Below are positions 1 to 64,000 of a stretch of DNA of 64,000 bases, one piece after another (position 1 is the stretch's first letter; each line of letters starts with the position of its first letter). The translations under genes and the position numbers were made by a program. The DNA is from Ectocarpus siliculosus. Lineage: Eukaryota; Sar; Phaeophyceae; Ectocarpales; Ectocarpaceae. Below the pieces are notes generated by a model, which was not told the DNA's origin, did no database searches, and worked only from the letters and a program-made list of their open reading frames with translations. Location: NCBI GenBank assembly GCA_000310025.1, contig FN648370.1, forward strand, positions 251,662-315,661, given 5' to 3'.

Positions 1-2338
1 GATTAGTTCCATGGACGGCCGCGAGACAAGCAAAGCGCCATTCCAGGGTTACGGTCTACCGATGAAATGCCGCTGCACCAATGACCGTGCCGTACGGATG
101 ATGCATAACTACAGTAGCATGGCTGCTTACCGCCGGCCAGCCCAGCTGCAATAAGCGTCAGCGTCCACCCACGAAACCTGCGCCACAGGCACGTTCCCCC
201 TGCTCTTGAGCGAAGACCTTGGTCCCTCTGGCTGTCGCCAGTTCGCACCTTCCACCCCGACCCAGTGCTCTGAGCCTTTCACCCGCCCGATACCTTCATC
301 CGCCTCTTTGATCGTCTCTGCATCAAGCATATACCTGGGGGGACGCGGATAGAGTAGTCCGCGCGGGGCGATAAGCAAGATCTACATAATCGGCCGTGCC
401 ATCCTGCAAGCATTGTCGGGGCAAATTATGCATACGTTTCTCAAATTGTGACTCCAAATGATTCCGTTTTGCGGGCGGCGATACACATATCATACCTCCT
501 GTGCCACCCCAAACGATCGATAGGGCGATAAACAGAACTACGATACCACCCCCAGATTGACAGTAGTATCATACAGTCCAGAGCTTTACACCAACCCCGA
601 ATTATCATCGGCATATAGACGGAACGTGTTGGACAAGATCATCCCTAAGAAAGGAGAAAGGCCAACAAACTTAAGTTGCTACCACCGTGAAGACACTCAC
701 TCGAGCGCGAAACTCCACCCGAACTTCTCGGCCTCAGTCACATACCCCGAGTCTTTCACAAAGATAGCGAACTGCTCGTTTGTCACGCAGTGTTCATCGA
801 TGTTGAACTGCCTGGGAAAGTGAAACGAACCAAAAAAGATTGGGCGTACAGGAGAAACCAAGATTGGACGCACGAGAGTCAGAGTGAAAGTAAAAACCTG
901 CGTGCGTGCCCACACAACCAGCCATTGCCGTATATATCATATATCGACTAGGCGGGTAAACGAGATCTCGGGCAAGATAGGGTTGTGCGAACGCGTGCTA
1001 TACCGGCGTTGCAGGAATATTCGTCTTGTTACCCTCTCCACACGCATAAAAACACCCACCCCCTACCACAGCGTTCAGAAGAACCAAGCGGTGAAGCCTC
1101 ACTCACCCCACCGCGACTTGTGTGTGCGGAAGACCCCCGTCTGGGGGAGCTCCAGCTCCCTCACCCCCACCTGTGTACTCAGTCCCCATCACGAATGCCC
1201 CACGAAGTACGCGGACCTGCGAAGAAACGTGGTTTGCATGCGTCAATGTCAATACCAAACACGACAAAGGGCAAACTTTAAATCCTGCGTAAGAGAGGAG
1301 GTCTCTGCAACACACAGCAGTGTATCACGTACTTCTAACGTGACAAACCCATCCGTGTACGAACCACATGTTCTTGCCCTCTTTGACAACGAGTCCTACT
1401 GAAAAACCTATTGCTATGGGGAACAATCTTTTCAGCGAACCAAAATTAGGTTTTAAAACAAGACAGACAGGAAATACCGCTTGTTCTTACGCATGTGCAC
1501 TTGTTTTTTCGGCCTTCAACCCCACAACACCACACTCAAACCGATCGACTTGTCTTCAATCGCACGCACCCATCATGAAGGAGAACATGCTAACACATCC
1601 CCTGTCGGTCTGGTCTACAGTACTGTAGTGCATTCAGCACTATTTAGTCAAAGAGCGAACGGTCGCAAGTTGGCCAGCGATTTTTGTCGACAAGTTCTGT
1701 CCTTCACCACGCCTTTCTGAGAAGCAGATGAGATCAACGATCATGCAGCAGCCTCCCGCGGAGTAACACCTTGAACTTACACCGTCCAAAAAAACACGCC
1801 GAGCTGCAAGTTTTTTCAAGGGCCGTGTTTGAACAAACTCTCTTGATTAGCATCCGAGCCCTGGACACCGCCGTGAAGCGGCAGCGGTGCCGAGAGCGAG
1901 GATTTCGTAGACAGCCTAGCCGAAGAATCAGCAACTCAGGTCTTGGCGCTGTTGCTGCCCTTCAAATGCATCTTTGCTCTGGGATATGAGCCAAAGAGCT
2001 GTTTGTTCGTGGTGGCGGCAGGGAAGACGAGAACGGTACACATCAGCTTGGTACGTACACAGCAGTTTGCAACACCAAGAACAACATCAAATAATTCAAA
2101 AATAAAAATTCATCGATGCCAGTGCAGGAAAATCGAGACCGCGGCCATCCTCAAAGGATGTATTTTGCGGAGAAACTCAAATCATGATTCCAGCTCCAAA
2201 AATGTCTATCACCTGCTTGGTCAGGAGTTTGGACGAAGCTTTCCCGGGACTGCCGTCTACTTCCCCAGGAGAGTCGGCGCCGGCGATAGCTAGCATCACG
2301 ACCACCGTCGCGACACCGCAATACCGGCGTTGCTGCAT
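1..2338 (-). CDS. SUMF1: Formylglycine-generating enzyme (SUMF1-type), 5' part, runs off left edge
   Basis: Exons on the minus strand: 2338-2213, 1216-1107, 811-701 and 334-131, with phases matching at every junction. The gene continues beyond base 1. Family role: an ER enzyme that oxidises an active-site cysteine of sulfatases to formylglycine. Exon 1 starts at MQQRRYCG and encodes a hydrophobic stretch ([13 protein letters not shown]) that reads as a signal peptide, which is why I chose this start. Exon 2 carries GAFVMGTEY, the start of the FGE domain. Exon 3 has [17 protein letters not shown] followed by [13 protein letters not shown]. Exon 4 has [13 protein letters not shown] and [15 protein letters not shown]. 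These are hallmark blocks of the FGE-sulfatase family. The C-terminal half, with the catalytic cysteines, lies outside the window. Exon 1 joins exon 2 directly across a 996-nt intron in phase 0; a further small exon there cannot be excluded. Confidence 0.92.
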
Positions 2339-2660
2339 CGCAATCCCAACCTTGATTTTGGAATGTCGACCCTGATACAACGAAGTCGATTCTCAATATA
2401 TCCCGGGAGCTACGACAAATGAAGTGTCTTCTCCACACACCGTACTGCTGCTCTGGCTACTGCCTGTTGCGCACACCGCTTAAGAACGCCGTGACTTGAG
2501 TTGGGAGCACAACACGCTGCCGGGGCTACGCAGAAGAGAAAACATACCCCCCCTATTTCCGGAATCTCGGTGTCTGCGTGCTGGGCTGTGACATCTCACA
2601 TGGGCTGACACTCCTTGCTTGCTTAGCTTCACATTGCCTGCGTGGAGCCAGCTTGCAAAG

Positions 2661-4696
2661 ATGGCGTCCGGACTCGGAAACTACATGATGAAGAGCGTCG
2701 GTCCATCGCGAACTGGTACTGCGTCACCGGCGACGCAGTTGTATAGAGCGATCGCAAAGGAGGTGCCTCGAATTCTCACCATTTACGACGTCGACATGGA
2801 CTTTGCTCAGGTACATTGCAGTCAGTGTAAAACTGCTGAGAAGAAGAAGAGAAAGCGAAGGAACAAGTCGGCCATGCAAGTATGGGGTCCATGTGTCGAG
2901 GGAGTAAAGAGTTGTGCCCATTCTATCTGTTGGATTTTTTCCGGCACCGACGCAGTCTTCGCTGTCCTACATGCCGGGTCTGTGAATGGGTCAGCCTTTG
3001 CTGTGAAGAGACGACAACAATCGAGGCCTCTTCACCCGCGGAACCCCCCCAGCACCGTTTTGCCATCACGCATCACACCTCGCTTTATACTGCCGTGCAC
3101 GAGTAGTGTCGTAAACGAACGAATTACGGCATTCATGGGGATCACCATGAGATGATGGAGGTCGCCATGATGTTCGTGTGTATTCATTTTTTTTGCATGT
3201 ACATGAATAGTCCCGTGGATCATGTTCATGACACTGACTCTATTTACAGTAGGTCAGGGAACAGGTGTACTGCTGTAGCGAAGACACGTGCCTGTGGGCA
3301 ACCGGTTTTCAGGCGAGCGGTTCGTCAAGATGTAGTACCGATACATATTTCCGAAATAAACTATCAAATGCGTACGTACCCTTTTGAATGAATTCTGAAC
3401 TTACACTGTCTGTGTAAGCCGTACAGTAGTTTCGCATAGTTCGTGTATAACGCTGCACTCGATCAGGAAATGTTTATTTTGGCACAGCGCGACACTGGTC
3501 TGTGTACCCTCGTATGCATACAGCAGTCAGTATTATTCCAAACCATGTATCTGGCCGTATGATCTTGAGTAGTTCTCGCTCTCGAACACTTGCAGCCTGT
3601 GGAGATACCTGATCGCATGTGGCAACGTGTTGTGCAGCACGCCCAGATTTTGCAGAGGCCGAGAATGCCTTGGTGTCGTGTACCAGTGAAGAGTCGGACT
3701 GCTGGAACAGCAGTGCAGGAGTTGGGTGGCAGTGTTTCATTCTGTCGTAAATGTCGGTGAACAACAGTAAAACTGGTGTTCTCCAGTATTCAACGAAAAT
3801 CTATGCTGCTGCCGCCTTTCTTGCTGTTACGAACCTCGCGCATGCAGCTGCTGCCGTACGGCCAAGTCTCGACGACACTTTCAACGTACCACACAACTTG
3901 TTGTATCGGCCGCTACACTGCTGTACAGACCACGCACCTACAACCTGATCTATGTAGCTTAATTTTCGACGCTGCAAACGTATGAACCTATTTGCTGTAA
4001 GTTCTGTTGTCATCGCTGTCATTCACGCGACAGCAGTCTGACGAGCATCGCCTTTCGGAAAGCAGCGTTGAAAATGTAAGATTATCACGTCGCCTCCAGC
4101 ATGCTGGCCCACCTCTTGTTGTTATTGCTTCCATTCTTGTACTACGTCCCAACATCCATGCAGGCAAGAGCGGCGATCGCTCTCTATTTCCGAAACAACG
4201 GCCACCTCAAGGACCCGAGGGTGGTTGACGCGTTGGTGATGAAGGGGTATATGGATCTCGAGGAAACTACGATGCAGGTTCGTTCGTGCTGCGCGCTCCT
4301 TAGCCTACGCTTGGCGTACATAGCGTTTGCGATATTGACCATAACACAGCCACACCTTTCGCATTTCCATACGTGGACATGAGAGGGAGAGAGAACCTAT
4401 GTCGCGGATTGAAGTATCCCCTTCCGCGTGCACTGCCTTGCCAATAGTATTCGTGCGCTTCAAAAATTGTATGCTGTCGACGACGATCAGAGAAGAATAC
4501 GCCTCTGCGAAATGGTGTGTGTATGCACCCGTGCGAACCTAACCTTTTCCTATTCGCATCGATTTTGCCCCTTCCGGTACGCTGGCAGTACAAACAAAAA
4601 ACGCATTTGCTCAGGCTACTAAATCCATCGGCACACAACGACGCACGGGCAGTGAAAGACGATTTCATGGACAAGTTCATGGCCGGCACGTCATAG
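2661..4696 (+). CDS. NDUFA6: NADH dehydrogenase (complex I) LYR subunit, NDUFA6/B14-type
   Basis: Three exons, 2661-2810, 4164-4277 and 4589-4696, all joined in phase 0, give a 123-residue protein. That is close to the usual 120-150 for this family. The LYR tripeptide is at residues 27-29 (QLYRAIAKEVPRI). Exon 2 carries ALYFRNNGHLKDPRVVD and GYMDLEET, matching the conserved NDUFA6 core. Exon 3 gives YKQKTHLLRLL and ends KDDFMDKFMAGTS before the stop, matching the family's C terminus. Known role: a matrix-side accessory subunit of mitochondrial complex I that, with acyl-carrier protein, is needed for assembly and activity. The start is the first in-frame ATG; it is preceded by GCAAAG. The first intron is long (1,353 nt) and holds no convincing ORF. 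The gene diverges from SUMF1, whose start lies about 320 nt to the left, so the two probably share a promoter region. Confidence 0.93.
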
Positions 4697-5790
4697 TGGG
4701 ACCAGAGACGGAAGATGTGGACCCGGAAGCCGAGAGAGCAAGAGGGGTGGAGATTAGATTACTCCTAATGTTTTTGCGTCCCGTGTGTTTCCGCACGCGG
4801 CACAAGTGCAGAAACGTGTGCATGTGCTTGGTGTTAAGACTAAGTCAGCAAAATTGCACAGACACTCGTTGAGGTTCCCTTCAAACTCGACGGGTGTGTT
4901 CGTCGAAGAGAAAGCCACCTTCTTGTGTTACTGCAGCAATGGTACGCCAGGTTACATATTTCTCGGCAAGAGACCATTCTCCCATCGCCAGCGAGTGATG
5001 ATGCCGTCAAGAGAAAGAGGTCTTCGTTCGTGTGTTTTGCGTGCTTTACGCTCAAGTACATCAAGACCCGCGCGGGTTTATTTATAGAACACGCAACGCG
5101 ATTGATCGATGAAAGATACTATGTACGGATTACATACGAGGCAAGTAGGCCCCGCCGGAACACAACTTTCACCTCTTGGGCTTCATATGTGTACGTCCTA
5201 AGATCTCTGGAAGTCTGAACTGGACTGGACGGGAAAAAGGTCGGTTGTGTGTTTGGTGTTGCAGAGAACGGCGTAACTCCGACACTTCGGCTGTACGCAT
5301 TCCACGGTATACTAGTCTTGTATTTTGCAAGCTTTTGCGTTCATGCACCTCCAGCTTTAGCCCGTTGTTTGCCAGTAAACGTGATGTGTTGAGTACTCAC
5401 CGGCCGGGTGGCAGAGGGTTGTACTGCTGATGTTGTGGATGTGCCCGTTGTTTCTATGTGAAGCACCCCTCTAGACCTCTTTCGGCACAGACAAAACACT
5501 CGCTCAAAGCGCGAACTGCAGTAAAAAAAACCATCTGTCCAGAAAGATGTGAAGCAAGGTACGCAGCAAGCAAATCAAACACACGTGCGACGAAAAGATA
5601 GGAGAGGCTATGTATCTTTCAGATGCACGCGGAGGTTGCAACCGAGAAGCAAACCTCGTGTATCCTTGATTGTTACATGGCCGTTCGACCGTTTTTGTTG
5701 AGGCTCAGCAAACCCTTGGACTAGCCGTATCAAAATACGTTTGCGTGGTAGGTCCATCTAAAGCACATGTCCCCCCAAAGCACCTCCAAC

Positions 5791-5834
5791 AGAGCGTTTA
5801 CATCCACCGGACAGAGCGTTTACATCCACCGGAT
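5791..5834. repeat. 22-bp unit tandem duplication
   Basis: Two adjacent 22-base units that begin AGAGCGTTTACATCC and differ only at the last base. No coding role is evident. Confidence 0.85.
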
Positions 5835-5916
5835 ACGTTACACGTGATGAAATCTACGCTGTCAGAATGCTCTCAGTTACAGACCGAGAGCAGAATGAGA
5901 TATCGACGTTAGTACA

Positions 5917-5969
5917 TGTACAGGTCATGGGTTCGAGTCCCGGCAGAGTGAGTTTTTTTTTTTCTCACT
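5917..5969 (+). repeat. tRNA-like B box with T run (possible SINE fragment)
   Basis: GGTTCGAGTCC at 5930-5940 matches the internal B-box promoter of tRNA genes and of tRNA-derived SINEs. It sits in a context (AGGTCATGG then B box then CGG) like the T-arm end of a tRNA. A run of 11 T follows at 5953-5963, which would terminate RNA polymerase III. No acceptor stem pairs with it upstream and no convincing D arm is visible, so this is not an intact tRNA gene. The bases flanking the T run (GTGAG and CTCAC) also form a small hairpin. Confidence 0.4.
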
Positions 5970-6323
5970 AAATGAATCCTGGTCTAAGTTGGAAGCGATG
6001 CGCTGCGAAGCTCGTTGTGAGTAAACTCGATCGACTTCATAGGTCGCGAGGGAAGGGCCTTCTCGCGATAAAAATATCTCAGGCATGAACCGCAGGAGGG
6101 GGTCCAACCCCCCCCCTCCTACATGACCCCGGTTGGGTCGTCTAGCTAGTAGAGGTAGAGGATAGGGGCCAGAGGGGCAGACGACAGCATCCAATGATGG
6201 GAGAAAAAAAAAAAAATGTACATTTAGCACGTTCGTTCGTGTAAGCACATAAATGATGTGTAGCCCGCGGGCTGTACAGCAGTACAAGTTTGATGCTATT
6301 TCCTATTCGATGTATCACACATG

Positions 6324-6532
6324 TATTAGATAAAATTAAACCATCTGACCAAAGGGGTCCGCCCCCGGAGATCCCTACTCTCAATCCCAGTGATTAAGCA
6401 ACAAGCCCATGTGTTCCGGCCGGGTGCTACTACAACGTAACGAGCTCTGAGCATATATTTTATTAGATAAAAATAGACCATCTGACGAGTCAACGTTGAC
6501 TACTGGTCAGATGGCCTAATTTTATCTAATAA
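6324..6532. mobile_element. MITE-like element with three copies of a 27-bp inverted repeat
   Basis: A sequence of the form TATTAGATAAAATTA..CCATCTGACC occurs forward at 6324-6350 and inverted at 6506-6531. A third, forward copy at 6460-6486 forms a tight hairpin with the inverted one; the loop holds the palindrome TCAACGTTGA. Outer arms about 180 bp apart, with TA at the outer ends, fit a non-autonomous Tc1/mariner-like MITE. The extra internal copy suggests a nested or partly duplicated insertion. There is no transposase ORF. Confidence 0.7.
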
Positions 6533-6765
6533 CATGCACGACAGAACCATGGCATGATGCCATGCGCATGCCAATGACCCAACAAAAGCAAGATAACATT
6601 AAGATTCTTAGGGGGTCCACGCGGATCGCGCGCGGTGGGTTGGGTTGGGGGCACGGATACCCACACACGCTGGCGAGGTGGCGCTTCGTATCGTAACGGT
6701 TTCTCAGTTCTCTCACCGACGACGCGGGAACATGACCGGGACTTCACAGCTCGTTTGCTACGTGA

Positions 6766-9700
6766 ATGTTGCATGCAGTGTACTCAGACGACATGATTGA
6801 TGCAGACGTAGACGATACTACACCTGACCAGATCAATGAGGAAGCTGGCGATCTTCCGAGCCAAATTGCTGCGGGCGAGACTTGTACCGGCGTCGGCGAG
6901 GCACTGGTCGGCGACGCGCAGGAGGAGGGCAGCACCATAACACGTGATGACTTGGAGAATGGTGATGGAAATGGGCTAGACGTAGCCGAGGACACAGGTG
7001 GGAGTGGTCTTGAAAAGGGCGCTCCCGAGGACAACACGTATGCTCCTCGATCTGAGGACTGTGTCGGTGCCGCCGATGGTGCTGGCGACGATGTATATCG
7101 TCGCGTACGAAAGTTAGCCGTGGAAGCGATCAATGCGGTGAGACTCTGCTGGCCGAAGTTCATGTTGCTTGTCAACAGGGCATTCTTCTGCTTCGAAAAC
7201 ATTAGTAATCAGATCTATCTTCGGGCGTCCGTGCTGCACAAGCCCAAGAGGTGCAAAATTGCAACATTTACCGTACACCAATAGAAGTACGTACGTACGA
7301 CGGTTCTTTAGTTATCGGAGGCATAGGCTACCCAATAGCAGCATAATCTTGGACACGGTAACCCACATATCCATTTGGGGATAGACTGCTTCCGATCACG
7401 ACATTGGTAGGGTGCGCGTCGGGAAACCTACAGTAGTTGTAGGCCATGTTGATCAGTCCTTCATCACCCGCGAACTCCAATTTTCGCCACTCACCACCTA
7501 CAGTACAATGCACCACTCGCACCGTCCCACACTCCCCAATCAAGGCAAGAGCCACAAAGCAACTTGAGCTTCTATCCCCCGACGAAGCTCTTGCTGTGCC
7601 TGCCATGACTCACTGCCGGACAATGTGCGAGCATGACTTCCTGAGTCACTGGGACATGGCCGGGCGAAAACCTTACCAAAGGTACTCGGATTTTGCATAT
7701 GGCCAGCATGTTTCGGAGGACGTGTTCGAATTCCGCGTGAACGAAGCCGCTGAAGATGAGGTGGGTGAGGAGAAACTTCGCAAGGAGCCTACAGGTCCAA
7801 CACAGGTGTACAGTAGCAGGTGTCGATTTGCCCAGTGCAGATTATAGCAGAGCGTTGTCTTCTAGGTGAACGGACGCGCGAAATCTTAGTGAAGTCCTCC
7901 CATTCCGTAAGGTTGGGCCGGAGTAACGATACTCAAGGGGTATGAATGCCCGTAGTTGTCCCAATGATTTATAACCAAGCAAGATGCCACTCCACCGGCC
8001 AGAAACTAAAAAGGATATTTCAGTATTGCGCCGGAGATATGGGCATGACATGTACCCAACGAAAGTCAACGCGAACTCTTGAGGTGTACTATTGTAACCA
8101 TGGCTACCCTTGTTTCGCCACCCAGATCATGAACAGGATCAAGGAGTGCATCGAAGGGCGACTTGGGGCAGATGCACTCGACCAAGAAGGGGGTATAACG
8201 AACCACATGCTGGACAACAAGCACACGCACATCGGTATCGGAGTGCATGTTGTAGATGACCGGCTCCGCTATGCGGAGGTGAGTCAATGTGGGGTGGGCT
8301 GCAAGGTGACCTGGGGTTGACATAATCCTTATCGAAGCCCGGATCATTTCAACAACTGAACCCCTTTGAGCCAACAGTATCACAAGTCCAGGTCAAAGGT
8401 ACGTGCGGTGATTTTCTTTCCAACAATCATGCATGCACACCCTGAAACCCCACAACAACGCTCGCTCTTATGGTTTTCATCTGCTACAGATGTACAGGCG
8501 CGTGAACCCAGCAGCTTGACGAATCCACGTTTCGATATCTTCTGTCATGTGGACTTGCTTAACAGGTGTACGCCGATCGCTACTTGGAGCTGCTCGACTC
8601 TCCGGCTGAGCTATCTGTTGCAGACGCAGCCTCGGGGTTCCACATCTCGGTGCAGATGACTTCGTCGGATGTTGGACCATACGCCTGTCTCGTGTTTCAT
8701 GACCCGGTGGCGACTACGCTGACCGTGGGGGAACTGCAGCAGCAGTTCAGCGGGCCGTACTCGGATTTCACAACATCACAGGTTGTATGTAATACGGAAA
8801 CGAAACATTGTCTGCAACGTCACATATAGAAGCTACCGTAACGGTTGAGCGTTTCGTTTGTAGGTGGGGCAGCTTTGAGAACAACATCTCGTGCGAAATT
8901 TGAAAGGTGTTGACGGCACGCCCTTTGGAGATTAGTCTATCTCGCAGCTGAGGTGTGGCGATTAGGTTGTTTCTCCCAATGGCTGATCGCCAAGAAAGTT
9001 CGTGGTTACAAACCAGGCAATATAAACCCGTGCCTTGCAGACTTGCACGTGGTGCTGCATTGCCAAGATACGCGACCTCTGCGTCACGGTCTTGACGTGG
9101 TTGCTACTTCTTTTTGTATCTTGGCCCCCGTTCACTGAAAGGTGAGCATCATCTGGCCGTGGCAAATGGATGTCTTGGAGGACGGGGTTTTCGGTATTCC
9201 GGTCTCGGTATCCCCGATTGAGGCCGGCACGTACTACGTGCAGATTCTCGTCCGTGAAGACCCAGGAAGCATACCCTATGACACGGATCCAGCAGGTGGA
9301 CTCCCGTTGCCAGGAGAGAGTTTTTGCGGAGGTGCACTAGTGTTGAGGGCTCCCGAAGAAGGGGAAGCCAACATGGGGTGAGATTTTTCATTGTATCGAG
9401 GAATTCATCATGAGTTTGAACAATCATGCTGTCTGTCACTCTTCATTATGTGCTGAACTGGATAACACCAACGTCTGTGGGGGGTTACACCAAGAAATGT
9501 AGGCTAGCGAGTAAGAAACTCTCGGTGACAAATGTGTCGAGACGATAGACGGCCGTGTGGATGATTGCAAATTACGGGTCCATGGTTGAACATCATCAAA
9601 TCCCGCTACCCCGGTGAATAGGATGTCTGATCTGGACGGAGCGGGTGGACTGTTGTCCGACAATGGAGGTGGGACCTTGGAAGAGAGGGAAGCAAGAACG

Positions 9701-12098
9701 ATGGCATCGACAAGCGCACTTCGGCGCGACCTCCCGCCTATCGTCAGAGTACGCGTCGTTCAGGACGCAGGCGGAAGTATGCAGCAGGTACTCCTTTCGG
9801 GTACAGTATTCCTGGATTGAGTAAAGAAGAAACGTTGGGTTGAAACCCTTTGCGGATCCCTTGTTGTATGCATGATTCTGAGGCCACGTAAGGGCTTTTA
9901 TTTGATTTTACACCAGAGAGTGAGCAGTGGCGACTCGTTGTGTCAACACTGCTCAACGTTGATACCGCTGCTAATTGCAGTGTGAGGTACGCGGTTGTGT
10001 GCCAATCGCGGAGCTAAGTTGTTTGTTTCGGCCGCTCTCTCTTTGGGAACACTCAAAACCAGGAAGCCTCCTATGAGAACAAGGTTTTTATGCCTCGCGA
10101 AAGGGCGGAAGACATGGCGCAGTTGAATCTCGCGATGGAGTTCCTTCGCTTGGGCGCGTGGGACGACTTCTCATCGGTAGGACGCCCGCGTTTAAATTAA
10201 GTCCTTGTCGCAGCTGCTTCGTTACCTCGTCGATCTGCATCCCAACTCTGTAGATACGCGGCGATCATTCCTCGTGTGCGCGCACGTTCGTTCATGCAAA
10301 TATTCTCTGTACCATTTGATAGAAGCAAAGTCGGCACCAGTGGCATCCGTCATTCTCGGATTATGTATGTTACTTAAGACCGACGGCCTCGTGTGCTTTC
10401 TCCTGTGATTGCCAAGCGAGAACATACTAGCGAAGGAACCTGTACCATTGTTGACCCAGTCGTCGCGATGAAGGAAGAGCAGACGGCGGGTGAGATGGAA
10501 GACCCGAACGAAGGAGGAGCGGCGTCGGAAGCGCCCGTAGATCCAGATAAAGCTGCCACCGACGGTCATGACGCCCCAACAGAAGCCCTTACCACCCCCG
10601 AAGAAGCTACAGATGCTGGCGGCATTGCTACACAAGAAGCGGAAATGAAACAAGGAATCGTGGATTCTGAGGCCCGGGGCGGAAATGGTGACGCAAATGA
10701 TGCACAACAGCCTCCGGTCGAGGGAGAGGGGAGCGAGAGTGCGGATCATAAGTTGATGAATGGGCACGACGCAGAACCTGAAGTGCCATGGGTGGTTACC
10801 GATATCGCGATTGTCAGGTTCAGGGAAGGCGAAAAGGTGAGGGGAAACGTGACCTCAGGTTGGAGTAGTGCCCTACAGCGAAAACGTGCCGGGTAGTTCT
10901 GGATAAGACGTGGACCAACGGGAGAACCATGCCGTGCAGACGCAAACCATGTGTACTGCATGTACATGGCCGCCAAACGCCATGCACTCTCGTCGAAGAA
11001 CTCCAACTAGCAACTGGTGCCGGATGAACCGAAAAAGGTGGAACCACCCGAGGATTTCGAGCTCGTACCGGGAGACCTTGCCAACCCTCCGGCTTTAGAC
11101 GGCGACGATAGCACCAAAGAAGCGGTCGGAGAACAGTCAAGTGGAGAGGTGGCGGAAGGCAAGACCACCGCAGAGCCGATGGAGAGAGGGGAGGAGCACG
11201 GGGGAGAAGGGGGCACTTGTGGTCGCGATATGGTGTTTCTCTGTGTCAAGGTAAGAAATCCGTGCAGCAGCAGTATCTGCACAATCCGCTAGCCCAGTTA
11301 GCAAGCACACACACAAAACAACACATCTACGAGAGTTGCTGCGGCGACCTTGCAATGGTAATGATCAACGGTGTCTGCTTCTTGAATGCATCTCTTGCTC
11401 CAGCACCAACTGATGAATCCCAAACGATGACACCATAGCAAACGGAAGTAAGTTTCCTTGTTTCAAGTTCACCTGCTTAGAATCAAGCGTCATGAGTCGA
11501 ACAACAGCATGTGTAGGCAAGAGCAGCAACAAATGCACGTCCGCTTCACACGAAGCATAGAGAGCGTCGCCGTCTGAACTTTATCGAACATAAGCGGGGT
11601 GCGGTCAACCCTAACTGATGGTTTTCCATTCGTGCTGCGCGCCATGGCGATAACGACTGACGAAAATCCACAGATGGCGCGATACACGGATTCAGTATCA
11701 CCACTGACAGACCTTGCAGTGGTGTATGGCACAGAGGGCTTTCAGATGGGCTTTGGCTTCGTCACTATTGCGCTGCCTCAGGTGATGCCTGACGGCTGTG
11801 GATATCCACACCAACTTCTGGGAATATCCTCTGGTTCTCTAACGAGGATAGTATCAGTATCGGGACGACGATGGTTGTTAGGAGCATTAACACCGGGAAG
11901 GTGTACGTGGCCTATCTCGAAGAATACAGAAACATTTTGAACTGATGAACATGTTCCAACACCCCCAACGTGCAGGTTGTGAACGAGCTATATGATAGCA
12001 CAATACATGTGTGCTACAAAAAAGCGGGGGCTTCATTGGCTGTGATCCAGCAGGTCGCTGAAAAGACCGCCGAAAAGACGGCGAAGCAGGTCAGTTAA
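6766..12098 (+). CDS. CAP (SCP/PR-1) domain protein with acidic linkers
   Basis: Eleven exons in consistent phase: 6766-7137, 7545-7760, 8126-8278, 8566-8781, 9142-9377, 9622-9787, 10063-10176, 10417-10836, 11011-11250, 11674-11781 and 11976-12089. If the last donor (GTCAGT) is unused, the frame stops at 12098. The product is about 785 residues. Residues 1-110 are acidic and low-complexity. The CAP domain then spans exons 1-3: AVEAINA, LSPDEALAVPAMTH, HDFLSHWDMAGRKPYQRY, HVSEDVF and NKHTHIGIGVHVV. The usual CAP-cavity residues (the two histidines and the SED glutamate) are present. A beta-rich segment follows (GTYYVQILVREDP), then a helical stretch (MAQLNLAMEFLRLGAWDD), a long acidic Glu/Ala region and a short conserved-looking tail (GFQMGFGFVTIALP). 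No signal peptide is seen, unusual for CAP proteins, which are mostly secreted. The start is the first ATG of the exon. It may continue into the next gene (see findings). Confidence 0.82.
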
Positions 12099-12441
12099 AA
12101 ACCTGATAATCTTGTGGAGCGACCTTGATGTGGCGATGTGTGGGCAAGCGAATGCAACTTACGTTGCGACGAACAGGGCTGGGAGATTCTGAAAAGTCCG
12201 AGAAAATCGGAGTACACCGAGTAACATGGGCGCTGTGCCATGCAGTAAATCAAGAGAAGGGCTAGAGGATGGTATCGTGGGAGAAGAAGGTGGTGGATGG
12301 TAAGCATCTTGAACATGGTCATGAAATGAAAATCGCGTTGAGAATTTAGAAGCCCGAGTCTCAGCCGAGACGTGTGGCCCATGTTGATGATTGTGATACC
12401 AGGGCAAAGGCACATGATTGCCCTCCAGCCCCGCCCCATCC

Positions 12442-15400
12442 ATGATGCTAGATTTGACTGAATGTGTGCATCAGATCCAACGGCACCTCGGCATTGAAGG
12501 AGGAGACGGGGATGGCAAGGCTGACCCAATGGACGACGAAGCGTATGACGTCGATACGAACATGACGTCTGATCAGGTTCGTGATCTTCTCACGTCACCT
12601 TTCCCCTATCCGGCACGAGAACAACTGTTTGAGCTCCTGCATGTTGAGACAAGATGGTCATCGCCGGGATTGTTTGGGCAAACTTCACCCGTTTCGTCTC
12701 ATTTTTGTTGCTGCTCCACTCTGCCTAGAGAGTGCAATTCTTCGGGTCCACCATGTATGGTTGCCTATGTATCATGCCTGACGTGACCGACATAGTCGGT
12801 CTTCCAAAATGTATCCAGCTAACATTTCCCTCCCTACTTGTTGCACTATAAACCAAAAGATGCTGGAGTGGGAAGAGAAGCGGAATCGGGAGGCCGCGGA
12901 AAGAGCGCGCAATCGAGAAAAGGTAGGCCTGACAAGGAGCTAATGACATGATCAGTACAAGTCAACGGATTACCTCCATATCAACGCTACCTCTGCAGAC
13001 CATTAAGGTTACCAACTATCTTGACTTTTGGAGCACTTTCTCGTTCAAGGGACATTACCGCGGAAGATTGGCGAACGGTGCAGCAGCCTAGGACACAACG
13101 AAAAATCACACGCGAGGCGACAAATTGAGCGACCTTACATTTTGCGCTACACACGCGACTACGTTGAACACCTTAACAGCTTCCTTTGGAACAGCCGCAA
13201 AATCTCCCTGTTTCTCATTGCGGTATTGCATTTTGCACCGGCGCTATTGTTGAAATGGGGGCAAACCTACATCGGCCTTTCCACAATTGCATTGTTCCGT
13301 GCTATGGCCGGGCATCGTTGCACTCGCTTCAGGTGGAGAGGGACCACCGGCGCAAGGAAGCGAGCGATGCCGTGCGAAGGCAGATTGCAGAAGCCCTGAA
13401 AGAGAAGGATGAGCTCGTCAAGGTAAGAGAACTTTCAATAACGGTCCCTAGAGGCTTGGCTTGGCTTGGCACGTGATGATTAGACGAGTCCGGTTCATAA
13501 AGTTCAAGGGTCACAAATTCTTGTTCCATGCACATGAGCTGGTCTGGTTGCGAACATGTGTTCAGCTCCGGTTTTATTCCTGGTTCCTCTCGATCCGTAC
13601 AATAACACCAGAGTGTGTCACAAGTGAGCGAAACCGAGTTGCGCTCACTGACACGCATGCCCCTGGAGTTGTGAATTCTGACATACATGCAAGCGTTTCA
13701 GCGTTCGAGACACACAAGGCAGCCGTCGGTCTTCCGGTTCGTCCTAACGCTTACGCTTGCCATCTGTCGTCTTTCCGTCGGTCGTATTCCCCAGCAAAAT
13801 GGCGAATGGCAGAAGAAGATCGCGTCTCTCATGTTGAGCCAACAGAAAACCAGAGAGGAGGCCAGGACGGAGCACGGTGGGAGGGGAGTCGAGAAGGAAG
13901 CAACCCCATTGCATGAGAGCGAGAAAAACTACGCCGAATCCCTTGCCTCTATCGTGTCTTGTCGGGAGAGGCTTCAAGAGCAGCAGGTGCAAGTGGTAGG
14001 GCGGTACAGGTCGCCCTAGTTCAACTTGGGTTCGGGCCACTTGAGTAGTTGTTTTCGAGTAGTAGGGCAGCCTTTCGCGGCGTTAGCTTGCTAGACCAAT
14101 TATTTCGGCATTGGTCAGCAAGTGGTTGAAGTGACTAAGCGTTTTGTACTACAGGGAAGTGGTTCTGATCGATGTCGGACACACGACTACGGTGAACAAG
14201 AATGAGCAGGAAAATTGCTGATGCGGGTTGAGGCAACGTCTCTGTGTCTCAGGGCTTATCTGCTCGGTCCACAATATTCCCGCTGCCATGGTTGTCATAC
14301 CCTTCGTGTCAATTTCTAACGACAGGCTGAGTACGATACCGTGGCAATTGCTCTTCAGACAAGGTTGGACGAGAAAGAGTACAAATCACGCGAAATAGCT
14401 GACTCTTTCCGGGAATTTAAGAGAGAGGTGAGTTTTTGTCGTCTTCTTACAGGTCATCCGGTGAAGAAGGATCACGTTTTGTCCTTTCATAAGGAAAGAA
14501 CTATCCGCAGGCGCTGTGGTGCAGAAGACACAAATAGAGCCATGCAGCCATGGTACCCCGCGTGTAGATCGGTTTCCGGAATGTTCATTCGCGGAGAGAC
14601 CAAAAGGCCCCCATCGAGCTGGTGTTCTCACGTCGTTGTGTCTCCCTGTTTCGAGACGAACGTGTGACTACGGTTGGTTGTGTGTGGTGACTGTAGAGCC
14701 GTTCGGGGCTCTGTGCTTGTGAGCGTTTCTGCATAGTATGTTGCAACCACCACAATCGGCAATCAACTGGCCATGATCTGTGATCAGTCTGTTCGTGCGC
14801 TTCCGCTTTTGCTCTGAAGATTGCTCGGACAGCGGAACATAGTCGCACGGGCAAGGCGATACCGAAGGGGGTCATCTCTCAGTTTGAGGTCGCGGAAGCC
14901 AAGAAAGATCGGGAGATCGAAAAGGTACGAACTGCGAAGTCCTTGAGATATGTATGGGCACAGTTATTGTCATTGTTCGAGACGACATAGCTCTCACGCA
15001 CCATCTCATCTCAAAAACCTCCAGAAGTTCTCGTTTGGAACCAGATTGCGTGATGACACGTGTTTCATTGTCCTCGTCTTCCGCCAGGTGCGTTTGAAGA
15101 ACATCAACTTGCGTATGATGCTTAGAAAGGTGGAGGGAAATCTTCGAGCGAAGGAGCAACTCGCAGAAGGGTGAGTGCCGCGAAAAAACGCACGTATACT
15201 TCAACTTTCGATCGGTCGTTTCCCGACGCGAGAAGACGGCTGTTGTGTCGAGAATGGTTTTGATTTCAAACAAGTGCAGTAAGGCGCCGTGTTCAGATGC
15301 AGGTTGTATCTTCCGACTCAAACTTTGGAGTTCCAACCGTCTGCAGGCTCCATCTCATCGACTTCGAGCAACTGAAGATTGAAAACCAGACGGTCAACGA

Positions 15401-17533
15401 GAAAATCGAGGAGAGAAACGAGGAGCTCCTAAAGCTCCGGAAGAAGAACACCACCACGGTTCAGGTAACCCACTCCTAGAATCGAGGCAAACGGGTAGGT
15501 CGTGGTATAGTTGGTGGAAGATCGCAAGGTCGGTCGTTTTACAGTAAAAACTAGTTCTGAGGATTTTTGGTGAAGAAGGTAATTCCTTCATGCCTTCCCC
15601 GAACCACGGCTTTTTTCGACGTACCGGCTTCGACAGATCCTTACCCACACGAAGGAGAAGCTGCAATTCGTCGCAGCGGAGAATTCTGTCACAAGTCACC
15701 AGGTAAGATTTTCAATAGAAGGAAAATAAAACGTCACCAGGGCATGGTACTGGTGGCGTCATGAGTGTACGTAACAATTGGCTGCACAGGACCATCCGGG
15801 AAGAAATCGCTCACACCGCTCGTCTCGAACTACCACTAGAGCAATTCAACCAACATACGTGAAGGAGGTGGACTGAAGGAGGCGGGCTTTTTCGGGAAGG
15901 AAACGGAAATTTTCTTTTCTTTCCGGTGTTCTCAGTCTCTTACCTTGATGAAAGACAAAATAACTCGTCTATTGGAAACGGGGCATCTTTTGCTGGCTCG
16001 CTACATTCACATGCACTTGGATGTAGCGAACGTAGTGGAAGCTACTTCACCATCCAAGGAGGTGACCTTGCAATCATCACCTCCGGCATGTCGGATTGCG
16101 AGTTTGATGGAGTCTCCGTTCCCGCTCTAGAATGTTGGCCGTACACGTGCGCACCGGGCAGCTCGGTATAGTGCTGCAGTTTGGCATAGGATAAGAGTAG
16201 CCCTCGATGAGGTTGACAGGGCTGCGGGGATGATTGATGTGGAGAGGGACGGTGTTTGGTGGCATCTTGAGGGGGTGCTTCGCTACTGCTCACACAGACT
16301 AGAGAGATGCAGGCCATCAAGTACCAGTACCTCCCGCTGTGCGTAGCTCCATAGTGTGCTGCAAATCCGGCATTACCCTTTATACCATTCGTCTGTATTT
16401 GACAGCTTTCGATTCTGGAAGACGACCTCAACCAGGAAAGGGATCGTCTCACCGGAGCCAAGAAAGATAGAGACACCCTTCGCAGGGAAGTGGCCAGTCT
16501 TAGGCAGAGCCAGGGGTTTGCAAACAGGTGCGTGTTCGAAACATGAAGTTGCAAGGTTTCTGCGCCCAATAAACATGCGTTAGTTGGACGATATTTTAAC
16601 CAACGAACGTACCGGAAGTAGTACCATCGCTTGGGCCCGTGCAAGGGGAGAATAAGCTTGCTTGCACAAAATGTCCAGGGTGCGATCCCATAACAATTTC
16701 CCTCATAACCTCCGGTAGTTTATACCACTGTTCTGAAGAGCACCGTGTGCTCGTGCGGCTGAAAATCAATTTACCTCGTCGTTGTCGTCCCCATTCTCGC
16801 GTGCCGTCTGTACCATCCAGCGATCTACTGATCCTGGACTTCGAGCAAAGAAAGTCGCACCTAAAGAAGCTAGGGCAGAAGCTGGAGGAGATGAAATCGA
16901 AGCACCACCTTCTGCTGCTGGAGCAAGTAAGGAAACTTCCGCCCCGAGTCTACCGATGGTGTGACGTCCGTTTTCCCCCGACTGTAAGCCGGAAAGTTGA
17001 AAATGAAATCTTCATGGTGGCCGTTTGCCAATTTTTGGTTCATGGTGAAGCGAGTTCCGACAGCCCCTCTCATACCGGGTTCTAGGAAGAGGACCCCACT
17101 GGAGGAAGTTGTCGCACTGCTAATACAACAGCGACATCAATGAGTGGGAAAACATGAGGCATATGATAGGAGCCTAATAATTGTCAAGAAGCAGACTTCA
17201 CTGAGAGATTCCCCCCCTTTTGGGTCATCTCGTTGTGATGTTTCCAGCCGGCCTTATCTTTTCGAGGTGATGATTCAAGTGTAGCCTGAAAATCGGTTGG
17301 CATATTAGCGACCGGAGTGTCTCCAGAACGCTTAATTGGATAATCCCGTGGCTTGAACCGGTTCACGTCAAGTAGGATAGACTCTCGGGTTGTTGCCAAA
17401 TCCATGCTCGCTCCCACATGAAAGCTGAGTCAGCCAAGCTACCGTTTCGACCCCTTCATGCGTTCCCTTTACTTGGACAACGCAGGAGAGCATCGAAGAA
17501 CGCACGCAAGAGCTAGGGGCGGTGCAGCTGTGA
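12442..17533 (+). CDS. CFAP184: CCDC96/CFAP184-type axonemal coiled-coil protein
   Basis: Exons: 12442-12576 (or 12475-12576 if spliced from upstream), 12860-12922, 13333-13422, 13795-13986, 14326-14427, 14820-14924, 15088-15170, 15347-15464, 15637-15702, 16406-16527, 16821-16926 and 17486-17533. All phases agree and the model ends at TGA. The product is about 409 residues, mostly charged heptad-type helix. Diagnostic blocks of the CCDC96/CCDC113-type coiled coil are clear: SRTGKAIPKGVISQFEVAEA, VRLKNINLRMMLRKVEGNL, HLIDFEQLKIENQTVNEKI, ERNEELLKLRKK and LTHTKEKLQFV. Known role: CCDC96 pairs with CCDC113 in the ciliary axoneme near radial spoke 3 and the nexin-dynein regulatory complex, supporting beat regulation. 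The N terminus is acidic (GDGDGKADPMDDEAYD), as in other members. The separate start at 12442 is a guess; the chosen ATG precedes LDLTECVHQ. It lies directly downstream of the CAP gene on the same strand. Confidence 0.9.
17184..17405 (-). CDS. Small antisense ORF of unknown function
   Basis: A 73-codon ORF starting MDLATTRESILLDVNRF lies antisense inside the last intron of the CCDC96-type gene (16927-17485). Its composition is protein-like and not low-complexity, and includes PRDYPIKRSGDTPVANMP. I recognise no family. It could be an exon of an unseen minus-strand gene, a retro-inserted fragment or a chance ORF. Confidence 0.3.
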   Translation of the reverse strand: MDLATTRESILLDVNRFKPRDYPIKRSGDTPVANMPTDFQATLESSPRKDKAGWKHHNEMTQKGGNLSVKSAS

Positions 17534-19534
17534 ACCAAGTTGGATATTGCTTGAAGTGATTGCTCTTGTTCGCAATTGCTAGTGTAGACTAAAAGACGTG
17601 TTGCTGCGTAGGCGACCGGGGAGTTCCTGGTGCGAGATCGCCAAAACTACACGTAAAAGGTTCAGTCATTGTTGGCATTGTAGCACCCGCTATCGTTGAA
17701 CGTCAAACAAGTATGGCGTCTATGAAGAGCGAAACGGGTGATGTAGTCCGTTCGCCTTGTTTTCATTTCGTATCCGGTACTCAATTCGGCTATTGACAGA
17801 GTAAATGGCGTTGAGCTCCAGGAGTTAGAGTGTCTTGAGGTCTGGTGGATTGGCAGCTCAACTGTGCTTCTTGGTTTGGAGGCTTGGCAACGAACACGTG
17901 CGCACTTGCCGGGGCCATGCAGTCTCGTGGGGAAGTCGGCGATGACCCCCTTCTGGGGTAAGTGTTCATATTCGCGTCATATTATTCCACCTGAACGATC
18001 GGCATATTATCATGCTCCCTGAGCACAGGTTTCTTCCTCTTGTCGGCGTTTGTCTCACCTCCCGGTAGGCGCGCAGCTTTCTTTGGTGAGGAAACTGGCC
18101 CACATCCTCCTTCACGGCTTTTTTTTTCGCCAAAGGGTATTTCTTCCGAAACAGGGAATCAAATTAGATAATTATTGGAGAACCTGAAAACCACTAATAC
18201 AAGGTTTTCCTGTAAAACTGTGCGAGCATCTTGGAGCGTTTAACACATCTTCCTCATGTGTCACAAGAGAGCCCTGCCATCTTCGGGGCGGAGGCATCGC
18301 ATACTACTGTAGGTCCAAATGGAAGAAAATAGTTCCAAGGAAGCCCAACGCTATAGTTGAGCGGGGGGGATAGCACAAATTGTGCTCACGGAGACAAACG
18401 CTAGACCAGCCCTTGTTCTACGTCGTCCGTTCTTTGTAGCCGAGAGGTTCCAAACGGACGTAAATTTACCCCCCAAAGAACGCACCTCGTCTTCCTGCAA
18501 TTCTCTAGAACGACGATCGTCTAGCCTCCGTACATGACCTCAAACCCTACGCCTGGCTCCCCCTCTTCACTAAGGGCTGTGATGCTGCTGGGCGCAGTGT
18601 TCCCTAGGATACGAGTCGAATCGTCTTGACAAGTGCTTGCATAGCAGTGGTTTAGTGTTTCCTCCGACTCAAGTAAATGAGCAACTTCGTCGCACAAGAG
18701 TTCTTTCCGTTGTCGTGCTTTGTCGAGGATGCTGAATCTGTCCAAACGGAGACAGGACGGGGGAAATGGGGCTGACCGAGTCGAAATTCCGTATCGTCTG
18801 CAGGGAGTTGATAAAACATGAAGGCATGTCGCACAGGATCGCAGAAAATAGTATTGCTATGATGATCAAGCCCTCCACCGAATGAATTCTGAGGGCAACA
18901 GTTCCCACATGGCGTTAGGAAGCACATCGTGTCTCCCCCAAGTTCAGGCATAAATACCTCTGCTGCCGCTCAAAAGTGTAGGCTAGTATGCCTACTGTCG
19001 CCTCGACACGCGAGCTGAAAGTAGTCCCAACCCTCCCGCACAGCGTACTCTTCTCCAGATCCTGCACCATCACAGTACAATAGCCACCAACGGAAGCGCG
19101 GAAAAGTGCGGACTCTTTTCGCTTGGCCTGCAACCCATCTTCGAGGAGCGGTTTTGGTTGTTGTGCGTCTACGAGATGGTTTCGAAAAGTTGTTCGATGT
19201 GCGATGTATCGCCGAGACAACATAATAAATCGCCCATACACACGAAACATCGTTGAAAGCTCGTTCCCGAAAGAGAAGTACTGATTGATATGTACCGTAG
19301 ACGATATTCACCAAACATCCCGAACATTATGGTTTGGCGTATGCAAGGCGGCCTACACAGAGGGATACACATCGCTTTCTCGCCTGCCGAACGAGCAGAT
19401 TTGGCGCACAGCCCCGACGCGGCGAAGAGGAGTACCACAGGGTTAGAATGCCAACGTTCCGAGGCCCCCCATCCTGCCCAGCGCGAAACGATCCGGATCA
19501 GATGAAACTGGCCGTTTTGCGTGATGTTCCAATT
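17534..19534. other. Gap between convergent genes, with one possible minus-strand terminal exon
   Basis: Mostly non-coding. On the minus strand, 18732-18528 has a strong pyrimidine-rich acceptor (ending GTTTGGACAG) and then an open frame (FSILDKARQRKELLCDEV, HLLESEETLNHCY) to a stop at its left end. No partner exons in matching phase were found, so it is either an alternative 3' exon of the large minus-strand gene to the right or chance. Nothing else is supported here. Confidence 0.35.
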
Positions 19535-22500
19535 CTAGCGGATGTACCGGGTGGCGGACATCGTTGAAAACTCCGTCTTCCAGTACAAGCTTAGCCAAAC
19601 ATTTGCTGACAGTACTGCACCATTCTCCACGGAGGGGTGTGAGAAACTCTTCATGAGGAGTCCGTAAAGTTCAGGAGGGTGAGCAATGTAAGTCTGTTCA
19701 GCGTGTGTTTTTCCTAACCGTGATGTAGTGGTGACAAACGTAAAGTGTGATTTTCGTTCTGTAGCAAAAAGCGGGGAGAATTAACAGCCTACCGTATCAG
19801 CCTACCGTATACCACACAAGAAACATACCTCGGTAGTAACATGGCCTCCAACTTTTATCATCGTGTGTGTTGTTGTGGGGGAGGGTATCATATGCCCCCC
19901 TATAGTCGGCCATAATGTTTTAGCTCATGTTGACCAGTAAAACATGGCCACCGGGTGGGTGTGGTATTGTGTGTGGAGATTATCTTGTGTTGAATACGGT
20001 AGTAGGCACAACAGAGGCCACGTGCAACGGTTGCAGTTAACGTACGTACCTGAGTCCAGTCAAGAGGCAGCTCCCAACCATACAGTGCCCCGATTTCCGG
20101 GCTTCTCGTGTATGTTTCATCCAACCAATTTTCTCCAGGCTCTGTAATGGCCAAGTGGACGAGGATTTTCGCCATCTCGCGCTCATCCCAAACGGCGAGG
20201 TTCAAGTGGTAGTACCTGTCATGGTATCTTGAGTGTTAGCCTTTGGATAACTAGTTTTTTTTGGGGGGCGGGATTTTTGTGAACCTTTCGACACAATGTG
20301 CGCAAATACGTAGCACGATCTGGAAATATATTGGTTAGGTTTTTTAGTTCGTTGTATCGTGGAGCATTTATCAGCTACGATGGTAGATGGCACGTGCGTG
20401 CCCTTCAATAAAGAGAAACGTGCTTACCATCCCACACTGCCTTAGTCACGTGACATACCGGTCCGCGAATATGGGGTTGACGACGTTGAGGTACCCGCGG
20501 CGCGCTAAAACTTCGCGCTCCTCATCGGGTCGGAGAGCGTCGACTAGAAGGCACATGTTTCCCGTGTCCGTAACCTGACAGAACGTTGACAAGAAAGAGG
20601 ACATGAGCGAGGTTGCGTCATTGCTGGATTTACATGAAGCACTTCTTGTGGGGGCGTCTGTAGAGGGCTTATTTTGTCGGAGTCAGCGAGAGACCCCCGC
20701 ACCTTGTGGTAGAATGTGGTTACCACCTCCGCTCGAATCTGACCTTCACGCGGAAAGTTCTCCAGGATTCGAACTAGCTGAGACACAACGGAGAGGACAG
20801 CGTGAAAGTTAAAGGTACGATGCGATTGACATGTCAGTTTAACGAAAATATTCAGAGAAACATCGTGCGTGTTACCACCGCTTGTTCCGAGCGTTAACTG
20901 TTCTAGTTTCCTCTACAAGTCGCCAATACACCCCCTCCAGTGGCATTCCAAACAATAGATCGACCCACAAGAAAACCACATCCGGGAGCCCTTATCGTAG
21001 TTGTACTGGTGTACCTGATCAGAAGTGAGACACGAAGAACAGAGAGCCACCTCAAGCTCCTTGAGCTTGTACCAGGCTTTAACGTATCTGTCAGAAGGCA
21101 CTAGATGGGCAAATGAATCTCGACGATCGATATCGACGCTTGTTACATCCACCGCCGACCACCAGGACGCTAGCGACACATCGTCAGGTGATGATCCGCT
21201 GCATGTATTAGGAGCACAGTATAAGATTGAAGGGAAACAACCGACAAGAATTTTTAAAGTACCACGTTAGCGTTTGATAAATCTCATGCCTTGAGCGGGC
21301 CCACAACAAGAAGGTTGCATCTCGATATTGCAGCCCGGCAGCGTGTCATCTAGACCATGCCCCAATATGACCTCTCATGTTGATGCCATGCAAGTATCAC
21401 TAACGTTGAGATTTTGCAAAGGTCGGGCTCACACCTTCGGTAGTAGTCCCGAACATCGATCTTAAACAAAGGGCTGGAAGAGGCCATCTTTCGAAAGTGT
21501 GATGTACACAAGGCAAGCAATGCTTCGGCGGAAATGACCTCCTCATCGATGGGGGTGGAGGAGGTGATGGGCGCCGATATCCCTAGCCTTTCTAACATTC
21601 GCTGCGGAAACACACGTGACAGGTGGGACGTTGTCATGGCAGAGCGGAGGCTACATTACATGGATGGATGGTTGATTCCATGTACATTCCATGATTGATG
21701 CACCTATCGTTCTGTGACCTGGTATAGACGTAACTTTTTCTTGTCTATGACACGACAACAGAATAAAGAACACCCATGGTAGTATGTGAGCTGTCGTCAC
21801 GAATACATCTATCGAGCAAGGTCGACTGGAGATCGCAATTTGGACATGTCCCTCACCACACGCACCAGGCTCCCTGGCAGACGCGACGGTATAAACAACT
21901 GGAGTTAACGCCATTGTTTGGGGACATTCGTCATCAACAGATAACGTGCGGTACCTGAAATCTCCTCTCTGTAAGGGGAATCTGATGATGGTCGGGTCTA
22001 GACGTCGAAACGTAGTCGAAGCGGAGCATGCCAGAACTTGGTAGTTTGATGAACCAGGCAGACGTCAGAACCACCGGCTCACGGTTGTACTCTGCGTTCC
22101 TAAAGTTTTGCCAATTGCCGTGCTGGGATGTATCTGCATGCCCGCTTGACTTGCTGCATTGCCGTTCTTGGTTTCCCACGGCCGCCATCTTAAAAAGTTT
22201 AATGTGGAGACAACAAGAACAGGGACCAGCCAGCTTAGTCAATACGAAGCCAGTTTTCCAAAACAATAGTTCCCGGGGTTGTCAAGACGACGAATCCCGG
22301 CATCTGGGTTTCTTGAACGTGTTGGCAAAGCAGTGTGTCAATTACCGGGTGGCCAAAAGCACTTGGTCGTTGACGTTTGAATGCTGTCCCTGGAACAACA
22401 CTTCTTCGCAGTAACGTTTACGGATGACAGTTTCTGTAGCCGTGACCACCACCTCTGTTTGTTGTACTTGTGGCACGTGATGACGTGAACGACTTCCAGG

Positions 22501-25500
22501 AAGCCTCACGGTATCGTTTAGCTGACGGTGCTTGATCAGGGGTGAGACCAAACATGCGTTTTTGGACATGAAGGGCCGGATGTGCTCATCGCTGTCAAGA
22601 CGAGCGCTACGCGCCTTCTCTCTGAAGTCATCTTCTTTCGTGATCCTACCTTGGAGGCTGCCAGTCGATCTCCTGGGTTCTGCATGTCCAGGGAGAAGTG
22701 CCCTGCATGGACCAGGACCAGAGGCACATCGTACGACGGTAGTGGCTCCGTCTTTCGCTGAATTTTCTATAACGATAGAAATATCTTGCTTGGACAGGGC
22801 CAAGTCTGAAAGGACTTTATCGAACAGAAATTAACGGCAATATGGGCGAACTGTCGTTCCGACACATTGAAATATTTACAATCTCCTCCGGTAATCACAC
22901 AGGCCACGCGTTGTAAGTACTATTTCGGCAGCCTATGAGTCATACCCCGCCCCCGATGATTTGTGTGATCCCATTGGCAACGTGCGTTGCAGGTCGGAAG
23001 CCTTCGGAGGGTCCTGTTTCCGGGAGGCGCCGGCGAGACTATATGGTGCATATTTAAGTCGAGTTCCACATTCCTCTTTGACAGGATCGCGCTGAGGCTT
23101 GGACACCTCACCAGGTACAATAATTTTGGCGAGCGAGAACAATTCATCCTCTCTTGAGGGTAAGGGAGGTTAGGCGTCAGGTTTTGTCGGAGTCTACGGT
23201 GTTTTCTGGTCATCGCTTAGGCAAATTGTTGGCGTTCACGTGTAAGTTGTTTTCTCCTACCTGACGGCATCCCCAGGATGGCTCCCCACGCCACGCCGAT
23301 CATGAAACGGAGCTTGAACTTGTCACGGTGATCCAGGTTGGAGTCTAAAGCAGAAAGAGTGGGGTACAACCGATGCGTGTGTGAAAAACATGTTTGCTAC
23401 GTAACGAATGCAGCGGAATACATAAGCGCACGACGGTACGCTGACGGAGAACCGCAGATATGACTCTCCTCACATTTCTCAGTCTCTACGGAGCATTCGC
23501 TCACCGACAAATGCGGAGCACTCCTGGCTCGAGGCCAGCTGAGGTATCAATATTGCCACGGCGTCGATGATGTTGTAGCTGCTCGAGACAGCCTCCAGCA
23601 CGCCTTGAGCCTGACCAAGACCGGCGAGATCGATTGAGGGGGATCATCCTCAGAAACAAAGCGGGGGAATCGAGAATATCAAAGAAGTGAGGCACAAGCG
23701 AATGCAGCACACAAGTGCAGGTAGACTGAAAGACGTGCAGCAGTGGGGTCCGTATCGTAGATGAATCTACCGGGTAGTCCATGTCGTCGACAATATAGGC
23801 GTGCGCAATCACCTAAGCGGAAAACGGTTACACGGCACGACTGCGCTGTGTACAGCAAAGGTGTTGAGTGCTTGGTAGGGTACCGCTTTATGTCAGCCTC
23901 GTATCAACTCGTCTCACTTGGTGTGAAGTGAAGAATGTTCCGCTGTTACAGGTGGCAAGCTCGAAAAGACGCTTTCTTGCATCATCTGTGGGCGATTGTC
24001 GCATGTTGACGATGAGGCCAGCCACTCCACGATCCGTACTAATCTGGGCCGAGTGGGAGGGATTTGATATTTATTATCGACACTGTCCTTGTCGTCGCAA
24101 TTAGATCTTGGAATTTTTGTCTGGGCATAGACTCATACATGCTATATTTGTTTTCAGAAATTTGGTCCAGCATGTGGCCATGAAATCAGTTCCTTTGTCT
24201 CTAAGAGGACGCAGGGGAGAAGTCGGATTTGGTTTTCGATATCATCACGACAACCAACGAAACGTTGAATGTCCATCCGGCCTTAGGATCACTGAACCTG
24301 CCTCGAAAAATGTACAGTCGCATGATGCCGACATGTTGCTTGTACTCCAGCCTGCTTCGAGTCGCCCACGGTCTTCCTCGACTAGCTAAAGGGATCATGC
24401 ACCTCTATATTAAACAAATCTCAATAGAAAGCCCGATGTTTCTTGTCTGACGCGCATGCACGACCGAGATCCGAGAAACCTCACTTCACATTTGGTCTCT
24501 TTCGCACACCTCGCCGAGCGTCCGGTAGGACGAAGGCTCCTGGACAAAAGACAAGCGTAGGGTTCCACTATGAGGGACTTGCCACTCTTTCCCGTCTTGT
24601 GCGCAAAGTACTGCATGCTGAACGAGACCCTGTTTCAAGTGGGTTGCCTGCCGGCAAAACACACCGCAAGAACGAGGCATCGGACGCCGGGGCTATCATT
24701 TTGCCCTTGCTTCTACTATCCCTGCAAACATTCATCAACGAAAGGTCAAGGTTGTCTAAACTGCAAGGGTGAGATGTCCAATCCACAGAGAAAGCTATTA
24801 GACTTTCGTTGCTGGGCCAATGGTCTGGAGCATTTGTACACCAGAATAAGGAGCCCTTCGGTGAACGGTGTGATCAACAACTTCCGTCCATGCGGACCAG
24901 GCGAAACGCAACAGGTATGTCCGAACGGGATTCGTCGTACAAGCAAGTCCCGCCCGCTGAACTGCTTCTCAGATGTTGCACAGCACTATACGTCACGATA
25001 TGCATACGAGCATCGAAGGCCGTCTCAAAGGTCAACCCTGTAAGGGAACCCACCACCATGTAGTGCCTAAACTCTTCCACGTCGACAGACCCACTGTGGT
25101 CAGCATCGTACTTGGACATCACGTGGCGCAAGCGTGCCTCGCTGTGTGGCAGTTTCAATGCCTAGGGAACCAAAACAGGCAGGTGGAGGGGGTTCGGCCA
25201 TTAGCTCGACAAAGGCACCAACCGGAAGATTGCATACTAAACTTCACCCTTCTTCCCTCCGGTAGCTTCTTGAGATGCACACATCGAAAGTAGGGGAGAA
25301 GGTGAAGGCACTCGAAGGTATGAACGGATGAGCGTGCTCACGACCCGCACTTTGATAGCAGGGTTAGAACGTGCGTATCATACTTACCAAAATTAGGGTA
25401 TGTAGAAGAAGGGTGTGACAAAATCGCGAGTATTGCACCGTAGCACGAGAAGGGAATTTAATTGAAAGAAACATGATGCTTCTACATACAGGGAGCAAGA

Positions 25501-28500
25501 ACGAATCTCCATCTCGAAAGAGATCATGAGATCAATGGTCAATAAGCAGCTGAGTACGAATCATACGCGCCCCCTCCGCTAGTTCTAGTTGGAGGACACC
25601 CTTTGTCAACGGTCTCTCTACACTAGACGATACTTGGTGTCTGCCATCAGGCGCTTCAGGTTATTCATTCCATGGTCAAATAGCTCAATGTTCAAACATA
25701 CCTGGAACAGAATCTCCAGATCTTCGACGATCAGTTCCCCTTTTTCGTCCTTGTCGGCGAGCATGAAAAGCGCCTCGAAGAAGCTGCTGACTACAAAGTC
25801 GTCGCCCCCTGAGTCTACGTTGTCGCGATTTTCTCTCTTCCGGTCTTCCGCCAAAACCTTTGGGCGTAGAGGGCGTGTGAAAGGCGCGCAGCGTGGCGAT
25901 CCACTGTACTGTAGGTCATTTTAGCCCTACGTGTTCCAAGTTATCTCTTCGGCAGCCCAACAGCTTTGCTGGGGAGTGGTATTTGTATTGCCATTCCGCA
26001 TATGCATACTGCAAAACAAAGGCGAGTGACACCCACGAAGTTACAGACCCTCAAACCACGCAAGAATTGAAACCACGAAACACAAACGGTCGTGAACACG
26101 GGCGTGGATGTCTGCGCCAAATGCATCTCAGAAATGCAAGAGGATTCACAACAAATTTGATTTCGAACTACCCCACGTAGAAGATTGTACACACCAGACA
26201 AGTCTCTGACGTTTGTGGTTGCTGGAACGGTATCGTCGCCAACAACAGCCATAATACACCCACCTTGTTCCAAATTTGCATCAGCTTGCTCGCAGCATCG
26301 GCTTCAGGGTTGATTCCAAGCGTATCTGCATACTCAGAGACGAGCCCCAGTCCTAGCATTCCGTCCTTTGCCATGCACCCCTTGATTCGACGGGTCACAT
26401 CCACCCGGGGATCGATTGGTGCAACCGCTGCGTTGCTCTCCCTGTGCAACAAAAGAATATGTATGACCACATCATGCCGCCTCAACGTCGTCGTTAATTT
26501 GGCGTTCTACATACCATGGTTAGAAAAGGGCGCACAACATGCCAATCTATCCAGTTAGTTCAAAGCACACAGAGATGAAGGTACGCTGAGTTTCGCCTTT
26601 TGAACTGGCGCTCATCGATTGTGTTCCATCTCATATCATATCCCGATCAAAACGACCCTTGCATAGAAATCGCGTTGAACGGGTAACACAGAACAGACCT
26701 GTGGAGCTTGAGGTTGGTCACTTTATTGCCCACGATATGCTTCAGGCTTCGGAAGTGCGCCGTCGGCTTGCGATTAGCTATTCGAAGTAGTTCCGATGCC
26801 ACGACTCTGTGGTACGGTATCTTGGAAATACCCCAAATACAGCCAAGGGCGCGATATTGTTGAGCCGCACGTCGAACGAGGAGAGACGGCGAAACGGGTA
26901 TGGAATCAAAGCAAAAAAACGCATTGTTAACGTTATGAATGCCGCGCCTGCTCGAAGAGGTCGTCAGAGTTGAGAATTCGCACCCACTTTTGTTAGACAT
27001 AGCCTTAGCACGAAAGACGGGATGAAACCGCAAGACACGGATAGTGAGCAAAATGTATTACTTGTTCGAAACTTGTCAACAAAGAAATGCACACTGAAAC
27101 CTGCCAGGCGAATCCGTCTGCCCCACCATTGACTGCCCACGGAACACGCGTAGCGGGTAGCTAAAGTACGGCTCTATAAGGAGGACCTTTTATCGCGACG
27201 GATGGGCATGACTTGGCTACTTCAGAGGCACGAATATCGCCTGACAATAATATACCACGTAGCCACTACAGGTGGGCACCAGCCAGTCAAGGACAATCTC
27301 CCTGCTCGAAGAAATGGTCATGCGTTGATCGCGTGCAAAACGGACCCGCAACTTGGTACCTGGAGGTTGAGTTCGTACTCTCCAGTTGCGCTAGCGTCAT
27401 TGAAAAGCGTTTCGTCTTTATGGGACGTGTCGCAGTTCTTCATGTTGACAATCAGATTCCCCTCATCTCGGGTGGACATTCGCATCGCCACACACAATGC
27501 CTGCAACCGGGGGGGGGGGGGGTGTACTCAGAATCGTGCATGCCGTAGTCGTTAGACCATTGACCTCGCATCCCTACAAAGCCGGGACGGAGCACGCCGG
27601 GTTCTCAACGGACCAGACTCTCACCGNNNNNNNNNNNNNNNNNNNNNNNNNNNNNNNNNNNNNNNNNNNNNNNNNNNNNNNNNNNNNNNNNNNNNNNNNN
27701 NNNNNNNNNNNNNNNNNNNNNNNNNNAGGGTCACTAGCTGCTTCGCCTCGTCCGGCTTAATCTTCAGAGAAGGGGGGGGGGGGCAGCAAAATGAGCCATT
27801 TCAGTAGTCTACATATTGAACTTTCTCCTACTACGGTTTTTGAGGAAGAATGTAGGGAATATGTTTTGTAATCCTGCCCACACAACAACGGGTTGATGCC
27901 GGCATGAAGTGTATTCGAAGCAACCGGAACACAATACAACTTCAAGTGCACGCAAACGGCACCTTTTCTCGGATCTGTGTTCGAAGAAAAAAGCTACCAT
28001 GTAGAATAGGACGTAGGAAGTAGCCCACGCACCTCGCCCCCGTTCTGTCCGATGCGATTTCCAGAAAGGTCCAAGTACTTCATGGTTGCGTTCGTCTGAA
28101 TGCAGGAGAAACGTCGTTGTGGGCATGGAGAGTCTTGGCAACGGCAAGCATGCAGAGAACAGTGCCCCGAAAGGGAACAGCACCAATACCAGCACCAGCA
28201 CCAGCAATAAAACCACATGTCAACTAACTTAAAATGCTCTGCACACACGTTCGACTTTTAACGAAATACAGATAGCTAACTGTGCTGGAAGACATAGCCC
28301 TGGCCCATGCCCTTCCGAGAAGGGGGATTGAAATACCCCTTCCAAAGCTAGAATTGGCTGTGGAATCGCAAACTCATCCCTCATCGGCCTTTACTGGCCG
28401 AGTACACAGCCTGAGCCAAACCTGATACCTTCAGTGCGAATGCCAGGACCATGGCAGCCGATGGGGTCACCGAGTTGTATGACAGGTCCACACTCGACAA

Positions 28501-31500
28501 CGTGTCATTCTCGAAGAGCGAAACCGCCAGCATCTTTAGCCCGGTAAAGATTAGAAAGGGGGAGGGTAGGCGACCAAGGGGTGAAAACGTGTTTTGGTCT
28601 ACGCCACAAGCAACCACCGAACCAATCACTTGTCCGTTGCTCGCCCAACGTAGAAATTAGCGAACGACCAGTATTTTCCACGCCCTTGCAAGCTAATTGA
28701 GAGGGTGGTCCCTTCTTGATCGTAGACAAGCATGCTTTCAGCACGACGAGCTCCGTTAGACAAATCGCCGTGAGTGATTAAGGGAACCTACTAATACTAC
28801 GACAGTGAACGTCGCCTTGCAAATACATGTCGTAGAGGATGCCACTGCACCTGGCTGGCGTGGTCGGAGAATGAGTTGTGACCCAAGCTCAGCGATTGAA
28901 GGCTGCGGTTGTGCTGCAGAGACTGCGCCACTGTCACCGCCGAATCTCCCCGGAGGAAATTCCATCCCAAGTTGAGGCTTGTGAGGGTGCAGTTCCTCGA
29001 TAGCATGTCTGCTATGGCTCCAGCGCTGGTCACCTACGAAAAAAGTTAACCAATTTTGCCGTTGGCAACCACGATCGTACCGCCATTATGTACTTATCGT
29101 TCAAATATCACAGCACACAGTTATCATAGCGCCGTAGAAGATAACCCATCCCCATTCGCTCTCATTTCAGGTCTTTCTGGGAAAGGTGAACCTTCAGTGA
29201 AACAACTTGGCTAGGCTACGTGCACCGCTAGTATTCTTTGGGGCGCGTTGTTGATAGACGCACATCGCGACGATGAAAGAAAAATCTCAACAGCTCCTTA
29301 GGCGTTGCGTGTGCGGGTACAATATGGGGTCGTCTTCAGCGTTGACTGGCCACGCAGAACAGGACGTAGTAGTAAATAATCTACCTAACTAACAATGCCA
29401 ACAAAAACGTTTTGCCGTGTACAAGAAAACAGTCGACGAAACCCAACTACCTGGCCGTTATCATTCCATCGACCTTTAGCAAACCGAGAGGACGCTTAGT
29501 ACGCTCAAACCTTCATTGTTTCTGACTTCCCGATGAGATTGCCCTCGAGGTCGATCTCCAGCAGAGAGATGTTGCTCCCTAAGGCTGCCATGAACTCTCT
29601 GTCTCAGTGAGGGCCGGTGCAAACAGCAAGGGAGCTAGTGTGAAGTTCCACTCAGAGAAGCTTAATTTTTTTCTAGCGTTTAGGTTCCGCGACTCACCAA
29701 CAGATGGTAGTTGGGATAAATGGGCGGTCGAAGACATTTTGATGACTCGTCACCTGCACTCATCATCGTCGATATCCGCCTTGCGTATAGCTAACGACCT
29801 CAGCTTGCACCGCCGGTTTCTCATGTACTCTCGCAGCTCATTCGCTGCGTCGACTCCCACTTCATTTTGGCTCAAATCTAAGTGGGAGCAAAGTGGGAGG
29901 CTTTGCACAGCTTTGACGACGGCGTGTGTTCCACGATCGGTCGTGCGGTTGTCGAATGCAACCAGTCGCTCTACGTTCCCCAGAATTGGCAATACTGTCG
30001 CCAGGGAGGTCATAATCTCGTCACCAAGTCCCATTCCTCCCACCTGAGAACAATTTGCCCGAGCAAGAGGTATGGGTGGATGATGTCGCCCAAGCCATTC
30101 GTTTGGGTAGTTAAGGTCACACAAATTGCACAGCGGTGCAGAATTACGCGGACTGGACATGGATGATCGGAAAGCGGCCTGCGGCGGCGCTTGTTTCCAC
30201 ATGTCTATTTTTCGAGCCCGTACTTCGGCTTCAACTCCAGCTAGGTGTTGTCTAGCTCTGGAGGCACTCGGTACAGTATTGAGTCTCTCGCACCTCAATG
30301 GCTCTTGTTTGTTCGCTCGTTTTGAGGATTGCTGGCCATGGCGCCCTGCCCTGGTCAGAGAGCTGCCTCAGAAACACGTCAGTTGCTTTCTCCAAGCGGC
30401 TAGTGGCGGACTCGTCTGAGGACGATCTCCACGTCATACCACGCACTGTTCCCTGAGCATTCGTTCAATGTTGGTGCAATGAGCTTTTCAGCCAGTTCCG
30501 GGAATGGTCTCGTTCTGTGCGGCTAAGGGCCGCGACAACGCGTTCTTCATTGAACCGAAGCCCAGCAAACCGTCCAACTTAGCTGTCGGAGCCCTGATAA
30601 ACATTGTTAGACCATGAAAGAGTGAAGGTCGGACAGGCACAGTTCCTGTGTCCAGGTGCTGAAGCCGCAACTCCTTGGTATAACCTTTTATTCCGACACC
30701 AACATTTGACACTCGAGGAAACCCACCAAGTAAACGTCGGTAACTCCTACCTCTTCCGCGGGGGTGATGTTTGGGTGAGGGTGGGACTGCTTCTTGTCTT
30801 CTACGAGGTGGAACCTGTGAAAAAAGTCTCGCCTCCTGTCTTCGCCGCCTCTAGATCTTTCTTCTGGACCTTCAGAGGGCCCCCTGTCAAGTCGATACAT
30901 ACAAACACTTGGTGTCGGCGTTCGCTCTATCATTGACATCTGGCCTGAGCTTTAACCTTTGGCAAGTTGATGAGTTTCACAGTCGCGAAGGTGGTCTATA
31001 CAGCCGCACTCACCCTACCTCGCCACACGGGTCTTAGGAACTACAAGGCCGCCACGAAACAACGCCCAACGTGCGCGAAGCGCAAGACGGCACTTTATCT
31101 GGAAAAGTACCTTGGTGTCGGGCATCTACCATCTCCCCGCTGAGATGGTTGTGTTCGACACTCAACATCGTAGACAAGTGCCTCGGTGCCAATTGAGTCT
31201 TCCGATACTGTTCGCTCGGACAGGTCGTCTCCTGGTTCTTGCTCTGGAGTCGGAGATCGTTCAGGATTCTCTTGAGGACGCCTTCCGTAAGCGTGCCCGC
31301 ATAGCGACGAGACAGTGGAGTGAAAGCGTGGGATCATCCATAACGTGGCGTTTCGCGACGCATGAGCAAAACCCAGCCCGAAATTTTTCTGAGGCACGGT
31401 GCACTATCCTCTATCGAAACGCATGGGACCCAGAAGAGCGCCGAAAGGCTCAAGCGCATATTTTGCGAGAGACAGAGCACATGGGGCACCAATCCCAGAG

Positions 31501-31909
31501 CAAGGAAACAACGAGAACACATCCATCGGACACAAAGTCCTGCCAGGTGCCGTAGTTGTTACCTTGCACCGATCGTGTGACGTATGTAATCGACCACAGA
31601 TCCCCCCCCCTCATCGTCACCCCAGGCTGTCCGGCGAGCGCCGTACACCTCGCTCGAGGCGGTTCGTTTCAACCCAAGAGCGTGATTCCGATTGTAGCGC
31701 TTGCTTTGCAATCGCCTAGCCCTCTGACCAAAGCTGTTGTTGGTGCGCCGATTCCCTGATCTCGCCAAGGACGTTGCTTCTGAACGCGCTCGCGCCCGCA
31801 CCTTTTTTCGATGTTTCGAAAATATGTTGGTTGGAAGAGCTTTCTTCATCTCAACGCCTTGATCCAGCATTTTCTGACTGAACGGAAATCCTTGGAGCTT
31901 GTTTCCCAT
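19535..31909 (-). CDS. Large LRR and EF-hand protein with uncharacterised C-terminal region
   Basis: The exon chain, 5' to 3', is: a probable first exon 31909-31802 (MGNKLQGFPF...), then uncertain N-terminal exons. Next come 30294-end exon (AILKTSEQTRAIE), 30043-29754, 29598-29511, 29033-28851, 28533-28429, 28095-28033, 27761 into the gap, 27500-27360, 26820-26699, 26441-26264, 25857-25702 and 25161-25054. Then 24629-24510, 24043-23918, 23610-23505, 23344-23261, 23013-22946, 22757-22650, one ending near 21955, 21601-21435, 21087-21015, 20777-20703, 20574-20459, 20215-20050 and 19648-19535. Exons from 30 to 28 kb encode ribonuclease-inhibitor-type leucine-rich repeats (LTSLNLGWNFLRGDSA, LSSVDLSYNSV, MKYLDLSGNRIG). 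Two EF-hand-like loops follow: DKDEKGELIVED and the canonical DADHSGSVDVEE. The C-terminal half, over 500 residues, has conserved-looking motifs (IPYHRVVASELLRIA, DGKEWQVPHSGTLRLSF, EPGENWLDETY, GWELPLDW) but I cannot name the domain. Probably calcium-responsive and scaffold-like; this is inference. It could be two adjacent genes, though phases run through nearly all junctions. Confidence 0.75.
19786..19811. repeat. 13-bp unit direct repeat
   Basis: CAGCCTACCGTAT occurs twice in tandem. Within non-coding sequence of the large minus-strand gene's last intron. Confidence 0.7.
27510..27785. other. Assembly gap (100 N) flanked by G runs, inside an exon
   Basis: Bases 27627-27726 are N. Runs of G (about 13 at 27510-27522 and 11 near 27772-27782) flank it on both sides. 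On the minus strand the right side reads into an exon (IKPDEAKQLVTL) and the left side reads CG followed by a GTGAGA donor, so the gap removes the middle of one LRR-region exon. Exactly 100 N would break the phase, so the true gap length is probably not 100. Confidence 0.9.
28180..28208. repeat. Short CCAGCA/ACCAGC microsatellite
   Basis: ACCAGCACCAGCACCAGC in an intron of the large minus-strand gene. Confidence 0.8.
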
Positions 31910-34900
31910 TGATGTGGTCTAGGCATGTGGTTTGTGTAGGTGGCAATTGCTATTGTGTGGTCACGTTCACCTCCTCAGTCATTAGTATCCTTCGTTTGCT
32001 CGATCTGACAGTCAATGTTCGCCAAATAAACCCGGGCTTGTGGTGGAGTGTAGACTATAGGTTTTGTTCAGGATGGATGATTTGCATCAAGACATTATAC
32101 ACACCTTGCTTGCCAAAAGTCTAAGAGATCTCAAAGGTGTGAATCGCCCGAACAAGGTAATAGCTGTATGTTGGACCATGATGGTTCTTACCTGTCGAAT
32201 CACATAGTTGGAATCTTGCACAAGATATAACGACGCCCACCCACCTGGGACTGGAGCGGTAGAAGGGCTGCTGGACCAAACAACCTACAGCCCCTGCTGA
32301 CACTAGGCTTTGGTGCGTGCTTGGGGATGGCAAGGCAGCTGTCTCGAGCTAGTTGGTCCGTGTGGGATGCCACCCATGTCATTCCTTCTGTGTTTGCGTG
32401 CTTGTCGTCGTCTCCGGCCGACTTGGCCCCGTACCGCCGACAACCTTGGTGCGAATGCGGTCTGATAAGCATCGATCGTCCAGCTACATGGGATCGATGG
32501 GATAAGACTCGAGGCCCTCGTCGATGGAGTTTTTTCTCCAGGTCCTGTCACACACACGGTGATTTTGTATCGCACATAGGTATGCATAGCGCAGGCGTGG
32601 GTTGACATTGACACTCATTTATAGAAGAGGATCATGACACATCATGCCAAGCACCCTTCCATTTGCTGTTGTCGCTGCACGCAGACAAGGGCACAAAACT
32701 TGTGTCTCGTCAAAGTCTTGCCGTATGATCGCTTTGCTCATCATGTTGATCCTACACGGAGCACCACAACGCGCACCTGTACCACCGCTACATACAGCAA
32801 ATCACCAACGTCATTGCAACACAACAGTTTTCTCACACCACTCACTTGGAATTCTCTCGCGGACGCTAGCAGGTTTGACCCCCGCTCTTCTTCGTATCTC
32901 GCTGTCCATGGGGGCGGAAACATCGGAGTCAACGTTTGTTCGCTGGTACGAGAGAGAGTTTCGTCGAGACAAGTGCTATAAATTAAGATCCAACAGGCAG
33001 TAGACTACATACGCTGCCAACTGCTTGAAAACTGTCACGAGAGTGATGTGCGCGATCCGCGCGTAAAACGTGTCCTGAGACTTCGTAAGTGGCCAAGTTT
33101 GTTTTGTTCTGTGATTTTAAAAATCTGCTGCATAAAACGAACGAACATGACCCCCACGGTTCGCAGCGGTTTCAGCACACCCACTAGTCGCCTCGTGACC
33201 ACGTGAACGCCTCGTGAACCGAACCATGAAAAAAAAAAACACTTACCGGCAGCGGAACCACTGCGACGGTTGTAGCGGTTAGGGAGATAGTCCTAGGTCG
33301 TTTAGAGGTTGACGTTGTGTACACGCAGGAGCACCCAGCTCTCAGCACATTTGCTATTTCTCAGAGCGAACACATTTGGGGCCTACTAGTACACCAGGAG
33401 AGAGGGACAGAGAGGAGCGACAGGTGAAATCAGACGCGTTTTTGGTTGTCCTCCAAACTCCTTCCCGGCCTTCCCCCTGTGCGACTGCTGTTGTGAACCT
33501 AGCGTCCATGCCTAATGTCGGAAAGCACTGCCTGCTGTCACACAAAATGTACTCTCACCATCTCTCCATAGTAGGCATTGCACATAACTCTCTCTCGCGC
33601 GCGCACGGACCCTAACCAGCATCCCCACCGCCTGTGATTTCATGCCTACCTCTCCCGCAATGATGGCGCTTGCAGTGAGGACGAGCAGTGCCCAAGAATC
33701 GGCCAGTACCAACAAGATGGTGAGATGTTACAGCTTAGCTGTTGTGGGATTAGCATCAGCAGGAAATCAGTATCAAATCACTACATGATGTCGAGCTTCA
33801 CAGCCAATATCCCCTGCCCGTTGGCCAGTCGAAGAAGGGAATTCAGTTCGGTCATGTCAAGTACATATGCATATGTGATTGTTTATGGTCCTGGTTTGCA
33901 AACCTAGCAAATCGCGATACCCCCTCTCCCGGTTTATCTAGACCAAGGCAGAACGGCCACAGATACTGCTGTTTTTTAGAGTTTGCTTCAGCGGCCCCCT
34001 GTTAAGCGGAATGCCCTGTTACAAAACGGCGTGGTAACGCTGCATCCCGGTTAATGGCTTCCACCGTGCCCACAAAGCCGTTGTTTGAGCTGGGTTCAGC
34101 GAGCAATGGTGGTCATCGATTAAAAGTTGGCGGACCCCCCCTAGCTTACGCGTAACAAAAGACACCGCGGGCCGCACAAACGCTTGCATGTCGTGCGCGG
34201 ATGGAGAGTTGTGCAACCTTCTGGGTAAGAGCCCTAGCAGAAACGAAGTCACTACGTAAAGCGTTAGCCGGGTGTAGCGGTTCGTAACCGCTATTGAGAC
34301 TCTTCCGGTTGAGCGGCTAAGTGGGTTCGGCGACGTGCCGAAATAAGCGGTCGCATTTTGTCCTCACACTACAAAGTGCAGCTAACCGGGAAGTGGGAAC
34401 GAAATGCGGATGAAACACACCTCTCCCAGGATCTAGCTAATAGAATGGTAGAACTTTCCCGGGGTGACCCGCTGAATCGATATTGAGATTCCACGAACCG
34501 GCTTCTTCTGACAAATGATTTACACATTATTGCCACTTTTGATTGGTGCGGTGTGATGAGCGGTGGGTATCTTTTTATGAACCCACAGGAAAGAACGGAA
34601 AATAACCCGACGATTAGCAGAAAGCAGCGGGAAAACAGTGTGTGTATTCAAATGCCTCTTCCTTGTCGCGCTCGTTGCAAGTATCCTTGACCTTCGCCCC
34701 TTTCCCGTCATCCGCCGCATTCGTGAAAATCTGCTTGGAATGGCTGCTCCCTACACTGGGCTGCAGGCGAGGTAAGAATGTGTCTGCATTGTTCGTATTT
34801 TGCACAACTGTCCCATGATCTAATGATCTATTGGGAGGCGCCTCCTGAATTATCATCGTTGCATCAGGAGTGTCTAGTTTGTTGTCGCAGGTAATCCAGG

Positions 34901-35299
34901 CTCGGGGGTAAGGGCGTTCAAGGAGTTAAATCGGTATGTTCCTGGTGACCGCTTGCGAAGACAACGCTGCTTTCACGTGGATGATTTTGTGAACAATTTC
35001 CGTTGAAGAGCAACCGATGGGCAAGCAGAAGTGTTGGGCACGTGTACGGCCAGGGAAAGGGATGCGGCTTAACACCTGTATTCGCTGTGCCTAAAAGCGT
35101 TAACGCGACTTTACTGCCTTCGTTTGCCGTTGAGCCCGTGCCTGTTCCAAGACGGGCATCAATTGCGTTTGTCCCGATGTTGCTGACGGGTCTGCATACG
35201 TGTTGCTACCGAAGTGGAGGCTTCCAATGTCTGCACTGTCAAGCGCATATCCCTCGCCGCCTTCGTTGTTCCCTAAGTGTTTCGGACTCAGATGATGAC
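31910..35299. other. Intergenic region, no gene seen
   Basis: Open frames here are short and show no family resemblance, no consistent splice chain and no coding composition. Sequence near 33240-33290 and 34250-34330 repeats the motif GTAGCGGTT and its inverse, which gives weak hairpins. The 5' regulatory sequences of the large minus-strand gene (left) and the lysine-rich gene (right) must lie here. I see no distinct promoter element. Confidence 0.55.
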
Positions 35300-37995
35300 A
35301 TGCCGCTCGCGCAATTTTCGAAGAAGCATAAGAAGAACGCGGCTGCTGGAGAATCGGACAAGGTGAGGCTGGGAATGCGTGGTTGGCCGGCATGTGAGTG
35401 TAGTAACTTCAGGTTTGCGGGCTACCCGATAGACGTCTCGTTGCATTTTATCACGGGGTGGTGTGCATCAAGCTCTTTTCGCACGACGTATGACACAATT
35501 TCAATATTCTACACTCGTGGGTGCCGGCGGGTGGTTTCTCGTTTCTGGGGAAAGGCAAAGACGAAAGCCAAGCCAACCGCCAAGGCAAAGGCTCCCATCA
35601 AAAGCGCGGCCGCCAAGAAGCTGGTGACCAAGAAGGGGCCGGCGAAGAAGCCCACCCCCGCGAAGAAGGGCGCCAAGAAATCGCCCACGCCGAAAGCTAA
35701 GGGCAAGGGTCCGGTGAGTGAGCGACATGGCTCGAGGCTTTTTTGAGGTGTCAATTAGGCACGTCTGTGTTGAGCGTAGCACCGTTGTTTGGTTTGAATA
35801 ACCCCCCTTCTGACCACTCCCTTGAGGTCGACGCCTGACTCTCATTCCCCCCGCTTGCGCCTTGTCGTGACTCCCAGGCAGCGAAGAAAGCTCCGGTAAA
35901 AAAGGTGCGTCCGACTGCATAGCGTCCATAGAACAGAACGTTGTCGAAGGTGAATGACGTATTTTGTAGAGATTCCAATGGTTGTTCCCCGCGTGTCTGG
36001 GTGTTGGGAAGTATACCTCAAGGGTCGGCTGAGTACAGTACCGGTCATCAAGCATGACGCATTGATCTCGTCATAGCTGAGGTTCTTGATGGGGTGAATA
36101 GGCGCAATTACATCATAATGGACGGATTTTGGTCGAAACTTCGCCAAACAGAGAGACGACATCAGCTGCTCAAGTCTTGTCCAGGTTGGGTAGATCGGCC
36201 CTCTTATACTCCTGCCGTTTGTTTCAGTATCCGCGACAACTTGCATCTCCCGTGACGAGCTGTGTTTCTGCTCTGTATATTTGTTTCGCACACGACGCCA
36301 ACCCGTATCCCAAAGAAAACAAAGCGGAAGACGAAACCACGAGAGCAGGAGTCTTCGGGGGACAAGCTGGTCACTCGATCAGGAGTGCTGTACGACACGA
36401 AGAAGGTGTGTGTTTTTAAGGAAGTAGACCCAAACTCTTGCCCGTTTATTTCCACTGCTGTGGGCGTGTTGGCTTTTTGACATAAAGTGTGATTGAAGCC
36501 GAGTGTAACTGCTTTTCGTGTACACGACGGGGCTCAGATTCAGTACCCCGCGCCCTGTACGCGGGGTACAATGCACCTTCAACACGGAGGACGTTCGAGA
36601 GGACTGTATGCCACAAATGACCCCTTCTGCCGTCGCCAGATGGATCAGTTTGTGTTTAGGTGACTACTTCTAGCGTTTTTCATCCCCGTTCACAGGGTGA
36701 GATGATTCAGAAGCTCCTCTGCCGTTGGTGGTATGCATTGGAGTGGCCGGCAAAGAAGGACCTGCGGCCAGCCCCTCCTTCGTACGAGGCGCTGGAAGGG
36801 TACCCGGGCGTGTTCATCTGTGTCGAGGTGAGAGTCGGAGGATTGGCATGCGCCAGTACCGCAAGTACATGCTGCACCTCGTTTCCCTCCGTTGCCCTTA
36901 CTTTGGGATAACCCATGCCGTTTTGGGAGCATTTACTTTTTCAATTGTGCCCGTTACGAGCTGTTGGTTTCGTACTGTCTCCTTTGCGTTTGACGTCGGT
37001 CTGCCAGGGCGATGATATCGGCAAGCTCCTCGACGTGCGCAACAAGGAGACCTGTCCGTGCTTCACGAATTTCGCAAATAAGGTTGGTGGAATACTCGCC
37101 CCGTTTGAGATTCCTTAGTCAAGAAAGCTTGGCGTGGCGCAAGAGCATACGGACGAGGGCTCGTGCAGTCTCGAGCCCCCTTGAGTTGCGGCGGTGTTGC
37201 ATGCGTGTAGATGTAGGCTTGGTTGTTGTGCTGCCGTTGCCTCGAGTTGTCGGGTTGTCTTGCTCATGGCTCTCACCCGTCGCATGCCCGATGAAGGTGG
37301 AAATGTTGATGTGCTCTCTGTTGTGCCCGTTTGGCTCTTACACCAGAGTTCGGAGGAGCTGAAGGGGCTTTTGGAGACAGCGTTGACGACGCAAAAGGAG
37401 GCCCTGATTGCTCACTGGGGGAAAAACGTGGCCGAAGAGGCGAATATCGACAGGTACTGAAGATGGCATCTTTGCCTTGTGTCACTGCAACCTCTTTCAT
37501 GACCGGTACTTCGTCATGCAGCCCTCAGTATTACAAGTAGTGCTAGCCCGACAAATGAAGCAATTGGCTCTCCATCCCAAAAGCTTGGGGTAGATGTGTT
37601 CTGCGCGTTGATATATATGACCGAAACCAAGGCGCTTCTCAACATCAGATCCCGGGTTGCCCCCAGGTTGACGTGACGCTCGCCACCTTTCTTTTTTTCC
37701 GCGCAAGAGAAGCCAGGGCAGTCGACAAGCGCATGACATAAAAAACACCTGATGGCATTCTACGGCCGTCTGGCATGCTTTTCTTCACTGAAGAAAAAGC
37801 AGTTGCGAAACAGTATCAACCACTTCGTAGCCTCACACGTCTCCGACCGTCTCTGACATGGGAGTTGATGTTCTTCGGACGTATTTTCGTCCACCCACCC
37901 TTTCGTTGACGTGCAGGGAGCTCAAGTGGTTGAAGAGCGTGGACCCGGCGAAGGCAGACAAGGCGGCTGTCAGGGCGCTTGCTGGAAAGTTCTAG
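35300..37995 (+). CDS. Lysine-rich basic protein with conserved C-terminal domain
   Basis: Eight exons: 35300-35362, 35555-35713, 35878-35904, 36316-36405, 36696-36827, 37008-37082, 37347-37453 and 37917-37995, with phases agreeing and a TAG stop. The product is about 242 residues. Residues 1-85 are strongly basic, made of Lys/Ala/Pro repeats (KAKTKAKPTAKAKAP, KKPTPAKKGAKKSP) like linker-histone tails, so nuclear or DNA/RNA binding is likely. The remainder is a compact domain: TRSGVLYDTKK, KLLCRWWYALEWPAKK, YPGVFICVEGDD, IGKLLDVRN, CPCFTNFANK, then a charged helix (SSEELKGLLETALTTQKEAL) and ELKWLKSVDPAKAD. I do not recognise the domain. I considered DEK and histone H1, but the C-terminal motifs do not fit. 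The ATG at 35300 follows an acidic stretch (SDSDDD) in frame, so the true start may be in an exon further left. Confidence 0.78.
36543..36569. repeat. Perfect 10-bp stem hairpin
   Basis: GTACCCCGCG and CGCGGGGTAC are separated by 7 bases, inside the fourth intron of the lysine-rich gene. Its role is unknown. Confidence 0.85.
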
Positions 37996-38865
37996 ACTAC
38001 CGCGTGTACAACGCGATGACGAAATAGGGCCGAAGGGTCGGAGCCGACACTACTACTGCTGTAACGTTACTTATTTTGGAGTAGAGTTTGTTTTTCTAAA
38101 ATATGTAACGTGTAGTGGGCTATGAAGTATGCAATGGGAGGACCACGAGCTCCAGCAGTATACGGGGATCAGGCCTTTGAATGTGCGTTTGTTGGACCGT
38201 TTGGCTGCGTCACAGCACACAGTTGGAACAGTTCGTTTGATCGTGTCAGTGCCGCCTGTGGTAGCCTCGAAAGGCAGCCTCAAAATGACCTTCGTGTACA
38301 GACACGTTTTAGGTGGACGCGCTACGCAATCCCAGGTCCTATTGTATGTCACTTGAAGTCTGCGAGTCACTCGCACGACCTTCACAATCTCTGTTGTGTT
38401 ATGGTGAGTGGACACAATACATGTGCGTACACTGAAACAGTATCAGCCACTTGGGCGTGTACGTCGATCAACCACACAGCTAATTATTTTTCATCACTGG
38501 CGGTTTCCTTCCAACTCCAAAATGCGTACAAAGAAGCGGTTTCCCGACAACAGCGGTGCTCTCCTGTCGCCTGCATGGTGTCTACTCACAATTAGTCTCT
38601 GCCGTTTGTTGATACAAGAACGATCCGGTTTTTCCAGCTGGTATGTACAAGACCTTGGACACATTCGCTTCACGTTCGCAACAAGAGTCCATCAGATCTA
38701 AACTGGATCTCAAGGAGAGATGCTTGAAGCAACTAATTACGTCCGCAACGCCCGCCCGCGACTTCGCCAGGGCACGATTTCTGCTCAGCATCTAGCACCG
38801 GTGACACAACAAACGTATCTCTCGAGAGCCAGGAGACCTACTATCACGGTGATTGGGGCAGTTTT

Positions 38866-39579
38866 TCATCCGTTGCCTGCAGCCGAGCATCTCGGGATGT
38901 CGTTGTGCTCGGTCATCGAAGCAAGGAGGGCGTTGAAGTTTTCAATTCGTTCGCGATGAGTCTGCTCGACCATGCCTCGAATCTTCTTCCCCTGCATCAC
39001 AAGGGGCAAAGAGCATTCAGATAGCAATTAGAACAAGTTGACGTCCTTTCCACATTTCAGTCAACGGGCGAATGGTGCCAATCATGGTGCCAACAACTCC
39101 GTGTCTGGACGACGTGAGGTGAGAACGCGCAATACATGGGAGCGCACCGGCCCAAACACGAGGTACACAAGCCCTACATAACGTCGACAATAAATGCACC
39201 ACCAAAGTCAGCAACACTCTAAAAGTCTCTTTTGCATGTGCGGGTCTCCAAGAGTCGACATACAGGCTTCCTGCCATCAGCATACAGCTCGTCACGAACA
39301 TATATACATGAAGCGATCCGACAGGTGAAGTATCTCACCTCGCGTTCCAGCTGCTTCTTCCTGAATCGCCGTTGGGCTGGCGTCAGCATGTCGTCTACCT
39401 CCTCCCCCGCTTGCTCATTCCCTTCCCCAGCCCCCTCTTTCTTTGCGCCGTCGTCTGACCCAGACCCTCCAGCATCAGCACCATCGGCCGCTGATCCAGA
39501 GCTGCGTTCATCCTCAATAGCAGCCTCCCGCGCCCGGGCGGCTGCTTCAGCCTCCTCCCGCTTACGCTTCCCCTTCTTC
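38866..39579 (-). CDS. FAM32A: FAM32A-like protein, C-terminal part
   Basis: Two exons, 39579-39339 and 38991-38866, join in phase 0 and end at TGA. The first is a Lys/Arg then Glu/Ala/Gly-rich stretch (KKGKRKREEAEAAARAREA) that ends EEVDDMLTPAQRRFRKKQL. The second reads VEQTHRERIENFNALLASMT then EHNDIPR. This matches the FAM32A C terminus, where a THKxRVxxFNxxL segment precedes EHYDIP. FAM32A is a small nuclear protein seen in the catalytic spliceosome, near the active site. The internal acidic insert makes this copy longer than the roughly 110 residues usual in animals. The first exon here needs an upstream exon ending in phase 2; I could not locate the usual N-terminal Leu-Lys-Leu-Lys-Gly-type segment, so the 5' end is missing from this model. 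Confidence 0.78.
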
Positions 39580-39889
39580 CTGAAGAGAACCACAAACGCA
39601 AACAACGTTCCAACTTAGGTATCATGCAGCATGGTATGAGCGCAACACCCTCCCTCGGCAGTCAAGCAGACGCCTCAAGAACGGCCGGAAGAGGTTACAT
39701 GTTGCAGAGAGCTGCAATATCGACTCCCACACGTGCAACAACATCACGCCATAGCCAGAGCACGCACAAGCTGTTCCGCTTGAAGACGACCTTCAAACGC
39801 CGGCGCGCGGATATATTTATTTCAATGATAAATTGAGCTGTCACCGGTGAAGTTGATGTCCTTAACCCTTTTGAGTCTTCAGGCGTTCT

Positions 39890-40680
39890 CACTGATCATT
39901 GATTGATCATTTGCAAATGCTGGTGTAGTGGCAAGTCGTGGAGTTGCCGCCCTGCAGCCCTTCGCGCCGTGTATTGGCAAGTCCATAGGTAGGTGTGTCT
40001 AGATTATTAGCACCCGCGCTAACCGGCTGACCAATGAAGAGACTTCAGTGACAACGGGTAAAATCAAGGTCTCGGGAATGGGAATGGGGCCAATCAATGC
40101 CAAATCATGAATCTCTCAACGTATGCACATGTCAATGAACGCGTGTGTGCATACAGTACATACATACATACATATGTGTTCTTTCGCAGCACCACACACA
40201 CACTCGCCCGAACGTAGGAAGAGCAGAGGACAGCAAAAGGGAGGGTTATTGCAGTCCCTGCCGAAGCCCAGATATCGAGGATATCGTGGTTCCCAACAAT
40301 TTGAAAATCGTTCCCAAGATCCAGCAGTCATTGTGTCAACAGCTACAACGAACGCTACAACAACACTACTACTACTGCTGTAGACGAGTAAAACATATCA
40401 GCAAAACATCCACACTCGTAGCGCCACACATACCACCCTCGCCCGAACCTAGGAAACCACGAGGTACAGGTGTGTGCTGGTGGATGTGCTTGTTGTTTGA
40501 AAAACACAGGAGCTCTAGAGAGTTGGCAGGGCACATTTCGGGGGGGGACAGAGAACAGAGAAGTACAGAAGTACAAATACCAGCTATGGGTCTTCACTGA
40601 TCATTTTGCCCTCTCTGGACTGATCATTTACAATATACCGAAAATAGACTAGTTGAGGCAGCTAGACGACTGATCATTTC
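39890..40680. repeat. Dispersed short repeats in intergenic DNA
   Basis: The motif ACTGATCATTT or a close variant recurs near 39891, 40597, 40618 and 40669. A segment ending CTCGCCCGAAC.TAGGAA occurs near 40202 and again near 40438, each preceded by a CACACA-rich stretch. There is also a CATA microsatellite at 40155-40175. These suggest old duplications; no ORF is supported here. Confidence 0.6.
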
Positions 40681-41385
40681 AAAGGCTACACAGCTAACCT
40701 GCCCTACTGACCGCAGCGCGACCACCCACCAACCCTTCTACGACCCTGTCTGTGGCCACCACCCTGTCGCCGGCTTCTCTCATGGCCTACAGGCGGAGAT
40801 AGCTGTTGCGTGTGCAGAAGTACACTGGTGTCTTTCTCTGCACTTCTCTCTCTCCCGCTCGCTCTCGCTCTCATTTTTTTTTTTTTGAGCAAAAGAAAAA
40901 ATCTGACAGTCCAGCCTAGACCCAAAGGGGTTAATAGACAGGCGACAGCGCTCCATATAAATCAGGATACCTACTTGTACGTTGTATTGTTCATAATTTG
41001 TGCCACGAAGAGGAAAGAGCGGGTGTGGTACGCCCATGGTCCTTGCAGGGACAGGCAAGCCCATTCCACAACCAGGTTGAGAGGAGGTCGGGAAAGATTA
41101 AACATTAACTCACAGTCAACAGGGAGTCCTCACAGAAAATGGTTGCGATCAGCGTCGAATAGCCAGCGAGTCAAGGTACACTTTTGACTGCGTGCTGCGT
41201 AACACACGATATCACGGACACATGACCCCCCCCTCCCCCAGAACTTGTCACGACTGTAATCTCGTAGTCACCGTCCCACGGGCCCCAAACGCCCAGTGAA
41301 CCAAGGGCTGAACATCTCCAAAAAGAAGTACTTCAAGGTCAACGAGTTCCCCACACCTTGTACTGCAAAACTATTGGCCAAGAGC

Positions 41386-41456
41386 TCGTGGCCCCGGTGA
41401 TTCAGCCAACTCGTAACCCCCCGACACAAAATTGTGGGTTCGAATCTCTCTGGAAC
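41386..41456 (+). repeat. tRNA-like sequence with B box (possible SINE head)
   Basis: GGTTCGAATCT at 41437-41447 matches the tRNA B box. Upstream, GGTGATTCAGCCAACTCG resembles a degenerate D-arm/A-box region at about the right distance. The acceptor and T stems pair poorly, so I read it as a tRNA-derived repeat or decayed tRNA rather than a functional gene. Confidence 0.35.
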
Positions 41457-42002
41457 GAGCGATATAAGCTAGTACAGGGCGAGTACCGCAGGAGCGTAGG
41501 TCGGGCGGTGGGGCAGTAAGAAAGAAAGTAAAGTTATTGCCCCGGCTGAAATGTAAGTCAAACATATACGATACACCCAGGGCTTGCGCAAGGGAATAAA
41601 GGGACGAACACGCAGACAGCATATGGCGTGGAAGCGAGCAAGAGTTTTGAGCCACATGACCTTCCTCACAACAAACGTCGCAGGACTGGAGAGGACCTGC
41701 CAAAAGTAGTGGGGATATTGGCGACGAGAGTGGTGGTGGTGAATGCAGGGAGGGTGACGAAAGCACTCCGGAATTAACGTGCGTTCAAAGTAGCAGCCGT
41801 AGTAAACACGTGTTCTTCAGTTGCTACCGTATCTGTCTTTTTAAATCCGGACAGCAGTAGTGTAGCCTCCCCCATGATGCCCTCTCACGGGGTCCCAGAT
41901 CATGGCCTTTAGAAACATTTAACATTTTGTGTTTAGAACCGCACGCGTCCTTTCATTGGTCAAGCCGGTTAGCGTCGATGCTAGAGTACGTAAAGATATA
42001 CT

Positions 42003-42028
42003 AGCTGTCGCTACAACGAGCGACAGCT
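42003..42028. repeat. Perfect 10-bp stem hairpin
   Basis: AGCTGTCGCT and AGCGACAGCT are separated by 6 bases, just left of the long inverted repeat. Confidence 0.85.
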
Positions 42029-42317
42029 GATAGGTAACACTGTCGTCAGACGTGCGTCCACGGGCGGAAACAGAGTGCAAACACCACACACTTGATACTA
42101 CACCTACCTGCTGTGCTGGTGTGAGATCTGTGGTTAACTCTCACCTACCGGTTACCCCCCCCCCGTCCACATCCCGATTTCGTGGTCATACATACCCCGC
42201 GCATACTAGTGCTGAACCCCCTGTTCCCTCTTATTTCGTTCGGTGTTTTTTCAACTGCCAGCGAAACAGCAGCAGGACACAAGTCAGTTCTCGTCACCTA
42301 GCGCACCAATCGTCATG

Positions 42318-42580
42318 GCACCACTTCGAGCGTGTGCTCCATTGCGATATATCGGGGCGTGACAGTTGTGTTAGGCATGGGTGCTGTGTGTGGGAAGATG
42401 TTCGTGGTGGCGTGGAATCCAAATCGTTTTTTTGGCCCGGGCAATCGGGCCGCATCGCCAGGCGAAAAAGCCAAACCGGATTTCACATCGCCACGATGCT
42501 CTCGCCACACAAAGCACCCATGTCCAACACAACTATCACGCCCAGAGACACCACAATGGAGCACACGCTCAAAGTGGTGC
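42318..42580. mobile_element. Long imperfect inverted repeat (arms about 110 bp)
   Basis: The left arm begins GCACCACTTCGAGCGTGTGC at 42318 and the right arm ends with its inverse at 42580. Further matching blocks include GTGTGCTCCATTG, GGGCGTGA.AGTTGTGTT and CATGGGTGCT. The arms have diverged by substitutions and surround a short GGCCCGGGCAATCGGGCC core. This is a foldback-type or MITE-like element, now decayed. The long plus-strand ORF that crosses it is a by-product of the repeat. Confidence 0.7.
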
Positions 42581-43184
42581 GATGGCGATCGGCGTCCAAG
42601 GTTTCGAGAACTAATGTGGTGCTGTGCTCACATTGCTGGCAGTTGCACGCGGCGATAAAAAAAAACATGCGCGACAGAGCAATACATAGCCTCATCACAC
42701 CACAGACAGTCTAGCGGCATCGAGCCCAGATGCTGTCGCCCACTGTGCGTGTGTGTCGCCCGTTACGCGTACGCTGTCTGCTGTGCGTGTGTTGTCTGCT
42801 CTGTGGTGTCGCCCGCAGTCCCGCAGTGCGTGTGTTCTCTGCTGCAATCCGTGTGCTCCCAAAAAAAAAAGTGCATCTGCTGACCCCTGTAGTCTAAAAT
42901 CAAGTCATGTAGTCTAGAACCAGGTTAAAGCGAACAGACACACGTGCAACCTTTTTTCTCTTCACTGGAGCGGTATATTTCAGGCGAGATTAGAAATCTC
43001 GCTTCGCTCGAACAAAAAATCACAAAGTCCCACCGCCGGTAGCAGCGTACTGGGTGCGCAGCAGTCAGTCCAACGACAGCTTAATTCCGAGCATTTAGTA
43101 CAGAGTAAAGAGTTCTCCCATAATTATCTTCCTCATGCGGCGCTCCGGTGCTCGCCCCGGCATCTATCTATCTTTACGCACAAG

Positions 43185-43666
43185 CAAGGGTCCCTCCATG
43201 TGGAAACATTGGAACACCTAGGTTACGTGTCAATCTTGGTCGCGGGGTTTGGGATATAGGCCTTATATGTCCCCGGGGGACATTTTGACAAAATCCTCGA
43301 GGTTTCGACATTTTTCGGGTGCTTTTTTCAGCGCGCGCGGGATCCCACACAGAGCTACAGCAGTAGTGGAAATTATGGAAACACCCCAAGAATACGCGTC
43401 AATCTTGGTCGCGAGGGTATGGTGTAGGAAGTATGACGACAGGAAAGCCTACAAATTAGAGGATATTATGGATTTTAGAAAATGTGGTACGAAAGTCTAC
43501 AGTATTCAACGAAGAGTATATTGGTTTTACTATAGACACACTAAATCCTTACAACAGACTGCTGAAAGTGAGCCGCCCGAGGTGGCTTCCTGCGTGTCAA
43601 TCTTGGCCCAGGGGGGGTGGGGGGGTGGGTGGGGTGTTCCACGGTTTCCACATGGAGGGACCCTTG
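43185..43666. mobile_element. 482-bp element with 34-bp terminal inverted repeats
   Basis: CAAGGGTCCCTCCATGTGGA opens the left arm (43185-43218); the right arm (43633-43666) is its near-perfect inverse, with only a few mismatches over 34 bases. Inside, a segment of the form CG.GTCAATCTTGG recurs three times, near 43226, 43396 and 43592, each time followed by a C/G-rich run. No transposase ORF is seen, so this is a non-autonomous (MITE-like) insertion. No clear target-site duplication was identified. Confidence 0.75.
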
Positions 43667-43714
43667 TATCGACTTGACGGTCGGGCCTCTCAGCTGTGAA
43701 CGGAGAGAGCTCCG

Positions 43715-43753
43715 ATCGGGCGGTGTTATCGGGCGGTGTTATCGGGCGGTGTT
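43715..43753. repeat. 13-bp tandem repeat, three copies
   Basis: ATCGGGCGGTGTT is repeated three times head to tail, about 50 bases outside the right end of the inverted-repeat element. Confidence 0.9.
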
Positions 43754-44499
43754 ACACGTGAGATTTACACTATACTCTACATAACATCTACCCGTTCCGA
43801 GATAATAATTTATCCAGATACCTGTACACAGGAAGAACGGGGAGAACAGACAGAGATATGCATATGAAATGTGGACCTTCATTGCACGTGAAGGTCGTGT
43901 GTGCTGCACAGTCCACAAGAGGTTGCAGCTTGATTGAGCGACTCACTTTTTCTTGCTTTTGAAGAGCCCTCCCTTCAGCGACAATCCACCTGTGAGTACA
44001 GCGGAGTACTCGTCGCTCATAATACCCTCTATGTATCTCTTCCCCCGATTGCTTTGAGCCTCCTCGTCCCAGTTGTCCCTCCCAACGGTGCAGTGGTGCA
44101 GTGGTCCGTCCATCGGCCCGCCAGCGTTCCCGCTACGGGCGGGGGCTTCGCAGCTGCGAATTTCGTTTACACGTACCCGTCACTCCGTAGTCCCGGATGG
44201 CTTGACCCCCGACGCACGCTGGCTTGCTGGGCTTGGACTGCTCTGTTGCACTCTGTCTCTTCTCTCCACTTTGTCGCCCTTGTCTCCCCAAACGAGCTTC
44301 TGGAAGAGGGCCCCCTCCCTCTACCACCGCAGTCGTCAATTGTTGTTATTCAAATTGTTACGAAAAACCTCTGTGTGCGCTTTTAAACGTCGAAAGTGAC
44401 AGCAGCAGGGAGGCGGTATTGAAAGTCGCAAGTGAGGTGAAGGAGTTAAGGCTTCGCTTTCTTGAGGACGAGCAGGGTGAAGGGGGGCGTGGGTTGCGG

Positions 44500-46486
44500 A
44501 TGAGAAGGAGACCTGAGAACGGCGAAGAGATGCACAATGCCTTCGGATCTCAAGGTCGGGGCGGGAGCAGTACTGGTGGAGGCTATTACTCTGCACCAAC
44601 AGATCGTATCAAGGAGACGAACCACAACATCATGGAGATGCAAAATAACGCACACATCGACGACCTCAGCGATCAGGTAAGGTTTGGATTCATAGATGTC
44701 ACCCGCAACTTGTAATGGTATGCATATCAACTGAGCTGAACGACTTGGCCCTGATCAATGTGTAGAGAACTGGATCTTGTATGTGTGCCGTTAGGCTAGA
44801 CCAACTGCGTCCGCCCGAATTTCTGTAGTAGCCCCTGGCAAGCAGGTGTTCATCGCTGATTGGCTCCCCTAAAGGTTGGCCTTGTCGTTTGCCCCCAACT
44901 ACAGCAGTATGTACACAGATGTTTTCCCGGAGTTTGCCACACTGCTGGCTGTCTCTTAACAAAGAATGCAGCTGTTCTTCCGTGGCGTTCTTTGATTCCA
45001 AATGGTCAACCGGCCAGAAAACGTGCGGCGCAAACCCCTTCGCCACTCGGCGGGTGTACTCGTGTCGGTTGTCCTGTGAATGCTTAGCAGTTGTGGTTGT
45101 TGCTTTGCTACTAGTGTGTATTTTCAGTGTTTTCAAGCAGTGGTCATTAAAGATCACGAAGAGCACAATCTGATCGCACTCCACGACATTTGATAGCATC
45201 GCTGCAAGGAAAACGACCTTCCTGCTGGTGTGCATCACACAGCCTTCTGTCGTGAAAGAGGAATCCTTCAATTGGAAACCTTGGTTCGAATCTACCAGAG
45301 AGCAGACAAACGACGACGATGTCGCCAGGGAGGACCCCTGCCGACCGTTGTTCTTGTACGTCGCAATGCAAATCATCGGCTTCTACGTGAAAGAGATGCC
45401 AATGGCGGGTCTCGTGGGAGATAATTCACCGTCAGTGCACTCTTTACTCGTATCCTTCGCCGTATTAGGTTCTTTTGAGACGCCTTATTTGGCGTCCCCG
45501 GTTACTTGCTCAATGCTCCATTGCTCTTCATAGCATGGCGGCCGCGAGTAGGGTCGTTAATACCAGTCCCACCTGCCAACTTGTCGACATTCTTGAGGTT
45601 TTGGACTTAGGTTTTTCGGTTGTCCCTCCAAGGCCGGTGTTTGGGTGTTCGTCCCATCTATTTTGGCTCTAGTCACACACCTTTCGGTGTGTATGTTTTA
45701 CGTATCAGTCTGGGTAATAGGAGTTTTTTTTTTTTATCTCGATGAACCCTCTCCGGTACATTCAACTCAACACACACGTTGTGAACTTCAACTGTAGTCA
45801 AGAACGCCAGAGAATACTACCCCACAGACCTACTGTAGTGCCGATGAGTGCCGCATGTGGTACCCCCCGTGGCTGAGATTCGGACTCGTCGTCAATGACA
45901 TTGATTGCACATCAACTACGCGCCGTTGTTTTTACGTTTTTACTGATTGCCGCGCGTCCTGTTTGGCCACAGGTGTCTCGACTCAAGCACCTAACAATTG
46001 ATATTGGACAGGAGGTGAGTGGTCTTGCAGAGGAAGTCAAACGGAAGCTTTGGCGTTCGGCTTCTCTCGATTCGAGGGCGTTACTCTTGAATCACCCTCG
46101 GTCCTATCCGTGTTGAATATATAGTCCCAGCGCGGTGATTTTTCGTTGCCCATCACCAGTATAACTCGACCAGGAGATGCCATCCTCAGCCCCGTTGCTG
46201 AGGGTACAGCCGGAAGCAGTTGCCTATGCCCGTCCCACAGTGATATGCGCCACTTGTTTGCCGGTTCCTATGTATCACGTGACAGGTGCGCAGTCAAAAC
46301 GACTTAATTAGCGGAATGGAAGGACAAATGTTCGATGCTCGAGGTCTGCTCGGAGGCACTCTTCGTCGGATCAACACCATGATGGCCCAGGGCGGTAGTC
46401 GACACATGTGCTATCTTGTGGCCTTTATTGTGTTTACGTTCATGGCCATATGGTACATCTTGAAACAAACCAGAGGTGGACGGTAG
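44500..46486 (+). CDS. BET1: BET1-type Qc-SNARE
   Basis: Three phase-0 exons, 44500-44676, 45973-46014 and 46286-46486, give 139 residues. The N terminus is short, with Gly and Ser (MRRRPENGEEMHNAFG). The SNARE helix runs from about residue 40 to 105 and includes HIDDLSDQ, VSRLKHLTIDIGQE and VRSQNDLISGMEGQM. The glutamine in RSQND sits where BET1 proteins have the zero-layer Q of a Qc-SNARE. A single C-terminal membrane anchor follows (MCYLVAFIVFTFMAIWYIL) with a short charged tail, the classic tail-anchored layout. Known role: ER-to-Golgi vesicle fusion. The length is close to the 110-140 usual for the family. The start is the ATG just inside the first exon; an in-frame upstream extension is open but does not look like BET1. 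Confidence 0.92.
44699..45376 (-). CDS. Antisense 225-codon ORF inside BET1 intron 1, unknown
   Basis: An uninterrupted minus-strand frame starting MICIATYKNNGRQGSSLATS fills about half of the first BET1 intron (44677-45972). A frame of this length is unlikely by chance in DNA of about 50 percent GC, and its composition is protein-like (HVFWPVDHLESKNATEEQLH). I recognise no family. It may be a nested gene, a single exon of one, or a remnant of a transposon protein. No terminal repeats were seen around it. Confidence 0.35.
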   Translation of the reverse strand: MICIATYKNNGRQGSSLATSSSFVCSLVDSNQGFQLKDSSFTTEGCVMHTSRKVVFLAAMLSNVVECDQIVLFVIFNDHCLKTLKIHTSSKATTTTAKHSQDNRHEYTRRVAKGFAPHVFWPVDHLESKNATEEQLHSLLRDSQQCGKLRENICVHTAVVGGKRQGQPLGEPISDEHLLARGYYRNSGGRSWSSLTAHIQDPVLYTLIRAKSFSSVDMHTITSCG

Positions 46487-49400
46487 CATGATTCGTCTGG
46501 TGGATGTTGTACGTTGACTCGGCCCCTGGACTTCACCTGCCTTTCTCGGCAATCGTGGGCTCGAAATTTCGAACACGTGAAAACGTTGCGACGTTGTTAA
46601 CGTGGTGGTGTCTTCGATACGAACTTTCCAGCTAGACGTTCCCTGTGGATCTGTTCCATGTGGTCCAGGTTGCTATCTAGTATACACCATGCCTGGTGCC
46701 CAGGTCAGTTGTCAGTTAGCATGGTTTTGCCTGATGTATGCATACGCAGCGAGATGCACCTTATTCTTCTCGTTGGAGTCTACTGGTGTTTCTGCTGTGT
46801 TTAATTCGCAGATACGTGTGTTGTAATATAAGGCTCCCAGCGTAATCATTGTCGTACGTAGCAGGTGTCTTTCGTGGCAGGTTGTGAAGGCTGGCCTGTA
46901 GCGCCTACTGCAATGTATGTACACTATCGTAAATTTCCCACGCTCCGCCAGAATCACTTGAGATTTCTATCGAGTTATGTACGACCATCCTCCCTGATGC
47001 CCACAGTGAGCGGTCAGAAGCTACGCACGTCTGGGGCGGATGTTTGGTCCGGCATTTTTCTTCGGGCAGAAAATCGCTGTCAGTCAAACATCATTTTCAG
47101 AAAGTGTCAAACGTGGAGTGTGGGTTTCACGGTTTTTGCACCGGTCTGTGACAGGTCCCGTGGGATAGCGCATGACAAACCCCAACCTGTTGCTGCTTTC
47201 TGAAAGAACGGGAATGCAACGAAGCTGCTATATCCTCCGGAGTATCACGCCCAGAGTTTCGGTTTTGTGGAGATGTTGGAGGCGATGCATGTCTACGAAC
47301 TAACGGGTTCGGACAATTTTGGAATTGCCCGCAGGACTCCTTTTCGTCTGCAAGAAAATGTTGCATTGCACAAGTACTTCGTACTGCGTGCATATCGCCC
47401 AAAGTGTATTCCTCGGCGGGAACCGTGACTGCCTCGATAGAAAAAGGCCGACCTCCAGTTCTGTTTCCCATATTGAACGAACTAACACAGGGCGAGAGAG
47501 TTGACTTATTTTTTGACCCCGGCTGAATGCGTTTACCATAGGGGTAGTAAATAGGTAGACTGACTGGTGCCAGATTAGATTGGAAGACAACAAAACAAGC
47601 ATACACATGATACCCCCTGCACTGCTTCGCCACGTATTCTCAATAACCACCTGTCATCAAACGCGCGGGCCCATGCTTCCGGGATTTTTAAAGTATGATG
47701 GTTCAGGGTTCAGGGGAGGTTCGCGGAAGATTCAAAAAATTCCTGCAATTCCCGTTTTTTTTTTTTTTTTTCTTAATATGACACAACGAAACCATCAAAA
47801 TTCCTGCAATTCCTGTTTTACAATAATCAAGGAAAAATAAATACACGCACAGAAAGACTACCCATTCGAGTTTTTCTTGTATGTTGTTCGACGGAAAGTG
47901 CGGGATCACATGATACTATGACGTGGTTGGTGCCAACCGTGTATCCGGCATTGATTGGTAAGATCTACCAGTAGTTGATACACCTTCTCACGTCGCTCTG
48001 TGGCTCACCACTGCACAGCAGTCTGTATAGACTACCTTGAGCGAGAAGAGTATATCTGTATGTATGTAGGGAGGGATAGATTCGTTCTGCTGTGAGGAGA
48101 TACGATGTGGGGGTATGTTCCGTTACATATCCCATTCGACACTCTCTCTTCCTTTAACAACTCGCTTTTTCGTAAAAAAAACAGTATTTGATCACAGAGG
48201 AGACAGACCAAATAACTGATGCCGCTGCTGCTGCCATATCTTCTCTGTGTGGAAGAAGGGACACTGGACAGCAGTGCCAACAAGCTGGGGAGCAGTGCCA
48301 AAAAAAAGCGGGAACTGGAACGCACAGACCACACCAATCGACGGGACGAAGAGTTGCGTGCGAAGAGACATGAGGGGCCCGGACATGTAACCTACCCGCG
48401 TATCCTCCGTTTACCATCTGTGTGTGCCCCTGTCTCTATCGTAGTAATTCACCTCTGCTCAACTCTCTCTATCGCCACACACACTGGTGTGTGTGCAGCC
48501 ACCGTGTCCGGCGTGGGCTCACTTCCAAGGGTAAGATCGCGCGTTTGTGTGACATCTTCCTTGGAATTGTTTATTGGAAGGCTTACAAGGTATTCTCGTC
48601 AGGATCCGAATGTCTCTGAGCGCCATGAGTTTCATTTTGTCTCCCCTCTCCTTCCTCGTCACCGCTCTGTGTTCACCGTTGGTCATCATTGGCGTACGAT
48701 TGTGAGAAGGGATGGGTACGGCCTGGTCGTGGAAATTGGTGGAGGGGGGCTCCTTTTCTTCGTGTAGATCCTCCCGTTTCCGTCTTGAATGTATTTTGGA
48801 TGTGAGAGAGGAACACACTCGAACGCCTGAAACACCCCGGTATTAAACTTGCAAGCAGGTTGTGAAGAGATAGATCTGCCGCGTTTGTACTCGTTGGATC
48901 GACGGTCGTGGCAATACGTACGTCGTGGTAGTGAAAGGATCCGGCTACGAGTATGCCCATCCGTGTGATCACACCCCTGCTTGTTTTCATCCAAGGCCAC
49001 CCCACCCTCTGACTGTCGGTGTTTACATCAGGGTCGGAGACAGGAGAGAAGCTGATTTTCAACTGATACGAGCTACCAGTTTTTTTGGTATTGGCGTGGC
49101 GGTTCACCTACAGCTGCTCGGCCGTCGCCATGGATGGTAGGCCCCTTATGGATCTTGTGTGGTTCCAGATCGTGTTGATGATCCCCATGGATGGAATACT
49201 GCTATTGTTGAGTGCTGCCGTAACGCGATAGGCCGATTGACATCAAAATCCGTTGATTATTCATCACATGTATGCATACCCACGAAGTTTCTGGATACGA
49301 ACGGTCAAGAGGGCGGATCTCTGTCTCTTTCCTCTCGCTCCTCCCTCCCACCCGCTCCATATCTCTCGCTTTCTGCCTCCGTCCCTCCGTCCTTCCCTCC

Positions 49401-50690
49401 CTCTCTCCCTCTCTCCTGTTTCTCTCCTGTCTCTCTCTCTCTCTCTTCCTCTCTTGATATCAAGGAGCGTGATAGTCAGCGCTTGATTTTTTTTTTTCTG
49501 TTTCTCGGGGACCAAATATAATGAAAGGAAAGCACAGCAATAATAAAACACATTACCTACAGAAAGTGACCAAGACCACGTTGACGATGTGTACAGCGAG
49601 AGCTGTGACCGGCAGCCGTTAGTAACCGACCCAATCCCGGTTTGTTGCCTGCTTGATACAGTACTTGTACAGCAGTACTACAGCAGATGTGAAAATCCAA
49701 ATCTTCGTGGATCTGGTTTTGTTGATCAGCAGCCCACAAGACGCGGAACCCGGACTTTGGGGCGCTACTTGTAAGAACTCGAAACTTACTACAATAGGGC
49801 CGTTTCAAAAAAACGCGTGGAAGAATATGCATAGATAGCGTCATGACAGCCGAAGTGCATTAGATCCGAAGGCGGTTCACGCACCCGCTGGCCGTCCAGA
49901 GCAAGGTGCGGGCGACGACTTGTTCGTCCCGAACTGAAATTCTTCCCGAACGTTGCATACGTGGGGAAGAGTTCACCCCGCCGTTATCTTGCTCCTTTTT
50001 GTGGCATTCGATTCGGTACTCATGATGTCCTCAGCAGTGATGTATTAAACTGGGAAGTCGTTGCGTTGTAACTCTCCCGAGAAAATGGCAAATTGATGCA
50101 CAAACCTAAGCTTTCTGCGCTTCTTGAATCTTGGGCAAACCGAGTCGTGTATTCTAGTACTACACTATCTGTTTTTGAGAAGTTGGACTAAATCGTACAC
50201 CTAATTATTTCTACCTAAAACCACGTCGTGGATGCGAGGTCGGTCATACACTAGCTTGTGCGCTTGGGACCGCTATTCTGCGGGCATGCCGGCGGCTGGC
50301 TTCAACCCCTTCACAGTCCGAAATGCTCTCAGAACTTATTCTCAGGCGTTTATTTCTTCTTGGCTATTTCCAAGTTCGAAAAAAGTTACATATGCATAGC
50401 TAGCGCGCTTTGAATGTTCATCCCAAGTTGTGCCCCACGACTGCGTTTGTAGAAGCATGCATAGTTTAATCGGTACCAGTAGCTGTACTTCGGCGCCTAA
50501 ATATATGTACCTCAAGCCAAAAATAGCTCAAGTCGTTGACTACACGCACGTATCTACACACACGTATTCAAGTATCTGCAGCTGGCTGCCAAGAGTTGTG
50601 ATCGATATGACGGATAAAGCCATGCTCAAGAAAATAACCCTGCGGCAAAGAGTGAATTGATGGGACGTGCCGCGAAGACTACATCGAGTA
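46487..50690. other. Intergenic region, mostly non-coding
   Basis: No exon chain was found on either strand. It holds a poly-T run at 47757-47772, a pyrimidine-rich tract at 49322-49456 (listed separately) and several short A or T runs. It separates BET1 from the kinase gene; the kinase's first, ATG-bearing exon should be in its right part but I could not pick it out. Confidence 0.55.
49322..49456. repeat. CT-rich microsatellite-like tract
   Basis: About 130 bases of almost pure C and T, ending in a (CT)n run. On the minus strand this produces Glu/Arg-rich frames that are not genes. Confidence 0.9.
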
Positions 50691-50769
50691 CATGCGAGAA
50701 GTTCAATATGTTTTGAGTCGGATACCTCGATCACCCCCTTTTTTGCCATGCCGCGTTTCAAGCAGTGTC

Positions 50770-58752
<7,983 letters not shown>

Positions 58753-60423
58753 GTGCGTCAATGCGGTGTGTGTGTTGCTGACTGATTTGCTGTTCAAGAT
58801 TGGGGATGGCTTTCCCTTCACCGATGTTTTGCCGCTAGTTGCGCGCTTGCTGGGTTCAGGTCTACTCACTCGTGTGGACGGTGGGTAAATGTTGACACCA
58901 GGTGGTGTCGTTGCAAGAAACCCTCACTCGAAAGGGTCTCTTTCCATTGCCTAGATTCGATGTCTAGCGCACTACTGTTCCACTAACGTCTTCGGAAAAG
59001 TTGGCTGAGTGGTGTCTATTTAGCGTGGGGCTTCGCTTTCATCGTCCCCAAAAATGCCTTGTTGTGGATGCCGAAACGTACACCCGGGCGTGGTTCTTGT
59101 CATGAAGCCCGCTCGTATATACGTATGCCGTTTTGTTTCGTGCATCAAGGGTCGTATCGTCAAATGTACATCTCTTAATTTTCGTGCGAAGGATGAGACA
59201 TACAGCTCCCTCCAAGTGAAGAATGAACACGCGCTGTTTTGACAGAGGATTTTCTTTGCAACCGTTCTCGCGAACCATGGACTTGTTCTGAGTATTTGCT
59301 GGACCAAGAAATACCGAAGGGGCAACGCAGCTTGCCTCAGACTACCGTGCTGGTCCTCTAAGATGTCCTCGGTATCTTTTTGAAGGTGGTGTAGAGCACA
59401 GACGAGATGAAGATTTGCACACAACCATGCATACCTGTGTGCATGCAAGTATGCGTGCACTGATTCTTGTTGCATCCTTACGACGACGGTTTTGTCAAGA
59501 AGAAAGCGGTAAGCAATAACGATTCTTCGTTTTTAACTGAACCTACAAATACCGAACAAGCTTAAAACCAAAGTCCTTCAGAGTTCAGACCACCCGCCTT
59601 GTATGGGGACTACATATATCACTCTAAGGACACATCGCTCTGCGTCTGCCTGCTCCATTCTAGCGTCAGGTGACAGCTGTTGAAGCAAGCGAATCAGGCG
59701 CACGAGAGCAAGCAGCTGCAAGTGATTGTGGACCGAATTCTCCGACACCGCCCAACTCCCGTGGCTCCATGAGTCCCAGCCCGTGACACTACAGTTGTAC
59801 CGGCGCCCTAGAAGACGTTGATTTGTGACTTGTCGATCATACACTGCGCGGGTACATTTAGCCATCTTGCATACTAGTGTCAAAATGAACAAGGTGCAGC
59901 AGATCCCCGGACTGCTTTCCGCCGTTTTTGGTTGTATGTGGTTTCGAGAAGCATTATATCCATGTAATTCTATGTTCTTTAATTTGGTTCTTGTGGAGTT
60001 GTCCGTCGGTCGGCGCGTATCGTCCATCGCCCGAGACCTAGCTACGACGGTTTGATGAAACACGGACCCGTGGCCATTTTAGCGGGGAGAATTTTGTTCT
60101 TGAGGTTGCTCGGGAGGGCGTGTGCGAAGGAGTTTCTTACTAGGTATATAGGGGGCGCGATCGTTGACGTGTTGATTCTTTTCCGCGTAGTGTAAGACAT
60201 GACTGGAATGATCCGGTTATGGGTCACATGTATGGATCACTCGGTACGGACGAGAACACTCCGAGGTAAATCTAAACCGACGGCTCTATCGAAATCTATC
60301 GAAATCGAGAGCTACGGTTACGGCTACTCTCACAGGGCGATCAGCCGAGACGGCCTCAGCGTGTGGTATCCAGACACCTGATCGTAGATTGGGGATTAAT
60401 TAATCTGCACATTACGATAATCA
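58753..60423. other. Region between convergent genes
   Basis: It should contain the last kinase exon and the 3' UTRs. Candidate terminal exons in phase 0 follow acceptors near 58859 and 58954, but neither can be preferred. A 161-codon minus-strand frame at 59578-60063 has no recognisable motif or splice partner and is left uncalled. Confidence 0.5.
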
Positions 60424-63400
60424 CTATGCTTGGTCCTGGCCCTTTGGTGAGTGAATGCCTTTCGCCGATGGTGCCACCGGAAAAAACATGTCGAAAAGGT
60501 GCGATATGACATCCTCTCGCTGCAGGAGAGATTCGATTACAGCTCTCCGATCACTTGCGGTGAATTGCTGCCGGTTCAAACAGAGAAGAGCGTCGGGCAA
60601 GCTTCTTGTTAGGAACAGGGTACACGATTAGTCAGAGTTCTGATTGTAGTGCCTGCCGCTGCGTGACTGGTGATCACGCGTCCTCGAAACATTTGGCTTG
60701 ACGACAAGCGCGCAACGTTGTTAATCGGAGTTAGTCGTGTGTACCGAGAACCTGTCTGTTTTGTTCGCAAACCTCACTTGGAGTGTGGTCGTGGGTGGTG
60801 CGGCCCCTGGGGGCGACAAGGGAGCAACCCCCGCTGCTGCAGATGGTTTTCTTGGCAATGCCGTAGATCCATGCGGTCGCTGAGATGGCCCAGCGGACCG
60901 AGCGTGCAGCATACGAGCCTGCAGCTTCCTCTGCTCGATTTTTCGCCTCACATCCTGTGGTAGGGGTTGAACTCGCGTAAGCTTGAAAGTGGCAGTACTT
61001 CCCTTCCTCCGGAAGACCAGTGCTTATCGTCATGTTTTCTATCGTTAACTGTCCTCACCATACTTTCGATTTGGCGGCGGTCGATGAGTGGTTCTGGTGC
61101 TGCACCACATTCAAGGCGTACCAGCGACACCCAACGCCAGAGGCAGCGCGAAGTTTTGCTCACCTCTACACACTGCATGAAAAATTCTTCCATTTCGGAG
61201 CGTTCCACGGCATCCCGAGCTCTTATTGCTCGAACACGCATTGTTTCCCTCTGTTGTTTCACCAGGCTTTTCTCGAGAGTTCGTACTTTCTTCGCCAGGG
61301 CGTCCTCCTGGCTGAGTGCCTTGTCACGTGCTTGACGATCTGGTGCGGTTTTCCTGCACCACACCAAGTGAAAAAACGCTGCTAAACGCGTACCAGGTAC
61401 CATTGAACGAAAGCTGTATAGCCAAACACAGACACACTCCTTTTCGAAATGTTACCCGGACAGTCCAATGGTTCGGGTCAAAAAATGTGTGGGTTCTGTT
61501 GATGCAAAAATAAAACATTGTCCGCCCTTGGAATTTTTTCATGTCCATGACGCCGACGTAGAGCAGGTCATTGTGTCCACCCTAAAAAATTGACTAAATA
61601 GATGCATGTTTCGTCAGGCGCAAGGCAAACACAGTTTAATCTATTTATGTACACTACGAGACGCCCTGGTCGGTCTTCCTATAGATTTGCTTAATGGAAT
61701 TGGAGGCACTCACAAGTGATGTCGTTCCGCCTGGGCGGACGCCAGAAACCCCGGTGAACTCATCGAATGGTGAGTGCGGCGGACCCTATCAAGGCTCCCC
61801 ATGACCCCAGACAACACCGGTTGGCTGTGGCCGTTCTCTGCGATAGATGTACAGCTGCCGCTCAATTCGCCACCCACCACCCGCCGTTGATCTTGCTCAG
61901 CTTCCGCTCTCAGTCCCAGTTCTACGGGCAAACCACGGGTTGCAAAGTGTTGAGTAGTATCGTCGTGACGCTGTCAATCGTACTGCTGTACTCCATATTC
62001 GGAAATAGTAGCTCGAAAAAGAGTACTTACGCATGGATCCACAAGGAAGCTGTTAAAGTACTTGGTACAAGAAGGAGTTTTAATACATCGTTCGTGATAA
62101 ACTTTCTACTTTTCTCTGTCGTGCCTCCAGTGGCGAGGCTAGTCCTGGTCGCCAGAAACCGCGACAATGAACTAAAAGGAGAGAAACACGTTGAGGCAGA
62201 CATCAACGGCAAGAAACCCTTGAACGTCGTAATTCGACCCCTGCTCACCCGCTCTAAGAACTTTGTCCTGCTTTTTGCAGGCCTTCAGTTGCTGTGCCAG
62301 CCAATTGCGGTCATCCTCTGAAATCAAGCAAGCAAGCGGTGGGAAATGGTATGTTGCGGTAGGATAGCTGCGAACCGGGTGCTGTGCGTTTAGTACCGAT
62401 GGTTTCCCTGATACATAGCTTGCCCCCTGATGCGGTACACTTGAAGATCCACACGCGAATATACACCAAAACGGAAAGTGATGTTTGTACTGCTACGAAC
62501 ACAATCTTACGCGAGTGACAATACTGTGACGAACGCAATGCTGCGATCCACATTCTACGAGAGCACTCGTCATCTTGAGGGAGCTCAACACACATCACCC
62601 ACCAGACAACGCGACGATCACTCTTGTCAGATACCGTTCGCTCTACGGACAAAGAAAGGCGATTGGCATCACCCACCAAGTATTTCTAGCTTCCCCTTCA
62701 TGTATTTTAGATCCTTCTTCATCGCCGTGTTGAAGCTGTCGAGCCGCAGGGCTTCCTTGCGGTACCAGTCGCATTCGTCCTCGAGTTTTTGCACCTTGTC
62801 GTTTTTCTATGAATGAAACGTGGAAGGGTGCGGGACGAAACGATCGGGCACCGAACGTATTTTGTGGTGGATCTCGAGGAAGAGATTTCCCCCATATGAA
62901 CCGTAACCCTTTCCCAGCGATACGCCACTTGAGTGTGAAACCCTCATACCACGAGCGGAGCACACGCCTAATCCATTGAGGTTGTGTTTGATCCTACAGC
63001 AGGTCCACGCCTCCGACAGATCGGCGTACTTGTTGTGCGCATGTTTTCCCTATCCTTTGGTAGCTTCGCTCAAGTGCCTACAGTATCCATACGGTCTTGC
63101 CCCTGTATCTAAAGAGCCCCGATCCAGGGTCAACAAAGAACACATATGTGATACATTGCAAACAAACGTAGAAAACTGACGGCTAAACTCAACTGTTACC
63201 TCAAGATACATATACCTGGTTTTCAATACCAGCTCATGCAAAACATCAGGTACTACAGCACGTGTTTGAGAGCAAGCACAGAATGAACTTCATCAAGAGG
63301 TTTGTCAGGATTCGGGATTATCAAAAAGCCAACAACCACTCGGTGTTGAAAAGAACCCTATTTTCAGAGGAGGACTACAAAACTGGCCTGTACAGTACTA

Positions 63401-63997
63401 AAAAGATGTGTTGACTTCCCTACAAATGTATCGCCGATGTTTCACGCTCCGTCGGGAACAAAACTGCCGTGTATATATGGACGCAAGCCATGCCCAAGTT
63501 CGCAACAATTCTCCCTTTGAAAATGTCTCTGCTACAGCAGCTATGTAGGCTAACAAAAAGTGGTGCAATGAAACATTTCTCAGTCCAGTGTGAAGAACCG
63601 CATATGGCTACACGCACTAGGTGGCGGACTTGAATACATGGCACTGCGGAGCGCGGGATGCGGGGCGTAAATTCTCATTCACCTGTGGTCGCTACTATTA
63701 CCAGCATAGATTCTGCGATGAGAGTTCAGGGCTTGGTTCTGAATCGCCCACCTGGAGGACATTCTCTGCTTCGATCACGCGTTGACGGAGAGTCTGCAGC
63801 TCCTTCTGCACGGTGTACATGTGAGCTCTATACGCCGCGAGAAAGTCGCCCTCTTGCTTCGCCAACACTTGTGAGATTTTCTTGTTCAGCGACACCACAA
63901 CCCCTTGCAGACGGGAGTGTTCCTCGCGGACCCTGGTCATGGCTTCCGGCTCAGGGAGATCCCTGACCAGCGGTTCAGTCAAGAAAGTGTCCCCCAT
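60424..63997 (-). CDS. Coiled-coil protein, probably cilium-associated
   Basis: Exons 63997-63752, 62806-62677, 62317-62249, 61921-61714, 61353-61164, 60954-60778 and a terminal exon of about 60609-60424. All but the last junction agree in phase; there a small exon may be missing. The product is about 400 residues, rich in Glu, Lys, Gln and Arg with heptad character. Blocks that look conserved: LNKKISQVLAKQEGDFLAAY, YRAHMYTVQKELQTLR, ECDWYRKEALRLDSFN, DDRNWLAQQLKACKKQ, ERSEMEEFFMQCVEDVRRK and, at the end, TASDRRAVIESLLQREDV then FDMFFP. The style resembles coiled-coil proteins of axonemes and basal bodies, but I do not know the family name. A proline-rich linker (PLSPPGAAPPTTT) precedes the tail. 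The ATG at 63997 is three bases from the window edge, so this may be an internal exon and the gene may extend right. Confidence 0.78.
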
Positions 63998-64000
63998 TGC

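Follow-up and report, generated by a model that had tools for sequence, protein, structure and literature searches.

In the window analysed here, a stretch of 64,000 nucleotides from Ectocarpus siliculosus, a gene for a CAP-domain protein is followed on the same strand by an exon chain for the coiled-coil protein CCDC96/CFAP184, and we consider it fairly probable that the two form a single gene encoding one fused CAP-CCDC96 protein. The sequence alone does not settle the choice between one gene and two; it is a survey of CAP proteins in algae (PMC12879055) that makes fusion somewhat the likelier outcome. Such a fusion had been proposed in a first-pass annotation of this DNA. Both of its genes are confirmed, as is a way of joining them in frame, and the proposal gains support from clade 5 of the survey and from a WD40 precedent in Tetrahymena; however, it is not proven, the frame evidence is weak and the acceptor is ordinary.

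The CAP gene

The CAP gene was modelled with 11 exons (6766-12098, + strand) encoding a protein of 787 aa. Exon 1 (6766-7137) begins at the ATG at 6766 in an open frame, encodes an acidic N-terminus and the start of the CAP domain, and ends at the donor GCG|GTGAGA. Exon 2 (7545-7760) holds the core of the domain, and the open reading frame that contains it matches Pfam PF00188 with an E value of 1.6e-4, while exon 3 (8126-8278) supplies the remainder. The spliced protein matches PF00188 over residues 119-242 with an E value of 2.5e-9 and 38.4 bits, compared with a curated cut-off of 21.1. At residue 119 it reads VEAINAAR, V replacing the L of the LxxxNxxR found at the N-terminus of CAP domains. 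The domain (residues 119-262) contains three cysteines, and when the CAPE motif (PxGNxxG) was looked for in it no match was obtained. The first-pass annotation held that the protein lacks a signal peptide, and this agrees with a crude hydropathy test (not a signal-peptide predictor), which detected no hydrophobic N-terminus. Coiled coil is nearly absent: a crude home-made score flags 1 of 760 windows. The score itself is weak, since it flags 42 windows in CCDC96 and still about 22 after shuffling; a stricter one left even CCDC96 without a flagged window and was set aside. Neither the CAP protein nor its CAP domain alone gave a credible match in the PDB, and distant CAP domains could escape such a search.

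While exons 1-3 are backed by homology, exons 4-11 are backed by open frame and splice motifs only. Exons 4-5 (8566-8781, 9142-9377) are open, phase compatible and beta-rich by eye, with no Pfam match; exons 6-8 (9622-9787, 10063-10176, 10417-10836), also open and phase compatible, encode a linker and an acidic region that lack homology support, and exons 9-10 (11011-11250, 11674-11781) are again open and phase compatible with no Pfam match. The last exon (11976-12098) ends with the TAA stop at 12096-12098 or, if the gene is fused, at a donor after 12089. The link between exons 4-11 and the CAP domain has no homology behind it, so that the first chain could in fact be two genes, which counts against the fusion. 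Motifs in exons 9-10 resemble a MABP-type repeat, but Pfam gave no match, and a MABP-like identity of exons 9-11 is not supported by it. A match to NCBIfam DalA (25.2 bits, far under the cut-off of 200) was not used, and a helical fold predicted from the single sequence of the isolated peptide of the last exon (40 aa) was set aside.

The CCDC96/CFAP184 gene

The second chain, of 12 exons (12442-17533, + strand), encodes 409 aa, and homology supports most of it; the protein matches PF13870 with an E value of 2.3e-39 and 135.4 bits, against a curated cut-off of 31.6. Exon 1 spans 12442-12576, starting at the ATG at 12442 in a two-gene model and from 12475 in the fused one. Exons 2-7 (12860-12922, 13333-13422, 13795-13986, 14326-14427, 14820-14924, 15088-15170) encode coiled coil and are covered by phmmer alignments, as are exons 10-12 (16406-16527, 16821-16926, 17486-17533), which end with a TGA stop. 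The most conserved part, LIDFEQLKIENQTVNEKIEERNEE, lies in exons 8-9 (15347-15464, 15637-15702), and the open reading frame of exon 8 matches PF13870 with an E value of 1.7e-14. Two draft exons, 15936-16061 and 16303-16339, broke the frame and the conserved coiled-coil spacing and were dropped.

A PDB search with this protein matched 11 distinct sequences, the best being 8glv_Fy (3.3e-55) followed by 8tek_P (2.2e-50), both of which carry the name DUF4201 only and were taken for CCDC96. The chain named CCDC96 (8j07_i1) was matched at 3.3e-35, against 4.9e-14 for the chain named CCDC113 (8j07_i2); a second 8glv chain, 8glv_F4, taken for CCDC113, was matched at 8.5e-25, and 9y6s_9t (3.5e-23) was placed with neither. 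In this comparison the gene sides with CCDC96 and not with the paralogue CCDC113. The five PDB sequences taken for CCDC96 are 8glv_Fy (490 aa), 8tek_P (794 aa), 9fqr_Ks (556 aa), 9e5c_1e (407 aa) and 8j07_i1 (555 aa). As far as the names go, none of these chains is called after a CAP domain, which speaks against the fusion, and the closeness of 409 aa to the 407 aa of 9e5c_1e speaks for a stand-alone gene. Further afield, a profile scan confirmed no relative in viral contigs and a single one in genome contigs, a CCDC96-like gene at a eukaryotic-looking locus of a protist contig (L001), flanked upstream by a lipase gene and downstream by a VPS9 gene; exact-peptide scans of both sets confirmed none. 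No CAP domain was found among the 23 listed open reading frames of at least 100 aa on that contig, which again favours separate genes over the fusion.

The junction between the two chains

As the first-pass annotation had it, the last CAP exon, taken as 11976-12089, closes in phase 0 with the donor CAG|GTCAGT, a phase-0 AG stands before 12475, and the putative intron between them (12090-12474, + strand) measures 385 nt; the landmarks of the two-gene structure, an in-frame TAA at 12096-12098 and the ATG at 12442, are equally present. When 12090-12474 is removed the two chains join in frame into a model of 23 exons and 1183 aa that has no internal stop. The calculated mass of the joined product is about 130 kDa, against 84 and 48 kDa for two separate proteins. 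The claim that no frame break separates the genes is therefore correct, but it is weak as evidence, since 18 of the 21 modelled introns are in phase 0 and frame compatibility is thus expected by chance.

The splice signals point in both directions. On matrices built from the 21 introns of the same models, which makes all scores rough, the donor scores 6.6, a value reached by 3% of 4289 plus-strand GTs, and only 1 of 22 other exons (disputed sites left out) contains an internal phase-0 donor as good, which argues for the fusion. The acceptor at 12475, on the other hand, is unremarkable and argues against it: its score of 1.0 is equalled or beaten by 32% of 4007 AGs, and an internal phase-0 acceptor as good occurs in 16 of the 22 other exons. 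Both fusion sites are outscored by most modelled sites (15/21 donors and 15/21 acceptors), and C at +3, as in GTCAGT, occurs in 0 of the 21 modelled donors, the fusion donor being excluded.

The foremost rival is a pair of ordinary tandem genes, in which the CAP gene ends with the TAA at 12098 and, after a short spacer, a stand-alone CCDC96 of 409 aa starts at the ATG at 12442; we hold this to be possible, though doubtful. That ATG lies in frame exactly where a separate gene would need its start, and the 11 codons 12442-12474 look mildly coding: their value is reached by 8% of intron 11-mers free of stops, and 21% of coding 11-mers fall as low, on a score derived from the codons of these two genes with the disputed exon left out. 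The purine content of the gap (0.587) exceeds that of every modelled intron (21/21, maximum 0.569), which tells against an intron, but it is also above all 42 flanking non-coding blocks, which tells against a spacer. In length the gap falls within the local introns (163-703 nt) and exceeds 15 of the 21, whereas two genes would have to hold a 3' UTR, a promoter and a 5' UTR in 343 nt, short against the median intergenic length of 1302 bp given for Ectocarpus autosomes (PMC12477816). The words AATAAA, ATTAAA, TGTAA and TATAA do not occur in the gap; they are missing also from the 600 nt after CCDC96, and their absence is hence uninformative. An Rfam search returned nothing at gathering scores.

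Purine peaks within the gap at 0.75, in the 60-nt window from 12240, which overlaps a candidate alternative first exon of a stand-alone CCDC96 gene (12226-12289, + strand, MGAVPCSKSREGLEDGIVGEE, donor AAG|GTGGTG) that could be spliced to 12452 or 12500. Its ATG has A at -3 and G at +4, its donor scores 6.5 and the phase-compatible acceptors 1.3 and 3.6, and its product would begin with MGAVPCSK..., presumably a myristoylation-like start. Against this single candidate stand about 0.15 expected by chance in a stretch of gap length and a peptide that has no supporting homologue, and we regard two genes of this structure as improbable. Still less probable, in our estimation, is the coexistence of stand-alone transcripts with an occasional read-through fused isoform; the signals are adequate for either form, but nothing specific favours a mixture.

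Brown algal CAP clade 5

The survey mentioned above compared 141 CAP proteins from 19 genomes and describes a divergent clade of 19 proteins (clade 5) that have few cysteines, lack the CAPE motif and carry "a long coiled-coil domain" (PMC12879055). One member, Dictyota contig1497.3551.1, has its highest expression in sperm. Judged from this published description, the CAP domain studied here resembles clade 5 in its few cysteines and missing CAPE motif, unlike clades 1-4, and differs in having three cysteines where clade 5 has two conserved ones. Tandem genes would leave the long coiled coil of this best-fitting clade unexplained; here a long coil would belong to the same protein only if the genes are fused. 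On the other side, the survey does not name the type of coiled coil, and annotation can merge neighbouring genes. Ec-20_001030, the longest Ectocarpus protein in the survey, has many extended helices, a point for the fusion; against it, this protein is abundant in sporophyte and gametophyte samples too and rises in high salt, which would not be predicted for an axonemal protein. A further point in favour is that up to 22 exons are given for the two species analysed there, although that text does not tie this figure to the gene studied here (PMC12879055).

Taken together, we see an even chance that clade 5 consists of CAP-CCDC96 fusions, which, if true, would explain its sperm expression, few cysteines and long coiled coil. 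The first-pass annotation had suggested that the architecture would be new. No CAP-CCDC96 fusion is described in the titles and abstract openings of the literature searched, but the claim holds only in part, since brown algae are already reported to have CAP proteins that carry a long coiled coil (PMC12879055).

Proposed function and comparison with known systems

According to the fusion reading, one gene of 23 exons (6766-17533) would encode an acidic N-terminal part with the CAP domain and further uncharacterised domains, which splicing of the predicted phase-0 intron would join to the CCDC96/CFAP184 coiled coil. The conserved C-terminal coil may then pair with CCDC113/CFAP263 and dock close to radial spoke 3, next to the nexin-dynein regulatory complex. 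The model for this is Tetrahymena, where CCDC96 and CCDC113 together form a connection between radial spoke 3, dynein g and the nexin link (PMC7987202). The CAP head would sit at the lineage-variable N-terminal end, roughly at the site of the Tetrahymena WD40 propeller, and might act on the axoneme of the flagellum as a scaffold or as a module that binds a ligand. If this is true, a CAP domain, usually a part of secreted proteins, has been permanently added as a head to a regulatory coiled coil of the axoneme in brown algal flagella. One lineage would then have altered a conserved component of the machinery for flagellar beating, and a group of algal PR-1 proteins would move from 'defence' to flagella.

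PR-1 and CRISP are families of secreted CAP proteins. They have the PF00188 domain in common with the protein described here, which differs from them in its few cysteines, long acidic regions and, by the crude test, lack of a hydrophobic N-terminus. With CCDC96/CFAP184 (FAP184) the gene shares the conserved PF13870 C-terminal coiled coil, LIDFEQLKIENQ...NEKIEERNEE, the best solved match being 8glv_Fy, which we take to be the Chlamydomonas protein; the fused form, if real, would be longer at the N-terminus by about 785 residues, which include a CAP domain, and no solved CCDC96 orthologue is named for such a domain. The nearest parallel is CCDC96 of Tetrahymena, which bears an extra N-terminal WD40 propeller and so provides a precedent for added domains: the likeness lies in a lineage-specific globular N-terminal domain, and the difference in its being WD40 and not CAP (PMC10504270).

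Two exon chains in tandem

Two exon chains lie in tandem on the plus strand of the window. The upstream CAP gene (6766-12098; 11 exons) encodes a 787 aa protein of calculated pI 4.2, in which residues 119-242 match the CAP domain (PF00188, E 2.5e-9), and the downstream gene (12442-17533; 12 exons) encodes a 409 aa CCDC96/CFAP184 protein (PF13870, E 2.3e-39). Exon borders were placed by hand, guided by splice motifs, reading frame and conserved coiled-coil spacing; homology backs the first three CAP exons and the greater part of CCDC96, and CAP exons 4-11 are based on open frames and splice motifs. Exons 9-11 (11011-12060), which had no match in Pfam, carry the motifs TDIAIV...FLCVK and TDLAVV...HVCYKK, presumably resembling an MABP-type repeat.

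The CCDC96 protein matched 11 distinct PDB sequences, led by 8glv_Fy (3.3e-55) and 8tek_P (2.2e-50), which we take to be from Chlamydomonas and Tetrahymena, and followed by 9fqr_Ks, 9e5c_1e and 8j07_i1 (the last presumably human); E values for another 8glv chain and for one named CCDC113 were 8.5e-25 and 4.9e-14. Judged by name, the five PDB sequences taken for CCDC96 include none with a CAP domain.

A hairpin-like inverted repeat (6457-6535) precedes the CAP start by about 230 nt; its 34-nt arms are 88% complementary and separated by 11 nt, and one of them recurs as a 26-28 nt copy at 6324-6351. A 23-nt core, at up to three mismatches, has three matches in the window, all at this site (6324-6535), which is perhaps a small mobile-element remnant. 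Elsewhere the window holds an assembly gap of 100 N (27627-27726) and a minus-strand ORF (39222-39614) weakly matching FAM32A (E 8e-4), whose 20.6 bits fall short of the cut-off of 22. Scanning 92 ORFs outside 6700-17600 gave two that match sulfatase-modifying factor and two that match protein kinase, with best E values of 3.1e-12 and 9.4e-5, respectively; the 29 distinct ORFs rescanned singly included none of these.

One gene or two

The first-pass annotation had proposed that the two chains may form one gene joined in frame, and its coordinates were all confirmed. Splicing out 12090-12474 indeed gives 23 exons and 1183 aa without internal stops, which carries little weight, since 18 of the 21 modelled introns are phase 0 and frame compatibility is therefore expected. 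With a splice-site matrix built from these 21 introns, the donor CAG/GTCAGT scored 6.6, a value reached by 3% of the 4289 GTs on the plus strand; for the acceptor at 12475 the score was 1.0, which 32% of 4007 AGs reach. On leave-one-out scoring 15/21 donors and 15/21 acceptors were higher, leaving both fusion sites below most of the modelled ones, and not one of the 21 modelled donors carries C at +3. With the disputed sites excluded, an internal phase-0 donor at least as good as that of the fusion was present in 1 of the 22 other exons and an internal acceptor at least as good as 12475 in 16.

At 385 nt the gap is of ordinary length for an intron (163-703 nt, median 293). Two plain tandem genes, with a stop at 12096-12098 and an ATG at 12442, would stand 343 nt apart, which is tight for an intergenic stretch against the Ectocarpus autosomal median of 1302 bp (median intron 524 bp) in the available part of PMC12477816. 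The purine content of the gap, 0.587, exceeds that of all 21 introns (mean 0.494, maximum 0.569; exon mean 0.599) and counts against an intron; it also exceeds all 42 flanking 385-nt blocks (mean 0.506), so that the gap is odd as intergenic DNA as well. Its most coding-like segment (score 9.0) surpassed 20/21 introns and was exceeded by 7/42 flanking blocks, and the 11 codons from ATG 12442 up to 12475 are mildly coding-like. In sum, these DNA signals leave fusion versus two genes undecided. On the whole we lean towards one fused CAP-CCDC96 protein and regard two plain tandem genes as rather unlikely. Two genes with a hidden first exon, for which the gap offers one candidate (12226-12289; chance expectation about 0.15), appear improbable, and coexistence of both forms more improbable still. 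If fused, the coiled coil would bear a CAP head and might pair with CCDC113 next to the nexin-dynein regulatory complex.

Comparison with known proteins

A CCDC96-like gene is also present in L001 (1-12168), a eukaryotic-looking contig filed under a Verrucomicrobiaceae bin, probably a contamination of the public record. One of its exon pieces matched Tetrahymena CCDC96 best (4.2e-8); on the opposite strand, a gene for a class 3 lipase lies upstream and one for a VPS9-domain protein downstream. No CAP match was found among its 23 listed ORFs of at least 100 aa, a scan that passes over shorter exons in an organism that need not be close.

In the text examined of the brown algal survey PMC12879055, 141 CAP proteins from 19 genomes fall into five clades. 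Clades 1-4 have the CAPE motif and six conserved Cys; the 19 sequences of clade 5 have only two conserved Cys, lack CAPE, and sit among bacterial CAP domains in the tree. Our CAP domain likewise lacks CAPE but has three Cys, and by this published description is nearest to clade 5. The same text reports 'a long coiled-coil domain' for clade 5 and numerous extended helices in Ec-20_001030, a clade 5 member and the longest of the Ectocarpus proteins; across the surveyed genes of Ectocarpus and Saccharina, exon counts go up to 22. By a crude score the CAP-gene protein has hardly any coiled coil (1/760 windows; shuffles 0.8), and CCDC96 has it in 42/382 (shuffles about 22). For a window of brown algal or closely related origin, CCDC96 would be the simplest source of the clade 5 coil, by a chain of inference; that portion of the survey does not name it, and a search there for CCDC terms returned none. 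A Dictyota clade 5 gene peaks in sperm, where nearly all other PR-1 genes are silent; Ec-20_001030 is abundant in sporophyte and gametophyte samples too and increases under high salt, a pattern that is a poor fit for a flagellar protein. An added domain has an earlier precedent in Tetrahymena CCDC96, which carries an extra N-terminal WD40 propeller (PMC10504270), so the CCDC96 N-terminus tolerates extra domains.
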